A stretch of DNA of 64,000 nucleotides from Flavobacteriales bacterium (GTDB lineage Bacteria; Bacteroidota; Bacteroidia; Flavobacteriales_F; PHOS-HE28). The notes below the pieces were generated by a model. That model worked only from the letters and a program-made list of their open reading frames with translations, was not told where the DNA came from and searched no databases. The stretch covers positions 1-64,000 of the forward strand of contig JAHBUL010000020.1 in the NCBI GenBank assembly GCA_019638085.1. The letters are read 5' to 3'. Made by a program: the position numbers and the translations under genes. Below, in pieces: positions 1 to 64,000 of the stretch (the stretch's first letter is position 1; every line of letters begins with the position of its first letter).

Positions 1-216
1 ATCACCTTGAAAATGATGGTACCCGCCGCAGTCTCCACCATCCAAGGTGTAACTATTCACTCCAAACAACCCAGCATCCGCTGTGCCAGTCACATGGAAC
101 TTACATCCAGCCTGGTCTGTAATGTAAGTATCAATGTGAAATACCTTCGCCATTGCCCCATTGCTGATTAGGCTAAATGAGGCTACTGCCAGAGCCAAAA
201 TGAATTGCCTTGGCAT
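1..216 (-). CDS. secreted protein of unknown function, N-terminal part only
   Basis: An open frame runs from an ATG at 216 to the window edge (72 codons, no stop). The first ~22 residues form a good signal peptide: a short basic start, a hydrophobic stretch (FILALAVASFSLIS) and a small-residue cleavage region ending in AMAK. The visible mature part is Gly/Asp/Cys-rich (GCKFHVTG, DGGDCGGYHH), which suits a secreted beta-rich or cysteine-containing protein. No family can be named from 50 mature residues. It is divergent from the XRE regulator at 446. The coding signal is convincing; the function is open because the gene continues beyond the window. Confidence 0.6.
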   Translation of the reverse strand, partial: MPRQFILALAVASFSLISNGAMAKVFHIDTYITDQAGCKFHVTGTADAGLFGVNSYTLDGGDCGGYHHFQGD

Positions 217-445
217 TATGTTGAGTTTTAATCCCACCTACTCTATCCGAGCTTTTCGGCAACCGTTCACAGCGTGGTTACAAGGGCTGCTGGTTGCTCC
301 GTGGGGTCGGCCTTCTCGCGAGGGGCGTGCGGGGCATTGGCAACCGGTGTTCCAAACCGCGATACAAATGTCTTACGCGAGTTTCGTCCATCAAAGTACA
401 TTGCACGACAATTTAGGGCACATTCCCGACAAAGGTTGACGATCC

Positions 446-862
446 ATGGACAGGAAGGAACTTGGCAACAAGGTACGTTACATGCGGGAGCGCAAGCACC
501 TTACCCAACAGAACATGGCCGATGCGCTGGGCATGAGCAGCGCCAAGCAGTATGGCAGGTACGAGACGGGTGAGAGCAAGTTGGATATGGAGTTTTTGGA
601 GCGGATCGCCGTGGATCTCGAACTGACCTTGGTGGAACTTCTTGCTTACGACGAGTCCATGTCGTTCAACTACTGCAAGCAGGCCAATGCTTTCAGCACC
701 AATAGCAGCTTCCATGAAGCCAGCGACAAGGAGCGGGAGCAGTATGAGGCGCGCATCAAGGACTTGGAGGAGGCTGTGGCTTTTGCGGGAGACGAACAAG
801 TTGCTCCTGGCGCGGTTGGGGGAGAAGTAGTTGTTGAGGCAGCAGGGTCGGTCCTTGTTTGA
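446..862 (+). CDS. XRE-family helix-turn-helix regulator, frameshifted near the 3' end
   Basis: The N-terminal ~65 residues are a Cro/C1-type helix-turn-helix: GNKVRYMRERKHLTQQNMAD, then GRYETGESKLDMEFLERIAV. A linker and a short coiled-coil tail follow (EREQYEARIKDLEEAV). In the frame as given the tail then dissolves into low-complexity GAVGGEVVVEAAGSV and stops at 862. If one T of the TTTT run at 781-784 is removed, the frame continues as VALRETNKLLLARLGEK and stops at 830, the usual coiled-coil ending of this type of short regulator. So either the gene or the assembly carries a +1 T. The DNA target is unknown; autoregulation or control of a neighbour is possible but not shown. Confidence 0.75.
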   Translation: MDRKELGNKVRYMRERKHLTQQNMADALGMSSAKQYGRYETGESKLDMEFLERIAVDLELTLVELLAYDESMSFNYCKQANAFSTNSSFHEASDKEREQYEARIKDLEEAVAFAGDEQVAPGAVGGEVVVEAAGSVLV

Positions 863-872
863 GAGACCCTGC
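842..872. terminator. hairpin between XRE gene and tsaB
   Basis: A perfect 8-bp inverted repeat (gcagggtc at 842-849, gaccctgc at 865-872) lies between the convergent XRE and tsaB genes, just after the corrected XRE stop at 830. There is no T-run on either side, so it is only a possible bidirectional terminator. Confidence 0.35.
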
Positions 873-916
873 GTGAGAATAGTGGACCGCGCCACATCAA
901 AGCGCTGAACACAGTG

Positions 917-1615
917 CTATTCAGCGCCCCGCTTCTGCGCCACGTTCGCTGGCTTCCCGTATTCCGGGACCAAATAGGTCAGGTCGCCGAAGCGGCCTTC
1001 CCGGTAATAACGGTCCGCGCAACGTGCCAATCCCTTTATACCCGGTCGGACATGCGGGACGTAGTTGATTGCCGGATACGCTTGCCATAGCGCTGTCGCC
1101 TTATCCGCACCATCCCCGAACACATAGGTCCGCCCTGTCCGGGCCCGGGCATCACACCAGGCAGCATCCAGGATCAGGGGAGCGGTGGCATCCAATGGCT
1201 TCTCATCAGTCCCGTATGTGCGCGTGTACACCTCCATGCGCCGGGCGTCCACCATGGGCATAAGCACGGCACCCGGACTCTGTTCTTCCTGTTCTTCAAG
1301 GAATTGGGCCAGCAGCACTTCCAGCGTTCCCATGCCGATCAAGGGCTTATCCAACGCAAAGCACAGGCCTTTTGCTGCAGAAAGACCGATCCGCAGGCCG
1401 GTATAGGAGCCGGGACCCGTGCCCACAGCGACCGCGTCCAAGTCCTTCAAGCCCGATCCGGCTTCTTCCATCACCTCTGCGATGAAGACGTTGAGCCGTT
1501 CCGCATGCGAGAGCTTTTCGGTGGAGTCCTCGCGCCAGACCAATGGTCGCGCATCCTCACTGAGCACTACGGACAGGTGCGAGGTTGCCGTATCGAATGA
1601 AAGCAGGAGCGCCAC
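917..1615 (-). CDS. tsaB: tRNA threonylcarbamoyladenosine biosynthesis protein TsaB
   Basis: TsaB is the inactive ASKHA-fold partner of TsaD in making t6A37 on ANN-decoding tRNAs. The N-terminus LLSFDTATSHLSVVL is the phosphate-1-like loop of the family. The region GTGPGSYTGLRIGLSAAKGL, about residues 66-85, is the most conserved TsaB signature. The length (232 aa) is normal. It starts two bases after the stop of the upstream TolC-like gene, so the two are probably co-transcribed, although their functions are unrelated. The ATG at 1615 is the only sensible start because the upstream frame enters the porin gene. Confidence 0.95.
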   Translation of the reverse strand: MALLLSFDTATSHLSVVLSEDARPLVWREDSTEKLSHAERLNVFIAEVMEEAGSGLKDLDAVAVGTGPGSYTGLRIGLSAAKGLCFALDKPLIGMGTLEVLLAQFLEEQEEQSPGAVLMPMVDARRMEVYTRTYGTDEKPLDATAPLILDAAWCDARARTGRTYVFGDGADKATALWQAYPAINYVPHVRPGIKGLARCADRYYREGRFGDLTYLVPEYGKPANVAQKRGAE

Positions 1616-1617
1616 GA

Positions 1618-3036
1618 TCAGAGAGTTACAGGTATGCCCTGAAGAATGTCCAAGGCCTTCTCCGCCATGAGGTAGCTGTACTTGGCATTGATCAGCTGCG
1701 ATGTGCTCTGCTGTAGCCGGGCTTTCGCCACATTGAGATCGGCAGCCGTAATGACCTGCTGCTCAAATCGCTCGTTCGCCATCCGTAGCGATTCCTCGGT
1801 TGCATCCAAGGCGAGCTTCGCACTGATGTATTGGCGATACGCTCCGCGTTGGGCGGTCAGGGCATTCTGCACATCGATCTGCAGCACGTTCCTGCGTTTC
1901 TCCAGATCATTCTTGGCCCGCTCATATTGGATCCGCGCCTGATCGGTCGCGTAGCGGTTGCGCAAATTGTTGAAAATGGGAACACTGAGTGTGAAACCCA
2001 CGGATTCGTTCAGGTTGTCATTCAATTGCTTGCTCCACGATTTCACCCGGGTATCCTGGCTATAAATGGGTGCAAACACCGGCACGCCTCCTTCCGTGGC
2101 TCCGATCAGTGTTGAACCGTCAGGGACGGGATCGCCGATGGGTTCCAGATTGCGGCCTGAATAGCCCGTTCCCAAGGTTGCATTGAAGGAGATGGATGGT
2201 AGACCCGCCGAGCGCGTGATACCGATGTCGTACTCCGCGCTACGCATATTGAGGTCCGCCTGTGCATAAGCAGGATTGCTCGCCACCACCTTGGCCATCA
2301 CTTCCGCATCTGTTGCCGTGGGCTCCACAAGGACCAATTCGCTGATGACCGGAGTTGCAACATCGAAGCTTTTCATCTGCTCCGGGGAGAGTTGCATCAG
2401 CTGGGCCAAATGGAGCTTCGACTTCTCCGCTTGGATACTAAAGTCCTCCGTGGTGTACTCTTCCTGCGCCAGTTGGGCTTGGATATCCAATAGGTCGGCG
2501 CGTGCCACGCGGCCCGCATCAAGCAGATCCTGGGTGATGGTCGCTTGTTGCTGCGTGGAAGTGGCTTGTTCCTGGGCAGCACGGATCTGTTCGCGCAAGC
2601 CGAGCAGATCAAGATAAGCCCGTACCACGGCTGTGCTGATATCGTTCCGATAAGCCTCCAAAGCCTTATCGGCAGCCTGTTCATCCAGTGCGGAGCGCTT
2701 TAACTCCTTGTGCTTGCGACCGCTCTCGAAGAGGGTGACATCACTGCTGAGGTAGACGTTGTTCGTACGCACCCGATCGGTGGCGAAGGTGTTCGTGTAT
2801 TGGTCGATGGTCTTCCCCCAATTGTATCCATGTGTGGCAGCGCCGTTCAGGTTGGGCAGAAACGACCAATACGCCTGTTCATGTGCCTGGGAGGCCAGTT
2901 CCACATCGAGCGCAGAATTGCGCAGATCGAGGTTCCGCTCAAGGGCGCGTTGCATGCACTGCTCCAGCGTCCATGCTTGCTGGCCCAGCGCACCCATTGC
3001 CCATATGAGCGCAAAGAGGAATGGAATGGATCGCAT
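1618..3036 (-). CDS. TolC-family outer membrane efflux protein
   Basis: A TolC-like channel subunit (472 aa) that would form the outer membrane duct of a tripartite efflux or secretion pump. After a signal peptide (MRSIPFLFALIWAMGALGQQ) comes the typical opening WTLEQCMQRALERNLDLRN. Two long helical repeats follow, each with AYLDLLGL/AQEQATSTQQQA-like or NLRNRYATDQARIQYERAKNDL-like coils. Near the C-terminus is FEQQVITAADLNVAKARLQQ, matching the conserved second-repeat helix. No adaptor or inner-membrane pump gene is adjacent, so the substrate is unknown. The internal ATG at 3036 is chosen over 3102: it begins the signal peptide and lies 33 bases after a TACTTTTG promoter box at 3070-3077. 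Confidence 0.9.
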   Translation of the reverse strand: MRSIPFLFALIWAMGALGQQAWTLEQCMQRALERNLDLRNSALDVELASQAHEQAYWSFLPNLNGAATHGYNWGKTIDQYTNTFATDRVRTNNVYLSSDVTLFESGRKHKELKRSALDEQAADKALEAYRNDISTAVVRAYLDLLGLREQIRAAQEQATSTQQQATITQDLLDAGRVARADLLDIQAQLAQEEYTTEDFSIQAEKSKLHLAQLMQLSPEQMKSFDVATPVISELVLVEPTATDAEVMAKVVASNPAYAQADLNMRSAEYDIGITRSAGLPSISFNATLGTGYSGRNLEPIGDPVPDGSTLIGATEGGVPVFAPIYSQDTRVKSWSKQLNDNLNESVGFTLSVPIFNNLRNRYATDQARIQYERAKNDLEKRRNVLQIDVQNALTAQRGAYRQYISAKLALDATEESLRMANERFEQQVITAADLNVAKARLQQSTSQLINAKYSYLMAEKALDILQGIPVTL

Positions 3037-3069
3037 GCTTTGGATCGGCCGTTTGGGTTCGGCACGGAA

Positions 3070-3077
3070 CAAAAGTA
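3070..3077 (-). promoter_or_regulatory. -7 promoter box TACTTTTG of the tolC-like/tsaB pair
   Basis: On the minus strand this reads TACTTTTG, an exact match to the Bacteroidota -7 consensus TAnnTTTG. The spacing gives a short leader to the ATG at 3036 and argues against the longer reading frame starting at 3102. Confidence 0.55.
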
Positions 3078-3150
3078 GCCGCATGTTCCTGCGGGAACCC
3101 ACCTATGGTATGAACGGCAGAAGGGATGTGCGGAAGGTGTAATGCCAACC

Positions 3151-4386
3151 TCACTTGTCCGTGATGCGCACCTCCACCCGGCGGTTCGCCTCGCTCTCCA
3201 CCCGGTTCTTCGGTTCAGGGAAGAGCATGTGGGCATTGCCGAGCCCTACATAGCTGAGTCGTTCAGGAGCGATGTCGTTGACCATCAAAAAATTATAGAC
3301 GGTCCGTGCGCGTTCCGTGCTCAACTCAATGAACTCCTTCGAGTTTTTCTTATAGGATGGCCCGTTCACATGGCCTTGGATCTCCACTTTCGCAGTAGGG
3401 TTCTGCTCCATGAAATGCAGCAACAGATACAGTGAAGCCTCGGAGTCCCGCTTCACCTTGCTATCATTCCCCACGAAGTTGATATCGTCCAGCACCACTT
3501 TGGCACCGGGTGCTATGGGTGTCAGTTTGATGTTCACTTGGACCACCTCATCCCCGGAAGGATCAACCCGCTCACTATGGAACATGTAGCCCTTGCGCAG
3601 ACAGCTGATCCGCAGCCTGCGGTAGTTGTCCATCCGGAATTCATAGTGGCTCTTCCCTTTCAACTTCGCGATGGAATCGAACATCATGCCTTCCACAGCA
3701 ATGGCGGCGTCAACCGCAGCGCCTGTATTGGCGTCGGTGATGTCGATCACAAGGGCCTGCGGCAGTTCCTTGGCAGGTGGTGGAGGGGGAAGAGGAGGAT
3801 CGTAATGAAAGTGCAGCGTAAAGCCGGCCCTGGGCCGTTGCGGAAAATCGACCAACAAATAGTAGAGATCACCTTCCTTCACTTCGATGGCGCGGCTGTA
3901 TGCAGCCCCCACTCCGGAACGGACGTAATCCTCGGTGGCTTCCTTGCTCAGGCCGCACATCGAATTCAACTCCTTGTCGTTACGCGATATATTGCTCCGT
4001 ACCGGTGCCACCTCCTTCTTGCGGATCTTGTTGCAGATATCCGGAAGGCCACCTTCGAACAGGAGAAAATCGATGTCGTCCGCCGGGTCCTGCGGAATGA
4101 TGTCGAAGGTGAGCAAGGTGGTGGTGGGTGCCCGGAAGAGGTACCACACCGTATGGTGCTCCCGCTCCAACCATTTCAAGTCGGCAGCCGGATTCTCCTT
4201 GATCTCCAGGATATTCCCGAAACCGCGACCGGGCCTGTCACATACCACGATGGAGTCCTTGATATAGATGGCCCCAACGCAATCGCCATGATCGGCCGGA
4301 CGATCCTGTGCCTGCACCGTTCCGGTGAACATGACGCCTAGGAGCAGAAGTGAATATGGCTTGAGGATACGAAGCACGGGGAGCAA
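3151..4386 (-). CDS. OmpA-family envelope protein
   Basis: A 411-aa exported protein. A signal peptide (SLLLLGVMFTGTVQAQ) is followed by a ~180-residue N-terminal region that looks like a beta-sandwich (YLFRAPTTTLLTFDI, YYLLVDFPQRPRAGFTLHF), then a proline run (DPPLPPPPPAKEL). An insert like carboxypeptidase regulatory domains follows (IDITDANTGAAVDAAI). The C-terminal ~110 residues are an OmpA peptidoglycan-binding domain: AKVEIQGHVNGPS, LSTERARTVYNFLM, ERLSYVGLGN and the closing NRRVEVRI. It likely tethers the outer membrane to peptidoglycan. The gene begins 12 bases after metH ends and may be read through from it, though the functional link is unclear. Confidence 0.85.
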   Translation of the reverse strand: MLPVLRILKPYSLLLLGVMFTGTVQAQDRPADHGDCVGAIYIKDSIVVCDRPGRGFGNILEIKENPAADLKWLEREHHTVWYLFRAPTTTLLTFDIIPQDPADDIDFLLFEGGLPDICNKIRKKEVAPVRSNISRNDKELNSMCGLSKEATEDYVRSGVGAAYSRAIEVKEGDLYYLLVDFPQRPRAGFTLHFHYDPPLPPPPPAKELPQALVIDITDANTGAAVDAAIAVEGMMFDSIAKLKGKSHYEFRMDNYRRLRISCLRKGYMFHSERVDPSGDEVVQVNIKLTPIAPGAKVVLDDINFVGNDSKVKRDSEASLYLLLHFMEQNPTAKVEIQGHVNGPSYKKNSKEFIELSTERARTVYNFLMVNDIAPERLSYVGLGNAHMLFPEPKNRVESEANRRVEVRITDK

Positions 4387-4398
4387 TAATGGCCCGTT

Positions 4399-7134
4399 CT
4401 ACGCAGGTGTATAGCTGAGGTTACTTCCCAACCAACGCTCCATCCATTCCGTGGTCTCCCCTTTTCGCCTTGCGAGGTCATCGATCTGGTCCTTCCCCAC
4501 ACGTCCCACGCCGAAGTATTTGCTGCGCGGGTGTGCGAAATACCAGCCACTGACTGCTGCCGTGGGATACATCGCCAAGCCTTCCGTGAGTTTGATGCCG
4601 GTGTGCTTTTCCGCATCCAACAAGCGGAATATCTCCGGCTTCTCCGTATGGTCCGGGCAAGCGGGATAGCCTGCGGCCGGTCGCACACCATCGTACTTCT
4701 CCTTGATCAATTCCTCATTGCTCAGTTGCTCCGTATCGGCATATCCCCAGATCTCCTTGCGGACCACCTCGTGAAGCTTCTCTGCAAAGGCCTCCGCCAA
4801 GCGATCGCCCATGGCCTTGCACATGATCGCGCTATAGTCATCACCGGCAGCCTCGAATTGTTGGGCGCGTTCCTCCACGCCATGGCCCGAGGTGACCGCG
4901 AAGGCACCGATCCAGTCCGCTACGCCGCTTTCCTTCGGGGCGATGAAATCCGCGTTCGCCGTGTATGGAACGCCCGGTGCTTTCTTCGATTGTTGGCGAA
5001 GCGTATGGAAGGTGCCGATCACCTCCTTCCGGCTTTCATCCTTGTACACTTCCACATCATCCCCCACGGCATTGGCCGGCCAGATACCGGCCACACCATG
5101 CGCCTTGAACCATTGCTCCTTCACCAAGTGGTCCAGCATCTTCAATGCATCGGCGTGCAGCTTGGAAGCTTCGGTGCCCACTACGGGGTCGGTGAGGATC
5201 TTCGGGTATTTGCCCGCCAGCTCCCACGCTTGGAAGAAGGGCGTCCAGTCCAAGTACGGCACGAGGTCCTTCAGCGGGAAGTTGCGAAAGGTGAATACGC
5301 CCGTGCTACGTGGTTTTACCGGTGGCTCGGCAGCCCAATCGATGGTGAAGGGCTTGCTGCGGGCTTCTTCAATGGGGATGAATTCCTTTTCGCGCTGCTG
5401 CGTTGCGTAGTGCTCACGCACGGTCTCGTACTCTGCAGCGATGCGCTCCACGAAGGCATCGTGCGTGGTAGGGCTCAATAGCTCGCTCACCGCTGGCACG
5501 CAACGCGACGCATCGATCACATGCACCACAGGCTTGCTGTAGTGCGGCTCGATGCGAACGGCGGTATGCACGCGGCTGGTGGTGGCCCCACCGATCAAGA
5601 GCGGTATGGTAAAGCCCTCGCGTTCCATCTCCTTGGCCACATGCGCCATCTCATCGAGGGAAGGTGTGATCAAACCACTAAGGCCGATGACGTCCACCTT
5701 CATTTCGCGTGCTGTTTTCAGGATGGTGGCGCTCTGCACCATCACGCCAAGGTCGATCACCTGCCAGCCGTTGCACGCAAGTATCACTCCCACGATGTTC
5801 TTGCCGATGTCATGCACATCGCCCTTCACCGTAGCGAGGAGGATCTTGCGCGGACCATCATCCCGTGTCGTGTGTACGGGCACGCCGAAGCTGTCCTTCA
5901 GCACTTCCGCTGCGGCCGGGGTGTTCTTCTTGTGCTCTTCCAAAAAGGGTTCGAGGTAGGCCACGGCGCGCTTCATCACGCGGGCGCTTTTCACCACTTG
6001 GGGCAGGAACATCTTGCCCGCGCCGAAGAGGTCGCCCACCACCGTCATGCCTGCCATCAACGGGCCCTCGATCACCTTCACGGGATCCACCAGCTCTTTG
6101 CGCGATTCCTCGGTATCCTCCACGATGAAGTCCGTGATGCCATGCACCAGCGCGTGGCGCAAGCGATCGTTCACCGGGTTTTCGCGCCAGCTCATGTCCT
6201 GCACATTGCTTTGCGCCCCGGCACCCCGGTAGCTATCCGCGAGGGTCACCAAGCGCTCGGTGGCATCGGGCCTGCGGGCGAAGAGGACATCCTCCACATG
6301 TTCCAGGAGCTCCTTCGGGATCTCATCATAAACGCCGATCTGGCCCGCGTTCACAATGCCCATGTCCATGCCCGCTTGGATGGCGTGGTACAGGAATGCG
6401 GTGTGCATGGCTTCGCGTACGCGCTCGTTGCCACGGAAGCTGAAACTGATGTTGCTCACGCCGCCGCTCACCAGTACGCCAGGGAGGTTCTCCTTGATCC
6501 ACTTCACCGCCGCGATGTAGTCGATGGCGTAGCGCTCGTGCTCCACCATGCCCGTGGCCACGGTGAGGATGTTGGGATCGATGATGATGTCGTGCGGTGC
6601 GAAACCGATCTTCTGCGTGAGGAGATCATAAACCCGCTGGGAGATCTCGATGCGGCGTTGGTAGCTATCGGCCTGACCGGTCTCGTCAAAGCACATCACC
6701 ACCACCGCGGCACCCAAGCGCTTCACGGTGCGTGCGTGATCCAGGAATTCCTCCTCCCCTTCCTTCAAACTGATGGAGTTGGCGATGCCCTTGCCCTGCA
6801 AGCATTTCAAGCCGGTCTCGATCACCTCGAACTTGCTGCTGTCGATCATCACCGGCACGCGGGCGATGTCGGGTTCGGCAGCGATGAGGTTGATGAATTT
6901 GCGCATGGCCTCCACGCCATCGATCAAGCCCTCATCGAGGTTCACGTCGATCATCTGGGCGCCGTTCTCCACTTGTTGGCGCGCCACGCGTACAGCTTCT
7001 GCATAGTCGCCGTCCTTGATCAGTCGGCGGAATTGGGCGCTGCCGGTGACGTTGGTGCGCTCACCGATGTTGATGAAGTTCGCACCCTTGAAGATGCGGA
7101 GCGGCTCTAGGCCGGAGTAGGTTGGGGTTGACAT
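4399..7134 (-). CDS. metH: cobalamin-dependent methionine synthase, C-terminal modules
   Basis: This gene carries three of the four MetH modules. The methyltetrahydrofolate-binding pterin domain ([16 protein letters not shown], about residues 15-300) comes first. The cap and B12-binding domain has the cobalamin-ligand motif [16 protein letters not shown], then [13 protein letters not shown] and LIGGATTS. The C-terminal SAM-binding reactivation domain ends with [30 protein letters not shown] and [12 protein letters not shown]. The homocysteine-binding module is a separate gene just upstream (7300-8301), so the working enzyme must assemble from two polypeptides. The start at [12 protein letters not shown] (7134) is preferred because upstream codons only translate the repeat-filled gap. 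Expression should follow the SAM riboswitch at 8515-8662. Confidence 0.96.
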
Positions 7135-7148
7135 GTTTCCTTTTTTCA

Positions 7149-7177
7149 CCACAGAAGCACCGAGTACACGGAGAAAT
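7149..7177. repeat. dispersed repeat of the CACCACAGAGGCAC...CACGGAGAAA type
   Basis: The stretch beginning caccacagaagcaccgagta and ending cacggagaaa resembles an intergenic repeat I have seen in other Bacteroidota genomes. It lies between the two metH genes, next to two other repeat types. Confidence 0.4.
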
Positions 7178-7182
7178 CTATT

Positions 7183-7238
7183 GAGTCTTGAGTCGGGAGC
7201 CGGGAGTCCGGAGTCTGGAGTCGGGAGTCTGGAGTCGT
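7183..7238. repeat. tandem GAGTCGGGAGTCTG-type repeat
   Basis: About seven imperfect units of gagtcnnn/gggagtc sit side by side between the two metH genes. The same unit type recurs at 18623-18670. It is a low-complexity intergenic repeat with no open frame conserved across both sites. Confidence 0.75.
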
Positions 7239-7241
7239 CCC

Positions 7242-7303
7242 ATTCACCAATCACTATTCACCAATCACTATTCACCAATCACCAGTAACCAATCACCGTT
7301 CAC
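7242..7303. repeat. tandem TTCACCAATCACTA repeat
   Basis: Three near-identical units of attcaccaatcact are followed by two degenerate ones (cagtaaccaatcacc, gttcacgct). The array reaches into the stop codon region of the upstream metH gene at 7300. Confidence 0.8.
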
Positions 7304-8301
7304 GCTAAAACAGGCAGTTTGCGCAACTCATGCTTTACCGCTTCAGCTGCAAGGGCCGCAATGTGTTCCGGCGTAGTGCCACAGCAGCCGCCCACGATGT
7401 TCACCAGGCCGTCCTTCATGAACTCACCTACGAGACGTGCTGTCACTTCAGCGGTTTCACGGTATTCGCCCATTTGGTCCGGTAGGCCGGCGTTGGGGTA
7501 AATGCTCACCAAGCAGTTCGCCTGCTCTGAAAGCGTTTGCAGATAGGGCCGCATCTGGGCCGCACCTAAGGCACAGTTCAGGCCAATGCTGAAGAGAGGC
7601 ACGTGCCCCATGCTGATCATGAACGCATCGATGGTCTGGCCGCTCAAGGTGCGCCCACTGGCATCGGTGATGGTGACACTGCACATCAACGGAAGCCGAG
7701 TACCTCGCTTGTCGAAGACCTCTTCAATGGCGTAGAAGGCGGCCTTGGCATTGAGCGTATCGAAGATGGTTTCCACCAGCAGTAGGTCAACTCCGCCTTC
7801 CATCAGCGCATCCACTTGCTCAGCGTAGGAGACCACCAGATCATCGAAGGTCACCGCCCGGAATCCGGGATCATTCACATCGGGCGAGAGCGAGGCCGTC
7901 CGGTTAGTGGGTCCGATGGCACCGGCCACGAAGCGCGGCTTGCTTGGGTCTTTCGCCGTGAACTTTTCGCAGGCCGCTTTCGCCAGTTGCGCGGAACGCA
8001 GATTGATGTCGCGCACCAAATGCTCGCACTTGTGCTCGGCCTGCGCGATGCTGGTCCCGCTGAAGGTGTTGGTCTCGATGATGTCCGCACCCGCTTCCAA
8101 GTACTGCTCGTGGATGCGCGAGATGGCCGCTGGCCGTGACAGCGAAAGCAGGTCGTTATTGCCTTGGAGCAACACTTCATGCTGTTCCATCCCCGGAGGA
8201 TGGAAATCCTCCTCGTTCAGCTTCAGCTGTTGGATCATGGTGCCCATGGCCCCATCCAGGACCAGGATGCGCTCTTGCGCCAATTGTTCGATCGTCTTCA
8301 T
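7300..8301 (-). CDS. metH: homocysteine S-methyltransferase module of methionine synthase
   Basis: A 333-aa stand-alone N-terminal MetH module. It binds homocysteine through zinc and accepts the methyl group from methylcobalamin. It opens with RILVLDGAMGTMIQQLKL. The zinc ligands appear in FSIGLNCALGAAQM (first Cys) and in NIVGGCCGTTPEHIAAL (the Cys pair near residue 312). The upstream SAM riboswitch and the following cobalamin/folate half (4399-7134) support a two-gene MetH. The split layout is, to my knowledge, common in Bacteroidota. The start at MKTIEQLAQERIL lies well downstream of the riboswitch terminator, giving a long regulated leader. Confidence 0.95.
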   Translation of the reverse strand: MKTIEQLAQERILVLDGAMGTMIQQLKLNEEDFHPPGMEQHEVLLQGNNDLLSLSRPAAISRIHEQYLEAGADIIETNTFSGTSIAQAEHKCEHLVRDINLRSAQLAKAACEKFTAKDPSKPRFVAGAIGPTNRTASLSPDVNDPGFRAVTFDDLVVSYAEQVDALMEGGVDLLLVETIFDTLNAKAAFYAIEEVFDKRGTRLPLMCSVTITDASGRTLSGQTIDAFMISMGHVPLFSIGLNCALGAAQMRPYLQTLSEQANCLVSIYPNAGLPDQMGEYRETAEVTARLVGEFMKDGLVNIVGGCCGTTPEHIAALAAEAVKHELRKLPVLA

Positions 8302-8446
8302 TTCTCTTGTTCAACTCTTCTTTCCTCGAAAAACTTCATCCATGCCGATGTACACCCGCCTTCGCTTTTGCTGTGACGAGATACACCCGCCTTCGCTGAA
8401 GCTTCGGCGAGGGTGTATCCGATTTCGCTTGCGCGAAATCGGATAC

Positions 8447-8476
8447 AAAAAAACCCCATCCGATGTCCGGATGAGG
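8447..8476 (-). terminator. intrinsic terminator of the SAM riboswitch expression platform
   Basis: Read on the minus strand: a 9-bp stem cctcatccg/cggatgggg around the loop gacat, directly followed by seven T residues. It lies 39 bases after the aptamer P1 helix and before metH, as expected for transcription termination when SAM is bound. Confidence 0.85.
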
Positions 8477-8514
8477 TAAGTCCACTTCACGATGAAGGGC
8501 GGTTCCTGATCACG

Positions 8515-8662
8515 GCTCATCTTCTTGCTCCATCCCTGTCATTTCGAGCGCTGCCGAGAAAGACAGGGGTGATGCAACTGGATTTAGCACCTGTCCAGCG
8601 GTACACCGCTGTATGGTTGCCAAGGCATCGCAGGGCCAGTCCCTCCGCCTTTCTTGATAAGC
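8515..8662 (-). promoter_or_regulatory. SAM-I (S-box) riboswitch upstream of metH
   Basis: The minus-strand sequence contains the S-box core in order: cttatcaagaaaggcggagg, then gactggccctgcgatgcc, then ttggcaacc, a variable P3 hairpin (cagcggtgtaccgctg), and ggtgctaaatcc. P1 closes as gcttatc (8656-8662) with gatgagc (8515-8521), one G-U pair included. Sensing S-adenosylmethionine upstream of methionine synthase is the classic S-box role: high SAM should favour the terminator at 8447-8476. The hairpin after ggtgctaaatcc is unusually long and contains a dispersed genomic repeat (8538-8572). Confidence 0.92.
8538..8572. repeat. dispersed TCATTTCGAGCGC repeat inside the riboswitch
   Basis: The block ctgtcatttcgagcgctgcc followed by gagaaagacag matches the TCATTTCGA-type intergenic repeat common in Bacteroidota. 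Its ends (ctgtc/gacag) form the stem of the last riboswitch hairpin. Confidence 0.6.
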
Positions 8663-8683
8663 TCAACTTTAAAGAACGAGGGG

Positions 8684-8691
8684 CAAAGATA
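8684..8691 (-). promoter_or_regulatory. -7 promoter box TATCTTTG of metH
   Basis: On the minus strand this is TATCTTTG, matching TAnnTTTG. It lies about 22 bases before the riboswitch P1, so transcription would start just ahead of the aptamer. Confidence 0.55.
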
Positions 8692-8763
8692 GGATGGGAT
8701 AAAAAAGAAGCCGATGAAGCGCAAAATTGCTGATGGACACAGGTGGAAATGGCCAAGCGCTCC

Positions 8764-9921
8764 TCAGCCTCCTTCCGGCTTCGAGCGCTTCTTACAGAGT
8801 TGGCCCACACCAAAATTCAAGCGGATGCCGATACTTTGAAAATCGTCGTAGCTGCTCCCGTGAGTGATCACTATACCATCCTTCGTAGTGATCGTATTCG
8901 GCTGGGGAAGTGCGGTGTAGTCGATGGATGCAGAGATGGGAACACGCCCTTTTGTAAATGCTTGTACCGGTAAAATGATGCCGAAGCCGTACGTGAACTC
9001 CTTCTGGTACGATTCATACTGTACACCGCTCGGGATGGTCTGATGGAACCAGCCTCCGCGCAAGGCGATCAGCCCCAATACTTCAAGCTCACCACCGAAG
9101 CGGATGGCCGTATTGTCCGTTGCCGTGAGGTCGTTATCGTACTGGGCAAGTGCCGTGAAACGCATTGAGGGCAAGGTATCCGCGAGCCATCCCTTTCGGA
9201 GCTCCACCGAGTATGAAGCACCTGCGCGAGCGATCACGGGAAGGCTGTTCGTAAACTCCTTCCCTGAGACGGACCGTGTTTCGCTTGCGGAAGATGCATT
9301 GGTGCAGCTCAGGGATCCGATGATGCCGTGCTTCCAACCACTGCCTGCGTGAAAGGTCAGTCCCTGGCGCACGCTGAAAGAGAAGTAGCTCAGCGGAATG
9401 TTGGCACCGGAGACATCGTTGTTCTCCATACTGGCACCAACGGAAAAACCACCATGTACTTTATAGGCGACGGTTCCCGCCAATGTTCGGTATCGGTCCT
9501 GAGCATCGAACGGCGAGTAAATGAACCCTCTGCGCGGGTCGATCATGTCCCCGAACGTAAGTCCGCCGAATGAAGTCTTGTTCCAGTTCAATAGATCATC
9601 ATCGTAGCGCAGACCGATGGCAAAACGATCACTGATCCGATAAGCCACGGCCAGATGTTCAAAGGTGGCTTTCTTAAAGAACAAGTAAGGCGTGGCAGAA
9701 CGGTAGTAGCACTCCAACCCTTCTACATCCACTAGAGCAGCTGGGCTTTGCAACATGTTGCGCACATCACCGGGCATGGCCGCATCGGCTCCACCCATGG
9801 CATCAGCACGCGCATCCGCCGGCCTACCGGTGACCATCAGCCCTGCTGCACCAATGCCTTGAGCAAAACTGACAGCAGGGAATAAGGTGATCGCGCTTGC
9901 AAGGAGAAGGAGGTGTCTCAT
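8764..9921 (-). CDS. PorV/PorQ-like outer membrane beta-barrel protein
   Basis: A 385-aa exported barrel. A signal peptide (HLLLLASAITLFPAVSFAQG) is followed by RPADARADAMGGADAAMPGD and MLQSPAALVDVEG. This arrangement (an ARAxxMGGA turn, then a short SPAAL/NPA motif) marks the FadL-like family containing PorV and PorQ. The remainder alternates strands with aromatic ends and finishes SIGIRLNFGVGQ plus a basic tail. PorV/PorQ proteins act with type IX secretion, but the motif match is to the broad family, so a specific role in secretion is inference. No co-directional neighbour lies within 100 bases. Confidence 0.7.
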   Translation of the reverse strand: MRHLLLLASAITLFPAVSFAQGIGAAGLMVTGRPADARADAMGGADAAMPGDVRNMLQSPAALVDVEGLECYYRSATPYLFFKKATFEHLAVAYRISDRFAIGLRYDDDLLNWNKTSFGGLTFGDMIDPRRGFIYSPFDAQDRYRTLAGTVAYKVHGGFSVGASMENNDVSGANIPLSYFSFSVRQGLTFHAGSGWKHGIIGSLSCTNASSASETRSVSGKEFTNSLPVIARAGASYSVELRKGWLADTLPSMRFTALAQYDNDLTATDNTAIRFGGELEVLGLIALRGGWFHQTIPSGVQYESYQKEFTYGFGIILPVQAFTKGRVPISASIDYTALPQPNTITTKDGIVITHGSSYDDFQSIGIRLNFGVGQLCKKRSKPEGG

Positions 9922-10022
9922 GTGCTGGTTGGATCAACTGCCATGGATGAACGTTCATCAAACCGTCGGCATTGCGCCGATCACCTACGTGCTGGTCGCC
10001 ACAACTGGAATCGAAGCTAAGC

Positions 10023-10054
10023 AAAACGCTGATCGCTGTGACGCAGCGATCAGC
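10023..10054 (-). terminator. intrinsic terminator after the 10061-10510 gene
   Basis: A perfect 11-bp stem (gctgatcgctg at 10028-10038, cagcgatcagc at 10044-10054) with a 5-base loop. On the minus strand it is followed by gttttgctt, and it lies immediately after the stop of the 149-aa membrane protein gene. Confidence 0.7.
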
Positions 10055-10060
10055 TCCGTA

Positions 10061-10510
10061 TCAAAAGCTCAGCGCCACCAGCACTGCAACCAGCACACCG
10101 GAGGTCAACCCGATCAGCCAACGCCAGCCCAAAGCGTCCTTCAGCAAATAGCTGTACGCGGCTTCGCAGCATGCGGAGAAACCCAGTACCATCATCACGA
10201 GCGTCCGTGCATGGAATGTGAGTTCGCTTTCCGTTGCGATCTTGAACGTGAACCAAATGGCGATCAGCACACCGAAGAACCATTGCGCGCTGAGCGCCAT
10301 GGCCCGAAGCCTGAGTTCACCGGTACGGTCCGATGGTGCGCGGCAATTCGAGGTGATGAACAGGTTGGCCGCAGCAAGTCCTTCCAACCAGATGGGCACA
10401 GGCTTGCCCAACGCCACCAGCCCCACCCAGCCGATCAGCATCAGCATCGCCACCGGCCACGCGAACCGGCGGACCGAGGGATCATAGAGGCGAGGAAGCG
10501 TGCTCAACAT
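10061..10510 (-). CDS. small integral membrane protein of unknown function
   Basis: A 149-aa protein with about five hydrophobic segments: near 17-35 (AWPVAMLMLIGWVGLVALG), 40-53 (WLEGLAAANLFITS), 72-92 (LSAQWFFGVLIAIWFTFKI), 103-122 (TLVMMVLGFSACCEAAYSYL) and 129-149 (WLIGLTSGVLVAVLVALSF). The loops carry basic residues (RAPSDRTGELRLR), consistent with a polytopic inner membrane protein. No family is recognised. A strong hairpin terminator follows its stop, which supports a real single-gene unit. Confidence 0.6.
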   Translation of the reverse strand: MLSTLPRLYDPSVRRFAWPVAMLMLIGWVGLVALGKPVPIWLEGLAAANLFITSNCRAPSDRTGELRLRAMALSAQWFFGVLIAIWFTFKIATESELTFHARTLVMMVLGFSACCEAAYSYLLKDALGWRWLIGLTSGVLVAVLVALSF

Positions 10511-10577
10511 GCGTGGTTCTATTATTTAAGTAGCAGCATAATTACGCAAGTTGTGACCGGGATATGTAACGGCCTTG

Positions 10578-10895
10578 TTACCACTCGCCACGCCACTTTC
10601 GCTGCAATTCCACGGGGTCCTCATCGAGCTTCAGCACACCCAAGTACTTGTACACATCGACTTCTTTCCGCCGCTTCATCACAGCTTCCGTGGTGGACAG
10701 GTTGCGTGGGTCCAAGGCAGTAGAATATGCTTTCAAGACCCTCTCCCGATCGGCTTCACTTAGGCTGGACCACACGCCCGTCTCCTGACCTTTCTCTTGA
10801 CCACGTAGCAGTTCGTACAAGCACTGCAAGAATTCCTCGCTCTTCGTTGCATCGATGAGTTCGTGGAAACGGGATCGGAGTTCACGGATGTCCAT
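10578..10895 (-). CDS. small helical protein of unknown function, faintly antitoxin-like
   Basis: A 105-aa mostly helical, charged protein. It starts MDIRELRSRFHELIDATKSE, has a middle LSEADRERVLKAYSTAL and a segment LSTTEAVMKRRKEVDVYKYL. The W..LSEA.RE.V..AY....LSTTEAVMKR pattern is reminiscent of small antitoxins paired with RelE-type toxins in Bacteroidota. No toxin-like gene follows (the next gene is a membrane protein), so this is at best a weak resemblance. The start at 10895 is chosen because residues encoded upstream (LLRCVSSGLLNFRLPL) look non-native. Confidence 0.5.
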   Translation of the reverse strand: MDIRELRSRFHELIDATKSEEFLQCLYELLRGQEKGQETGVWSSLSEADRERVLKAYSTALDPRNLSTTEAVMKRRKEVDVYKYLGVLKLDEDPVELQRKWRGEW

Positions 10896-10967
10896 GCTAA
10901 GTGGTAGCCTAAAGTTAAGCAGCCCGCTGGATACGCATCGGAGCAACACGAATAATGGCGGCTCGCC

Positions 10968-10998
10968 ATCCGTGTTTATCCGTGTTCATCCGTGGTTC
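10968..10998. repeat. dispersed repeat CCGTGTTTATCCGTGTTCATCCGTGG
   Basis: Three units of (t/c)atccgtg in tandem (catccgtgtttatccgtgtt and catccgtggtt). This is an intergenic repeat type I recognise from many Bacteroidota genomes. It sits in the short gap before the S9 peptidase stop. Confidence 0.6.
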
Positions 10999-11051
10999 CT
11001 CTCTATGGAGTTAACCGCGCCGATAGGCGTGGCATTGGACCTGATAGCCCC

Positions 11052-13145
11052 CTACTTCGCCCCGCCCCCAATGTGCTTCTCCATCCAATCGAACACCGTC
11101 CTGTGCCACATCATCGAATTCTGTGGCTTCAGCACCCAGTGGTTCTCATCCGGAAAGCGCAGGAACTCCGAATCGATGTTGTTCGCTTGGCATGCGGTGA
11201 AGACGCCAATGCCCTGTGAAAGGGGGATACGGTAGTCCTTGTCGGAGTGGATCACCAGCATCGGCACGCTCCAATCCTTTGCATGGAGCAAGGGGTTGAA
11301 CTCATCGTATTTTTCCGGATGGTGGAACACGTCCCCATCGTTCTCCCAGTTGGTGAACCACAATTCCTCGGTGGAATAACCCATGGCACGGGTATCGAAA
11401 ACACCGTTGTGGGAAACGAGGCACTTGAACGCATCACGCCATACGCCAGCGATCCAGTTCACCATGAAGCCGCCGTAGGATGCGCCCAATGCCGCGGCGC
11501 GGTCACCATCGAGGAACGGATAGGTCTTCAGTGCATAGGCCCATCCTTTTTGAAGGTCTTCCAGCGGACGATCACCCCAATGTGTTGAGATCGCATCCGT
11601 GAATTCCTGGCCATAGCCGGTGGAACCGTGGAAGTCGATCATCACTACTGCATAGCCTTGGCCAGCGTAGCTCCCCGGATTCCAACGGTAGCTCCAGGAA
11701 TCACCGAAGCTGCCTTGCGGGCCTCCGTGGATCAGGAAGGCAACAGGATACTTTTTGCCCTCGACATAGCCAGCGGGTTTGATCACATACCCATACACCG
11801 TTTCATCGTTCCAGCCTTTGAAGTTGAACTGCTCGTAGGCACCGAATTCCATGTTCTTCAAGTTCGCGTTCACACTGGTCAGGTTCGTGGCATCCACGTC
11901 GATCAGCTTGGCCTTTGGCTTGGCAGCGTACAGTTGGCTCGGGCTATTGAGCGCGCTCTTCAGAAAGACGAAGCCTTTCGGTGTCTCCACGAACGCATCG
12001 ATGCGGCCGTCCTTGGACATCGGCGTTACCGCACCCGACTTCACCTCCACTTTGAACAGGCGTGTCTTTCCCACATCACCTGCTACTACATAGAGGCTCT
12101 TACCATCGGCGCTCCACTTCATCTCGTCAACGCTACGATCCCAGTCGCCCGCTACGGTGGTCACTTTTCCGGAAGCATCCCGCAGTTTGATCCAGAAGCG
12201 ATCGGCCTCGAAGCCCGGACGTTTCATCGCCTTGTATGCGAGCGTCTTGCCATCAGGGGACATGCGGGGAGCCGCATCCCAAGCCTTGTTGCTTTCGGTG
12301 AGATTCATGATCGCCCCGCCGGTCACTGGCACACTGTACATATCGAAATTGGTGCTCCAAGGCGCTTTGGGTCCGGCCAAGCGCGCACTGAAGTACACGG
12401 TCTTGGAATCCGGCGAAATGGAGTAATCGCCTTCGTCACCCCAAGGCTTTGAAGGCACGTCAGCGTCGAAGCCGTTCATCAAGGAGATCGGTGCCTCGTT
12501 ACCATCCAATGGAAGATAGAAGAGGTGGTTCTGCGTACCATCGCTCCACGTATCCCAGTGTCGGATGAAGAGCTTGTTGTACACCGTGCCGCTCGCCTTA
12601 TCAGCTTTGCGCTGCTCCATCTTCTTCATGGTGCAGGCGATCTCATTGCCCTTGCACTCCGGAAAAACAGCCATAGCGAAAACCAGTCCTTTCCCATCGG
12701 GAGTGATGCGGTACGCCTGGATGTCCAGCGGTTGGCGCGTCACCTGCGTGGCGGTTGCTCCGGTCGCGTCGGTCTTCCACAGTTGAGTGGTTTCCGCTGC
12801 TCCACGTGATGAAAGGAAGTAGAGCGTCTGGCCGTCCGGACTCCATTGCGCGTTGTTCGCACCACCTTCCGATACAGCCAACTTCACTTCCGGTGCGGCG
12901 GGTTTGGTAAGGTCCTTCAACCACAGCGTGGTCACGCCCTTGTTCGCCTCCATATCGGTAGCGCGCACATTGAACACGGCATAGTGGCCGCTGGGATCCA
13001 CACTGAGCCCGCTGATGCGGTCCATCATCAGCATGTCCTGGTACGTGAAGGGCTTCATGGTTTGGGCGAAAGTGGTTCCGCTGAGGAGAACAAACGCGCC
13101 CAGCTTCAGGCAGCGCAGGCCACGGGAAAATGAATAGTGGTTCAT
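11052..13145 (-). CDS. S9-family (prolyl oligopeptidase/DPP-like) serine peptidase
   Basis: A 697-aa exported peptidase. A signal peptide (LGAFVLLSGTTFAQ) is followed by a beta-propeller of TolB/WD-like blades (NNAQWSPDGQTLYFLSS, DYSISPDSKTVYFSA, RMSPDGKTLAYKAM). The C-terminal alpha/beta-hydrolase domain begins at about residue 440. Catalytic residues are visible: Ser556 in GASYGGF, Asp637 in HSDKDYRIPL and His669 in DENHWV. An oxyanion-hole type HGGPQGSFGDSW lies upstream. It probably clips dipeptides or oligopeptides in the periplasm. The ATG at 13145 is used because it begins the signal peptide; 13163 and 13232 would bury it. Confidence 0.93.
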   Translation of the reverse strand: MNHYSFSRGLRCLKLGAFVLLSGTTFAQTMKPFTYQDMLMMDRISGLSVDPSGHYAVFNVRATDMEANKGVTTLWLKDLTKPAAPEVKLAVSEGGANNAQWSPDGQTLYFLSSRGAAETTQLWKTDATGATATQVTRQPLDIQAYRITPDGKGLVFAMAVFPECKGNEIACTMKKMEQRKADKASGTVYNKLFIRHWDTWSDGTQNHLFYLPLDGNEAPISLMNGFDADVPSKPWGDEGDYSISPDSKTVYFSARLAGPKAPWSTNFDMYSVPVTGGAIMNLTESNKAWDAAPRMSPDGKTLAYKAMKRPGFEADRFWIKLRDASGKVTTVAGDWDRSVDEMKWSADGKSLYVVAGDVGKTRLFKVEVKSGAVTPMSKDGRIDAFVETPKGFVFLKSALNSPSQLYAAKPKAKLIDVDATNLTSVNANLKNMEFGAYEQFNFKGWNDETVYGYVIKPAGYVEGKKYPVAFLIHGGPQGSFGDSWSYRWNPGSYAGQGYAVVMIDFHGSTGYGQEFTDAISTHWGDRPLEDLQKGWAYALKTYPFLDGDRAAALGASYGGFMVNWIAGVWRDAFKCLVSHNGVFDTRAMGYSTEELWFTNWENDGDVFHHPEKYDEFNPLLHAKDWSVPMLVIHSDKDYRIPLSQGIGVFTACQANNIDSEFLRFPDENHWVLKPQNSMMWHRTVFDWMEKHIGGGAK

Positions 13146-13263
13146 GGTCGTCGTCCCGCGCATTTTTTCATCCTTGTCGAATGCCGCGCGGAGAGCGCAA
13201 AGTAAGGTTGCACGGCGGATCGGCTCAAACACTGACTTGCATTCTCAACCACTCCTTCGGAAC

Positions 13264-13785
13264 ATGTTATCAAACCGCACACTCCCAATCCTACTGATCG
13301 CATTGTGCCTGTTTGTGGCCTGCAAGAAGGAGTCAAAGGGCGGTGGCAGCGGCACCTTCCTCGACCAGCATTTGCACTTGTCCGTGGATAGCCTTTGCGT
13401 GCAAGCTCCGAACGTTTTCACACCGAACGGGGATGGCATGAATGACATCTTCGTTGTCCAGTGCAGCAACGCGGCTGCATTCAGCCTCATCATCCGCAAT
13501 GAGGTGGACAGCGTGGTCTTCTCCTCCACCAATCCAAATGAATACTGGGATGGGGTCGGCCTTATGGCGAACGACAGCTTGCCGACCTCGGGCGGGTACC
13601 ATTTTGCCATCAATGTTACCGGCACCTCGGGAGCTCAACTGTCCGGCAACTACGTGGTTTATGTGGTACTCGATGACACCAGCCCATGCTTCAACCCGCA
13701 GGTTTCACCTGTATTCGGCGACCAGTTCGATCCGCGGGTGTGTGGGATCACGAATCCGAGCAACGACGTGGTTTGCGTGTGGTAG
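13264..13785 (+). CDS. lipoprotein carrying a CHU_C/gliding-motility-type domain
   Basis: A 173-aa protein whose first 20 residues form a lipoprotein signal (LPILLIALCLFVAC, Cys20, then KKES). Residues ~47-62 read APNVFTPNGDGMNDIF, the diagnostic opening of the CHU_C domain that serves as a type B sorting signal at the C-terminus of type IX secreted proteins. Here the domain makes up most of the protein (to VVYVVLDD) and is followed by ~35 residues with two Cys and a C-terminal VCVW. The combination of lipobox and sorting-like domain is unusual. It is divergent from the S9 peptidase. The start at 13264 defines the lipoprotein signal; the longer frame from 13144 does not. Confidence 0.8.
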   Translation: MLSNRTLPILLIALCLFVACKKESKGGGSGTFLDQHLHLSVDSLCVQAPNVFTPNGDGMNDIFVVQCSNAAAFSLIIRNEVDSVVFSSTNPNEYWDGVGLMANDSLPTSGGYHFAINVTGTSGAQLSGNYVVYVVLDDTSPCFNPQVSPVFGDQFDPRVCGITNPSNDVVCVW

Positions 13786-13845
13786 GAACAACAGCGTGAC
13801 AGTGCCTCTTGTATCTCATTCTAAGGATCGAATTCCGAGAAAATG

Positions 13846-13882
13846 ATCAGCTGATGAGAGCACGATCAGCTGATCAGCTGAT
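13846..13882. repeat. ATCAGCTGAT palindrome cluster
   Basis: A 10-bp perfect palindrome atcagctgat (13846-13855) is followed by an 18-bp perfect palindrome atcagctgatcagctgat (13865-13882), just after the dusB stop. It could be a DNA-binding site cluster or simply a hairpin. Confidence 0.6.
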
Positions 13883-13888
13883 AGACCA

Positions 13889-14875
13889 TCACGCAGCGAT
13901 CGCGAACCGCACACGCACCATCTCCAGCAGCTCCAGCACGATCCTTGGGTCGTTCTCGGTCACCAGCTTCATGCGGTGTTCCTTGAAATCGGGAAGCCCC
14001 TTGAAGTAGTTGGAATAGTGGCGACGCATCTCCACCACCCCTTCATGGTCACCTTTCCACAGGAGGCTGCGCTCGAAATGCTCGCGTGCGGCATCCACGC
14101 GATCGTCCAATGTGGGAGGCGGGAGGTGCACACCCGTAGCGAAGAAGTGCTTGATCTGGTTGAAGATCCATGGTGCGCCGATGCTGGCGCGGCCGATCAT
14201 CAGGCCATCCACACCGTAGCGGTTGCGATATTCCAATGCCTTCTCCGGTGAATCGATGTCGCCGTTGCCGAAGATGGGGATGTGTATGCGCGGGTTGTTC
14301 TTCACCTCGCCGATCAAGGTCCAATCCGCCGGGCCTTTGTAGAGCTGTGCCCGGGTGCGGCCGTGGATGCTGAGGGCCTGGATGCCGACATCCTGCAAGC
14401 GCTCGGCCACTTCCATGATGTTCTTGGTGTGGTCGTTCCAGCCGAGTCGTGTTTTCACGGTGACGGGCAACTTTACGGCCTTCACCACCTTCTCGGTGAG
14501 GCGCACCATTTTGTCCACGTCCTGCAGCAGACAGGCACCGGCGCCCTTGTTCACCACCTTGTTCACCGGGCAGCCGTAGTTGATGTCGATCAATTCCGGA
14601 CCGGCTTGTTCCGCGATGCGGGCGGCCTCTTCCATGGCATCCTCACTTCCTCCGAAAAGCTGGATACCCACCGGGCGTTCCTCCGGGAAGATGTCCAACT
14701 TCTTCATGCCTTTCGCCGCTTTGCGGATCAGTCCCTCACTGCTGATGAACTCGGTGTACATCAGGTCGGCGCCGTGTGTTTTACAGAGCGCACGGAAGGG
14801 TGGGTCGCTCACATCCTCCATGGGTGCGAGGAGCAACGGAAAGTCCGGAAGGATGATGGGGCCTATGCGGGGCAT
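13889..14875 (-). CDS. dusB: tRNA-dihydrouridine synthase
   Basis: A flavoenzyme that reduces uridines in the tRNA D-loop (328 aa). The TIM-barrel start FPLLLAPMEDVSDPPFRALC is typical of DusB. The catalytic cysteine lies in DINYGCPVNKVVNKGAGACL, about residues 94-113. FMN phosphate contacts are in IPIFGNGDIDSPEKAL and GLMIGRASIGAPWIF. The C-terminal helical RNA-binding domain follows (RRHYSNYFKGLPDFKE). The start at MPRIGPIILP (14875) is 24 bases after a TACTTTTG box at 14900-14907; the longer frame would include the promoter. Confidence 0.95.
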   Translation of the reverse strand: MPRIGPIILPDFPLLLAPMEDVSDPPFRALCKTHGADLMYTEFISSEGLIRKAAKGMKKLDIFPEERPVGIQLFGGSEDAMEEAARIAEQAGPELIDINYGCPVNKVVNKGAGACLLQDVDKMVRLTEKVVKAVKLPVTVKTRLGWNDHTKNIMEVAERLQDVGIQALSIHGRTRAQLYKGPADWTLIGEVKNNPRIHIPIFGNGDIDSPEKALEYRNRYGVDGLMIGRASIGAPWIFNQIKHFFATGVHLPPPTLDDRVDAAREHFERSLLWKGDHEGVVEMRRHYSNYFKGLPDFKEHRMKLVTENDPRIVLELLEMVRVRFAIAA

Positions 14876-14899
14876 GGGAAAACCGCTTGGGCGGGGTCG

Positions 14900-14907
14900 C
14901 AAAAGTA
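14900..14907 (-). promoter_or_regulatory. -7 promoter box TACTTTTG of dusB
   Basis: Exact TAnnTTTG match on the minus strand between dusB and the upstream small zinc-ribbon gene. It supports the 14875 start of dusB. Confidence 0.55.
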
Positions 14908-14917
14908 CGGAAGGGTG

Positions 14918-15151
14918 TCAATCCATGTCCAACGGCATCCAGTCGATCACCGTTCCGTCGCATTCGGGAGCGTTCGGGCAGCAGATGTAGATGAAGCCGT
15001 TCTCTCCTTTGTAGGCCTTGAAGTCCGCCACGCGGATCACTTCGATGCAGTGGATGCAACGGAACACATCGGTGAGCTTCACCACGGGTGTAAAGGGATA
15101 GTGCTCTTCGAGGAAGGCTTGCTTGTCGGTGATGTGGACGGGCTCAAGCAT
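14918..15151 (-). CDS. small cysteine-rich (zinc-ribbon-like) protein
   Basis: A 77-aa protein, MLEPVHITDKQAF to the end. The spacing FRCIHC ... YICCPNAPEC suggests four to five cysteines forming a zinc-ribbon-like or metal-binding knuckle. The rest is acidic and aromatic (TVIDWMPLDMD). It is conserved-looking but has no name I can give. It lies 42 bases upstream of dusB in the same direction, with dusB's own promoter box in between. Confidence 0.6.
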   Translation of the reverse strand: MLEPVHITDKQAFLEEHYPFTPVVKLTDVFRCIHCIEVIRVADFKAYKGENGFIYICCPNAPECDGTVIDWMPLDMD

Positions 15152-15226
15152 GCTACTAAGATATGCGGCATTCCGTTTTACGGATGCGTTTGGGCGCATG
15201 TGGTTTCCGGCATTGAAAAGCTTTGG

Positions 15227-15489
15227 TGGAGAAGGTGGGATTGCGCGAGGCGCGCGTTCCCGGAGGGGGAGGCTTCGATCAGCGACCCGCTGCGCGGATC
15301 CCGCATGAAGACCGAAGGCCGCTTATCCAAGCGAGCTTGGGCGCGGCCTTAATCGGAGAAGGAGGGATTGCGCGAGGCGCGCGTTCCCGGAGGGGGGAGA
15401 CTTCGATCAGCGACCCGCTGCGCGGGTCCCACATGAAAGAGAAAAGCCGCACCTCCAAGCGAGCTTGGGCGCGGCTTTTCTCTTTCATG
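15227..15489. repeat. two tandem units carrying tRNA-Ser 3'-end copies
   Basis: The 16-mer cggagaaggagggatt at 15354-15369 is identical to 15515-15530 of the tRNA gene (acceptor plus T-arm side). A 14/16 copy lies at 15227-15242. Beyond it the two units stay nearly identical for about 70 bases and both contain ccaagcgagcttgggcgcgg within a hairpin (8-bp stem in unit 1, 19-bp in unit 2). Confidence 0.8.
15432..15489 (-). terminator. 19-bp hairpin downstream of tRNA-Ser
   Basis: A perfect 19-bp inverted repeat: 15432-15450 (catgaaagagaaaagccgc) pairs with 15471-15489. The 20-base loop itself folds (ccaag/cttgg). On the minus strand the right arm ends in gcggcttttctctttc, i.e. a T-rich tail, so it can terminate the tRNA transcript. 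Confidence 0.65.
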
Positions 15490-15507
15490 CCCCCGCTTTG
15501 CGGGGGC
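15489..15507 (-). terminator. GC hairpin immediately after tRNA-Ser
   Basis: Stem gcccccg/cgggggc around ctttg, 7 bases downstream of the tRNA 3' end. There is no T-run of its own, so it may act with the larger hairpin that follows or in tRNA 3' processing. Confidence 0.45.
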
Positions 15508-15514
15508 TGATCGG

Positions 15515-15599
15515 CGGAGAAGGAGGGATTCGAACCCCCGTTACCTTTCAGTAAACACACTTTCCAGGCGTGCGCCTTAAACCACTCGGCCACTTCTCC
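15515..15599 (-). tRNA. tRNA-Ser (anticodon GGA)
   Basis: An 85-nt class II tRNA. The acceptor arm ggagaag/cttctcc is followed by discriminator G; the D-arm reads tggccgagtggtttaaggc. The anticodon loop is ctGGAaa (anticodon at 15563-15565 on the complement). A long variable arm (tgtgtttactgaaaggtaac) and the T-arm ggggttcgaatccct complete it. The genomic 3' end continues ccg, so the CCA is not fully encoded. The long variable arm and GGA anticodon assign it to serine UCC/UCU codons. Confidence 0.97.
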
Positions 15600-15651
15600 A
15601 ATTAACCCTATCCGAAGATACGGGGCCGCGAATGTAAACAATGGCCGGGTC

Positions 15652-16680
15652 TTAGCGCTCGGCTATTTCGCCGCAGAGCGCCTCACCCATGCGTTGCATC
15701 ACCTCTTCGGCTTCCAGCCCCTGACCTAACAGGTACATCAGCTTCGTAATGGCTGCTTCAGTGGTGAGGTCACGGCCACTTACCACGCCCATTTCCGCCA
15801 AGGCCCGGCTGGTCTCGTAGCGACCCTGTTCCACGCGGCCGCCCACGCATTGCGTTACGTTCACCAACACGATGCCCCGGTTCCGCGCATCGCGAAGCAC
15901 ATCCAAAAAGGCTTTGTCCGTGGGGCCGTTGCCACTGCCGAAGGTGGTGAGTACAGCAGCCTTCAGGCCCGGATCGTTCAGCATGGCCTTCACCCAGGAA
16001 GCCCGGATCCCCGGAAAGAGGCGGATGACCCCTACGCCATCGTCCATCCGATCGTGGACCTGCAAGGGTCCTATGCGTGGCGCCAGCAAGGCGGTCTTAT
16101 CGTAGCGGATGTGAACACCGGCCTCCGCCAAAACAGGCCAATTGGGCGATCGGAAGGCCTCGAAGCGTTCCGCGTGCACTTTCACCGTGCGGTTACCGCG
16201 ATACAGGCTGTATTCGAAATAGACCGCCACCTCCCCTACTTTCGCGTGGCCGTTCTCCTTGGCCGCAGCGATCTCGATGGCCGTGAGCAGGTTCTCCTTG
16301 CCATCCGTGCGAATGGTGCCGAGTGGCAATTGACTGCCGGTCAGTACCACGGGTTTATTCAAATTCTCCAGAAGAAAGCTCAAGGCGCTTGCGGTATACG
16401 CCATGGTATCACTGCCATGTAGCACCACGAATCCGTCGAAATCCGCGTAGTGCGTGCCGATGGTTTCCGCAATGCGAACCCATTGGGCCGGCCGGATGTC
16501 GCTGCTGTCGATCGGTGTGCCGAAGGAGACCGTCTCCAATGCGATGCCCATACGCGCCAGCTCCGGCACCTGTTCTTCTAAATGGTCCAGGTCCATGGCC
16601 TGGAGCGCGCCGCTGCGCGGATCGGCCACCATGCCGATGGTTCCACCGGTATAGATCAAGAGGACCTTGGGCATGCTCAT
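15652..16680 (-). CDS. ansA: type I (cytoplasmic) L-asparaginase
   Basis: Hydrolyses asparagine to aspartate and ammonia (342 aa). The first catalytic Thr lies in the N-terminal IYTGGTIGM (residues 9-17). The second active-site loop is VVLHGSDTMAYTASALSF near residues 86-103, followed by KPVVLTGSQLPLG. The later stretch LTTFGSGNGPTDKAFL is typical of the family. There is no signal peptide, consistent with the cytoplasmic type I enzyme. The start codon overlaps the tatD stop in an ATGA arrangement, suggesting translational coupling. MPKVLLIYT (two codons on) is an alternative start. Confidence 0.93.
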   Translation of the reverse strand: MSMPKVLLIYTGGTIGMVADPRSGALQAMDLDHLEEQVPELARMGIALETVSFGTPIDSSDIRPAQWVRIAETIGTHYADFDGFVVLHGSDTMAYTASALSFLLENLNKPVVLTGSQLPLGTIRTDGKENLLTAIEIAAAKENGHAKVGEVAVYFEYSLYRGNRTVKVHAERFEAFRSPNWPVLAEAGVHIRYDKTALLAPRIGPLQVHDRMDDGVGVIRLFPGIRASWVKAMLNDPGLKAAVLTTFGSGNGPTDKAFLDVLRDARNRGIVLVNVTQCVGGRVEQGRYETSRALAEMGVVSGRDLTTEAAITKLMYLLGQGLEAEEVMQRMGEALCGEIAER

Positions 16681-17444
16681 TCGGCGAAGAGCAGTTCAGC
16701 ATTGGCGGTGGTGATGCGGGCCACCTCCTCCACGGATATGCCTACGGCAGCAGCCAAAGCTTCGGCGATGAGCGGGATGTAGCTGCTCTCGTTGCGCTTG
16801 CCCCGGTGCGGTACCGGTGTGAGATAGGGCGCATCGGTCTCCAAGACGCAATGTTTCGCACCGATCTGGGCCATGGTTTCAGCAAGACCACTTTTCGGAT
16901 AGGTGATCACCCCTCCGATGCCCAGCATGAAGCCACCAATGTCAATGATGCGACGGGCGTCGTCCGCCGAACCGGTAAAGCAATGGAAGGCCCCATTGAG
17001 ATGTTCGTCCTTCTCTTCCTCGATGATGGAAATGGTTTCCTCAAAGCTCTCCCGGCAATGGATCACCACTGGCAGTGCGAGTTCCTTGGCCCAACGCACT
17101 TGTTGGCGGAAAGCATCCTGCTGTTGAGTGAGCCAGGTCTTGTCCCAGTGCAGGTCGATGCCGATCTCGCCCACGGCCCAGTACCTTCCGGTACCGAGCA
17201 GACGCTCCACCTCGGCAAGGTCCCGGCTGGGGTCTTCACCCACCGAGCAGGGATGCAAGCCCATCATGGGAAAACAGAGCTCCGGGAACTGATCGCACAT
17301 GGCATGGAGGGCCTCTACGCTGGTCAGGTCGATGTTCGGAAGAAACAGCTTGCGGACACCGGCGTCGAGTGTGCGTTGCACCATTTCAGTGCGATCCTGG
17401 TCAAACTGTTTGTGATAGAGGTGGGCGTGTGTGTCGATATACAT
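16677..17444 (-). CDS. tatD: TatD-family metal-dependent hydrolase/DNase
   Basis: A 255-aa TIM-barrel nuclease. Metal ligands are visible: HxH in MYIDTHAHLYHKQF, Glu in AVGEIGIDLHWDKT, His in LPVVIHCRESFEE, His in FHCFTGSADDA and Asp in LETDAPYLTPVPHRGKRNE. These cover the full TatD signature set. The ATG at 17444 is chosen because family members begin with this MYIDTHAH; the ~100 upstream codons only translate a dispersed repeat and non-coding sequence. It is followed by ansA with a 4-base overlap. Confidence 0.93.
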   Translation of the reverse strand: MYIDTHAHLYHKQFDQDRTEMVQRTLDAGVRKLFLPNIDLTSVEALHAMCDQFPELCFPMMGLHPCSVGEDPSRDLAEVERLLGTGRYWAVGEIGIDLHWDKTWLTQQQDAFRQQVRWAKELALPVVIHCRESFEETISIIEEEKDEHLNGAFHCFTGSADDARRIIDIGGFMLGIGGVITYPKSGLAETMAQIGAKHCVLETDAPYLTPVPHRGKRNESSYIPLIAEALAAAVGISVEEVARITTANAELLFAE

Positions 17445-17529
17445 TTCAAGAACCAAAAGGCGGAATACTGCAAATGTGAGACTTTCGGAACAAGGTAGGT
17501 AGTGATCCAACGCAAGAAACGGAAAGGGT

Positions 17530-17606
17530 GAACCGCCAAGACGCAAAGCGCGCAAAGGGAATGCGACTTCATTCCAGTATTTCTTGGCGTTCTTAGCTTC
17601 ATGGCG
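17530..17606. repeat. dispersed repeat of the ACCGCCAAGACGCAAAG type
   Basis: gaaccgccaagacgcaaagc and, in inverted orientation, tttcttggcgttcttagctt followed by catggcgg form a loose inverted repeat in the divergent gap between tatD and the glycosyltransferase. It resembles an intergenic repeat common in Bacteroidota. Confidence 0.55.
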
Positions 17607-17645
17607 GGTAAACTCAACCCTGACTCTACTTTCGTGCCCGCTCCC

Positions 17646-18653
17646 ATGAAGGTTCTCATTATCCGTTTCAGTTCCATCGGTGATATCATCCTCACCTCTC
17701 CCGTTGTGCGTTGCTTGAAGCAACAAGTACCCGATGTGGAGATCCACTTTCTTACCAAGGACAGCTTCGCATCGTTGGTCGACCGTTCACCCTATGTGGA
17801 TCGTGTTCATCTGATGCGCGAGAGCCTGAGCGGAGTACTGCGTGACCTGAAAAAGGAGAAATTCGATCTGGTTGTGGACCTGCACCACAACATGCGGACA
17901 TGGCGGGTGAAGACCGCGTTGGGCGTGCCGTCGAAGAGCTTCCCGAAGCTGAACCGTGAAAAGTGGTTGCTCGTGAATTTCAAGAAGGACCGCTTGCCCC
18001 GCATCCATATTGTGGACCGCTACCTCAGCACCGTGGAGCATTTGGGCGTGAAGAACGACGGACAGGGACTGGACCTGTTCATCGCTCCGGAACGCGAAGT
18101 GCAGCCGGAAGCACTCCCCGCCACTCACCGCAACGGGTACACTGCCTTGTGCATCGGGGCCGGGCATTTCACCAAGCGCCTTCCGCCCCACAAATTACTG
18201 GAACTGGCCGGGAAGCTGAAGGGTCCCTTGGTGATCATCGGTGGACCGAACGATACCACAGTGGGACGTGCGATCAGCAATGCCGTGGGCGCGCGTGCCT
18301 TTGATGCCACCGGTAAATTCGACCTGATGGGCTCGGCATCACTCATCCGCCAAGCCAGCAACGTGATCGCGCATGATAGCGGCGCGATGCATGTGGCAAG
18401 CGCCTTCCACAAGAACATCGTGAGCGTATGGGGGAACACCGTTCCGGAGTTCGGCATGTGGCCTTACATCCCACAGCATCCGGAGCGGGCTCACATCAGC
18501 GAGGTGAAAGACTTATCCTGCCGTCCATGCTCGAAGATCGGCTTCAACCAATGTCCGCGTGGCCATTTCCGCTGCATGGAGAAGCAGGACCTGGATCAGA
18601 TCGTTGGTTGGACGGAGGGGACGGAGTCGGGAGTCCTGAGTCGGGAGTCCTGA
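17646..18653 (+). CDS. glycosyltransferase family 9 (heptosyltransferase-like)
   Basis: A 335-aa GT-B enzyme of the ADP-heptose:LPS heptosyltransferase family, expected to add a sugar to the lipopolysaccharide core on the cytoplasmic face. It starts MKVLIIRFSSIGDIILTSPV, the family hallmark, then VVDLHHNMRTWR. The second domain has LGAGH-type CIGAGHFTKRLPP, LVIIGGPND and the donor-binding NVIAHDSGAMHVASAF. The last residues (TEGTESGVLSRES) are encoded by a dispersed GAGTC repeat, so the native C-terminus may have been altered. ATG 17646 is used because the family motif begins there. Confidence 0.92.
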   Translation: MKVLIIRFSSIGDIILTSPVVRCLKQQVPDVEIHFLTKDSFASLVDRSPYVDRVHLMRESLSGVLRDLKKEKFDLVVDLHHNMRTWRVKTALGVPSKSFPKLNREKWLLVNFKKDRLPRIHIVDRYLSTVEHLGVKNDGQGLDLFIAPEREVQPEALPATHRNGYTALCIGAGHFTKRLPPHKLLELAGKLKGPLVIIGGPNDTTVGRAISNAVGARAFDATGKFDLMGSASLIRQASNVIAHDSGAMHVASAFHKNIVSVWGNTVPEFGMWPYIPQHPERAHISEVKDLSCRPCSKIGFNQCPRGHFRCMEKQDLDQIVGWTEGTESGVLSRES

Positions 18654-18670
18654 GTCGGGAGTCCGTAGTC
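18623..18670. repeat. tandem GAGTCGGGAGTCCT repeat at a gene end
   Basis: Three or more units of gagtcgggagtcct. The array overlaps the last codons of the family 9 glycosyltransferase and its stop at 18653. It is the same repeat type as 7183-7238. Confidence 0.75.
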
Positions 18671-18764
18671 GTGAATCCGATCGGTTGTTCGGTCTCAGCG
18701 CCTCTGCGCGAACAATGGAGCCTTAACCTTACCTCTCAGCGTCACCCCGCCGCTGCATCCAGAT

Positions 18765-19274
18765 CTACGCGAAGAGTGCCTTCAGCTCATCCGCTTCCTC
18801 CGGCCTCATCTTCCCGGCCAGGATCAAGCGCAATTGCCTTCGGCGTATGGCCCCGGCATAACGCACCTTTTCTTCTTCAGTAACCGGGATCACTGCAGGT
18901 ACCGGTGTAGGCCTGCCTTCCGGGGTGAGTGCCACGAAGGTGTAGATGGCGCTGTTGCACTTGGTCATCTCTCCCGTCACTTGATTCTCGATCCACACAT
19001 CCGCCCACACTTCCATGCTGGTGTTGAAGGTGCGGCTCACGTGTGCTTTTATGGTGACAAGATCGCCGAGCTTGATCGGCACATCGAAACTGACGTTGTT
19101 TACGGCAGCCGTCACCGCCACCTTCTTGGAATGGCGATGCGCGCTGATCGCACAACTCATGTCCAACCACTTCAGCAACTGCCCTCCGAAGAGGTTGCCC
19201 ATGGTGTTGGCATCGTTGGGCAATACCATGTTGGTGGTCTCGGAATAGCTATCACTGGTGAGCTTGGGTTCCAT
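18765..19274 (-). CDS. acyl-CoA thioesterase, hotdog fold
   Basis: A 169-aa hotdog-fold thioesterase of the YciA/BACH type, hydrolysing acyl-CoA. Motifs: TMVLPNDANTMGNLFGGQLLKW-like opening (NDANTMGNLFGGQLL, catalytic Asn/Asp helix), then DMSCAISAHRHSKKVAVTA, and VPIKLGDLVTIKAHVSRTFN. The C-terminal tail (EEEKVRYAGAIRRRQLRLIL) is charged and helical. The start MEPKLTSDSYSE at 19274 lies 16 bases after a TACTTTTG box at 19291-19298. No substrate clue comes from neighbours. Confidence 0.9.
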   Translation of the reverse strand: MEPKLTSDSYSETTNMVLPNDANTMGNLFGGQLLKWLDMSCAISAHRHSKKVAVTAAVNNVSFDVPIKLGDLVTIKAHVSRTFNTSMEVWADVWIENQVTGEMTKCNSAIYTFVALTPEGRPTPVPAVIPVTEEEKVRYAGAIRRRQLRLILAGKMRPEEADELKALFA

Positions 19275-19290
19275 GCGCTGAGGTTCGGTG

Positions 19291-19298
19291 CAAAAGTA
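19291..19298 (-). promoter_or_regulatory. -7 promoter box TACTTTTG of the thioesterase gene
   Basis: Exact TAnnTTTG match on the minus strand. The distance to the ATG at 19274 implies a leader of only about ten bases. Confidence 0.5.
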
Positions 19299-19366
19299 CG
19301 CTCGTCGATCCGGCACCCTACGTGAAACGCCACTACTGTGGTTTCTTCGGTCCGTACCTTTCCCCC

Positions 19367-19927
19367 ATGCTCCCGGACTGGTACCCAGCGCTCATCGCGC
19401 TGCATGTCATCTTCATGGTCACCTTCTTTGCGGGCACCTTCTACCTGACCCGTGTGTTCATCATGCATCGGCAGGCATTGTCCCGCGAGGGGCCGGTCCG
19501 CGCTATCCTTACCAAGCAATATGGGGTGATGGAACGGCAACTGCTCTATTTGGTGGCTTGGCCTTCGTTGCTGTTGATGATCTTCCTCGGTTTCTGGATG
19601 GTCTGGCTTGACCTTTCCTTGGTGCAGGAACCTTGGATGCATGCGAAACTCGGCGTAACCGCATTACTGGTCGGCTATCACCTGGTGGACCAGCGCATTT
19701 ATCGCAAGTTCCAGAACGGCATGCACGTTTGGAATACCCCTACCCTGCGCATCTGGGTACAAGGTTCGGTGATCCTGCTCGTAGCGGCGGTGTTCCTATC
19801 CACCTTCAAAACGGTACAATGGTACTTGGGCATCTTGGGCTTGGTGGTGTTGGCCGGTTTGCTGTTCCTCGCCATTAAAGGATTCAGCAAAAAGGACGAA
19901 GTACAAGAAGATGTTGAAGCCGGGTGA
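19367..19927 (+). CDS. hemJ: protoporphyrinogen IX oxidase HemJ (CopD-like family)
   Basis: A 186-aa membrane protein with about five transmembrane helices. Helix 1 is WYPALIALHVIFMVTFFAGTFYLTR, containing the conserved His. A helix MHAKLGVTALLVGYHLVDQRIYRKF carries the second conserved His pair. Another helix, GSVILLVAAVFLSTFK, and a final one near the C-terminus follow. This matches HemJ, which oxidises protoporphyrinogen IX in heme synthesis, fitting a heme-rich respiratory chain. Its 3' end overlaps the peroxiredoxin gene by 17 bases, so the two are coupled. The start MLPDWYPA (19367) is preferred to 19322. Confidence 0.85.
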   Translation: MLPDWYPALIALHVIFMVTFFAGTFYLTRVFIMHRQALSREGPVRAILTKQYGVMERQLLYLVAWPSLLLMIFLGFWMVWLDLSLVQEPWMHAKLGVTALLVGYHLVDQRIYRKFQNGMHVWNTPTLRIWVQGSVILLVAAVFLSTFKTVQWYLGILGLVVLAGLLFLAIKGFSKKDEVQEDVEAG

Positions 19928-20372
19928 TCCAGCACCGGAGGTGGTACTTCAGGACCAGAACGGGTTGCTGTTCCGATTATCCTCGCTTCGCGGGCAAGGA
20001 CCTGTGGTGATCTACTTCTACCCCAAGGATGGAACAATGGTGTGTACCCGGCAAGCCTGCACGTTCCGGGACGACCATGAGTCTTTTACAGGGCTGGGGG
20101 CCACGGTGATCGGTGTCAGTGCCGACGACGTGGCCAGCCACAAGGCATTCGCCGAGAAACACCAGCTGCCGTTCATCTTGCTCAGCGATCCGGAGGATGT
20201 GGCCTTCCGCGCATTCGGCCTGAAGAGCTTCCTAGGGATGAAGGAACGCGCCACGTTCGTGCTGGATGATTCGGGGATCATCCGTTCCGCCGTACAAGAC
20301 CGGCTCAATGCACGGAAGCATGTGGAGGAAGCGCTATCCTTTTTGCGCGATCAAGGCTTGGCCAGGTCGTAG
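19911..20372 (+). CDS. peroxiredoxin of the BCP/PrxQ type
   Basis: A 153-aa thiol peroxidase. The active-site motif PxxxTxxC is present as YPKDGTMVC (peroxidatic Cys45), with the resolving Cys50 five residues later (CTRQAC), the usual PrxQ spacing. The Pro commonly found next to the catalytic Cys (TPGC) is replaced here by Met-Val. C-terminal features (FILLSDPEDVAFRAFGLKSF, ATFVLDDSGIIRSA) are typical. It overlaps hemJ upstream and overlaps the convergent propeller gene by 22 bases. Co-expression with a heme-pathway oxidase would suit peroxide removal; that link is inference. Confidence 0.93.
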   Translation: MLKPGDPAPEVVLQDQNGLLFRLSSLRGQGPVVIYFYPKDGTMVCTRQACTFRDDHESFTGLGATVIGVSADDVASHKAFAEKHQLPFILLSDPEDVAFRAFGLKSFLGMKERATFVLDDSGIIRSAVQDRLNARKHVEEALSFLRDQGLARS

Positions 20373-20998
20373 AACAGAACGCGCCCATCATCGGTACCCG
20401 TGATGAATTGCCCGTTATGGAAGAGGCAGGGAGCACGGTGGTGCTGATCCTTGTTCTCCGGATAAGTGAGCGTTTGCAATGCGTTCCCGTCAACGTCAGT
20501 GAAAACTACTGATCCATCCTTATCGGCACGCACCTGGACCTCTCCATGCTCCGCTTCGGACTGTTGGTAGAACCGATCGAAATCGGAGTTGCCTTTCTTC
20601 AAACCAAGATCGCGCGTGCGGATCGCGTCCGGGATCCACCGTTGCCGCGCTAACATCTTGTCCTGCTTTCCGCTTTTCACGTCCCAGACTTCCCGCGTGC
20701 CGGCATAGCCGATCAGCACCACGAACTCGCCATTATCGTTGAATGCCGCGTAATACACCGCCGTGCTGCCATCCTCATCGTATGGGAATGAAGCCACGCG
20801 CTTGCCCTTTTCGATGTCGAACAGTTCCGCACCCCGGTTGGTACCGACCAGAATACGATCACCCTTGGGGGCGATGGCCAAGCTGGTTACTTCAGCCTTG
20901 CCCACATTGATCACTTTGGCGGAAGGTTCCAGCACCACTTGAGCCGTTACGTGATGGGTTAAAACAGCCAAGGTCAGTGCGAAAAGGGGAAACTTCAT
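20351..20998 (-). CDS. exported WD40/beta-propeller-like protein
   Basis: A 215-aa protein with a signal peptide (KFPLFALTLAVLTHHVTAQ). Four or so propeller-like blades follow (VTSLAIAPKGDRILVGTNRG, AVYYAAFNDNGEFVVLIG, REVWDVKSGKQ, FHNGQFITGTDDGRVLFYDL). That is too short for a full seven-blade propeller unless it oligomerises. Function is unknown. It overlaps the end of the upstream STAS-like gene by 4 bases (coupled) and the convergent peroxiredoxin by 22 bases. ATG 20998 begins the signal peptide. Confidence 0.75.
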   Translation of the reverse strand: MKFPLFALTLAVLTHHVTAQVVLEPSAKVINVGKAEVTSLAIAPKGDRILVGTNRGAELFDIEKGKRVASFPYDEDGSTAVYYAAFNDNGEFVVLIGYAGTREVWDVKSGKQDKMLARQRWIPDAIRTRDLGLKKGNSDFDRFYQQSEAEHGEVQVRADKDGSVVFTDVDGNALQTLTYPENKDQHHRAPCLFHNGQFITGTDDGRVLFYDLAKP

Positions 20999-21396
20999 GA
21001 ATTCTCGATCAGGTGATGTTGTTCCCCGAGCCACTTCATGGCACTTTTCATATCCGGGAAGAGTTGGGTAGGGCGCAGAGGGCGGTTGTGGCGCACAAAG
21101 GCATTGGCCGAGAGCTGATGGCCAAAATCACGTAGTACGATGGCATCGGCTGCCAGCACCTTATCGCCCTCAGCGCTGCTGGCCAAGGCGCGGGCTTCAT
21201 TGGTCAAGGTGCTACGGTCACCTGCAGTGACCAATAGCAGGCCCTTGCGCCCGTTGCGCTCACGGCCGATGGTCTCGAAGAGTTCATGTACATCCTCCAC
21301 CGTGCCCAGCACATCGTTCTTGAAATGAGCATGGACCACGTCATTCTCCAACAAGGAAAGGTCTATTGCCTTCATATGAATGATACGTTCAGTCAT
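20995..21396 (-). CDS. STAS/SpoIIAA-like domain protein
   Basis: A 133-aa soluble protein with an alternating beta-alpha layout: DLSLLENDVVHAHFKND, GRKGLLLVTAGDRSTLTNEARALAS and KVLAADAIVLRDFGHQLSAN. This resembles the STAS-like proteins found as small stand-alone genes in Bacteroidota. The usual end (FVRHNRPLRPTQLFPDMKSAMKWL) is present. Role unknown. A TAAATTTG promoter box lies at 21414-21421. The internal MKAIDLSLL (21375) is an alternative start. It is followed by the propeller gene with an ATGA overlap. Confidence 0.7.
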   Translation of the reverse strand: MTERIIHMKAIDLSLLENDVVHAHFKNDVLGTVEDVHELFETIGRERNGRKGLLLVTAGDRSTLTNEARALASSAEGDKVLAADAIVLRDFGHQLSANAFVRHNRPLRPTQLFPDMKSAMKWLGEQHHLIENS

Positions 21397-21413
21397 CTCT
21401 CGGAATACGTGTG

Positions 21414-21421
21414 CAAATTTA
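21414..21421 (-). promoter_or_regulatory. -7 promoter box TAAATTTG of the STAS-like gene
   Basis: Exact TAnnTTTG match on the minus strand, 17 bases before the ATG at 21396. It supports a new transcript separate from the upstream SPOR-domain gene. Confidence 0.5.
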
Positions 21422-21453
21422 AGGCCAATGCACTCCCCTGCCTTAAAGGTCGG

Positions 21454-22497
21454 TCACTTCACGAGCAACCAAGCGTCCGGTGCCTCCTCTTTGCGCACGG
21501 CATCCAGGGCCTCTCTGGCCGTGGCCCGTTGAGGATAGCTTCCATATGCCACCCGATAAAGCCCGCCCTTCCGGTCGATCAGTGATGCTGCAAAGCCTTT
21601 GGCCTGCAATTCCGAGATGAAGCGATCGGCATTCTCCTTCTCCAGGAAACAGCCTCCGATAATGTGATAGCGAGCGCTGACCACAGGCGTGACCACTGCG
21701 GTACTTTCCGGCTCGGCCTTGCCCTGTGGCGCCCCCAAGTTCACTGCTACGGGCGGCATATCCGGCCCGGCGATGGGCATTTCGTGAACACCGGTAAGAC
21801 CCGAGGGGGCGGTCCAAAAGGAGGCTTGAGCCGGTGGTTCAAATGGAAGCGGATCGTTGGGCAGGACATATCGGGAAGGTTCAGTACCCCGAAGGATATC
21901 GAAACCACTCCAAGCTGTAGCGAAATTCCCGGAAGTGCCCATCACCCACCACGTGACCGCCGTCAAGGCTATGGCAGCGATACTGGCCGCTGCCAGTGCG
22001 CTCAGCAGCCGTCGCCCACCTTCCTTCACTGCGGCCGCTTCATCCTCAGGGTCGGAAATGAGCATCGGGATCTCCGAACTGGGGACCGGAACGGCCGTTA
22101 CCGGGCGCAATCCGTACGCATCGCGAAGGAAATTCACACGCCTGTCCGGCTCGAACTGCAGGTTGTTCTCCGCGTCATGGAAAAAGGTACCCACACGTGG
22201 CAATTCCAGTCGGCCCTGCCGCTGCAACTTCCAGCGCCATTCCGCCACTGCGGCATCGACGCGCTCCTTGGCGGTCTGGAAATCCAGGCCCTCGCGACGG
22301 ACCAGTTGGTCCACCAAGAGACCATCTTGGCGCACCAAGTGCTTATTGAAGCTCAGGTCCTTTGTGGGTGGATGCACCAAGCGGCGTTGCTCATCCAACC
22401 GCGCGGGACGGTAGTGGGTAAGGAAACCTCCGAACTCCGGTACGATCACGCAATCGTGCAGGAAGAGAAGGGTGTGGATGTCGCGAGCCAAGGCCAT
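21454..22497 (-). CDS. HU-CCDC81-like and SPOR-domain membrane protein
   Basis: A 347-aa protein. The N-terminal ~130 residues match the bacterial CCDC81-type HU domains: ARDIHTLLFLHDCVIVPEFG, then SFNKHLVRQDGLLVDQLV and LELPRVGTFFHDAENNLQFE. A transmembrane helix near 185-205 (ALAAASIAAIALTAVTWWVM) is followed by a Pro-rich linker and a C-terminal SPOR domain (YHIIGGCFLEKENADRFISE, LYRVAYGSYPQRATAREAL) that binds denuded peptidoglycan at septa. It probably links a cytoplasmic DNA- or partner-binding domain to the cell wall. An ATG at 22563 overlaps the kdsB stop and is an alternative start; 22497 fits the family opening better. Confidence 0.85.
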   Translation of the reverse strand: MALARDIHTLLFLHDCVIVPEFGGFLTHYRPARLDEQRRLVHPPTKDLSFNKHLVRQDGLLVDQLVRREGLDFQTAKERVDAAVAEWRWKLQRQGRLELPRVGTFFHDAENNLQFEPDRRVNFLRDAYGLRPVTAVPVPSSEIPMLISDPEDEAAAVKEGGRRLLSALAAASIAAIALTAVTWWVMGTSGNFATAWSGFDILRGTEPSRYVLPNDPLPFEPPAQASFWTAPSGLTGVHEMPIAGPDMPPVAVNLGAPQGKAEPESTAVVTPVVSARYHIIGGCFLEKENADRFISELQAKGFAASLIDRKGGLYRVAYGSYPQRATAREALDAVRKEEAPDAWLLVK

Positions 22498-22559
22498 GTG
22501 CAGGGTCAAAACTAAGGTAATGGGGCGGCCGGAGAAAGTGATGCCCCGATTTCGGGTAT

Positions 22560-23324
22560 TCATACCCCTTTCCTCACCCTGACCCGTGCTTGCGCCAAGT
22601 CCTCCGGAGTATCCACGCAGAACGAGGGATGTTCAGTGAGGCCAACACGCACGGCCACACCGTTCTCCAGCCAGCGAAGTTGCTCCAAGGACTCTGCCAA
22701 TTCCAGCGAGGATGGCGGCATGCGAACGATCTTCTCCAAGACCTCGGTTGAGTACGCATAGAGTCCCACATGCTTCAGATAGCGAAACCTCGAGTGCCTG
22801 GCTCCGGTTCCGGGATCACGCAGAAAAGGAATCGCCGCCCTGCTGAAATACAAGGCGTTCATTGAGCTATCCACTGTGATCAGTACCTCGCCCGGATCAT
22901 CCAGATCCTCATCCGAGGTGACCACCTGCGCCAACGTGGCGATGGAAACACCCGGTTGCACCAAGCATGCACACAACTCATCGATCTGGGCAGGTTCGAT
23001 AAAGGGTTCGTCCCCTTGGATGTTCACCACACCATCGAATTTCTCCTTACCCACGACCTCCATGGCTTCCCAGCACCGATCGGTGCCGCTGGGGTGTGCG
23101 GCGGAGGTGAGTACGGCCTGGCCTCCGAAGCCTCGTACGTGGTCCACGATGCGTTGGTCGTCCGTGGCCACTACCACATCCGCCAAGCGCGATGAGCGCC
23201 GCACCTGCTCCACGACGCGCTGCACCATGCTCTTGCCACCGATATCCACCAAGGGTTTACCCGGTAATCGGCTGCTGGCATAGCGCGCTGGGATCACCCC
23301 GAGTATGCGCACCACTTGGCTCAT
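22560..23324 (-). CDS. kdsB: 3-deoxy-manno-octulosonate cytidylyltransferase
   Basis: Makes CMP-Kdo from CTP and Kdo for lipid A-core assembly in the cytoplasm (254 aa). The nucleotide-binding opening GVIPARYASSRLPGKPLVDI is diagnostic. So are VVVATDDQRI, HPSGTDRCWEAM and DGVVNIQGDEPFIEPAQID. It is sandwiched with 4-base ATGA overlaps: its start overlaps the TonB receptor stop and its own stop overlaps a possible start of the SPOR gene. It fits the LPS theme with the family 9 glycosyltransferase 4 kb away. Confidence 0.97.
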   Translation of the reverse strand: MSQVVRILGVIPARYASSRLPGKPLVDIGGKSMVQRVVEQVRRSSRLADVVVATDDQRIVDHVRGFGGQAVLTSAAHPSGTDRCWEAMEVVGKEKFDGVVNIQGDEPFIEPAQIDELCACLVQPGVSIATLAQVVTSDEDLDDPGEVLITVDSSMNALYFSRAAIPFLRDPGTGARHSRFRYLKHVGLYAYSTEVLEKIVRMPPSSLELAESLEQLRWLENGVAVRVGLTEHPSFCVDTPEDLAQARVRVRKGV

Positions 23325-25726
23325 AACGAATAGGCCAGTTGAACCTGGAAGCTCCTGGGCGCCTCGATCGCCATGGGCCGTATGGCGTACACTTCATTGC
23401 TGAGGTTGTTCACGATGAAGGATGCCTTCAGTTCGGGGGTCAACGCATAGCCTACCCGGATGTCGGTGATCCAATCACCGGTAGTATGGGTATCCATCCA
23501 TTCCTTGATACCGATATCGCCCAGCACGCCCATCTGCTCGAACGTGATAAAAGCCTCATCGATGTTGCGTACATGGCTGTTATACCGGAAGCTGATGCCG
23601 CCGGAAAGGCGTTTCCAAGTAGCTCCCAGATCGCTGCGGAAAAGGTCCTCCACACGGAATTTAAGAATATCATTTTCCGTGTAGGAACTGGTGCTGGTAT
23701 AGCTCACTTCCTCCACCACACCCGTTGTTGTGACCGAGCTGGCGTAAGCCTCATCGGGTGTGGTGCTCACCGGTAAAGCGTGTGTATAGCCCAGCAGGAA
23801 TTGCAGCTCAACTGCCCCCAACTTGCCTTTGCCGGCCATCTCTATTTCCGTACCGGTGATCCGGGCGCCACCGGTATTGACGCTCTTGAATCCGAAGCCC
23901 AACAGGTTGGCGAAGGACCTGTCCGCTCCCCACTGGCCGAAGGTGAATTCCACGTAACGGTCAAAATCCTGCTGGAAGGCTACAACATCCACATAGCCCG
24001 AGACACCGCCGAACTTGAACCCTTGCTTGATGCCTGCCTCCATGTTGACACTGGTCTCCGGCAACAGGTCGGGGTTGGGATAAATGTGCAAGGACCCCAC
24101 GTTGGTGAGGATGTACCGCTCTCCGATGGTGGGAAAACGGAAGCCCTCACCATAGCTCGCACGCAGGAAGGTGCCCTCGAACACCTGATATGTGGCACCA
24201 GCCCGGAATACCGGCTCGGCCTGCTCGTAGTTGTTCACCTTGAAATGCTCATAACGTACCCCGGCGCTGAGCATGAGCTTGTCCATCAGCTTTTTGTCCA
24301 CTTGTACATAACCTGCAGCATTGGTGGCGGTGTTCTCGCCATTGCCATCAGGATTGCCACTGTACAACACGGCATGGCTGGCCACATGCTGCCCCGTTAC
24401 CCCTGCGGTGACCACAGTGGGGCCCCGGAGGTCGAACTCTTGCTGGAATTGATATTCGGTGTAAAGCATGTCGTTCGCATTGCTCTGGTCGTTGTTGTTG
24501 TCGAAATTCTGATGGTACCAGCGTCCATGGATGCTGTGCCGGGTGCCTTTGGGCCCTGTATAATTCACGAACGGGTCCAGGTAGAACTGGGTCCCCATGG
24601 TATTGGTCATCGTATTCGGCGAAGGCCGGAACAAGCCTTCATTCAAATTGTCCCAGAGGAAGATGTTGGTGCTTCGGCTCTTCATCACGTTCCCGTTCAA
24701 GCCGTAATTCAATCCCCTGACCTTCTGATTGCGCCATCGCGTGGCGAAATTGAAGCGTACCCGGTGGTCGTATCCGCCTGTGGCCAAGCGATAGGGGTCC
24801 TGAACAAGGCTGTCCGGAGCAATGCGCTCGGGACCGACATAACCCTGATCCCCGAACGCATTCCCCCCGATCACCAGGTCGAATTTCTTGAACCGCTGGC
24901 CATGATAAAAGCTGGCACCTGTGGTAAGTGGTGGACTGGGTCCCCACCATTTGGAGTCCGGGTTCCCGGGCGTGTCATAGACACCACCGAAGATCGTTGC
25001 GCGTGTTTTGAACGAATCGACCGGCCAGCCCGTGCGGACATTGATAACGCCACTGAGGGCCGCACTGCCGTACAGTACGCTGCTTGCGCCCTTGATCACT
25101 TCCACCTGCTCGATGTCCTCGATCGGGAGGAACGTCCAGTTCGGGCGCCCGATGTCCCCGCTCAGTATGGGCATGCCGTCCACCAGCATCATCACACGGC
25201 TGCCTGCACCATAGCTGAAACCGCTACCGGCACGGATCTGCGGATCCTGGTCCACGACCACCACACCCGGAACCTGGTCCAGCGCCTTGTTCAGGTTGGT
25301 GGTGTTCTTGTCACGAATGATGGATGCCGGCAATATGCTCAGCGATTGCGTCACCTCCCCCACTCGCTGCTCGAATTTCCCTGCGCTCACCACCACCATC
25401 TCCAGCTGCGCGGTGGAAGGGGCCAACATCACATTCAAATTCACAGTGCCAGCTGCGGGTACATCTACCGGCATCCGACGGTCCGCATATCCGATGAAGC
25501 GGACCAAGGCGGTGTGGCTTCCTGCAGGAAGCGTTATGTCGAACCAACCGCTATCATTGGTACTGACGCCCTTGACACCACCGAAAGTGATAATTGCACC
25601 GGGTATTGGGGAATGGTCCTTGATGTCCCGCACAACACCCGTGACGCGGCCCACAATGGAAGGATCTGACTGAGCATGCAGGGACAAAAGGCCGAAGGCG
25701 GCCAGGACCATCAAAAAGAGCCTCAT
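23321..25726 (-). CDS. TonB-dependent outer membrane receptor
   Basis: An 801-aa TonB-dependent receptor. A signal peptide (LFLMVLAAFGLLSLHAQ) is followed by a carboxypeptidase-regulatory-like domain (GVVRDIKDHSPIPGAIITFG, residues ~25-110). A plug follows (SILPASIIRDKNTTNLNKAL, DQVPGVVVVDQ, SRVMMLVDGMPI, VEVIKGASSVLYGSAALSGV), then a 22-strand-type barrel ending in RSFQVQLAYSL. Motifs such as VRYEHFKVNNYEQAEPVFRAG and LRASYGEGFRFPTIGERYI suggest a vitamin B12/siderophore-type (CirA/BtuB) rather than a SusC transporter. Substrate unknown. It overlaps kdsB. Start 25726 begins the signal peptide; 25747 is possible. Confidence 0.93.
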   Translation of the reverse strand: MRLFLMVLAAFGLLSLHAQSDPSIVGRVTGVVRDIKDHSPIPGAIITFGGVKGVSTNDSGWFDITLPAGSHTALVRFIGYADRRMPVDVPAAGTVNLNVMLAPSTAQLEMVVVSAGKFEQRVGEVTQSLSILPASIIRDKNTTNLNKALDQVPGVVVVDQDPQIRAGSGFSYGAGSRVMMLVDGMPILSGDIGRPNWTFLPIEDIEQVEVIKGASSVLYGSAALSGVINVRTGWPVDSFKTRATIFGGVYDTPGNPDSKWWGPSPPLTTGASFYHGQRFKKFDLVIGGNAFGDQGYVGPERIAPDSLVQDPYRLATGGYDHRVRFNFATRWRNQKVRGLNYGLNGNVMKSRSTNIFLWDNLNEGLFRPSPNTMTNTMGTQFYLDPFVNYTGPKGTRHSIHGRWYHQNFDNNNDQSNANDMLYTEYQFQQEFDLRGPTVVTAGVTGQHVASHAVLYSGNPDGNGENTATNAAGYVQVDKKLMDKLMLSAGVRYEHFKVNNYEQAEPVFRAGATYQVFEGTFLRASYGEGFRFPTIGERYILTNVGSLHIYPNPDLLPETSVNMEAGIKQGFKFGGVSGYVDVVAFQQDFDRYVEFTFGQWGADRSFANLLGFGFKSVNTGGARITGTEIEMAGKGKLGAVELQFLLGYTHALPVSTTPDEAYASSVTTTGVVEEVSYTSTSSYTENDILKFRVEDLFRSDLGATWKRLSGGISFRYNSHVRNIDEAFITFEQMGVLGDIGIKEWMDTHTTGDWITDIRVGYALTPELKASFIVNNLSNEVYAIRPMAIEAPRSFQVQLAYSL

Positions 25727-25785
25727 CGAGTGTATTTTGGCCGACATGCGTTGACGGCGAATGTAGCGATCGCCAGCATGCCACC

Positions 25786-26895
25786 ATGGACGACCGCCAA
25801 CTGATCCACCGCATCGCGCTCTCACTGCTGAAAGGCATCGGACCGGTGAATGCCCGCAACCTTGTGGCATACTGCGGTGGTGTGGACCCCTTGTTCACTG
25901 ATCATGCCGTGCGGCGTTCCTTGGCCAAAGTGCCGGGGATCGGACCGGTACTGGCCGCATCGATCATGGATCCACGCGTGATCAAGGCTGCGGAAAAGGA
26001 GTTGGAATACATCCGCAAGCAGAAACTGCGCACCCTGTTCTATCTCGATCCGGACTATCCCAAACGACTTCGGCATTGCGTGGATGCACCAGTACTGCTA
26101 TTTGCAAGGGGCAATGCTGATCTGGACCCACCGCGAAGCGTTTCCATCGTAGGCACCCGAACACCTACCGAGCAGGGCAAACGGCTCTGCGAAGAACTTG
26201 TGGAAGGCTTGGCGGAAAGCGGTGCCACCATCGTGAGCGGACTGGCCTACGGCATCGATATCGTGGCTCATCGATCGGCGCTGCGCAATGGTTTAAGCAC
26301 AGTGGGCTGTGTGGCCCATGGACTGGACCGGCTCTATCCGGGTGAACATGCTGCTACGGCAAAAGAGATGTGCGAACAAGGCGCATTGGTAAGCGAGCTT
26401 ACCAGTGGTTCCTCGTTCGCGCCCGGCAATTTTCCTGCACGCAACAGGGTGATCGCCGGTCTCAGCGATTGCACCATCGTAGTGGAGAGCGGAGCAAAGG
26501 GCGGCTCGCTGATCACAGCGGATATCGCCGACAGCTATGATAGGGATGTGATGGCCTTTCCCGGTAGGCCCATCGATAGTCAAAGCATCGGCTGCAATCG
26601 CTTGATCCAGCAGAGCAAGGCGCACTTGGTCACCAATGCGATGGATGTGCTGAAGCTGATGGAGTGGCTGCCCGATACCAAGAAGAAGTCAGCCGTTCAA
26701 TCTGCACTCTTCACGGAGCTGATGCCGGAGGAACAGACCTTGGTTGACCTGATCAGCGCCCAAGGAAAGATCGACATCGACACCCTTTGCTTCCGCAGTA
26801 AGATGCTCCCGCACAAGGCCGCTGGCATCCTGCTGAACCTGGAGTTCAACGGTGTAGTGCGCAGCCTTCCAGGGAAGATGTATGCGCTGAACTGA
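25786..26895 (+). CDS. dprA: DNA-processing protein DprA
   Basis: Loads RecA onto incoming single-stranded DNA during natural transformation (369 aa). A helix-hairpin-helix-like N-terminus (LLKGIGPVNARNLVAY, LAKVPGIGPVLAASIMD) precedes the Rossmann-fold core. The core has SVSIVGTRTPTEQGKRLCEE, SGLAYGIDIVAHRSAL, GLDRLYPGEH and the lid SGSSFAPGNFPARNRVIAGL, then VESGAKGGSLITA. A C-terminal winged-helix (LISAQGKIDIDTLCFRSKML) completes the usual domain order. It is divergent from the TonB receptor. The organism may be competent, but no other com genes are in view. Confidence 0.97.
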   Translation: MDDRQLIHRIALSLLKGIGPVNARNLVAYCGGVDPLFTDHAVRRSLAKVPGIGPVLAASIMDPRVIKAAEKELEYIRKQKLRTLFYLDPDYPKRLRHCVDAPVLLFARGNADLDPPRSVSIVGTRTPTEQGKRLCEELVEGLAESGATIVSGLAYGIDIVAHRSALRNGLSTVGCVAHGLDRLYPGEHAATAKEMCEQGALVSELTSGSSFAPGNFPARNRVIAGLSDCTIVVESGAKGGSLITADIADSYDRDVMAFPGRPIDSQSIGCNRLIQQSKAHLVTNAMDVLKLMEWLPDTKKKSAVQSALFTELMPEEQTLVDLISAQGKIDIDTLCFRSKMLPHKAAGILLNLEFNGVVRSLPGKMYALN

Positions 26896-26907
26896 GCGGT
26901 ACTGGGC

Positions 26908-27837
26908 CTAGTCGATGCTGAAGTAATCCGCGCTCTGGTACCTCCCGGTGGCTTCCTTTTGCAACTGCATCAGGATGTCGTTGGCCAAGCTGCTCGCGCC
27001 GAACCGGAACCAGTGGTTGCTCAGCCATTCGGGACCGAGTTCCTCCTTTACCATCATCAGGTAATGCAGGGCTTGTTTGCTGGTGCGGATGCCCCCGGCC
27101 GGCTTCATGGCGATCATTTCACCGGTCTTCAGGTAGTGGTCCCGGATCGCGTGGAGCATCACCAAGGTCACTTCCATAGTGGCGGCCGGGCTGATCTTTC
27201 CTGTGCTGGTCTTGATGAAATCCGCGCCGGCAGCAATGGCGATATCGCTGGCCAAACGCACCTTGTCATAAGTGCCCAGCTCGCCGGTCTCCAGGATCAC
27301 CTTCAGGCGGGCCTTGCCACAAACCTCTTTTACCGCGGCGATCTCGTCATGAACGAAGTTGTACTCGCCGCTGTGGAATTGTCCGCGGGAGATCACCATG
27401 TCGATCTCATCGGCACCTTCGCCGACAGCAAATTTGGTGTCGGCGATCTTCACTGCTTTGGGTGCTTGTCCGCTGGGGAAGGCGGTGGCCACGGCGGCCA
27501 CTTTTACGCCACTATCACCGAGGGCTTTCTTGGCGGTCTTCACCAAAGTGGGATACACACAGATGGCCGCCACCGTAGGCAGGCCTGGGAGCGCATCGTG
27601 CAGGTGGATGCCCTTGTAGCACAACTGGCGCACCTTGCTGGGTGTGTCCGCACCTTCGAGCGTGGTGAGGTCGATCATGCTCAGGGCAAGCTTCATCCCC
27701 TCCACTTTCGCTTCCTTCTTGATGCTCCGGGTCTGGATGCGGGCGACACGCTCCTCGATACCCACTTGGTCCACGCTGGCTGCCTGACCCGGAGTGGGAA
27801 TGCCCTTATGGGTGCTCTTATTCTGTGTAATGCTCAT
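26908..27837 (-). CDS. deoC: deoxyribose-phosphate aldolase
   Basis: Cleaves 2-deoxyribose-5-phosphate to glyceraldehyde-3-phosphate and acetaldehyde (309 aa). The Schiff-base lysine is Lys209 in GADFIKTSTGK; the second conserved Lys lies in MKPAGGIRTSKQAL. Other signatures: CVYPTLVKTAKKALG, ATAFPSGQ and EIDMVISRGQF. The N-terminal ~50 residues extend beyond the short bacterial form, typical of the longer DeoC subfamily. Start MSITQNK (27837) lies 10 bases after a TATATTTG box at 27847-27854. It converges with dprA, with only 12 bases between stops. Confidence 0.96.
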   Translation of the reverse strand: MSITQNKSTHKGIPTPGQAASVDQVGIEERVARIQTRSIKKEAKVEGMKLALSMIDLTTLEGADTPSKVRQLCYKGIHLHDALPGLPTVAAICVYPTLVKTAKKALGDSGVKVAAVATAFPSGQAPKAVKIADTKFAVGEGADEIDMVISRGQFHSGEYNFVHDEIAAVKEVCGKARLKVILETGELGTYDKVRLASDIAIAAGADFIKTSTGKISPAATMEVTLVMLHAIRDHYLKTGEMIAMKPAGGIRTSKQALHYLMMVKEELGPEWLSNHWFRFGASSLANDILMQLQKEATGRYQSADYFSID

Positions 27838-27846
27838 GGTGAAGGC

Positions 27847-27854
27847 CAAATATA
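27847..27854 (-). promoter_or_regulatory. -7 promoter box TATATTTG of deoC
   Basis: Exact TAnnTTTG match on the minus strand, close to the deoC start. The same 80-base gap holds the oppositely oriented cysC box, so the two promoters are divergent. Confidence 0.5.
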
Positions 27855-27909
27855 GGCCAGTGGTAACCGGGGCCTTCACTTTCAGCTGGTCAGATCCCTT
27901 CAACAACGG

Positions 27910-27917
27910 TACCTTTG
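27910..27917 (+). promoter_or_regulatory. -7 promoter box TACCTTTG of the cys operon
   Basis: Exact TAnnTTTG match 12 bases before the ATG of cysC at 27930. A leader of a few bases only is implied. Confidence 0.5.
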
Positions 27918-27929
27918 CGGCACTTTTCC

Positions 27930-28538
27930 ATGACCCCTATACCGCAGCACATCCATCCTGTGGCCGACCGGCTGCTGCAACGCTCCGACAAGGAAACTCT
28001 TTTGGCCCAGCACGGTGCTGTGGTATGGATGACCGGGTTGAGCGGTAGTGGGAAAAGCACCATCGCCATCGCCTTGGAAAAACAGCTGCACGCTGCTCGC
28101 CATTATACAGTGGTACTGGATGGCGATAACATCCGGGCAGGCATCAACAATAATCTCGGCTTCAGCGATGCGGACCGCACCGAGAACATTCGCCGGATCG
28201 CTGAGGTGGCCAAGCTGTTCCTGCAGAACGGAGCGGTGGTGATCTGCTGTTTCGTAAGCCCCACCATCGCCATCCGCGAGCAGGCGCGTTCCATCATTGG
28301 CGCGAATGATTTCCTCGAGGTGTTCGTGGATACCCCACTGGAAGAGTGCGAGCGGCGTGATGTGAAGGGACTTTATGCCAAGGCCCGCAAAGGGGAAGTG
28401 AAGGACTTTACCGGCATCAGCGCACCCTTCGAGCCGCCGATCTTCCCTGCCGTACGGCTGACCACTACCGGACGCACCGCCGAAGCCGCTGCGGATCAAT
28501 TGCTCCAGTACTTGCTGCCGCGCATTAAACGGAACTGA
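27930..28538 (+). CDS. cysC: adenylylsulfate (APS) kinase
   Basis: Phosphorylates APS to PAPS, the second step of sulfate activation (202 aa). The P-loop is MTGLSGSGKST (residues 34-44). Other signatures: VVLDGDNIRAGINNNLGFSD, NIRRIAEVAKLFLQNG, CFVSPTIAIREQARSI and the lid FVDTPLEECERRDVKGLYAK. It stands alone rather than being fused to cysN. It is the first gene of the cysC-cysD-(S23)-cysN run, with cysD starting 4 bases after its stop. Start at MTPIPQ (27930), just after the promoter box. Confidence 0.96.
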   Translation: MTPIPQHIHPVADRLLQRSDKETLLAQHGAVVWMTGLSGSGKSTIAIALEKQLHAARHYTVVLDGDNIRAGINNNLGFSDADRTENIRRIAEVAKLFLQNGAVVICCFVSPTIAIREQARSIIGANDFLEVFVDTPLEECERRDVKGLYAKARKGEVKDFTGISAPFEPPIFPAVRLTTTGRTAEAAADQLLQYLLPRIKRN

Positions 28539-28542
28539 CAAC

Positions 28543-29448
28543 ATGCATTCATACCGACTGACCCATTTGAAGGAACTCGAAAGCGAGAGCATGCACATCC
28601 TCCGGGAAGTAGCCTCGCAATTCGACAATCCCGCCCTGCTCTTCAGCGGTGGCAAGGACAGTATCCTGTGTTTTCACTTGGCCCGAAAGGCCTTCTTCCC
28701 TGCCAAGGTCCCATTCCCACTACTTCACGTGGACACCGGCCACAACTTCAGCGAGACCATCGAGTTCCGCGATAAACTGGTGGAGAAGTACGGTGCCAAG
28801 TTGATGGTGGGCAGCGTGCAGAAAAGCATCGATGAGGGCAAGGTGCAAGAGGAGACCGGCTTCCATGCCAGCCGCAACAAGCTGCAGATCAACACGCTGT
28901 TGGAAGCCATCGAGTCCAACAAGATCGATTGCGCCATCGGCGGTGCGCGCCGGGATGAGGAAAAGGCCCGTGCCAAAGAGCGCGTGTTCAGTCACCGCGA
29001 TGAATTCGGACAATGGGATCCGAAGAACCAACGTGCAGAACTGTGGAACCTCTACAACGGACGCAAGCGGCCCGGGGAGCATTTCCGCGCCTTCCCCATC
29101 AGCAACTGGACGGAGATGGATGTGTGGCAGTATATCCTGTTGGAGAACATCGAGATCCCGAACATCTACTTCAGCCACGAGCGCGAGGTGTTCGAGCGGG
29201 ATGGTGTACTATACGCCAACTCACCCTTTATGCACCTGAAGCCAACTGAAAAGCCCTTCATGAAGCGCGTCCGCTTCCGCACCATCGGCGACATGAGTTG
29301 CACCGGCGCGGTGGATTCACCGGCATCCACCTTGGAAGAGATCATCGCCGAAGTGGCTTCCACGCGCACCACTGAGCGTGGCTCGCGCATGGATGACAAG
29401 CGCAGTGAAGCGGCGATGGAGGACAGGAAAAAGGAAGGTTATTTTTAG
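28543..29448 (+). CDS. cysD: sulfate adenylyltransferase subunit 2
   Basis: The ATP-alpha-hydrolase-type subunit that adenylates sulfate to APS (301 aa), driven by CysN GTPase. The PP-loop is LLFSGGKDSILCFHLARKAF (from residue 32). Further signatures: HVDTGHNFSETIEFRD, CAIGGARRDEEKARAKERVF, FGQWDPKNQRAELWNLYN and SNWTEMDVWQYILLENI. It ends with the usual DDKRSEAAMEDRKKEGYF. The stop lies right at a repeat arm (29448), beyond which the S23 gene separates it from its partner cysN. Confidence 0.97.
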   Translation: MHSYRLTHLKELESESMHILREVASQFDNPALLFSGGKDSILCFHLARKAFFPAKVPFPLLHVDTGHNFSETIEFRDKLVEKYGAKLMVGSVQKSIDEGKVQEETGFHASRNKLQINTLLEAIESNKIDCAIGGARRDEEKARAKERVFSHRDEFGQWDPKNQRAELWNLYNGRKRPGEHFRAFPISNWTEMDVWQYILLENIEIPNIYFSHEREVFERDGVLYANSPFMHLKPTEKPFMKRVRFRTIGDMSCTGAVDSPASTLEEIIAEVASTRTTERGSRMDDKRSEAAMEDRKKEGYF

Positions 29449-29500
29449 AAAGCTGAAACGGGAAGGTGGAAAACCGAAACGGGAAAGCGGAACCGCTACG
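29448..29500. repeat. AAAGCTGAAACGGGAAGG-type repeat, left flank of the S23 gene
   Basis: gaaagctgaaac (29448-29459) overlaps the last base of the cysD stop and is followed by purine-rich aaacgggaaggtgg-like units. Its exact reverse complement lies at 29863-29874, giving a 12-bp inverted repeat around the S23 gene. Confidence 0.75.
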
Positions 29501-29848
29501 ATGGAAGGCATTGAGCACAAGGATCTGAAGGAGCGTACAAAACACTTTGCTGTAGCCGGTGTCCGTTTCTTCCAAGGATCGGCAAAGGATGCTGAAGCAC
29601 AAGTGTGTGGAAAGCAGTTTCTTCGGTCTGTGACCTCCGTGGGTGCCAATACGCGATCATCCTTCCGAGGGCGAAGTGTGAAGGAATTCAAGGCCAAATT
29701 GGGTATTGTGATCGAAGAGGCTGACGAGTGCGGATTCTGGCTGGAGTTCATGATCGCAACCGGTATCGCACAGTCCGTTCATGTAGAACCACTGTTGAAA
29801 GAATCAAATGAGCTAGTGCCCATATTCACTGCTCTCGTGAAGCGCTGA
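29501..29848 (+). CDS. S23/four-helix bundle (23S rRNA intervening sequence-type) protein
   Basis: A 115-aa all-helical protein. It begins MEGIEHKDLKERTKHFAVAG and carries the diagnostic QFLRSVTSVGANTRSSFRGR and IVIEEADECGFWLEFMI stretches of the four-helix bundle S23 family. Members were first seen encoded in 23S rRNA intervening sequences and form pentamers; they also occur alone or with diversity-generating retroelements. Molecular function is not established. Here it interrupts the cysD-cysN pair and is bounded by 12-bp inverted repeats of a common intergenic repeat. No reverse transcriptase is near. Insertion into the operon is inferred from this context. Confidence 0.88.
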   Translation: MEGIEHKDLKERTKHFAVAGVRFFQGSAKDAEAQVCGKQFLRSVTSVGANTRSSFRGRSVKEFKAKLGIVIEEADECGFWLEFMIATGIAQSVHVEPLLKESNELVPIFTALVKR

Positions 29849-29856
29849 CCGAATAG

Positions 29857-29891
29857 TTTCATGTTTCAGCTTTCAACTTTCATATTTTGAA
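29857..29891. repeat. TTTCAGCTTTCAACTTTCA repeat, right flank of the S23 gene
   Basis: gtttcagctttc (29863-29874) is the exact reverse complement of the left-flank arm at 29448-29459. The adjoining aactttcatattttga is typical of this Bacteroidota repeat class. It ends directly at the cysN start. Confidence 0.75.
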
Positions 29892-31166
29892 ATGATGACC
29901 AAAGAACACCACGGATATCTGGACATGGACCTGCTACGCTTTACGACCGCAGGAAGTGTAGACGACGGCAAAAGCACGTTGATCGGACGTCTTTTATACG
30001 ATAGCCGCGCGATCTTCGATGACCAGATGGAGGCGGTGGAACAAGCCAGTTCCAAGCGCGGCAACGGCGACGTGGACCTAAGCCTGCTCACCGATGGCCT
30101 GCGTGCTGAGCGCGAGCAAGGGATCACCATTGATGTGGCCTATCGCTACTTCGCTACGCCGAAGCGGAAGTTCATCATCGCGGATACACCCGGGCACATC
30201 CAGTATACACGGAACATGGTCACGGGTGCCAGCACCGCGAACTTGGCGATCATTCTGGTGGATGCACGCAAGGGGATCCAGGAGCAGACCAACCGCCATG
30301 CCTTCATCGCCTCTTTGTTGGGCATACCGCACGTTGTGTTCTGCATCAATAAGATGGACCTCGTGGATTACGACGAGGCGGTCTTCCAGAAGATCAAGAG
30401 CGATCTGGAGGATTTCAGCAGCAAGCTGGAGGCACGGGACCTCAACTTCATTCCCATCAGTGCCTTGAAAGGAGATAACGTGGTACACCGGAGCACCAAG
30501 ATGGATTGGTACCAAGGCTCCACCTTGATGTATCTTTTGGAGAACATCCACATCGCCGGTGACCTCAACCATATTGACCGCCGCTTACCTGTGCAACATG
30601 TGATCCGTCCGATGACCGACGAGTGGCATGATTTCCGGGGCTTCGCCGGTCAGATCTCAGGCGGCATCTTCCGCAAGGGCGAAACGGTGCAAGTGCTGCC
30701 CAGCGGCTTCCAGAGTACGATCAAGTCGATCCATATCGGCGAGCATGAAGTGGAGGAAGCCTTCGCCCCCCAGAGCATCGTAGTGACCCTCAATGACGAG
30801 ATCGACATCAGCCGGGGGGACATGCTTGTGAGCCCCAACAACCTGCCACAAAGCAGCCAGGATATCGATGTGATGCTCTGCTGGTTGAACGATCGCCCTT
30901 TGCAGCCCAATGGGAAGTATACGGTGAAGCATACCACGCGGGAAGCACGTTGCATGGTGAAGGAGGTAACCTATAAGATGGACATCAACTCCTTGCGCAG
31001 GTACGAGGAGGATCGTACGATCGGCATGAATGATATCGGGCGGGTATTGCTCCGCACGACCGTGCCATTGCACTTCGACAACTATGCCCGAAACCGACAC
31101 ACCGGCAGCCTCATCCTTATTGATGAGGCCACCAACGAGACCGTTGCTGCCGGTATGATCGTGTAG
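29892..31166 (+). CDS. cysN: sulfate adenylyltransferase subunit 1 (GTPase)
   Basis: A GTPase subunit whose hydrolysis drives APS formation by CysD (424 aa). G-motifs: G1 GSVDDGKST (21-29), G2 region AEREQGITIDVAYRYF, G3 DTPGHIQYTRNM and G4 NKMDLVDYD. The usual elongation-factor-like beta-barrel domains follow (GFAGQISGGIFRKGETVQVL, RCMVKEVTYKMDINSL). The length shows that no CysC domain is fused. It is separated from cysD by the S23 insertion, so its translation no longer couples to cysD. MTKEHHG one codon later is an alternative start. Confidence 0.97.
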   Translation: MMTKEHHGYLDMDLLRFTTAGSVDDGKSTLIGRLLYDSRAIFDDQMEAVEQASSKRGNGDVDLSLLTDGLRAEREQGITIDVAYRYFATPKRKFIIADTPGHIQYTRNMVTGASTANLAIILVDARKGIQEQTNRHAFIASLLGIPHVVFCINKMDLVDYDEAVFQKIKSDLEDFSSKLEARDLNFIPISALKGDNVVHRSTKMDWYQGSTLMYLLENIHIAGDLNHIDRRLPVQHVIRPMTDEWHDFRGFAGQISGGIFRKGETVQVLPSGFQSTIKSIHIGEHEVEEAFAPQSIVVTLNDEIDISRGDMLVSPNNLPQSSQDIDVMLCWLNDRPLQPNGKYTVKHTTREARCMVKEVTYKMDINSLRRYEEDRTIGMNDIGRVLLRTTVPLHFDNYARNRHTGSLILIDEATNETVAAGMIV

Positions 31167-31240
31167 AGCGGTGCTCAATATGGCTTTCGGATGCGAGCGG
31201 GAGGGACCGTTCGACCAGATGAGGCGCAAAACCGAACGTA

Positions 31241-31310
31241 GTACCGTCTCGCGATCTGTAAACGTCCAATTCCCAAATGCGGATTTGGACGAAACAGCTT
31301 GTCTCACGCG
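31241..31310. repeat. copy A of a ~60-bp dispersed intergenic element
   Basis: From ctcgcgatc through ccaattcccaaatgcgga and tggacgaaa to ctcacg, the element matches 62796-62865 almost base for base with one gap. It includes the hairpin ccaaat-gcgg-atttgg in this copy. It sits between the convergent cysN and vanZ genes. Confidence 0.7.
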
Positions 31311-31352
31311 CAGCCCGAAGGATCATTTAAAGATGCGCTCTAGATCCTTGCT

Positions 31353-31733
31353 TCAAGCTTTCCGCCACTGCCACCAACGGAGGAAACCGTAGCCGAGAAG
31401 CGCTCCTACGCCATCGGCTGCTAGATCCCATATGTCCCCGTGTCGGCCGGCGCCTATGCCTTCCTGCAACAGCTCGATCACCGCGCCGTAAAGGATGGCG
31501 ATCATGAGCGCCAACAGGAATGGATGGGCTGGCGAAGACCACGTGCGCCAGTTGGCCAGGGCCAGGCCCAGCAACACGCCTTGCACGCCAAAGAGAAAGG
31601 CATGCACGAGCTTGTCCAAATGGATCTGCGCAGCCCAAGGCCAGCGGGGTACCCCGCTGGAGGGCATCAGGGTGAGCACCAGAATGGCCAAGGCCCAAAG
31701 CAAGGCCAAGAGCGCTGCTCGCCGTATGATCAT
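31353..31733 (-). CDS. VanZ-family membrane protein
   Basis: A 126-aa polytopic membrane protein. Hydrophobic segments are near 6-23 (AALLALLWALAILVLTLM), 45-62 (AFLFGVQGVLLGLALANW), 70-90 (AHPFLLALMIAILYGAVIE) and 103-120. The VanZ-like features are IHLDKLVHAFLFG and IELLQEGIGAGRHGDIWDLAADGVGALLG. The role of VanZ-like proteins outside teicoplanin resistance is unclear. It lies 28 bases downstream of gcvH; the order ruvA-sprA-gcvH-vanZ recurs in Bacteroidota, so co-transcription is likely. Confidence 0.85.
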   Translation of the reverse strand: MIIRRAALLALLWALAILVLTLMPSSGVPRWPWAAQIHLDKLVHAFLFGVQGVLLGLALANWRTWSSPAHPFLLALMIAILYGAVIELLQEGIGAGRHGDIWDLAADGVGALLGYGFLRWWQWRKA

Positions 31734-31761
31734 GCGCAGGAGTACAAGGGGGCTCCCGGCC

Positions 31762-32139
31762 TTAGCCGATGGAAGCTTGGTACTGTTCGGCCGTCAACAG
31801 GCCCTCCAGTTCTTCCTTGTCACTGATCGTGATCCGCACTAACCAGCCCGTACCGTATGGGTCCTTGTTCACCGCTGCTGGATCATCCGCCAAGGAGGGG
31901 TTCACCTCCAGCACCTTCCCGGTGAGGGGCATGAAGAGGTCGCTCACCGTCTTCACCGCCTCGATGGAGCCGAAGACCGATTCCTTCTCCACATCCTCCC
32001 CCTCGGTGTTGATGTCCACGAACACGATATCGCCAAGTTCGCTCTGGGCATGATCCGTAATGCCGATAACGGCTTCATCACCTTCCACACGGACCCATTC
32101 GTGGTCCTTCGTGTACTTCAATTCAGCTGGGGTATTCAT
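31762..32139 (-). CDS. gcvH: glycine cleavage system H protein
   Basis: The lipoyl carrier of the glycine cleavage complex (125 aa). It passes the aminomethyl group between the P and T proteins. The lipoylated residue is Lys63 in VFGSIEAVKTVSDLFMPLTG. The opening LKYTKDHEWVRVEGDEAVIG and the end YGTGWLVRITISD are standard. The other gcv genes are not in this window. Its location between sprA and vanZ follows a conserved Bacteroidota order, although the functional link to type IX secretion is unknown. A possible own promoter (TTGAC then CATCTTTG) lies at 32173-32196. Confidence 0.97.
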   Translation of the reverse strand: MNTPAELKYTKDHEWVRVEGDEAVIGITDHAQSELGDIVFVDINTEGEDVEKESVFGSIEAVKTVSDLFMPLTGKVLEVNPSLADDPAAVNKDPYGTGWLVRITISDKEELEGLLTAEQYQASIG

Positions 32140-32172
32140 GTGTTCGTTATTGATGGGTTAAGTATCCGCCTG

Positions 32173-32196
32173 CAAAGATGCTCGTCATTGCGTCAA
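32173..32196 (-). promoter_or_regulatory. possible gcvH promoter (TTGAC ... CATCTTTG)
   Basis: On the minus strand TTGAC (32192-32196) is followed at -33/-7-like spacing by CATCTTTG (32173-32180), one mismatch from TAnnTTTG. It overlaps the sprA stop region. Confidence 0.35.
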
Positions 32197-35100
32197 TGTA
32201 AAGCGCAGGCTGATCCCGATGTTCGTGTTGGCACTGGGGAAGGAGGTGCTGATCACCGGCTTGTTGATCACCCGCTCGTAGAAAGCACGCACGTTCAGCC
32301 GCTGATCGATCACGTAATCCGCGCTGGTCTTGATGGAGATGATGTCTTGTCCAGCGGTCACCTGGTTCTGTAGTTCCTCGATCTTGCGGATCACTGTGTT
32401 GTTCTGCCTCCAGCTCAGGTCCACCCGCAGGTTCAGGTCGCTCTGCGGGGTTTTACCGCCTAGCTGGAAGGGGAATTTCACGTTCTTGAACCGATAGCCA
32501 CTACCGATCACGAATTCCTTGCCCCTTATCTCGGTCACTTGGAAGTTGGTCAGGCCCAAGCTCAAGTTGCGGTCGCGGTTGTACTCGAACTTGGCCAGAA
32601 GGCTGTTCTGTAAGGTCGCATCGAAATTGATGAACGGATGCATCACCTCGGAGATAGTGACCACCGAGATCTGGCGTTCGGGCAGGAAGTTTCCACCAGC
32701 ATCCAGCACACTACCGCCCGGCTCGTAGAGCAAGTTGGTCTGATAACCACCAATGTTGAACGTACTGCGGTAGCTGTGCTTCAGCGTGAACGTGCGGAAG
32801 AGCTTTTTGAAGAAGTCCAGCTTGGTGAGGCCATCGTAGGTGATGTCCCAATTGGGCAGCGGTATCATTTTGAACGGGTTCAGCTTCACCTTTTCGGCGC
32901 TGGTGCCCGAATACGCCGCAATGAATGAGCCGATCACCACGTCCTGGCTGGTGGAGCCATATCCACTCCAGTAGGCACTGTCCGTAGGGCTGCTCCGGCC
33001 CGGGTCCGCCTCGCCCAAGCGCTCGCTGATCACCGGGCGGTTATTCAGCATTTGGAGGAAATTGCTGTTCACGAAGTTCTCATCGTCCTTACTGAACGTA
33101 GTCGCCCAATTGATCGTGCTCACACTGAAGTTGCCGAAGTCCCGGGGGCTATCGTTCACATAACGTTGTTCGGTGGCGTTCCACCGGAAAAAGGAACTGC
33201 GGTTCTCGCTCTGTGTGCGGGTGGCCATAAGCTCAATGCGCATGCTCTTGAAGGGTTCCAGAGAGAGCCTTCCGTTGATGGTCTCGGTGCGCGTGTTGGT
33301 GTACGGATTGAAGATGCTGGGGGTCTGCACCAACCAACCCTTGCCCGCTGCCTCGCTTGCAAAGTCCCGCACGTAGTTCCCGCTGAGGTCTTGGTTCTGC
33401 TCGCCGAGGATGAAGCCGAAGCCCGGTGCACCAAAGCCTTGATCCATGCCGATCGCATTGCTTCCACGTCCCCAGCCGGGCATCAAGATCCCGCTGTTCT
33501 GGCTATAGGTGAAGGTACCCGTCCGGATGGTCATCAGCAGGCGGGCCAAGCCCTCCAACGGATCGATCTTCAACCCCGTTTTCTCCTCCTCCTGCTCCGT
33601 GCCATCCGGCTTTTTGGAAGTACTGCTGCGGCCGGTCGGCCTGCCACGTCCTCGTGCCTTGTCGTTGATCTTCTTGAAATACTTGATCTTGTTGTAGAGG
33701 CTCACGAAGTTGAACTGCCCGTTGAGGTTGATGTTCCGGGAGTTCTGGATGGTGTTACCGATGCTGTCCTGCGTCAAGGGTGCACGGTCCCATTTGTAGC
33801 CCGCTCCGTAAGTGGCATTGGCCGTGATCCAATCGGTGAGGGGCAGCTTGTCCAAGGGAAGCGTGTAGGTGAGGTTCACCATATGGTCATACGTGGTGGT
33901 CTCCCCGAAATTCTTCAGACTGGTGAGCACACTGTCCTTCCACACTTTGTACTGATCGCGATCACTGGTGTTCACGCGGCCTGCGGGTTCACCGATGATC
34001 GAGTTGTTGTTGGCATTGAAGTCGAGCTTGAGGCTCTTCGTGAGTTCGTAGCGGAAGCCGTACTGGTTGGTCCAGTTGAAGGTCTTGTTGTAGGTGGGCG
34101 CAGGTGGCAAGCTCTCGATGTCCGGGTTGGGGCGGATAAGCCGCTCCAAGTACGTGCGGTCGATCGCAGTGCGCGCAGTGATCTGCTTGAACCCGAAGTT
34201 GAAGTTGAAATCCTTGATCAAACTCAACCATTTGCTGTTGCCGATGAATGCAACATTCTCGAATGGCTTTACCGGACGTGGTTTCGGATTGTGCTGGTAG
34301 GTGAGCGAGCCACGGAAGGTGCGTGTGTTCTCGTACTGCGTGTTCACATCATGGTATTCCTGATCGCTGTAAGCATAGGAAAGACCGAAGTTCGATACAT
34401 CGAAAAAGAGCTCGCTCTTGTTTCCGGGTGCTTTTTGCTTGTGTACGTTGGTGAGGTTGATGCTCCTGCGGCGCGTATAGGTCCGCAGCTCCTTTAGGCG
34501 CGCCTTCTTTTCCTCGCGCGTAAGTGCCCGCGTGGCATCATCCCATTCGATGTCCGGATTCAGCGGATCGTATTGCGGATTGATCACTTGTTCGGAGAAG
34601 CCCAAGTACATCGGCACGCGCACACCGCTTTTCTCCGGTAGGAATTTGCTCATCTCCAAGTTGGCACTCACGTCGATGCCGTAACGGGTATCGCGTTGGC
34701 GATCGCTCACTTGCTTGTCGATGCTGCCCCAACCCGGTGTGCTGTAGTTGCCCGCCACGCTCAGCGTGCCCAGGTCGGCCAGGGCCGTGTTCACCCGGGC
34801 AATGGCCGCCCACCCTCCGCGCTGGTCGAAATCGGTGAGCCGCAGCTCGTTCACCCATACCTCCGTGCACTTCGATGTACCATCGTCGTTCGTCCAAGGG
34901 TTGGCCTGATCACCATCCTTCTTCGGGTTCCGGATGCCGATCATGATGGTGTTCATCTGGCTCAGGTTCGGATTACCCACCACCGTGACCCTGCGATCGC
35001 CGTCCATTTGCGTGAACCGCTGGTTCACCGGGAATCCGGCCTGATTCCGTTCGATCTTCACATCATTGAGCTTTGCGAACTCCACCACCATGTTGTTGGC

Positions 35101-38100
35101 CTCGGGCCACACGTTGTAGGGGTCGTTGTTGTAGTAGGCGGAAGGCACGGCGGGTACCTCATACTCGTAGTAGTTCTGCTCGTAGTCGTTGCCCAAGCGG
35201 ATGAACACGCTCACATCCCCATATGCGATCGGACGGTCCGGATCGCCGGATTCCGCGTGGACGTACATCTGCAACTTCTTGTAGCTGCGGATATCGAAAT
35301 TCACATTGCGGAAGGCAGCCCGTGCATCCCCATCGCGCAGGCCGCAGGTGCTCAGTTCCAAGGATTGCTCGTTCAAACTGCGCAGGTTGGCGCTGGCAAT
35401 ATCGGTCTCCTGATTGATCCCCGGTGGAAGCACATAGTTCACCGGCGTCCGGTTGCCGTTCTCCTCGATGTTCACTGCGGCCACATCGAAAGTGGTTTGG
35501 TCGGGGTCCCCTCCGATCACTTCACCGGGGGTCTCCAGGCTTTGGGTGTATTTGCGCCATTCACCACGGACGAAATCCAAGCGCGCAAAGCGCAGTACAG
35601 TGGGCTGTGACCAACCGCGCATGTACAGGCGCATGAAGCGGATGGAGCGGAAATCCTGGATGCCGTTCACCTTCTTTTCCGGCTGGCGCACCGGTACCTT
35701 GAACTGGTACCAGTACACTTCCTTTCCACTTGGGGTACGACCCAGCACACGGTCGGTGATGAAGTTCTTGCCGACCACCATTTCCGACGGACGCAGCTGT
35801 ACCCTGTACTGGAAATAGCTCTCGCTCTCGCTGAGGTTCTGGTCCTGGTTGAGGTCTTCAGTGGTAGGGAGCGTGGTGGCTTGGGTGGGAAAGTTTTCTC
35901 CGCTGTCCTCGTCAGTAATGGAGTTGCCTTCCAGACCATTGAAGCGCTTGTAGCGATCCAGGATCGAACGTGGGGGGCTGTCGTAATCGCTGCCACGGAA
36001 GTAGTGATAGTCGTCACCAGAGGGGTCACTGTTCCATCGCGCTCTGGCACCGGGGCTCAAGGCGGTAAGATAATCTGCGAAGAAGGTCTGTTCATTCAGC
36101 CCCGCTTGAAACGCATTGGCATCCGAGTTGGCGAGACCGTCCATACCCACATCCTGATAGCGGTAGGTGTTTTGATCGGTAATGGCGAACGCATTTACTA
36201 CGCTTTGAGTGGTGGGCACTACGCCCCATGCGGTCTGGTCGGTGGTAGCGGCCAGGTCGGTAGGGCTTTTCGGCAATCCATTCTCGAAGCTCTTGCGGCT
36301 GTCGCGTAGCACATCCTCACTCAAATTACCCAGATTGATATAGAGGTCCCCCCCTGTGGTGTTGGATGCATCCACGTTGGTGGCCGGCTCTCCGTTGGCA
36401 TTACTTACCGCCGGGTTGAACGGGTCCATCATCCAGAACTGTACCGTCTCGATATTGCTGGCCTCAAAGTCGGTAGTGGTTACACGCCGCTGGATGCCGG
36501 CCCAATTGCCCTCAGGGTTTTGCAGGTTGCCATTGTCATCCAGGTTGGTGACGTAGTTGTACGGCCCGCGTTCGGAGGGGTAATAGGCCAGGTCGAGCAC
36601 GGGAATGTTGCTCGGCGTGCCGGTGGCCAACTGGCGGTTGGGGAACACTTCCCGTTCCAACACTTCGCGTGAGCGGTTGTCGGTATCCGAACCGTCCGGC
36701 AAGGGCGGCTTGAGGCTGTTGTTGTTGAAGAACAGGGGATCGATGACGTACCAAGCCAGCAGGGCCCGCTTGAAACCCGTGCTCAGGTCGTTGATGTATT
36801 CACCTTCCGGAAAGAGGTCCGGCTGACCATGCGGGGTGGCGGCCATGAACCATTGGCTCTGCGTGCGCATATCGATGTTGCTCACGCTACCCTCGAAGTC
36901 ATCGATATAGCTGGTTCCGGCGCTCCCGATGGCTTTGCTGTGCCCAGGGATCAGGTACGCCGCTTCGGCACTCGCATCAATGGAACTGGTCTCCTTGGTA
37001 TCGTAGAAGGGGAGCTTGTCCACTAGTCGAGTGATCAAGCCGCTCTCGTTCTTCCAGTTGGCATCCAGCCCGAGTATGGTGTTCGCGATCGGCTCGTCGC
37101 CCACGTTCACCTTCTGCGTCAGCGGACGCTCGTACAGGTTCATCACCGTACCACCCAATACCAGGTCCTTGTTCACTTTGTAATCGAAACGGGCACCTGC
37201 CAAGGTCTTGGTCTGGATACTGAAGAGGGAGTTGCTCTCCAAGCTCACGTTAATGGGTGTGCCACTTTCCAGGATCCCTTGGTTGAGGATCTTCACACGG
37301 CCCAAGTTGTAGTCCACCGTGTAGTCCTGATTCTCCACCAAGCGCACACCGCCAGCCGTAACACTCACGGAACCCTGTGGAATGTTCACCGAGTTGAGGC
37401 TGATCACGTCGCTGCTTGCGCTCTTGAAGCTCCCCTTCATTTTGAAGCGGTTCAGCTCCGGCATATTCTCCGCAGCGGTCTTCGTGCTATCATAAAGTGC
37501 CTGGAACACGATGTTCTTCCGCACCAGCGTATCCTGTATCGGACTGCCCGGGTTGGGGCCTATCAGCTGTCGGTTGAGGTAGCTGCCGAAGGGTTCGAGT
37601 ACAGGGAAAAAGATCCGTCCGTTCTGGGAGTTGATGGTACCACCCAAGGTGGCCGCATTGTCCACGAAGTCGAACCCACCATCCGGATTAGGACCGCCTT
37701 GTTGGTCCAAGCGGTCAAGGGCGAGGGCCTGCAGCAACGGGATCTGATCGATGGGTGGGCGCGGGATGTAGTTGAGGTCCACCCCGGTGGTCGGGTTGTT
37801 GTACAGCAGCTCCAGGCGGAAGTCCTGTGGGTTCACCTGGAAAGCACCCAATGAGTAGACGTTCTTCATCATCAGGTCCCACAGGGGCAGGCGCGGATCG
37901 GTGATGGTGGCCTTCAGCAACCGCAGCATCAACGCTTTGGGTGGCGCGATACCGTCCGTGCTGAATTCACCCACTTGGTAGGTCTGGCCCTGATAGGTGT
38001 ACTGGTACGCCACGGCGAGCACCTCATCGTTGTTGAGGTTCTGGTTGAGACCGATGAAGCCCAAACGCTCGTTCAAGGTGAACTCGTTCTGCGTCAGCAA

Positions 38101-39426
38101 GCGTGCACTTTCCAGTTTCTCGTAGTTCTTGCTGGCCTGGAAACCGAGGATCTGCAATGCGGCGGCCGATGCGGTAAAGGAGCGGATGCCGGCATTGTTC
38201 GCCACCAAGTTGTACAGGTTGTTCGCGGTATTGGAAGCTTCGATCCCGGGCCCATCCGTGAGCACACCCGAGGTCACCAGATTTTCACTCACGCGATTGG
38301 CGGCCACGCTGGCCGGGCTGGCATCCTCACCCAGATCGGTGAAGGCCACGATATTCCGGTTGTTGGTGTAATCACTGCGGGTGTTGGTAACCCATACCTC
38401 TATCTTGGTCACCTGCACGCCACTGTTCACCGTGGGTAGCGTTCGCAGAGCGTTCTCGTAATTGTCACGGAAGTAGTAGCTGAGGAAGTAGTATTTATTG
38501 GCCTCGTACTGGTCGGCCTTGATCTCGTAGTTGGTGGTCTGTGCTCCGCCCGCCACCGCAATGTTCTTCCGCTGGCCCTTCTCTTGGCTGAAGATGGCCG
38601 TGGCCGTGAGCTTGCCGAAACGCAATTCGGTCTTAAGGCCGAAAAGGCTCTGGCTGCCTTGGATCAATTGCCCGGTAAGCGGAAGGCTCACGTTACCCGC
38701 TTCCAACTTCTGGATGATGTCGTCCTCATCCCCGGCGAAATTCAGCTTCACCTGGTTCTCGAAGTCGAAGGTGGCCTCGGTGTTGTAGCTGGTGTTGATC
38801 TTCAGCTTGGTCCCGATGTTCCCCACCAAATTGAGTTGGATCTTCTGGTCGAAGTTGAACGTGGTGATCTTCCGCTGGTCCACCGGGATACGGGGGTTCT
38901 CCGTTTTACTGGTGTTCACCCCGAACGTGATCTCCGCACTTCCCTGCGGACGGATATCGATGTTGCAACCACCGAAGATCCGGCAGAACGCATCGCTCCG
39001 CACTTGGATGCTCGGGATCAGACCTTTGGCCGCGCGCTCCGTTTCCTCCTGGTTCTTCTCCAGCCAGTACGTCTGCATGGCCTTCTCCATGTCATAGTTC
39101 ATGTACTCTTCCAGCGACATGCTCTGGGGCGGGCGGTAATCGATGTTCTCCCCGATACGGCTCCGTAGGATGTACTCCCCTGTAACGGGATCGTAGATCA
39201 CATCATTGGTAACGTTGCTGGGCGTGTTGAGATCGATGGTACCCGTATTCCCATCACCTGTTGCCGGTGGGTCGATGATCGGATAGTGCAGGTCGGTCTG
39301 CGGGCTGTCCACCTGAAGCACCGGTGCCATGAAGCCGTTGGCCCACGCGCTCTGGAGACCGAAGGCCAGCAGGGCGAAAACAGCAAGGCTGCGCAGAACG
39401 GAAGGGAGCTGGTGGAGGGGCTTCAT
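32185..39426 (-). CDS. sprA: type IX secretion translocon protein SprA/Sov
   Basis: A 2413-aa outer membrane protein, the giant single-chain pore of the type IX secretion system, also needed for gliding. The N-terminus has a signal peptide (LAVFALLAFGLQSAWANGFM). Characteristic early motifs include RIFGGCNIDIRPQGSAEITF and FNFDQKIQLNLVGNIGTKLK. The middle has SAGTSYIDDFEGSVSNIDMR, RTQSQWFMAATP and DFEASNIETVQFWMMDPF, all hallmark SprA blocks. The length matches the family (about 2,400 aa). The C-terminus ends in barrel strands (NVRAFYERVINKPVISTSFP, NIGISLRFTLTQ). It lies 19 bases after ruvA. Confidence 0.97.
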   Translation of the reverse strand: MKPLHQLPSVLRSLAVFALLAFGLQSAWANGFMAPVLQVDSPQTDLHYPIIDPPATGDGNTGTIDLNTPSNVTNDVIYDPVTGEYILRSRIGENIDYRPPQSMSLEEYMNYDMEKAMQTYWLEKNQEETERAAKGLIPSIQVRSDAFCRIFGGCNIDIRPQGSAEITFGVNTSKTENPRIPVDQRKITTFNFDQKIQLNLVGNIGTKLKINTSYNTEATFDFENQVKLNFAGDEDDIIQKLEAGNVSLPLTGQLIQGSQSLFGLKTELRFGKLTATAIFSQEKGQRKNIAVAGGAQTTNYEIKADQYEANKYYFLSYYFRDNYENALRTLPTVNSGVQVTKIEVWVTNTRSDYTNNRNIVAFTDLGEDASPASVAANRVSENLVTSGVLTDGPGIEASNTANNLYNLVANNAGIRSFTASAAALQILGFQASKNYEKLESARLLTQNEFTLNERLGFIGLNQNLNNDEVLAVAYQYTYQGQTYQVGEFSTDGIAPPKALMLRLLKATITDPRLPLWDLMMKNVYSLGAFQVNPQDFRLELLYNNPTTGVDLNYIPRPPIDQIPLLQALALDRLDQQGGPNPDGGFDFVDNAATLGGTINSQNGRIFFPVLEPFGSYLNRQLIGPNPGSPIQDTLVRKNIVFQALYDSTKTAAENMPELNRFKMKGSFKSASSDVISLNSVNIPQGSVSVTAGGVRLVENQDYTVDYNLGRVKILNQGILESGTPINVSLESNSLFSIQTKTLAGARFDYKVNKDLVLGGTVMNLYERPLTQKVNVGDEPIANTILGLDANWKNESGLITRLVDKLPFYDTKETSSIDASAEAAYLIPGHSKAIGSAGTSYIDDFEGSVSNIDMRTQSQWFMAATPHGQPDLFPEGEYINDLSTGFKRALLAWYVIDPLFFNNNSLKPPLPDGSDTDNRSREVLEREVFPNRQLATGTPSNIPVLDLAYYPSERGPYNYVTNLDDNGNLQNPEGNWAGIQRRVTTTDFEASNIETVQFWMMDPFNPAVSNANGEPATNVDASNTTGGDLYINLGNLSEDVLRDSRKSFENGLPKSPTDLAATTDQTAWGVVPTTQSVVNAFAITDQNTYRYQDVGMDGLANSDANAFQAGLNEQTFFADYLTALSPGARARWNSDPSGDDYHYFRGSDYDSPPRSILDRYKRFNGLEGNSITDEDSGENFPTQATTLPTTEDLNQDQNLSESESYFQYRVQLRPSEMVVGKNFITDRVLGRTPSGKEVYWYQFKVPVRQPEKKVNGIQDFRSIRFMRLYMRGWSQPTVLRFARLDFVRGEWRKYTQSLETPGEVIGGDPDQTTFDVAAVNIEENGNRTPVNYVLPPGINQETDIASANLRSLNEQSLELSTCGLRDGDARAAFRNVNFDIRSYKKLQMYVHAESGDPDRPIAYGDVSVFIRLGNDYEQNYYEYEVPAVPSAYYNNDPYNVWPEANNMVVEFAKLNDVKIERNQAGFPVNQRFTQMDGDRRVTVVGNPNLSQMNTIMIGIRNPKKDGDQANPWTNDDGTSKCTEVWVNELRLTDFDQRGGWAAIARVNTALADLGTLSVAGNYSTPGWGSIDKQVSDRQRDTRYGIDVSANLEMSKFLPEKSGVRVPMYLGFSEQVINPQYDPLNPDIEWDDATRALTREEKKARLKELRTYTRRRSINLTNVHKQKAPGNKSELFFDVSNFGLSYAYSDQEYHDVNTQYENTRTFRGSLTYQHNPKPRPVKPFENVAFIGNSKWLSLIKDFNFNFGFKQITARTAIDRTYLERLIRPNPDIESLPPAPTYNKTFNWTNQYGFRYELTKSLKLDFNANNNSIIGEPAGRVNTSDRDQYKVWKDSVLTSLKNFGETTTYDHMVNLTYTLPLDKLPLTDWITANATYGAGYKWDRAPLTQDSIGNTIQNSRNINLNGQFNFVSLYNKIKYFKKINDKARGRGRPTGRSSTSKKPDGTEQEEEKTGLKIDPLEGLARLLMTIRTGTFTYSQNSGILMPGWGRGSNAIGMDQGFGAPGFGFILGEQNQDLSGNYVRDFASEAAGKGWLVQTPSIFNPYTNTRTETINGRLSLEPFKSMRIELMATRTQSENRSSFFRWNATEQRYVNDSPRDFGNFSVSTINWATTFSKDDENFVNSNFLQMLNNRPVISERLGEADPGRSSPTDSAYWSGYGSTSQDVVIGSFIAAYSGTSAEKVKLNPFKMIPLPNWDITYDGLTKLDFFKKLFRTFTLKHSYRSTFNIGGYQTNLLYEPGGSVLDAGGNFLPERQISVVTISEVMHPFINFDATLQNSLLAKFEYNRDRNLSLGLTNFQVTEIRGKEFVIGSGYRFKNVKFPFQLGGKTPQSDLNLRVDLSWRQNNTVIRKIEELQNQVTAGQDIISIKTSADYVIDQRLNVRAFYERVINKPVISTSFPSANTNIGISLRFTLTQ

Positions 39427-39445
39427 CTGTAGCGCGAGGGCGTGC

Positions 39446-40057
39446 TCAGCTGTTCTTCAGGGTAAGCCTGATCAATTCCTCCAAAGCCGGTGGGTCGTTC
39501 TTGCGGTCATCCAAAACCCGTTGTAGTGATCGTTCGGCCTTCACACGGTCCAAGCCCAATGAGATCAAGGCCGATAACGCCTCGGACCGCAGCGTATTGC
39601 CTCCACCGCCCTTGGGACTGGTGAGTTTTTCGATCGGATCGGCAACCAGTTTTTCACGCAGTTCCTGAACGATCCGTTGGGCGAGCTTGGGGCCGATACC
39701 CTTCACGGACTTCAGCGTCGTCTCATCGCCGATCATGATCGCCGTGCGTAGATCGCTCGCTCGGCGTGCCCCCAAGATGGCCAGGCCGATGGTATTGCTT
39801 ACCCCCTGAACATTGATGAGCTGGCGATAGAGATGGCGCTCCTCGAGTTCGAGAAACCCATAGAGCTTATGCTCGCTTTGGCCGCTGCGCACATCCACGC
39901 TTACCGTGTAGTGAATGAACAATTTGCACGCGCCACGTTCGGGCAGGTTGGCGTAGGTGTCGGGGGTGATGAACACCAAATACCCCACACCGTTGCATTC
40001 CACTACCGCATGGGCAGGGGTCCGTTCCACGATCTCGCCGCGTAGGCTGTCTATCAT
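39446..40057 (-). CDS. ruvA: Holliday junction branch migration protein RuvA
   Basis: Binds four-way junctions and recruits the RuvB motor (203 aa). The N-terminal OB-fold begins MIDSLRGEIVERTPAHAVVE and contains LFIHYTVSVDVRSGQSEHKL. Tandem helix-hairpin-helix motifs are LINVQGVSNTIGLAILG and VKGIGPKLAQRIVQELREK. The flexible linker and C-terminal domain III (EALSALISLGLDRVKAERSL) close the protein. It heads the sprA cluster; ruvB lies 9 kb away at 48583. Confidence 0.97.
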   Translation of the reverse strand: MIDSLRGEIVERTPAHAVVECNGVGYLVFITPDTYANLPERGACKLFIHYTVSVDVRSGQSEHKLYGFLELEERHLYRQLINVQGVSNTIGLAILGARRASDLRTAIMIGDETTLKSVKGIGPKLAQRIVQELREKLVADPIEKLTSPKGGGGNTLRSEALSALISLGLDRVKAERSLQRVLDDRKNDPPALEELIRLTLKNS

Positions 40058-40291
40058 TCGAAGCTTCCCATCACCGGTTTGAGCAATGGGAAGGGAGTAA
40101 AGGTGGAACTATGCGGTAGGGGTTTTGGCCAAAAGGGCTGCAAAATAAGCGGAAGTCCTGAACCACGACCTTCCATTCCATAAAGGGCGCGAAGATCATC
40201 CATTCAAGCCATCCTCAGGCCCCATCCGGCCAGCTATTCTGCTTGCCCCATCTTTACCCTGCCCATGCGATCAATTGCAGGGCATAAAACC

Positions 40292-40978
40292 ATGCGTGTC
40301 GTCTTTTTTACCGGTGCAGGCGTAAGCGCGGAAAGCGGCCTGCGGACATTCCGCGATAGTGATGGGCTCTGGGAAGAGTACCGTATAGAGGACGTGGCCA
40401 CGCCCGAGGCGTTCGCCCGAAACCCGGAGCTCGTGCTGCGCTTCTATGACCTCCGTCGCGAACAAGTAATACAGGCACGACCCAACGCAGCTCACGAAGC
40501 CATCGCTGCGTTGGAGCAGTACGCCCAGGTGGACGTGATCACCCAGAACGTGGACGACTTGCACGAGCGCGCTGGAAGCACGCGCGTGCTCCACCTTCAC
40601 GGGGAGATCCTGAAGGTCCGCAGCTCGAAAGACCCGGAGTTGGTCTTCCCATTGGAAGGGTCATCGCTCCGTTTAGGCGATCGCTGCCCTTTAGGCTCCC
40701 AATTGCGGCCGCATATCGTATGGTTCGGCGAGGCGGTTCCGCTGCTGGCCGATGCAGCTGAATTGGTGGAGCAGGCCGATGTGCTGGCCGTAGTGGGCAG
40801 CTCACTGCAGGTATGGCCGGCAGCAGGACTTATCCATGCCGCACCACCACATGCTTCCATCCATGTGGTGGACCCACATGACGTGGGCACATCGGGACAT
40901 CACATCAGGCATTGGAAAGAAAAGGCCAGCATAGGCGTACCCATGCTGGCCGATCTGTTGATGCAGGAATTGATGTAG
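40292..40978 (+). CDS. cobB: SIR2-family NAD-dependent protein deacylase
   Basis: A 228-aa sirtuin. The NAD-binding motif is FFTGAGVSAESGLRTFRDSD. The specificity loop reads GLWEEYRIEDVATPEAF. Catalytic ITQNVDDLHERAGS and LHGEILKVRS carry the conserved Gln-Asn-Asp and the base His. The zinc site is degenerate: only RCPLGSQLRPHIVWFGE remains where a CxxC...CxxC ribbon would be. The rest (ADVLAVVGSSLQVWPAAGL, IHVVDP) is standard. It likely removes acyl groups from cytosolic proteins. Start MRVVFFTGAG (40292) fits better than 40265. Confidence 0.88.
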   Translation: MRVVFFTGAGVSAESGLRTFRDSDGLWEEYRIEDVATPEAFARNPELVLRFYDLRREQVIQARPNAAHEAIAALEQYAQVDVITQNVDDLHERAGSTRVLHLHGEILKVRSSKDPELVFPLEGSSLRLGDRCPLGSQLRPHIVWFGEAVPLLADAAELVEQADVLAVVGSSLQVWPAAGLIHAAPPHASIHVVDPHDVGTSGHHIRHWKEKASIGVPMLADLLMQELM

Positions 40979-41001
40979 TCGTTGAAAACTGCGATCGCGA
41001 T

Positions 41002-41769
41002 CTAACGCACCACTACTACACGCTTGGTCGCAAGCGGTTTTCCGTTGCGCTCCAGCACTGCGAACCAGACCCCGCTGGATAGGTCACCATCATTCAGTAC
41101 GACGGTGCCTTGGGCGGCACCAATGGCCTTCACCACCTTGCGCTCTCCAAGCATGTTGTACACCACCAATTGCGTACCGGCAGAGGCTGTGGCCAGATCA
41201 TAGTTGAACGTGATGTTGCCAGCCACGGAGGGGTTGGGGAAGGCTGTGAATCCGCGAACTGCGGAGACCTCTGCAATGCCGACCAATTCGGTCACATTGA
41301 AAACGAAATCCACCCAAGTGCTGTCGTTGGGGGAATCCATATCGTACCATACATAACGGAACGAGGCCGTGCCGACCGTCCCCTTGGGTTCGTAGTAAGC
41401 ATGGAATCCGTTGGAAATATCACCGGCTTGCAAGGGAATGGGATCCGCACCGACCCACAGCGGATATGCACCCGCATTGCGTGACCCGTAGCAGAGGTCC
41501 CAGCAGAAGTAATTGCCCGTACCGTGCGGCACATCCGTCTCATATCGTTTCACGTTCACTACGTGGAAGGAGCCGGAGGTATTCTCTGCATTCAAACCGT
41601 CACCAAGGATCTGCATCATGTCACCGACCTCCGCGGTAATGGTGATCGTCGTTCCATTCACCACCTCATTATCGGCATTGGTCAACGTAACGGGAGAGTG
41701 CTGGGCCAACACGACCGATGAGGTCAAAAGAGCGAGTGTCAGGAAAGGGAAAGCGTATATTCTTTTCAT
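41002..41769 (-). CDS. secreted protein with type IX (type A) sorting domain
   Basis: A 255-aa cargo-type protein. A signal peptide (LTLALLTSSVVLAQ) is followed by a beta-sandwich-like body with a Cys pair (YFCWDLCYGSRNAG). A ~75-residue C-terminal sorting domain follows: FTAFPNPSVAGNITFNYDLA, TQLVVYNMLGERK and the end RNGKPLATKRVVVVR. The type IX machinery should export it and attach it to the surface. The ligand or activity is unknown. A TATCTTTG box lies at 41799-41806, 30 bases before the start. Confidence 0.88.
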   Translation of the reverse strand: MKRIYAFPFLTLALLTSSVVLAQHSPVTLTNADNEVVNGTTITITAEVGDMMQILGDGLNAENTSGSFHVVNVKRYETDVPHGTGNYFCWDLCYGSRNAGAYPLWVGADPIPLQAGDISNGFHAYYEPKGTVGTASFRYVWYDMDSPNDSTWVDFVFNVTELVGIAEVSAVRGFTAFPNPSVAGNITFNYDLATASAGTQLVVYNMLGERKVVKAIGAAQGTVVLNDGDLSSGVWFAVLERNGKPLATKRVVVVR

Positions 41770-41798
41770 GATCGTTCAGGAGTTGTGGTCCTTCCGCA

Positions 41799-41806
41799 CA
41801 AAGATA
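41799..41806 (-). promoter_or_regulatory. -7 promoter box TATCTTTG of the type IX cargo gene
   Basis: Exact TAnnTTTG match on the minus strand, 29 bases upstream of the ATG at 41769. Confidence 0.5.
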
Positions 41807-41970
41807 AGCCCAGTAGATAGGCAGAAGGACCCTTGAGCATCTCTGATCAGGTCGGAAAGGAATCCAAGGGAAGTGAGCGATTCAAAGCATGCCAACAGTC
41901 AGCTGTTTACATTTGGATTGCTTAACATGCCATGGTCGGCATGCAGACCCAACCTCAACCTCCTTACTTG

Positions 41971-43671
41971 ATGAAGAAAGCTCTACTGATCGCGGCCTCA
42001 ATATTTTTGTATGGCAGCGCTGCTCTTGCTGTTTGCCCTCCCGGCCAATCCGAAGTGATCGTTTCCATATCCACGGACAGGTATGGTGACGAAACAACAT
42101 GGATACTCACTGGACCTGGTGGTACTCCTGTCTATGCGTCGGGCGGCCCCTACACACTGCAGAGTGCTTCCGGCAGCTATCCACAAACTCCCGTAGCGGT
42201 ATGCATCACTGATGGAAATGCTGTTGTCTTTACCATCAATGATGAGTACGGAGATGGGCTGTGCTGTAGCTATGGTAACGGGACCTACTCAGTTACCATG
42301 AATGGAACAACGGTTGTTTCGTACGCTTCTTTCCAGTCGAGCCGACAAGTTCTTTTTCAAGCCGGAGCACCTGCTTCCATGGATCTGGCCATGTACACTG
42401 TCAACATGCCCGCAATGATGGGAGCTGGAAATGTGAGCATCTCCGGTACTGTCAAAAACTTTGGAACCACTCCGGTCAACTCCTTTATTCTCAATTATTC
42501 CGTTGACAACGGTACTGTTCAAACGCAAACGATTTCGGCCAACATTGCCGCGAATGGTCAGTACAACTTTACCCACCCCACACCTTGGATTGCAACCTCG
42601 GGAGAGCATGTCATACAAGTTTGGGTAGGTCTAGCAGATGGAACGCCGGATGGTTATCCTAACAACGACTCCCTTACGACTAACGTGAGCGTAGCTAGCC
42701 AGAGCGTAACACGCACCTCTGTAATGGAGGAGTTCACAAGTTCAACTTGCTGGCCCTGCGCTCAGGTCAATGCAACCTTCGACCCGCTACTCGCAAATAT
42801 GAATGCCAACCAAGATGGTTCGCATTTGGCCGCCGTTAAGTATCAGATGAACTGGCCTGCACCTGGAACCGACCCCAGCTATAATGCAGATGGGAATACA
42901 CGGAAATCCTATTACGGAGTGAATGGAATCCCTTACCCCATGGTTGACGGCAACTCCATTAGTCCAACATCATCTGCGCTCACCACTGCCATGGCAAAGC
43001 CTTCATTCGTCACGATGGATGTATCCTACACGCTGGTGGGTACCGACATTACTGTATCCGCCAATGTAACGCCTCGATTCAGTGGTTCGGGTTATAAGCT
43101 GTACCTCGTGGTTACTGAGGATTACTACCATTACCCAGATGCGTATACTAGTCAGAAGGATTATCACTTCGCCATGCGCAAGATTCTCCCCAATGGAGGA
43201 GGTATCACTCTGAGCTCCCTTGTTGCAGATGAGCAGCAAACAATTGAGCGGAGCTATACCCTGATCGAAGGCGGGGCCGCAAAGAACAATTTCAATCTTT
43301 GGGGAACTGTGGATGGCTTAACAGTTGTGGCCTTTGTCCAGAATATAGCTACAAAGGAAATTCTTCAAGCTGCATTTGCTACTCAAGCTGTAGTGGGGAT
43401 CAAAGACAATGTGGCGAACGATCTTCTCCGGATCTGGCCGAACCCGACATCCGACCAAATCTACCTGCGCTACGGTCGGCCCCTATCTTCAGACGCCACT
43501 GTGGAGGTGTTCAATGCGCTGGGTGAGCGGGTACTGATCACCAAACGCAACTTCTCCAGCAAAGACAACATGGAGATGATAAACCTAGAAGGTCTGGGAC
43601 AGGGTATCTATCTGGTTCGACTCATTGCGGATGGAATCTCATCTACTCAACGCATTACCCTCAGCAGATAA
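41971..43671 (+). CDS. secreted Omp28-related protein with type IX sorting domain
   Basis: A 566-aa secreted protein. A signal peptide (ALLIAASIFLYGSAALA) leads into a cysteine-containing N-terminal domain (EYGDGLCCSYGNGTYSVTM) and a CARDB/Ig-like module (GNVSISGTVKNFGTTPVNSF). An Omp28-type thioredoxin-like domain follows, with CxxC motif EEFTSSTCWPCAQVNATFDP and GVNGIPYPMVDGNS (the cis-Pro loop). The C-terminal ~85 residues are a type A sorting domain (LLRIWPNPTSDQIYLRYGRP, VEVFNALGERVL, GIYLVRLIADG). It should end on the cell surface. A strong terminator follows. Start 41971 opens the signal peptide. Confidence 0.88.
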   Translation: MKKALLIAASIFLYGSAALAVCPPGQSEVIVSISTDRYGDETTWILTGPGGTPVYASGGPYTLQSASGSYPQTPVAVCITDGNAVVFTINDEYGDGLCCSYGNGTYSVTMNGTTVVSYASFQSSRQVLFQAGAPASMDLAMYTVNMPAMMGAGNVSISGTVKNFGTTPVNSFILNYSVDNGTVQTQTISANIAANGQYNFTHPTPWIATSGEHVIQVWVGLADGTPDGYPNNDSLTTNVSVASQSVTRTSVMEEFTSSTCWPCAQVNATFDPLLANMNANQDGSHLAAVKYQMNWPAPGTDPSYNADGNTRKSYYGVNGIPYPMVDGNSISPTSSALTTAMAKPSFVTMDVSYTLVGTDITVSANVTPRFSGSGYKLYLVVTEDYYHYPDAYTSQKDYHFAMRKILPNGGGITLSSLVADEQQTIERSYTLIEGGAAKNNFNLWGTVDGLTVVAFVQNIATKEILQAAFATQAVVGIKDNVANDLLRIWPNPTSDQIYLRYGRPLSSDATVEVFNALGERVLITKRNFSSKDNMEMINLEGLGQGIYLVRLIADGISSTQRITLSR

Positions 43672-43693
43672 GAACTCATTTCATCATCGAAAT

Positions 43694-43730
43694 AGGCCGA
43701 CGGACCCACGGTGGTCCCTCGGCCTTTTCT
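43694..43730 (+). terminator. intrinsic terminator after the Omp28-like type IX cargo gene
   Basis: Stem aggccga-c-ggacc/ggtcc-c-tcggcct (12 paired bases, one internal mismatch) around cacggt, followed by tttctttgg. It is 23 bases downstream of the stop at 43671. Confidence 0.8.
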
Positions 43731-43800
43731 TTGGCGCGGGCTTTGAGATAGTGGCATTATCCATACTCGACCGGGCCATGGTCCTAACGAACAAAACCAC

Positions 43801-44292
43801 ATGAAAAAGACCCTCTTCCTTCTCGCCTTTTCCCTTCCCATCCTGCTCGCTGCCCAAACCGGTAAACTCCCTGCGGTCACCGTGCAGAACATGAGCGGAC
43901 AGAAAGTGTCCACCAGCACTTGGGAGAACGGAGGCAAGCCGATGATCATCAACTTCTGGGCTACATGGTGTGCCCCCTGCAAACGGGAACTGAACGCGAT
44001 CAACGACCTCTACCCCGATTGGCAGGAGGAGACCGGTGTGAAACTGATGGCCGTGAGCATCGACGATACGCGCAGCATGAACCGCGTGAAGCCTTACGTG
44101 AACGGGCAAGCTTGGGACTACGAGGTCTTCCTCGACCCCAATGGCGACCTCAAGCGTGCGTTGAACGTGAACAACATACCGCACACATTCCTGGTGGATG
44201 GAAAAGGGAACATCGTTTGGCAGCACAACAACTACGAGCCGGGTGATGAGAACGAGCTATATCGGCAAGTGAAGAAGCTGGCCGGGAAGTGA
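43801..44292 (+). CDS. TlpA-like periplasmic thiol-disulfide oxidoreductase
   Basis: A 163-aa exported thioredoxin-fold protein. The signal peptide is KTLFLLAFSLPILLAAQ. The active site is NFWATWCAPCKRELNAINDL (CxxC about residues 56-59). The TlpA-type beta-strand KLMAVSIDDTRSMNRV and the cis-Pro loop NNIPHTFLVDGKGNIVWQHN are intact. It may keep thiols reduced on secreted proteins or apocytochromes. It sits between two Omp28-type genes with their own CxxC motifs, so the three may act on shared substrates; that is inference. Confidence 0.93.
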   Translation: MKKTLFLLAFSLPILLAAQTGKLPAVTVQNMSGQKVSTSTWENGGKPMIINFWATWCAPCKRELNAINDLYPDWQEETGVKLMAVSIDDTRSMNRVKPYVNGQAWDYEVFLDPNGDLKRALNVNNIPHTFLVDGKGNIVWQHNNYEPGDENELYRQVKKLAGK

Positions 44293-44520
44293 GTACCGGT
44301 CTGATCAGGCGATGCTGTCCTGAATGAAATGGCCGAGCGAAGAGGTCGTGGGTGTTGGCATTCAGGTATAGTTTCCAATGTTCAGGAAGGAATGGAGCGT
44401 TCCGGATTGAAACGGTGATGTAATTTGCCCCATGTGATCACGGGCTAACACATCGTTAGCCGAAACGGAACATTATAGCATTTCCCTTTCCTCTGCTCCT
44501 GACCCTCCTTATTACCCGCC

Positions 44521-46197
44521 ATGCATTCAAGCCCTAATCGCGGACTTCTCATTGCCGCCATCGCATTCTGTCTCTCCGGGGGTCTCTTCGCCCAGGGCGG
44601 CGGGCAGATCCATGGCAACTTCAGCATGGATGGTCAACTCTACAATGATGATGAGCAGATCGGAGCAGTGAAGCCACCTGCGGATTTCGGCCTCAACTCC
44701 TGGACCAACCTCAACTACCGAAACGGCCCCTTCGAAGCAGGCTTGCGTTTCGAAAGCTATGAACCTGCATTGCTGGGCTACCCTGCGGGCGCAGCCTATA
44801 AGGGCACCGGCATCGGTTATCGCTATGCCACCTTCCGTAAGGATGGATTGGAGGTGACCGCTGGCAATTTCTATGAGCAATTCGGCCAAGGCCTCGCCTT
44901 TCGCACCTATGAGGAGCGCTCCTTGGGTGTGGACAATGCAATGGATGGAGTGCGCGTGAAATTCAGTCCCGATACCGGCATCTATCTCAAAGGCATCATC
45001 GGCACGCAGCGTTTTGCCTTCGATAATGGCACCACGCAAGGTGTGGGCATCGTGCGAGGCATCGATGGGGAGATCTCCTTGGTGCAGGCCTTTCCACGCT
45101 TCTTCACCAAGCTGGCCGAAAAAGGGAACAACCTCATCCTCGGCGGTTCCTTCGTCAGCAAGTTCCAGCCCGATCAGGATCCCCAGTTGGAATTGCCGGA
45201 GAACGTAGGCACTTGGGCTGCGCGAGGGCATTACACCAATGCGAAGTGGGATCTATACAGCGAATACGCCTACAAGATCAACGACCCCAACGGGAGCAAC
45301 AACAACATCTACAAGCCGGGCCAAGCCTTGATGGCCAATGCCACCTACAGCACCCGTGGCTTGGGCATCAGCGCCGGTGCGCATACCTATGACAACATGG
45401 TGTACCAGAGCGATCGTGGCGCACCCACCTTGTTCGATCTGAACATCAATTACTTGCCCGCCTTGGCGAAGCAGCACTCCTACAACTTGCCCGCTACCCT
45501 GTACCCCTATGCTACCCAACCCAACGGCGAAGTGGCCTACCAAGGTGAAGTGTTCTATAAGTTCAAGCGCGGCAGCAAGTTCGGTGGCAAGTACGGCACC
45601 AAGCTCACGTTGAATTGGAGCGGTGCATGGAGCTTGGACAGTACGGCTACACCGAATGACACCATTCATCTCAAGGGATACAACACCGAATTCTTCACCA
45701 TGGGCGATCGCCAATACTTCAGCGATTTCAATGTGGAGATCCGCAAGAAATTCAGTGCGAACTGGGAACTGGCACTTACCTATCTGAACCTGGTGTACGA
45801 TATCGAAACCATACAAGGAAAGGCGGGAGAGCCCGTTGTCTATGCGAACATGTTCATCTTGGAAGGATTGCACAATTTCAATGACCGGAACTCGGTCCGC
45901 TTCGAGCTGCAACAGCTCAGCACCAAACAGGACCATGGTGACTGGGCAACGGCCTTGGCCGAGTTCACCTTCAGCCCACATTGGTTCGTGGCGGTGATGG
46001 ATCAATACAACTACGGTGGTGCAGTGGATACGGAGCAGGTCCATTACCCCATTGGCACCTTTGGATATATCCGGGGCGGATCCCGCTTTTCCTTCAGCTA
46101 CGGCCGGCAGCGCGCAGGTATTTTCTGTGTAGGCGGAGTATGCCGTGTGGTTCCTGCATCCAACGGACTTACCGCTTCGATCACCACAACATTCTGA
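44521..46197 (+). CDS. DUF6029-like outer membrane protein
   Basis: A 558-aa exported protein. A signal peptide (RGLLIAAIAFCLSGGLFAQG) is followed by QIHGNFSMDGQLYNDDEQIG and a long beta-barrel-like body of alternating strands (ATFRKDGLEVTAGNFYEQFG, GVRVKFSPDTGIYLKGIIG, SVRFELQQLSTKQDHGDW). It matches the DUF6029 family of Bacteroidota, whose role is unknown. It precedes the Omp28 lipoprotein gene by 3 bases; I recall this pairing as recurrent, so the two probably form a unit. The last strand ends LTASITTTF. Confidence 0.8.
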   Translation: MHSSPNRGLLIAAIAFCLSGGLFAQGGGQIHGNFSMDGQLYNDDEQIGAVKPPADFGLNSWTNLNYRNGPFEAGLRFESYEPALLGYPAGAAYKGTGIGYRYATFRKDGLEVTAGNFYEQFGQGLAFRTYEERSLGVDNAMDGVRVKFSPDTGIYLKGIIGTQRFAFDNGTTQGVGIVRGIDGEISLVQAFPRFFTKLAEKGNNLILGGSFVSKFQPDQDPQLELPENVGTWAARGHYTNAKWDLYSEYAYKINDPNGSNNNIYKPGQALMANATYSTRGLGISAGAHTYDNMVYQSDRGAPTLFDLNINYLPALAKQHSYNLPATLYPYATQPNGEVAYQGEVFYKFKRGSKFGGKYGTKLTLNWSGAWSLDSTATPNDTIHLKGYNTEFFTMGDRQYFSDFNVEIRKKFSANWELALTYLNLVYDIETIQGKAGEPVVYANMFILEGLHNFNDRNSVRFELQQLSTKQDHGDWATALAEFTFSPHWFVAVMDQYNYGGAVDTEQVHYPIGTFGYIRGGSRFSFSYGRQRAGIFCVGGVCRVVPASNGLTASITTTF

Positions 46198-46200
46198 GCC

Positions 46201-47049
46201 ATGCGCGATCTCATCATCCCAGTACTTCTTATCGCTGCGCTTTCCGGTTGCGACATCATCGACCAGCCCAAAGGAGACCTGGCCGCACCCACGCCACCGG
46301 GCGGTGGGAACGTGACACGCAACGTGTTGCTGGAGGACTGCACGGGCTTCCGTTGCAATAATTGCCCGGATGCCGCTACACGCGCCATGCAGCTGAAGGA
46401 TATATACGGTGATCGCTTGGTGGTGGTAGGCGTTCACATGGTGAACACCTTTGCGGAACCCTTGCCGCCTAATTTTCTTACGGACTTCCGCACTCCTGCC
46501 GGGGCAGCATACGAGCAGACCTTCGACATATCGGCCTTGCCCACCGGATTGGTGAATCGCAAGAAGATCAACGGTAGTTGGCTCGTGAGCCGATATAGCT
46601 GGAGCACTGCTACTGCGGGTATGATCGATCAAGCGGCAGACATCGACCTGCGGATCGATACAATGAGTTATAACGCCAGTACGAACACCGTGTCGGGGAA
46701 CATTACGGGAGTCGTGCTCCACCCTCTTTCAACAGCGCACAACATCACCATCTACCTCACGGAGGATCACGTGATCGACTGGCAGATCAATAGCCAGGTG
46801 ACTCCACCGGATGTGCCCGACTATGAGCATCGCCATGTGCTTAGAGGCGCATTGAACAGCCCATGGGGAGGGCCGTTCATGGCCGTCACTGATCAGGTGG
46901 GCGATACGATCAGCCTTCCTTTCAGCTACCCGCTGCCTGGCAATGTGCTGCAACCCGATAACTGCGCTATTGTGGCCTATGTATACAGCACCAGCGGAGC
47001 GGACCAGTACGAGGTGAAGCAGGTGACCGAACGGAAGTTCGTTCCCTGA
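46201..47049 (+). CDS. Omp28-related outer membrane lipoprotein
   Basis: A 282-aa lipoprotein: lipobox LLIAALSGC with Cys17. The Omp28 domain starts at about residue 40 with RNVLLEDCTGFRCNNCPDAA, a thioredoxin-like fold with a CxxC. QTFDISALPTGLVNRKKI carries the cis-Pro-like turn. The C-terminal part (NITIYLTEDHVIDWQINSQV, HRHVLRGALNSPWGGPF) is typical of Omp28. It may bind or reduce partner proteins at the outer membrane. It starts 3 bases after the DUF6029 stop, so the two are surely co-transcribed. Confidence 0.88.
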   Translation: MRDLIIPVLLIAALSGCDIIDQPKGDLAAPTPPGGGNVTRNVLLEDCTGFRCNNCPDAATRAMQLKDIYGDRLVVVGVHMVNTFAEPLPPNFLTDFRTPAGAAYEQTFDISALPTGLVNRKKINGSWLVSRYSWSTATAGMIDQAADIDLRIDTMSYNASTNTVSGNITGVVLHPLSTAHNITIYLTEDHVIDWQINSQVTPPDVPDYEHRHVLRGALNSPWGGPFMAVTDQVGDTISLPFSYPLPGNVLQPDNCAIVAYVYSTSGADQYEVKQVTERKFVP

Positions 47050-47233
47050 AGTGGCGTGGGCAAGGCCCCAACATACGGATCCGCTCCGGGGCTCGTTAAT
47101 GCTTGAATGCACCACCGGAATGAGCCTTAGCAAGTTCTTAACGATCACTACCGGTGTGTTGCAAAGTGCTTAAGACCGACTTATCTTCAACCCACGTTTC
47201 GGATCTGCAAGCCGTTGCCAAACAGGAACCGTC

Positions 47234-47449
47234 ATGAAGGAAAATGGAAGGAAGATGCTTGAGCTCAGCCAGCAAGTGCTAGAGAAAGTGAGCTTCGATC
47301 CCCGGTTGTTCCAAAAGGAACTCGTGAAGGCCGCCAAGTGGGTGGGTGCTCGTGATCAACTGCTTCTCAAGGCGTGGTGCTTGGCCACCTTCGGTCACAT
47401 GTACAAGGATGTGATCCTGGAGGTGTTCCAACGTTCGATGCGGGTGTGA
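47234..47449 (+). CDS. small conserved protein of unknown function
   Basis: A 71-aa basic, helical protein (MKENGRKMLELSQQVLEKVS, then FQKELVKAAKWVGARDQLLL and KAWCLATFGHMYKDVILEVF). The pattern of hydrophobic and basic residues looks like a compact two- to three-helix fold; I recognise similar short proteins in Bacteroidota but no named function. There is 184 bases of upstream gap with no clear promoter match. No partner gene is adjacent (the next gene, queG, is convergent). Confidence 0.6.
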   Translation: MKENGRKMLELSQQVLEKVSFDPRLFQKELVKAAKWVGARDQLLLKAWCLATFGHMYKDVILEVFQRSMRV

Positions 47450-47576
47450 ACTTTTCGTCACGCTGCAAGGAAGGCTGACCCGGAGTCGTTCAATTCCTGA
47501 AATTTCAGGCTCGGGAACATGGATGCCGTGTAGCAGCAACCGTTGATCATATTCTGTTCAGCACAACGCGCACGAC

Positions 47577-48536
47577 TCACTCCATTCCGGTGTCCTCTGT
47601 GCTTCTGTGTTGTACCCCGCTCCGCAAGTATTCCAAGTTCCTCCTCAAGCCCGCGTACTTCGTGCGCTTCACTGGGCTGCCTTGGAAAAGCTCATCAAAC
47701 AGCACTTCGGTCATGCCGTGCCATTCGTCGGCCGATAGCGCCATCAGCTCCGGCTTGGGGTTGAAGTCCGGCTCTTGGTGTGGTGTGCTGAAACGGTTCC
47801 ACGGACATACCTGCTGGCAGATGTCGCAACCGAACGCCCAGTTCCTGAAGTCGCCGGCATCCGTTGGGATGGCGTCCCTCAACTCGATGGTATAGTAGCT
47901 GATGCACTTGCTACCATCCACACCGTAGGGTGTTATGGCATCCGTGGGACATGCATCAATGCAGCGCCTGCAGGTACCGCAATGATCGGTGGCGGGCGCA
48001 TCCGGCGCCAACTCCAAGTCCAGGATGATCTCGCAGAGAAAGAAGAACGAGCCGTTCCCTTGGCGGATCACATTGGTATGCTTCCCGCGCCAACCGATAC
48101 CCGCTTTCTGTGCCCATGCCTTCTCCATCACCGGCGCGCTGTCCGTGAAGCAGCGCATGGCCACTTCGCCGAACTGTTCGGTGATGAAAAGCATCAACGG
48201 CTTCAGCTGCTGCTTCACCACCTTATGATAATCACGACCGTAGGCGTAGGTGCTCAGCTTCGGAGCGGCTGGGTCCAATTGTTTGGGTTCCGTATAGTAG
48301 TTGTAGGCCAAGCTGATAACGCTCTTCGCGCCGGGTACGATCTTCCGCGGATCCAGCCGCATATCGAAGTGGTTGCCCATGTATTCCATGTCACCGTTCT
48401 TGCCCGCGCGCAACCACTGTTCCAAGCGGGGCGCTTCATCCTCCAGGAACGTCGCCTGCGCTACGCCACAGGCCAGAAAACCCAGCTCCACAGCCTTGGC
48501 TTTGATACGCTCGGAGCGGTCCTTCAGATCGATCAT
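47577..48536 (-). CDS. queG: epoxyqueuosine reductase
   Basis: Reduces epoxyqueuosine to queuosine in tRNA, using cobalamin and two [4Fe-4S] clusters (319 aa). N-terminal cobalamin-binding part: MEYMGNHFDMRLDPRKIVPG and VISLAYNYYTEPKQLD; KHTNVIRQGNGSFFFLCEII is also typical. Cluster ligands are CGTCRRCIDACPTDAITPYG and CDICQQVCPWNRFSTPH. The last ~60 residues are the C-terminal extension (FDELFQGSPVKRTKYAGLRR). It follows ruvB in the same direction with a 46-base gap. Its need for B12 matches the cobalamin-dependent MetH here. Confidence 0.95.
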   Translation of the reverse strand: MIDLKDRSERIKAKAVELGFLACGVAQATFLEDEAPRLEQWLRAGKNGDMEYMGNHFDMRLDPRKIVPGAKSVISLAYNYYTEPKQLDPAAPKLSTYAYGRDYHKVVKQQLKPLMLFITEQFGEVAMRCFTDSAPVMEKAWAQKAGIGWRGKHTNVIRQGNGSFFFLCEIILDLELAPDAPATDHCGTCRRCIDACPTDAITPYGVDGSKCISYYTIELRDAIPTDAGDFRNWAFGCDICQQVCPWNRFSTPHQEPDFNPKPELMALSADEWHGMTEVLFDELFQGSPVKRTKYAGLRRNLEYLRSGVQHRSTEDTGME

Positions 48537-48582
48537 CTCAACCTACTTACTAGCCGTACGAACCTGCGGTCGCTGCCGCCGA

Positions 48583-49608
48583 TCACTCAAAAAGACTACC
48601 CGGCTTGGCGGTAGGGGCCTTGCCGAGATGCTTGTATGCACGCTCCGTGGCTTGCCTGCCGCGCGGCGTTCGCATGATGTAGCCTTCCATGATCAGGAAG
48701 GGTTCGTACACTTCCTCGATGGTGCCACTTTCTTCGCCGACCGCCGTGGCCACGGTGTTCAACCCCACAGGACCGCCTGCGAACTTATCGATGATGCAAA
48801 GCAGGATCCGATTATCCATTTCATCCAGGCCGTGCGCGTCCACGTTCAGCGCCTTTAGCGCATGCTTCGCGATGGCCATATCGATGGCCCCGTCCCCTTG
48901 TATCTGGGCAAAATCACGCACGCGCCGCAGCAAGGCGTTGGCGATCCGAGGCGTACCACGGCTGCGGCGTGCGATCTCGTGTGCGGCCTCATCCACGATG
49001 GGCACGTTAAGTAGCCCCGCTGAGCGCTTCAGGATACCTGTAAGGGTTTCCGAATCGTAATAGTCCAAACGGCTGTTGATGCCGAAACGGGCGCGCAAGG
49101 GGGCCGTCAAAAGGCCGCTGCGTGTAGTGGCACCAACCAACGTGAACGGGTTCAAATTGATCTGAACCGTGCGCGCATTGGGCCCTGCATCGATAACCAG
49201 ATCGATGCGATAGTCCTCCATCGCACTGTAGAGATACTCCTCCACGATCGGGCTCAAGCGATGGATCTCATCGATGAAAAGCAGATCGTTCGGCTCCAGG
49301 TTGGTAAGCAGCCCGGCCAAGTCAGCGGGTTTGTCCAGAACAGGACCGCTGGTGACCCGCATGCTCACGCCCATTTCCTGGGCTATGATGCCCGCCAAAG
49401 TGGTCTTGCCCAACCCGGGCGGCCCGTGAAGGAGGACATGGTCCAAGGCTTCACCTCTTTGCTGCGCCGCTTGCACGAACACCTTCAAGTTGTCCGTAAC
49501 GGCTCGCTGGCCCGCAAACTCCTCGAACCTCCTAGGTCGTAGCACTTGTTCCATCTCCTTGTCGGAGGCGGAGCGCTGCTCGTGACGTACATCAAACTGG
49601 TCGGGCAT
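48583..49608 (-). CDS. ruvB: Holliday junction DNA helicase RuvB
   Basis: AAA+ motor driving branch migration with RuvA (341 aa). Walker A is [13 protein letters not shown] (62-70 core). Walker B is [19 protein letters not shown]. Sensor/arginine elements follow ([35 protein letters not shown]). The C-terminal winged-helix DNA-binding domain is [20 protein letters not shown]. The N-terminal ~18 residues extend as in other Bacteroidota RuvB proteins, so ATG 49608 is used. A TAACTTTG-like box overlaps the stop of the upstream barrel gene, so transcription may start almost at the ATG. Confidence 0.97.
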
Positions 49609-49618
49609 AGGGCCAAAG

Positions 49619-50236
49619 TTAACCGTGCTGCTTGGGTTGCAGGTCGGTCCAGAGATCGCCTAAGAACACCTTCAGCCCGAAGAGGTAGATCGGCGCAGAT
49701 AGCGTTTCATCCAGTTCCGCGTTGGTGAGTACCAAGCGAAAGCCCCAGCCCGCACTGACGCCGAAATAACGCAGGAAGCGGTACTGCACCGTCATCGAAG
49801 GCTCATACAGGAAGAGAAAGGCGCGTTTCAGCTGTTGCTTCTCGCCCTCCGCATCATCATAAACGAGTGAACCACCGCCCAAACCGAACTGTACAGGGAT
49901 CCGCACTTCCCAAGGCCCACGCTGGTAGAAGGCATATTCCACGTACGGCGTCACATAACCCAAACGCAAGCGCACCGGTGTGGCCGCAACACCGTTGACC
50001 GTGCGTAGCTGCTCCACGGGGCTGGCGAGGAATGTGTAGCCAACGCCATATTGAAAGCGGCCGGCATGTTCCAAGCCCACCTTCACACCCATCAGGCGCA
50101 CGTTGCTGTTGCTGATGAATGATCCCCTGGAATCCAGTTTGGCGATGAACTTGGGCCGCTGGTGGCTGAAAAGAACCAAGCTGTCCAACAATTGGGCATG
50201 TGCGGCTGCAACCATTACGCTGTAGCACAGCACCAT
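49619..50236 (-). CDS. outer membrane beta-barrel protein of unknown function
   Basis: A 205-aa small barrel. A signal peptide ([13 protein letters not shown]) is followed by strands such as [19 protein letters not shown] and [20 protein letters not shown], then [20 protein letters not shown] and [20 protein letters not shown]. The end is [16 protein letters not shown]. No specific family is recognised. The start is set at 50236, not at 50308, because the strong hairpin at 50251-50281 looks like the terminator of the upstream oxidase operon. It is followed closely by ruvB. Confidence 0.7.
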
Positions 50237-50250
50237 GCCGGCCCGGAACA

Positions 50251-50281
50251 GGAAAGTCCGCACTACCCGTGCGGACTTTCC
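50251..50281 (-). terminator. hairpin terminator after the act-cox operon
   Basis: A 13-bp perfect stem (ggaaagtccgcac at 50251-50263, gtgcggactttcc at 50269-50281) with loop taccc, 38 bases downstream of the coxA stop. No long T-run follows, which is common in Bacteroidota. It probably ends the eight-gene respiratory operon. Confidence 0.6.
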
Positions 50282-50318
50282 CAATGACCTGGATGATCCA
50301 AGGTCCATCAGTACAAGA

Positions 50319-52124
50319 TCAATGGTCCTCCTCGCCTTCTTCCAGCGGAACGGTCTGCGGGACATAATCCTCCAGCTTGCCGGGCTTGCTGTAGTCATAC
50401 GGCCAACGATACACCGTTGGCAGCGGGCCGGGCCAGTTCCCGTGGAGATGTTCCACCGGTGCTGTCCATTCCAGCGTGTTGCTGTGCCATGGGTTTTGTG
50501 GGGCCTTCTGCCCACGCCAGATGCTGTGGAAGAAGTTATAGGTGAATACGATCTGCACCACACCGCCCAAAATGGCGAAGAGGGTGATCATCACGTTGAG
50601 GTCCACGAAATGCCCTTGGAACATGGGGAACTCCGTGTAGTCATAGTATCGTCGTGGTCCGCCGGCGAGGCCCACATAGTGCATGGGAATGAAGACCCCG
50701 TATGCAGAAACCAAGGTGACCCAGAAGTGGATGTAGCCCAGCTTGGTGTTCATCATGCGCCCATACATGCGGGGGAACCAGTGGTATACACCGGCCATCA
50801 TGGCGAAGATCGCGCTCACGCCCATCACCATGTGGAAGTGTGCCACCACGAAGTAGGTATCGTGCACTTGGATGTCCAAGGCGCTGTTGGCCACGATGAT
50901 ACCGGTGAGACCACCGGCAATGAAAGTGGAGACCATGCCAATGCTAAAGAGCATTGCGGGAGAGAAGATGATGTTGCCGCGCCACAGGGTAGCGATGTAG
51001 TTGAACACTTTCACCGCACTCGGGATCGCGATCAGCAGGGTGGTGAACACGAAGACCGAGCCGAGGAAGGGGTTCATGCCGGTAACGAACATGTGGTGAC
51101 CCCATACCAGGAAGCTCAGGAACGAGATGGCCATAAGTGAGCCGATCATGGCACGGTAGCCGAAGATGGGCTTGCGGCTCATGGTGGAGATCACCTCCGA
51201 ACTGATGCCGAATGCCGGGAGGATCACGATGTACACTTCCGGGTGACCGAGGAACCAGAAGAGGTGCTGGTATAGGATCGGACTTCCACCCATGTTGTCC
51301 AAGGCCTCTCCTGCGATATGGATCTCGCTCAAGTAGAAGCTCGTGCCCATCAACCGGTCCATGATCAGGAGCAACACCGCACTAACCAGAACGGGGAAAG
51401 CGAGCACACCTACGATGGCGGTAAGCAACAGTGCCCATACGGTCAACGGGAGGCGCGTCATCCGCATGCCCTTGGTGCGCAGGTTGAGCACGGTAACGAT
51501 ATAGTTGAGGCTGCCCATGAGGGAGCCTGCGATGAAAAGGATCATGCTGAAGAGCCAGAGCGTCATACCTGTTCCCGATCCCGGTATGGATTCAGGCAGC
51601 GCGCTCAATGGCGGGTATACTGTCCAACCACCTGCCGCAGGTCCACTTTCCACGAACAGCGAGGAGAGCATCATGATGGATGCGGCCAGGAAGAACCAGA
51701 AGGAGAGCATGTTGATGAAACCGCTCGCCATGTCCCTTGCTCCGATCTGGAACGGTATCAACAAGTTGCTGAACGTCCCTGATAGCCCCCCCGTTAGCAC
51801 GAAGAACACCATCAACGTACCGTGAATGGTGACCAACGCGAGGTACATCGAAGAGCTGAGTACACCATTGGGTGCCCACTTGTCCCCTAGGAAAAAGTGT
51901 GTGAAGGCGAAACTCTCGCCGGGGAATGCGATCTGCAAGCGGAAGATCATGGACATGATCATCGCGATCCACGCCATGACAATGGCCGTGATCAGGAACT
52001 GCTTGCTGATCATCTTGTGATCATGCGAGAAGATGTACTTCGAGATGAAGCTCTCCTTATGTTGATGATGGTCCGCGTGGGCGTGGCCGCTATCGGCCGC
52101 CGACGGATTGACTACGGCGCTCAT
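50319..52124 (-). CDS. coxA: cytochrome c oxidase subunit I (aa3 type)
   Basis: The catalytic core of the terminal oxidase (601 aa, about 12 transmembrane helices). Heme a ligand His is in VTIHGTLMVFFVLTG. The binuclear centre has the His-Glu-Tyr set GHPEVYIVILPAFGI (E for the D-channel, Y crosslinked), the CuB pair WGHHMFVTG and the heme ligands DTYFVVAHFHMVMG. This pattern marks an A1-type oxidase. The N-terminal extension is His-rich (HAHADHHQHKE). It starts 4 bases after coxB. No subunit III or IV gene follows in this window. Start MSAVVNPS (52124). Confidence 0.97.
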   Translation of the reverse strand: MSAVVNPSAADSGHAHADHHQHKESFISKYIFSHDHKMISKQFLITAIVMAWIAMIMSMIFRLQIAFPGESFAFTHFFLGDKWAPNGVLSSSMYLALVTIHGTLMVFFVLTGGLSGTFSNLLIPFQIGARDMASGFINMLSFWFFLAASIMMLSSLFVESGPAAGGWTVYPPLSALPESIPGSGTGMTLWLFSMILFIAGSLMGSLNYIVTVLNLRTKGMRMTRLPLTVWALLLTAIVGVLAFPVLVSAVLLLIMDRLMGTSFYLSEIHIAGEALDNMGGSPILYQHLFWFLGHPEVYIVILPAFGISSEVISTMSRKPIFGYRAMIGSLMAISFLSFLVWGHHMFVTGMNPFLGSVFVFTTLLIAIPSAVKVFNYIATLWRGNIIFSPAMLFSIGMVSTFIAGGLTGIIVANSALDIQVHDTYFVVAHFHMVMGVSAIFAMMAGVYHWFPRMYGRMMNTKLGYIHFWVTLVSAYGVFIPMHYVGLAGGPRRYYDYTEFPMFQGHFVDLNVMITLFAILGGVVQIVFTYNFFHSIWRGQKAPQNPWHSNTLEWTAPVEHLHGNWPGPLPTVYRWPYDYSKPGKLEDYVPQTVPLEEGEEDH

Positions 52125-52128
52125 GGTC

Positions 52129-53415
52129 TCAGTTCGATTGATTGTTCGTTCCAGCGGCTGCCTCAGCCTCACCGGCGATCTCCGTCTTCACAGTATCCGA
52201 GGTAGTGGCTGCTGCCTCGTTCTTGGTATCGGGCTCCGAGGATCCCGGCTTTTCGAATATCGGTAGCATGATGTTCCATACCTTGAAGGCACCTGGGCTC
52301 TCTACGATCAGTGGTGCTTGCATATTATAGTGCGAGATCCCGCATACCTTATTGCACATCAGGATGTAATCGAAATCCGGATTGTCGGTGATCGTCCGCA
52401 TACTGTCCGTAGTGATGGTGGTGTTCAGGTGCATGCGCGTGGCCATGCCGGGCACGGCGTTCATCTGGGCACGCATGTGTGGCAGGTAGGCGCTATGGAT
52501 CACATCCTGACTACGGATCACCAATTCCACATCCGTGTTCACCGGCAGATGGAACTCCTTGGTCACCTTGTCGTCGGCACCGTGCAGGTAGGTGCTGTTC
52601 TCGCCATTGGCCGCGATATCCTGCTCCATCAAGGTGCGCAGACCCATGATCCGTTCGATCAAGCGGTTGAGGTGTGCGATCTCCTCCTCCTTCTCCTTTA
52701 TTTTGCTCTTTGGAAGCACTTCCTTCCGGGCATCGAGGTCGGCTTTCGCATTATCCACTTCCTCGTGCAGGCCAGCCAATCGCGCAGCGATGGTCTTATG
52801 CGTTACAATGCCCAGCGGGTTCTCCCCGGTGATCAAGCGGAAATCAATGGCGCCCAACTTGCCATCCTTGCCGGGATAGCGGAATGTCCAGTCGAACTGT
52901 TTGGAGTAGACCTCCACTTCCATGGTGCCCGGGACCGGGGCAGCCGTGATCTTGTTCCACACGTTAAGGCCATAAATGATCACCGCCACAAGCACTACGG
53001 AGGGGATCACCGTCCACAACAGCTCCAATTTATTGTTGTGTGGATACCAGAAAGCCTTGCGTCCGGCACGGTGGTAGTACCTGCCCGCGAAGTAGAACAA
53101 GGCGATGTTGGTCCCGAAGAAGACGATGCCCAATATCCACCAATTGAAAGTGAACATGCCATCGATCATTTCACCTTGGGTGCTGGCCGGGGGTGGCAGG
53201 AACACATCACCATACTCCAACGGCAGCCAAAGGAACCAGAGCAGGTAAATGGCACCAAAGGCCCACATCATCCGCCCGGAGATACGGTTGTCCCTTTCTG
53301 GGATCTCTTCTTCCCGCAGTCCGCGCAATTCACTGGTCAGCTCAGCCACCCGGCTCAGGCGGAGAACCACCATGAAGCCAAGTACGAGGACCACAAGTAT
53401 CAATAACGTCGTCAT
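52129..53415 (-). CDS. coxB: cytochrome c oxidase subunit II with coiled-coil insertion
   Basis: Carries the CuA centre accepting electrons from cytochrome c (428 aa). Two transmembrane helices lie near 50-70 and 85-110 (AFGAIYLLWFLWLPLEYG, FNWWILGIVFFGTNIALFYF). The CuA ligands are H in HSAYLPHMRAQM and CNKVCGISHYNM (Cys354, Cys358, His362, Met365). The Glu usually found between the cysteines is Lys. An insertion of roughly 80 residues (~200-280), rich in Lys/Glu with coiled-coil character (KSKIKEKEEEIAHLNRLIER), interrupts the cupredoxin domain. The tail is Ala/Thr-rich. It lies between actF and coxA. Confidence 0.95.
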   Translation of the reverse strand: MTTLLILVVLVLGFMVVLRLSRVAELTSELRGLREEEIPERDNRISGRMMWAFGAIYLLWFLWLPLEYGDVFLPPPASTQGEMIDGMFTFNWWILGIVFFGTNIALFYFAGRYYHRAGRKAFWYPHNNKLELLWTVIPSVVLVAVIIYGLNVWNKITAAPVPGTMEVEVYSKQFDWTFRYPGKDGKLGAIDFRLITGENPLGIVTHKTIAARLAGLHEEVDNAKADLDARKEVLPKSKIKEKEEEIAHLNRLIERIMGLRTLMEQDIAANGENSTYLHGADDKVTKEFHLPVNTDVELVIRSQDVIHSAYLPHMRAQMNAVPGMATRMHLNTTITTDSMRTITDNPDFDYILMCNKVCGISHYNMQAPLIVESPGAFKVWNIMLPIFEKPGSSEPDTKNEAAATTSDTVKTEIAGEAEAAAGTNNQSN

Positions 53416-53446
53416 GCTATTCGATTATGCTCGGTTATGACTCTGA

Positions 53447-54655
53447 TCAAATGTGGTGATGAACGCTTTCCTCCAGGAATGGGTGTGCCACCACGGTGAG
53501 CGGTGCCTTGGCCAAGGCCGCGAGTACCGTACGGATGAAGATCCCCAAGAAGGCCACGAAGAAGCCCACCTCCAGGATACCGATCCGGATGAAGTGGGGG
53601 CCCAATGCACCAGGCATGATCATCTGGACCGTATCCAGCCAATGCCCGATAAAGATGATAATACCCACGCCGATGAGGTACCGTGCTGACCGCTTGGAGT
53701 CGCGGCTCATCAACAGCACCATGGGAAGGGCGAAGTTGATGAAGAACATCCCCCATACCAACCAAGGGTGTTGGTTGTTCCGGGTGAAGAAATAGGCGCT
53801 TTCCTCGGGAATGTTCGTATACCATGTCAGCAGGTACTGTTCGAAGTAAAGGTAGCTCCAGAGAAAACTGACGGCAAACATCCACTTCCCCATGTCCTGG
53901 ATGTGGCTGCCGTTCACTTGGGGTAGGTAGCCCTTCCCTTTCAGGTAGAGCACCAAGATCACTGCGGTTATCATCCCGCTGGCCCAGATGCCACCGAAGA
54001 CATACCACCCGAAGAGGGCGCTCTTCCAATGCACATCAATGCTCATGATCCAGTCCCACGCCATCACTGAACTCAAAAAAGCGAAAAGCAGGATGAACAC
54101 CACACTGCGCATGTAGGTCTTCCAATGCGAACGCATCAAGGCTTCGCCGGTCTCGCCATCCATGCGCAGGCTTTGTGCACGGAACCAGCGGGCAAACAGA
54201 ACGAACACGGCCATGATCAAGATCACCCGGATCCAGAAGAACGGCTTGTTCAAGTAGGGTGTTAGTTTATTGATGTGGGCATCGTAGTGCAAAGGATCAC
54301 TTATATCCACGGTCCGTGCATCCATCCATGGCCAGATATGGTTCAGGCCAATGGAACCAGCTACCAACACCAGAAGGATCGGTAGGACCCCCCACGGCAA
54401 ATAGGTTGAGATCCCCTCGAAGACCCGTTTCAGTAATATGGTCCACCCCGTTTCGGTGATGTGGTTGAGCGCGTAGAAGAACAAAGCACCCAACGAAATG
54501 AAGAAAAAGAAAAGTGCATTGGCATAGAACGCCGCCCAGGTGTACTGTTTATGGTCGGTATGGTCGCCCATGAAACCGAAGGCCGCCATCACCAAGCCAA
54601 TGATGATCAGCGCCAAGGGGATCGTGCGGGCCCGTTTGCTAATGGTGAAATTCAT
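53447..54655 (-). CDS. actF: alternative complex III subunit ActF (NrfD-like)
   Basis: A 402-aa integral membrane subunit of the quinol:cytochrome c/acceptor oxidoreductase. About ten hydrophobic helices are visible (LALIIIGLVMAAFGFMG, FFFFISLGALFFYALNHITE, LLFAFLSSVMAWDWIMSIDV, FAVSFLWSYLYFEQYLLTWY, YLIGVGIIIFIGHWLDTVQM). The GWYVFGGIWASGMITAVI and FEQYLLTWYTNIPEE stretches are typical of ActF. It probably forms part of the proton-translocating membrane module with ActC. The ATG at 54673 overlaps the actE stop; MNFTISKRAR (54655) fits the family. Confidence 0.95.
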   Translation of the reverse strand: MNFTISKRARTIPLALIIIGLVMAAFGFMGDHTDHKQYTWAAFYANALFFFFISLGALFFYALNHITETGWTILLKRVFEGISTYLPWGVLPILLVLVAGSIGLNHIWPWMDARTVDISDPLHYDAHINKLTPYLNKPFFWIRVILIMAVFVLFARWFRAQSLRMDGETGEALMRSHWKTYMRSVVFILLFAFLSSVMAWDWIMSIDVHWKSALFGWYVFGGIWASGMITAVILVLYLKGKGYLPQVNGSHIQDMGKWMFAVSFLWSYLYFEQYLLTWYTNIPEESAYFFTRNNQHPWLVWGMFFINFALPMVLLMSRDSKRSARYLIGVGIIIFIGHWLDTVQMIMPGALGPHFIRIGILEVGFFVAFLGIFIRTVLAALAKAPLTVVAHPFLEESVHHHI

Positions 54656-54669
54656 TGCTCCTAGTTTGA

Positions 54670-55362
54670 TCACTTGGCTTCCGTGGATGCTGTCGTTGTA
54701 CTATCCGTGGCCGAGGCAGCACCGGGCATTTTCCCATCATGCTGCAGATACTTCACGTATTGGATCACGAGCCAACGTTCCTTCTGGTTGATCTGGCTGG
54801 CATGGCTGCCCATGGCAATATTCCTTCCGTAGGTAATGGAATGGAACATCTTTCCTTCGGACAGGTCCTTGAGTTGAGTGCCGTCATAGGCGGGGGGAGG
54901 TGGGTAGTTACCCTTTTGCACCACCGGGCCATCCCCCTTTCCTGTGGGACCATGGCATTCGATGCAGAATTTTTCATAGATGAGCTTGCCCTGCTCCACG
55001 GTCGCTACGGTCATGGGAATGGGGCTGTGCAGCTCACGTCCGGCCTGCTCATATCCTTCCGGGGTGTGGGGGTAGGGATATGGGAAGTTATAGGAGGCAT
55101 CGGCCTCGTCGCTCGAAAAAACAATAGTGCCATCCACTGGAAGCCGAGCGCTTGTGGTATTCCGTTGAGCCATGGCCGTACTATCCCCGAAATAATACGG
55201 GTCTTGACCGTAGTCCACATAGGCCTCAATGGCTGGGCTACGGTACATGTCCGGCATATACTCCCGACCGGGACTATCGGGGTCGCTGTTGCAACCCATG
55301 AACAAGGCCATTCCACCAAGGGCGGCGACCAGGGTGACCGGGTTGATGTTCTTGCTCTTCAT
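54670..55362 (-). CDS. actE: alternative complex III subunit ActE, monoheme cytochrome c lipoprotein
   Basis: A 230-aa lipoprotein: lipobox MALFMGC (Cys24). One CxxCH heme-binding motif, FCIECHGPTGKGDG, is followed by the distal heme-ligand region GRNIAMGSHASQINQKERW. The layout (N-terminal linker, then a single cytochrome c domain) matches ActE, the likely electron exit of the complex toward the oxidase CuA. The Tyr/Pro-rich mid-part (YNFPYPYPHTPEGYEQAGRE) is the family standard. It starts 2 bases before actD ends. Confidence 0.94.
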   Translation of the reverse strand: MKSKNINPVTLVAALGGMALFMGCNSDPDSPGREYMPDMYRSPAIEAYVDYGQDPYYFGDSTAMAQRNTTSARLPVDGTIVFSSDEADASYNFPYPYPHTPEGYEQAGRELHSPIPMTVATVEQGKLIYEKFCIECHGPTGKGDGPVVQKGNYPPPPAYDGTQLKDLSEGKMFHSITYGRNIAMGSHASQINQKERWLVIQYVKYLQHDGKMPGAASATDSTTTASTEAK

Positions 55363-55364
55363 GC

Positions 55365-55907
55365 TCAGCATTGGCGTTCATTGATCTCGAACACGGGGGT
55401 CTCACGCAGCATGCCGGTAATGGCTTCCGGTGCATGATGCTGATTGTCCGCCGTGCGCAGTTCGATGATGAACTTATCGTCGGTGCTGCGTGGGTCCGGG
55501 TTGCGGGCGGGCATTCCGGGCAGCGTCTTATTACGGATCAGGTAGGTGATGGCCATTCCATGGGCGGCACACAGGACGGTGAACTCAAACAACACCGGAA
55601 CGAAACCCGTGACGTTCTGGTAATAGTACTGGTTGGGCTTACCACCGATGTTCATCGGCCAGTCGTAGATCGACATGTAATACGTACCCAGTACGGCCAA
55701 GGACAGGCCGAACACGCCGAACATGAATGATACAATGCCCAATCGGGTCCTCTTCAATCCTAGAATGGGATCGATGCCATGCACGGGGAATGGGCTGAAC
55801 ACATCGCGCACATTCACTCCTGCAGTGATCAACTTACGCGCAGCGGACTTCAGGACCTCGGGGTCCTCGTAAACCGCATAGATGACTTTATTGGCCATGT
55901 CGCTCAA
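55365..55907 (-). CDS. actD: alternative complex III subunit ActD (DUF3341)
   Basis: A 180-aa membrane protein with two helices (GIVSFMFGVFGLSLAVLGTY and FVPVLFEFTVLCAAHGMAIT) between soluble ends. The signature VIYAVYEDPEVLKSAARKLI and FPVHGIDPILGLKRTRLG mark DUF3341 (ActD), an auxiliary subunit holding ActC/ActF together. It has 4-base overlaps with actC, indicating coupled translation. No cofactor motifs are present. Confidence 0.94.
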   Translation of the reverse strand: MSDMANKVIYAVYEDPEVLKSAARKLITAGVNVRDVFSPFPVHGIDPILGLKRTRLGIVSFMFGVFGLSLAVLGTYYMSIYDWPMNIGGKPNQYYYQNVTGFVPVLFEFTVLCAAHGMAITYLIRNKTLPGMPARNPDPRSTDDKFIIELRTADNQHHAPEAITGMLRETPVFEINERQC

Positions 55908-57298
55908 TGCTGTGATTTGGGTAACACATCTCCCTTGTAACTCTCACCGCTGGACTTCAGGATGCTCTTCAGCTCATTGAGGGCCAGCACCGGGAAGTAG
56001 CGCGCGAAGAGCAGGTAGAAGGTGAAGAAGATACCGATCGTTCCCAGGAAGGTGCCCACATCCACCCAAGAGGGGTAGAACATGGTCCATCCTGAGGGCA
56101 TGTAATCGCGGTGCAGGCAGAGCACAATAATGTCGAAGCGCTCGAACCACATGCCCACGTTGATGACGATCGAAATGGCCCAAGCCCAGAAGAAGCTGGT
56201 GCGGATCCGACGGAACCACAGCATCGCAGGGATCAGGATGTTGCAGAGCATCAATGCCCAGAAGGCCCACCAGTACTGGCCCGTGGCTGCGCCTACGGAC
56301 ATGTACGTGTAGTACTCGTACTCCACGCCGCTGTACCAACCCATGAAGAACTCGGTGGCATATGCCACGGCAACAATGCCGCCTGTGACCATGATCACGA
56401 TGTTCATGTATTCCACGTGCTTACGGGTCACATAAGCCTCCAAATTCATCGCCTTACGCATGATCAGCAGCAGTGTCTGCACCATGGCAAAGCCGGAGAA
56501 GATGGCACCGGCAACGAAATAGGGTGGGTAGATCGTACTGTGCCAACCGGGCACCAGGGAAGTGGCGAAGTCCATCGATACCACGGAGTGTACCGAGAAC
56601 ACAAGCGGGGTTGCCAGACCGGCCAGCACCAAACTGACCTCCTCAAAGCGCTGCCAAGCCTTCGCATTACCCGACCAGCCGAAAGATAGAACGGAGTAGA
56701 AGCGCTTCTGCCATGCCTTGGTCACGTGATCGCGCAAGGTGGCAAAGTCAGGGATCAAACCGATGTACCAGTAGACCACGGATACGGAGAAGTAGGTGGA
56801 GATGGCGAACACGTCCCAAAGCAAGGCCGAGTTGAAGTTCACCCAAAGTGAGCCGAACTGGTTCGGCAACGGGAACACGAAATAGGCCAGCCAAATGCGA
56901 CCCATGTGGATCATGGGGAACACGGCAGCCATCATCACGGCAAAAATGGTCATGGCCTCGGCCGAGCGGTTCACGGCCATCCGCCATTTCTGGCGGAACA
57001 ACAGCAGCACCGCACTGATGAGCGTGCCTGCATGACCGATACCAACCCACCAAACGAAGTTGGTGATGTCCCAAGCCCAGTTGATGGTCTTGTTCAGACC
57101 CCATGTCCCGATCCCTTTGCTGATCAGGTAGAGGATACATCCCACTCCGTACAAGGCGATCACCGAAGCAATGGTGAGCAGGATGTACCAAGTCCGTGGG
57201 GCCTTGTTCTCGATCGGCGCAACCACATCGGCTGTGATGTCGCCATACGTCCTGTGGCCCAGGATGAGTGGAGGTCTAATAGCTGATTCTTGATGCAT
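55904..57298 (-). CDS. actC: alternative complex III subunit ActC (NrfD/PsrC-like)
   Basis: A 464-aa polytopic membrane protein with ten or so helices. Signature stretches are TNFVWWVGIGHAGTLISAVL, IFAVMMAAVFPMIHMGRIWL and VSMDFATSLVPGWHSTIYPP, then EFFMGWYSGVEYEYYTYMSV. These match ActC, thought to bind quinol and translocate protons as in PsrC. It is between actB and actD with 14- and -4-base spacings, all in one operon. N-terminus MHQESAIRPPLILGHRTYGD is the family start. Confidence 0.96.
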   Translation of the reverse strand: MHQESAIRPPLILGHRTYGDITADVVAPIENKAPRTWYILLTIASVIALYGVGCILYLISKGIGTWGLNKTINWAWDITNFVWWVGIGHAGTLISAVLLLFRQKWRMAVNRSAEAMTIFAVMMAAVFPMIHMGRIWLAYFVFPLPNQFGSLWVNFNSALLWDVFAISTYFSVSVVYWYIGLIPDFATLRDHVTKAWQKRFYSVLSFGWSGNAKAWQRFEEVSLVLAGLATPLVFSVHSVVSMDFATSLVPGWHSTIYPPYFVAGAIFSGFAMVQTLLLIMRKAMNLEAYVTRKHVEYMNIVIMVTGGIVAVAYATEFFMGWYSGVEYEYYTYMSVGAATGQYWWAFWALMLCNILIPAMLWFRRIRTSFFWAWAISIVINVGMWFERFDIIVLCLHRDYMPSGWTMFYPSWVDVGTFLGTIGIFFTFYLLFARYFPVLALNELKSILKSSGESYKGDVLPKSQH

Positions 57299-57312
57299 GT
57301 TACCGGTCTCTC

Positions 57313-60300
57313 TTAGGCTTGGTAGTTATCATCATCAGAGGTGTTGCGCACCTTCACGAGATAGTTGACGTTGGGCTGTGTGCCGACCTCCTCGAGCATT
57401 TGATACCCGCGGGGGTTGTCGCGACCTGCACGCACCTTGCTATCCACATCGTTCAGGTCGCCGAAGGTGATGGCCCCGAAGCCACATGCAGCCGAGCATG
57501 CCGTTTCGATGTCGCCATCGCGAACAGGCCTTCCATCCTTCTTGGCTTCGAGCTTTCCTGCTTGGATGCGTTGTACACACAAGGAGCACTTCTCCATGAC
57601 ACCGCGGCTACGCACCACCACGTCCGGATTCAGGATCATACGACCCAGTTCATCCCAGGCGGGATTCACTTGGCTAAAGTCCTCTGTCAAATAGTTGAAC
57701 CAATTGAATCGACGCACCTTGTACGGGCAGTTGTTCGCGCAATAACGCGTACCGATGCACCGGTTGTAGGTCATCATGTTCAACCCTTCCTCGCTGTGTG
57801 TGGTTGCCGCCACCGGGCAAACCGTTTCGCACGGGGCATGGTTGCAATGCTGGCACATCATCGGGATGAAGATCACCGATGGGTCCTTGCTCGGCCTTTC
57901 CATGCTGGCGAGCTTCCCGGCCCAGCTCAACCCCGGGTCATTCTCCTCGGTGTCACTGGTGTAATAGCGGTCGATCCGCAGCCAATGCATTTCACGGCTT
58001 CTGCGAACCTCGTCCTTACCCACCACGGAGATGTTGTTCTCGCTGTTACAGGCGGTGATGCACGCCCCACAACCGATGCAGCTATTGAGGTCGATGCTCA
58101 TGCCCCAACGGTGGCCCATCTCGGCTACGGGGTGTGCGGCCCAAAGATCGATCGAGGTGGCAGGCACCCGGTCCAGGGCGTTGATCTTGCCATCTTCGTT
58201 CACGTCCTCATGCACCGCCAACGTATGCGGTGGATTGTAGGTCTCTTCGGGTTTGTCCAGGGCCCATACCGTAAAGGAGGTCTCCCTCACAATGCTGCCG
58301 CGGTCCGCCCCGGTCATCTGGGTCTGGGTGAGCGCAACGGCATAGGTGCCACCTGTTACCTCCACAGTGGCATCCAAAGCCTCGTACCGAACGGTATTAC
58401 CACGCAAGCTGGTCCATGGGTAGGCATTCTTGCCCACAGGGGCCACAGTACCGTCGGCGTTGCGCATGCATGCTGCACGGCCTACGCGTTCCCCGTTCGC
58501 ACCACGGCCATAGCCAAGTGCTACTGCGATGGTTCCGGATGCTTGGCCCGGGCTCAACAAGGCCGGCAGGTCCATGGCGACCCCGTTCACGGTGACCCTA
58601 AGCACATTCGCCGGATGTTCCTGCCCGATGTACAATTGCTTAAAGCTCTTGCCTGTAAGGGCGCTCAGGTCTTCCGGCGAAATGCAGACGTAATTGTCCC
58701 AAGTGGCTTTGGTGATGGGGTCGGGCAACTCCTGGAGCCAAGGATTATTGGCATGGATACCGCTTCCGATCGCCTCGGACGTATACAGTTCAACTTCCCA
58801 TTCGCCCTTACCATTGGTGCTCTCGATCGCGCGTTTGGCCGCATCGGAAAGGTCAGCAGTGAAGGCGGTGGGCTCACTCGAAGAGGAAGTGGCGCTGGTG
58901 TAAACACCATCGTGCAAGTGCTGGTCCCATGATCCTGGCATGGTATCCTTCACCACGGTTTGCACGAACGAGCGCCAATCACCTTCCGAACCGCTCCACT
59001 TCAACAAGCTATGCCCCCATTGGCGGGTATCGAACAAGGGACGGATCGTAGGTTGCGTCAGTGCAAAAACACCCGACTTCGGATTGCTGTCACCCCAGCT
59101 TTCCAACCAGTGGTGATCAGGGGTGATCCAGTTGCACAGCGAGGCGGTCTCGTCCGCATGGCTGCTGAAACTCACGCTCAGTAAAGCCTTTTGGAGGCCG
59201 GTCTTGAATTCCTCTGCATTGGGCAGGGTATATGCCGGGTTCACTCCATGGATCAGAATGGCACCCACGGAACCCGCGTTCAAATCCTTCACCAATTGCG
59301 CCATTGCGGCATCGTTGCCTTGGAAGAAGGGAGAGGCGTTGCGGATATCAATGGTGCTGCCGTAGTTGGAAAGCATGCTATTGATGCTGTTCACCAACAC
59401 TTGGACGCCTTCATCGTTGATGCCGCACATCACCACGCTCTTGCCCTTTGCAGCAACCAGCTCCTTGGCGCACTGGGCCACGGCAGCTGCCGTCGCATCA
59501 TCCATTTTACCGCCACCTGCGCGGTTTCCCCCGATCTTTTCGGCTATGGCATCATGCAGACCCAATACCACATGGGGAAGCTGGCTGATCTTGGTTCCTA
59601 TGCGCCGATCAGCGTTGGCACCGGTCATGCTCATGCGCGCCTCGAACTGCCAGTGCCTGCTCATGGGTAGGCGTTCGGTGGCATCCTCGGGCTTGCGCCG
59701 ACTGGCGTACTGCCAAGTGTTTTCGTTCGTGCTTCCCCAGTTACTGAGGAAGTCGGCACCGATGCCCACCACCACATCCGCCTTGGTGAGGTCGTACGAT
59801 GGGAAGGCCCACTTGCCGAAGCTCTTGAGGTTGGCGCTGGCGATGCCGGCATAGCTCACGGGGTCGTACTGCACATGCTCAACCGAACCACCCACGTTCA
59901 CGCTCACAGCCGGATCCCCGCTGTTGAGCTTCAAGTTATGCTTGGTCCGGAATACATCGATCGCCGCCTTGAGACTGGGACTGATCACCGTATGGGTCAG
60001 GAGCACGATGCGCTTACCGGCAGCGCTCACTTTGCCCAATCCCTCCATGATCGCCTTGTCCGCGTTGCTCCAACTATGCTGCGCGAAGTTGCCCTCGGCC
60101 ACCTCCATGGGACCTGGTAGCCGCTCGCTGTCATAGAGGGAAAGCACACTGCTGTTCACACGTGCGTTCACCGCACCCTTTCCTATGCGTGGGTCCCGGT
60201 TGATCCCGAAACGAGGATTTCCGGTGACATGGATCGGACGCCCTTCACGGGTCTTCACCAACACGTTGGCGAAATCCTCCCCATCGTAGTAGGTGCTGGC

Positions 60301-60582
60301 ATACCAATTGGCTACACCCGGGGTGATCTCCTCGGGCTTGTTCACGTACGGAATGCTCTTGATCACAGGTGCTTCGCAGGCGGCCAAGGTGGCGGCCCCC
60401 ACGGAGAAACCCAGGAATTTCAAGAAATCGCGGCGGCTCGTGGTGGAGCCGGTAATGCTCCCATCGGCCAGCACTTGGTCCAACGGCATGGGTTCATTGA
60501 ACTCCTCCGCCCCGACGTTGGCCGGTAGGCCTGCAGGGTCCATCTCGGACAAATCCTGCCAGTATCGCTTCTTGCTCGACAT
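57313..60582 (-). CDS. actB: alternative complex III subunit ActB, molybdopterin-like/Fe-S fusion
   Basis: A 1089-aa peripheral subunit. A Tat signal ([20 protein letters not shown], from residue 49, with Cys69 after) directs export of the folded protein. A molybdopterin-oxidoreductase-like domain follows; by family knowledge it lacks molybdenum. The C-terminal ~270 residues hold ferredoxin-type clusters: [56 protein letters not shown] and [12 protein letters not shown] with a distant ACSAAC. Electrons pass from the ActC quinol site through these clusters to the ActA hemes. It is 20 bases after actA. Confidence 0.95.
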   Translation of the reverse strand: [1089 protein letters not shown]

Positions 60583-60601
60583 CTGTGTTCGCTGATCGGT
60601 C

Positions 60602-61921
60602 TTAGTAATGGCACTTGGCGCACTCCCAGCCGCCAAGTTCACGAACGGTGATCTTCTCGTCCTCCAAATATTTTTTCAGCTCGCGCTGCCCCATCGGGGT
60701 TTCCGCCAAGCGGCGGTGTATCTCCTTATAGTACCCGTTGTCGGAACCGGCCACGGTCACCTCGGTGGTGTTGTGGCAATCCAGGCACCAAGCCATGGTC
60801 AACGGACTCCACTGTTGCACTTGGTCCATCTCGGTGTCCACTGGACCATGGCACTTCTGGCATTCGATCTTACCCACGGCCACGTGCTGCTCATGGCTGA
60901 AATAAACGTGGTCCGGTAGGTTGTGGACCTTGTTCCACACGATCGGTTTTTCATGACCTGTGTACGTCATCGTAGTGGGATCCCAACCCGTGGCCTCATA
61001 GATCTTGGCGATCTCCTCAGTTCCTGTCGTAGGACCTTCGCTCACTGCTTGGTGGCAATTCATGCACACGTTGGCGCTGGGGATCCCGGCATGCTTGCTC
61101 TTCTCAGCACTGCTGTGGCAGTACTGGCAACTGATCGCCAAGTTATCGGCGCCAGCGTGCAGGGTATGGTTAAAGTTGATGGGCTGTGATGGTTTGTAGT
61201 GTTCTGCCTTGTCACCACCATACACACCGATCCGGAAAAGGTAGTTCCAACCCAGAACGGCCAACCAGACCACGATCAAGAGCACCGCTACAGAGGCCCA
61301 ACCCTTGTTTCGGCCGGCCCAGCGCCTAATGCGGCCCCATGTTCCCAAGGCAGGCTCGGGTGCCTTACCGTGCTTCTCACGTACCGCATTGGATAGTTGG
61401 TGGCGCACACCTCCCAAGGAGAGCAGCACCAACAACAGCAACAGGCCCGTGATCACAAGCCATTCCCAATTGCTCGAAGGAGCCGCAGTTGTTTCCGTTG
61501 CAGCTGCCGTATCTGCCTTCTTTGCGCCAGGCGGAGCATAGTTGTCGGCGTAATACAGGATCGCATCGATATCCTCATTGGTCACCGCTTGGGGCGGCAT
61601 CACGATCTTGTTGTGATCCTCGAATACCTGTTTGGCATGCGCATTGCCACTCTTGATGTACGCTTGGCTGTTCTTGACCCACTCATGCAGATCACCCTTC
61701 CCTTCCCAACGCGCCGTGGCGCCGGCCACCGCAGGACCGGTCATGTCCTTGTCGGGTTTGTGGCAGCTTCCGCAGTTCGCCTTGAAGAGCTTCTCGCCTT
61801 GATCGTAGACCGCTTGGTCCACTTGGGCGTAAGCTCCAGCCGATATCAGCAGGAAAGCAAGAATGGCAGCATGACCGAACAGCCCGGTTGAGCGCTTAAG
61901 AAGCCTGAATACAAGGGACAT
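60602..61921 (-). CDS. actA: alternative complex III subunit ActA, multiheme cytochrome c
   Basis: A 439-aa membrane-anchored cytochrome. After a signal/anchor (AAILAFLLISAGAYAQ) comes a mono-heme domain (NCGSCHKPDKDMTG), two membrane helices near residues 150-175 (WLVITGLLLLLVLLSLGG) and 205-225 (SVAVLLIVVWLAVLGWNY), and a penta-heme domain. CxxCH motifs: CGSCH, CQYCH, CMNCH, CQKCH, CLDCH and CAKCH, six in all. That is one more than the five of the classic ActA core because of the fused N-terminal domain. First gene of the respiratory operon; MSLVFRLLKR (61921) follows a TACTTTTG box. Confidence 0.95.
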   Translation of the reverse strand: MSLVFRLLKRSTGLFGHAAILAFLLISAGAYAQVDQAVYDQGEKLFKANCGSCHKPDKDMTGPAVAGATARWEGKGDLHEWVKNSQAYIKSGNAHAKQVFEDHNKIVMPPQAVTNEDIDAILYYADNYAPPGAKKADTAAATETTAAPSSNWEWLVITGLLLLLVLLSLGGVRHQLSNAVREKHGKAPEPALGTWGRIRRWAGRNKGWASVAVLLIVVWLAVLGWNYLFRIGVYGGDKAEHYKPSQPINFNHTLHAGADNLAISCQYCHSSAEKSKHAGIPSANVCMNCHQAVSEGPTTGTEEIAKIYEATGWDPTTMTYTGHEKPIVWNKVHNLPDHVYFSHEQHVAVGKIECQKCHGPVDTEMDQVQQWSPLTMAWCLDCHNTTEVTVAGSDNGYYKEIHRRLAETPMGQRELKKYLEDEKITVRELGGWECAKCHY

Positions 61922-61964
61922 TCCAAACGATTTTGATTGCGGATCCCTGCGGATCAGCGCCGCG

Positions 61965-61972
61965 CAAAAGTA
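61965..61972 (-). promoter_or_regulatory. -7 promoter box TACTTTTG of the act-cox operon
   Basis: Exact TAnnTTTG match on the minus strand, 43 bases upstream of the actA ATG (61921). It probably drives all eight genes, since no internal terminators are seen before 50281. Confidence 0.6.
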
Positions 61973-62030
61973 GCTTCCAAGCAATAAGGGCGTAGCCATC
62001 CGACCAACGGATACCCCGTAACCGGCCTAT

Positions 62031-62045
62031 TTAGAACCGTTCTAA
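62031..62045. promoter_or_regulatory. palindromic operator candidate TTAGAAC-C-GTTCTAA
   Basis: A 7-bp perfect inverted repeat with a one-base centre, in the context tatttagaaccgttctaaga. It resembles the TTTAGAAT...ATTCTAAA-type sites I associate with iron- or redox-responsive regulators in Bacteroidota. It lies about 60 bases upstream of the actA -7 box. Confidence 0.45.
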
Positions 62046-62220
62046 GAATGGGTGAAGCAGTGGTAAGCCGCACCCTCACAAGGAAAACACTTGTCACAGG
62101 TGTGTAATTTCCATCACCCGATTTCCATTGTAGGAACCCCTTAAGAAGGCTGGAAAACAGCGCTTCGCTCCTTTTTCAACTGACTTTAGCACACTGCTTG
62201 CCGGGTGGTTCGAGCACAGG

Positions 62221-62228
62221 TACATTTG
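62221..62228 (+). promoter_or_regulatory. -7-like box TACATTTG of the SPOR gene
   Basis: Exact TAnnTTTG match 8 bases before the ATG at 62237. Transcription would begin almost at the start codon, so the transcript would be nearly leaderless if this is used. Confidence 0.4.
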
Positions 62229-62236
62229 GCCGCCAC

Positions 62237-62764
62237 ATGCGCAAGCTTCCGCTCCTCTTTCTCCTTCTGCTCACCGGTTCACTCTCCGCTCAGGATGACC
62301 TCCGGCTGTTCAAACCGGCCAGTATGTCAGCCGATAGTAGTGCCCGCGTCGAGGTCACTCCTTATCCGCAAGCATCGCCGAAAAGGGACACCGTAATACC
62401 CGGTAACGTTCAAGTCATGGAGAGCGACCGCATCAAGGTCCTGATGACCAACTATGCTGCCAAGAAACAACCACTGAAGGGTTATCGGATACAGATCTAC
62501 CTGGGGGATCGCTCCACGGCGGAAAATACGCGACGCACATTCCTCTTGCAGCATCCCGATACACCGGCATACCTGAGTTATCTTGCTCCTAATTTCCGCG
62601 TCCGTGTAGGTGATCTACGTGATCGCGTAGCGGCGGAATACCTCCGTGAATCCTTGAAGAATGAATTCCCCGGGCTGTACGTGGTTCCCGACGAAATAGA
62701 GCCACCTCGCCTAACTACGCTGAAGGACGCTGAGGGCATGGGTCCCGCCGACAAGGTCCGCTAA
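62237..62764 (+). CDS. exported SPOR-domain-like protein
   Basis: A 175-aa exported protein. The signal peptide is KLPLLFLLLLTGSLSAQ. A linker (residues ~20-80) precedes a SPOR-type fold: LKGYRIQIYLGDRSTAENTR, then PAYLSYLAPNFRVRVGDLRD and YLRESLKNEFPGLYVVPDEI. The RIQIYLGD...RVRVGD...YVV pattern suits a beta-alpha-beta SPOR domain that recognises denuded glycan strands. It is divergent from the act operon and convergent with infB. Start 62237 opens the signal peptide; 62198 would not. Confidence 0.82.
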   Translation: MRKLPLLFLLLLTGSLSAQDDLRLFKPASMSADSSARVEVTPYPQASPKRDTVIPGNVQVMESDRIKVLMTNYAAKKQPLKGYRIQIYLGDRSTAENTRRTFLLQHPDTPAYLSYLAPNFRVRVGDLRDRVAAEYLRESLKNEFPGLYVVPDEIEPPRLTTLKDAEGMGPADKVR

Positions 62765-62795
62765 GGCGAGATCAGCCGTTCATCGCGACATTTGG

Positions 62796-62865
62796 ACCGC
62801 CTCGCGATCCGAAATCGCCAATTCCCAAATGCGGAGGTGGACGAAAACAGATCAGCTCACGTGCC
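62796..62865. repeat. copy B of the ~60-bp dispersed intergenic element
   Basis: ggaccgcctcgcgatc, ccaattcccaaatgcgga and tggacgaaa match copy A at 31241-31310. It lies between the convergent SPOR gene and infB, as copy A lies between convergent cysN and vanZ. Confidence 0.7.
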
Positions 62866-62954
62866 TGTGAACGTGCCACACACACGGTTGGTAGATACAG
62901 TTCTACCACTAGGGATCACAACTGTGGAATTGCCTTACCGCTGCAGATAGGAAC

Positions 62955-64000
62955 TCAATCCTCCAAGGTTCGCTTTACCTCCACCATCTCGAAGGCCTCG
63001 ATATGGTCGCCCACCTTGATATCGTTGAAGTTCTTGATGCTCAGGCCGCACTCGTAACCGTGCGTGACCTCCTTCACGTCATCCTTGAATCGCTTCAGGT
63101 CGCTCAACTCTCCGGTGTACACCACGATGCTATCGCGGATCAAACGGACCTTGTTGTTACGGCTGATCTTGCCATCCAGCACATAGCAGCCGGCAACGGT
63201 GCCCACTTTGCTGATCCGAAATGTGTCGCGTACCTCGGCCGTTCCTACCACCTTCTCCTCCTCCTTCGGAGTGAGCATGCCTTCCATGGCCTGCTTCAAT
63301 TCCTCGATGGCGTCGTAGATGATGGAATAGAGGCGGATCTCGATCTCTTCGTTCTCCGCGAGCCTACGCGCACCCACGGTGGGGCGCACCTGGAAGCCGA
63401 TGATGATGGCATTGGATGCTGATGCGAGCAACACGTCGCTCTCTGCAATGGGGCCTACCGCCTTGTGGATCACGTCCACCTTGATACTTTCGGTGCTGAG
63501 CTTCAGCAAGGAGTCGGTAAGCGCTTCCACGGAGCCGTCCACATCACCCTTCACAATGACGTTGAGTTCCTTGAAGTCACCGATCGCCAAGCGACGACCG
63601 ATCTCGTCCAAAGTGATGTGCTTCCGGGTGCGGATCCCTTGTTCGCGTTGCAATTGCTGCCTGCGTGTAGCGATCAAGCGTGCTTCTCGCTCGTCCTCCA
63701 TCACATGGAAGCGGTCACCCGCGTTGGGTGCCCCATCCAGACCGAGAATGGATACCGGCACACTGGGGCCGGCCTCGGCCACCGGTTGTCCGCGTTCGTT
63801 GAACATGTTACGGACACGGCCACTGAACTGGCCTACGAGTATCACATCGCCCTTGCGCAAGGTTCCGCCCTCCACCAGTAAGGTGGTCACATAGCCGCGG
63901 CCCATTTCCAAGGTACTCTCGATCACTACGCCCGTACCGCGCTTTTCCGGGTCGGCCTTCAAGTCCAGGATATCGGCTTCCAAGAGCACCTTCTCGAGCA
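62955..64000 (-). CDS. infB: translation initiation factor IF-2, C-terminal part
   Basis: The 3' part of infB; the frame continues past the window edge (it enters as [14 protein letters not shown] at 64000). Present are domain II ([40 protein letters not shown]), the domain III region ([40 protein letters not shown]-like) and the C-terminal domain IV that binds formyl-Met-tRNA ([40 protein letters not shown]). IF-2 places initiator tRNA on the ribosome. The GTPase domain lies outside the window. No promoter is visible. Confidence 0.97.

Follow-up and report, generated by a model that had tools for sequence, protein, structure and literature searches.

Transfer RNA genes are classic landing sites of large islands, and short non-coding palindromic elements such as REP/REPIN are known to need an enzyme, the Y1 transposase RAYT, acting in trans. 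Integration of tRNA-associated islands leaves one intact and one partial copy of the tRNA as direct repeats (PMC9897764). The closest known case for the units described here is the 178-bp repeat of the tyrT/tyrV locus of E. coli (rttR RNA, tpr; NC_000913), in which tandem units lie 3' of a tRNA gene and each is closed by a copy of its 3' end. A similar array behind a tRNA-Ser(GGA) gene of a Flavobacteriales bacterium was examined in the present analysis. The two systems share the T-loop base at which the copies begin (GAGT|AATCCTTCCCCCACC in E. coli), and in the RNAfold structure of the tyrV units the T-stem (GAAGG/CCTTC) is likewise retained, its loop being occupied by a palindrome. However, the E. 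coli repeat is found at one tRNA-Tyr locus and has no fold of outer stem and hairpins H1, H2 and H3, whereas the units in Bacteroidia are associated with several tRNAs in many genera and show presence/absence turnover. Homology between the two was not supported by a covariance model of the units (R1, see below), which reached at most 8.9 bits on tyrTV; the E. coli repeat is best regarded as an analogue rather than a demonstrated relative.

The units share with tRNA-integrating islands and phages a 3' part of the tRNA present as a direct repeat and a precise empty site in a relative, but they are shorter than 200 bp, carry neither integrase nor cargo and possess a conserved fold of their own. 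Like REP/REPIN sequences the unit at tRNA-Ser is short, non-coding and palindromic; unlike them, the tRNA units are site-specific and not dispersed, strong matches within the same genome being confined to tRNA loci. The genome has two Y1 (RAYT-like) transposase genes, each with REP-like palindromes of its own beside it (L161, G000:C1:301272; L162, G000:C34:180580). Mobilisation of the units by RAYT was rejected, since the palindromes flanking both genes (GCACTCGCGACACGCGAGCGC, CACTCGGCAAAAAGCCGAGC) belong to another family.

The window, i.e. the whole stretch of 64,000 nucleotides analysed, carries the tRNA gene on the minus strand, so that its 3' flank corresponds to positions 15227-15512. 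The features identified at the locus, all on the minus strand, are as follows.

15513..15599, minus strand: intact tRNA-Ser(GGA) (ARAGORN; Rfam RF00005, 58.9 bits)
15516..15530, minus strand: functional T-loop/T-stem/acceptor 3' segment of the tRNA, AATCCCTCCTTCTCC, the proximal of three copies (sequence)
15355..15514, minus strand: unit 1, the full element, which runs from the 3' end of the tRNA through the first distal copy (match to covariance model R1 at 15355-15530, 163.8 bits)
15506..15513, minus strand: 5' strand of the outer stem, CGATCAGC, overlapping the last base of the tRNA call (fold, covariation)
15491..15505, minus strand: hairpin H1, at the terminator position in many relatives, here with no U-tract (fold)
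15431..15490, minus strand: long hairpin H2 with the conserved tip CCAAGCTCGCTTGG (fold, alignment)
15412..15428, minus strand: hairpin H3 with loop C(GCA)G (fold)
15404..15411, minus strand: 3' strand of the outer stem, GCTGATCG (fold, covariation)
15364..15388, minus strand: T-arm mimic, GGGA..palindrome GCGCGCCTCGCGC..TCCC, in which the T-stem is kept and a hairpin replaces the T-loop (fold)
15355..15369, minus strand: first distal copy of the tRNA 3' segment, exact (sequence)
15228..15354, minus strand: unit 2, truncated, beginning near the H2 tip and lacking H1 as well as some of the 5' arm of H2 (covariance model, 86.5 bits)
15228..15242, minus strand: second distal copy, AATCCCACCTTCTCC, with one change over 15 nt (sequence)

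The original prediction had described a 16-mer of the tRNA-Ser 3' end that recurs in the flank, and its coordinates and mismatch counts are correct: exact matches lie at 15354-15369 and 15515-15530, and the site at 15227-15242 carries two changes. The nearly identical block reported after each copy was likewise borne out, a 42-nt block between the copies being 98% identical and the next 86 nt 85% identical. The units had been said to start with the copy; each does carry one, but on the transcribed (minus) strand the copy closes the unit, and the tRNA is followed by one full unit of about 160 bp and one truncated unit of 127 bp. The distal copies start at T-loop base A58 of tRNA-Ser (AATCCC...). 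Over the whole 4.0-Mb genome the exact 16-mer was found at two places only, both at the tRNA-Ser(GGA) locus, while sites with one mismatch were found at tRNA-Ser(CGA), which has repeats of its own, at tRNA-Ser(TGA), which has none, and at one place lacking a tRNA. A generic repeat unrelated to the tRNA, the outcome that had been named as fatal to the prediction, was ruled out by this search together with BLAST of the unit and a scan of genome collections in which tRNA-Ser lies upstream of 20 of the 24 matches. The predicted absence of an integrase also held: the unit is non-coding and below 200 bp, and no tyrosine or serine integrase is present among the neighbours examined, namely Dus, a 77-aa protein with no Pfam match, an asparaginase and an S9 peptidase. 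Elsewhere in the window, a SAM riboswitch was observed at 8533-8663 on the minus strand (Rfam RF00162, 53.2 bits).

The folding of unit 1 is far stronger than expected by chance (z = -8.7 for RNA, -9.0 for DNA); its cloverleaf-like structure has an outer stem around H1, the long H2 and H3, followed by the GGGA-palindrome-TCCC structure that mimics a T-arm. The pairing of this T-stem tracks the host tRNA, being GGGA/TCCC at Ser, AGGA/TCCT at Pro and TGGA/TCCA at Arg. The truncation of unit 2 has parallels in several relatives, where the second and later units of arrays, as read by eye, also begin near the H2 tip. At gathering score the Rfam covariance models matched the unit region by tRNA alone; matches to miRNA families were dismissed as hairpin artefacts below the gathering score, and the RtT RNA family gave no match at E<=1 within 15160-15640 of the window.

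Strong matches to the unit in the same genome, as identified with BLAST, lie only 3' of tRNA-Ser(GGA), tRNA-Ser(CGA) (contig C7) and tRNA-Ser(GCT) (contig C31), and tRNA-Ser(TGA) carries no unit. When the regions flanking the tRNA genes identified by Rfam were scanned, copies of the tRNA's own 3' end were also seen after the Pro(CGG), Pro(GGG), Gly(GCC), Asn and Met tRNAs, and an imperfect one after Leu(GAG). These non-Ser copies are split by a palindrome, which falls in the anticodon region in the Met copy and in the T-loop in the others. Analogous units follow Pro and Leu tRNAs in this genome and an Arg tRNA in a relative.

Among 45 species of the same genus the unit was found with BLAST in 21, and nearly all the loci fetched lie directly 3' of a tRNA-Ser, with all four anticodons represented. 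Orthologous tRNA-Ser(GGA) loci were located through the tRNA itself, the neighbouring gene for the 77-aa protein occurring in only three species; the unit is present at 19 and absent from 9 of the 28 readable loci, and two more were undetermined. Comparison of an occupied locus (L134) with an empty one (L135) shows a 151-bp block placed exactly between GTTCGA and ATCCC, with boundaries at the T-loop and the native terminator and with flanks colinear into the dus gene. The att-like character attributed to the flank in the original prediction is upheld to the extent that such occupied and empty sites differ by one unit bounded at the T-loop and the 3' end of the tRNA; to describe it as repeated duplication is an oversimplification, the unit being a specific structured element that occurs phylum-wide. 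At another locus (L120) a terminator of the native type follows the distal copy, as at the empty loci L126, L119 and L129.

The unit cores turn over between close species. In genomes G000 and G021, in which both loci are syntenic, the units at tRNA-Ser(GGA) are 62% identical and those at tRNA-Ser(CGA) 97% identical, while the GGA unit of G000 is 82% identical to the CGA unit of the same genome; a degraded unit resembling that of the G000 GGA locus persists distally in the GGA array of G021. The nearest neighbours of the cores mix different tRNA-Ser loci. Undegraded terminal copies, on the other hand, match the resident tRNA at bases 2-15 in 20 of 20 loci (permuted mean 7.7, maximum 17), a set picked for undegraded copies, which shows the matching among these and not its frequency, and in which base 1 may be C. 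Judged from these comparisons, the unit cores do not follow locus orthology and the terminal copies match the resident tRNA.

A pattern for the T-arm mimic, GGGANRGCSCGCCTCGSGCAATCCC, run over 84,980 genomes, recovered 24 contig stretches, all of them in metagenome-assembled genomes titled Flavobacteriales or Bacteroidetes bacterium; tRNA-Ser lies directly upstream in 20 of these, and in the other four the match is near a contig end. The covariance model R1, built from 25 units and comprising 39 base pairs, matched 96 of 296 sampled Bacteroidia genomes representing 65 of 164 genera (E<=1e-3) and, at E<=1e-6, 23 of 393 genomes of the phylum, some of them outside Bacteroidia. Forty-nine R1 loci were fetched, two of them from the same genus or genome, and at 42 a tRNA called by ARAGORN (41 Ser, 1 Pro) ends at the start of the match. 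At the remaining loci a contig edge offsets the tRNA (L205), the tRNA is masked (L206, L238), truncated (L225) or read only at its 3' end (L243), or the matched unit is not the first of its array (L217, L245). R1 includes ends derived from tRNA-Ser, which biases its matches towards that tRNA; core-only matches (model positions 18-127), read at L243, L248 and L249, abut the 3' end of a non-Ser tRNA in all three cases. No carriage by viral contigs, phages or plasmids was found: neither the exact T-arm-mimic pattern in viral contigs nor the unit in phages and plasmids gave a match. A different tandem unit follows tRNA-Ser at three loci outside the class (L235; L245 in G550; L239 in G349) and holds an inverted tRNA-like piece (GGGAGGGGTTCGAACCC in G550).

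The predicted pairs covary. In the genus alignment, from which the structure was itself derived, 28 of 39 pairs show double changes, with a covariation score of 0.468 against 0.131 in shuffled alignments. The variable hairpins align poorly in MAFFT, and the tRNA-derived ends were therefore kept in the covariance model. An alignment of 38 matches from outside the genus (A6) gave double changes at 38 of the 39 pairs, 92.6% of cells paired and a score of 0.682, as compared with 0.164 after shuffling and no more than 0.14 in slid controls; these counts lean toward the R1 structure, to which A6 was fitted. With regard to the form in which the fold acts, 53 of 106 perfect triloop hairpins with at least 5 bp have GNA loops, nearly all of them closed by C-G, and many H2 tips are G(CTTG)C or G(CTCG)C loops. 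G(CTTG)C is also a stable RNA tetraloop. Exceptional stability as DNA is described for d(GCGAAGC)-type mini-hairpins (PMC4686876). The loops lean on balance towards action as a DNA strand, though they fall short of proof.

Each unit is probably a copy of a small non-coding element whose target is the T-loop of tRNA genes and whose entry spares the tRNA, an interpretation to which a probability of about 0.6 is assigned. An element of about 130-190 bp would enter tRNA genes, mainly those for tRNA-Ser, at the T-loop, and each copy would have at its borders the part of the tRNA between T-loop base 58 and the 3' end, present as a direct repeat. The upstream tRNA would remain complete, with the old 3' segment, and the native terminator where it survives, displaced downstream. 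The element would fold as a strand into the outer stem with H1 (at the terminator position), the long H2 with its CAAGC-tip and H3, followed by the T-arm mimic in which the host T-stem is kept and a palindrome takes the place of the T-loop. The folded strand may be what is recognised, the cutting may be performed by an enzyme supplied in trans, and new units would enter beside the tRNA, so that arrays would age outward. No enzyme linked to the unit was found, and the evidence for mobility comes from sequence comparison, with no transposition event observed. We infer the polarity, because a unit could also be excised precisely by recombination of the direct repeats around it; gain by insertion, beyond precise loss, is suggested mainly by the core turnover, and the empty sites could also be the product of precise loss.

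Conservation of the fold across the phylum could equally be read as a host RNA function, and the units may instead represent a conserved structured trailer RNA, co-transcribed with tRNA-Ser, acting as a terminator, a processing signal or a decoy for enzymes that recognise the T-arm and acceptor strand, and spread between tRNA-Ser genes by recombination. This explanation is considered unlikely. The strong covariation speaks for it, as do the U-tract after H1 in many relatives, the pairing of H2 with the U-tract in many relatives and the frequent G(CTTG)C or G(CTCG)C loop of the H2 tip; the T-stem side of the distal copy is also kept more than its acceptor part, a bias mostly forced by the search pattern. 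Yet the unit is missing from the nine empty tRNA-Ser(GGA) loci and from tRNA-Ser(TGA) of the same genome, H1 in the window is without a U-tract and no intrinsic terminator (hairpin and U-tract) was found in that region. The turnover of cores between close species and the share of C(GNA)G loops, which make up half of the triloops and represent a motif known to be extraordinarily stable as DNA (PMC4686876), also weigh against it.

Tandem duplication of the tRNA 3' end with its trailer, by slippage or unequal crossing-over and followed by decay, would dispense with an element altogether. Such events would be favoured by the direct repeats, which measure at least 15-20 bp, and tandem near-identical units do exist (L250, L251), but the roughly 130 bp of conserved structured sequence in the first unit is missing from the empty sites and the core is common to unlinked tRNA genes. 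Duplication thus accounts for copy number and not for the origin of the core; it is disfavoured as a full explanation and, taken as one, appears improbable. A derivation of the units from larger integrative elements or phages with tRNA-Ser as their target, whose att scars they would be, is more doubtful still and is regarded as very improbable: the boundary at the T-loop and 3' end resembles that of tRNA-integrating elements, which leave one intact and one partial tRNA copy (PMC9897764), but the same core of 130-190 bp recurs over many genera without larger cargo and has no phage or plasmid match.

A broader proposal, put forward tentatively and at somewhat less than even odds, is that the units belong to an undescribed family of mobile elements found throughout the Bacteroidota. 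Its tiny members would go into tRNA T-loops as folded strands and restore the tRNA end, each new unit being added to the array on the tRNA side; the repeat at tyrT of E. coli would then be an independent or very distant example. No description of the unit family was found in the open-access literature, most subscription papers lying outside the search. If the proposal is true, a non-coding element of less than 200 bp that shares the landing site of the large islands, spares the tRNA and is structurally conserved throughout a phylum would constitute a new sort of genomic parasite, or else a new tRNA-linked RNA, and the tyrT repeats of E. coli would gain a wider frame; its presence and absence in close species makes the question testable.

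Small GIY-YIG genes (about 83-100 aa) were observed at several loci of the genus (L021, L026, L051, L052, L059, L064, L066, L069, L070 and L163-L187). Like the free-standing GIY-YIG homing endonucleases at tRNA genes (SegB of phage T4), they are associated with tRNA loci; each lies between an intact and a partial tRNA copy, of Pro(GGG), Leu(CAA), Leu(TAA), Asn, Met, Val or Ala. They differ from the phage genes in being chromosomal, in having partial copies interrupted by palindromes and in that cleavage is only putative; the unit at tRNA-Ser, moreover, has no ORF, and no GIY-YIG ORF lies within the units of the window. The tRNA-linked arrangement was seen in about 20 of 25 GIY-YIG loci fetched with a profile built from tRNA-linked members, a partly circular count, and the order-level search covered this genus alone. 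In the partial copies, which consist of the 5' half at Leu(CAA) and of the 3' part elsewhere, the D-, anticodon- or T-loop is broken by palindromes. Two of the three small GIY-YIG genes of the genome under study are of the tRNA-linked kind; the third (L041:2865-3152) is flanked by different tandem palindromes (GTCATGGCGGGCTTGACCCGCCATCC) rather than by tRNA. A scan of the unit loci from outside the genus identified four with a GIY-YIG gene near the tRNA (L207, L210, L232, L240). At L207:1500-2060, which belongs to another family, tRNA-Ser(TGA) is followed by a cloverleaf unit and then by a GIY-YIG gene with a partial tRNA-Ser copy stacked beyond. Upstream of the intact tRNA, L170, L176 and L181 also carry copied 5' ends of tRNAs (Pro GGG 1-27, Val TAC 5-30), in tandem at L170 and L176.
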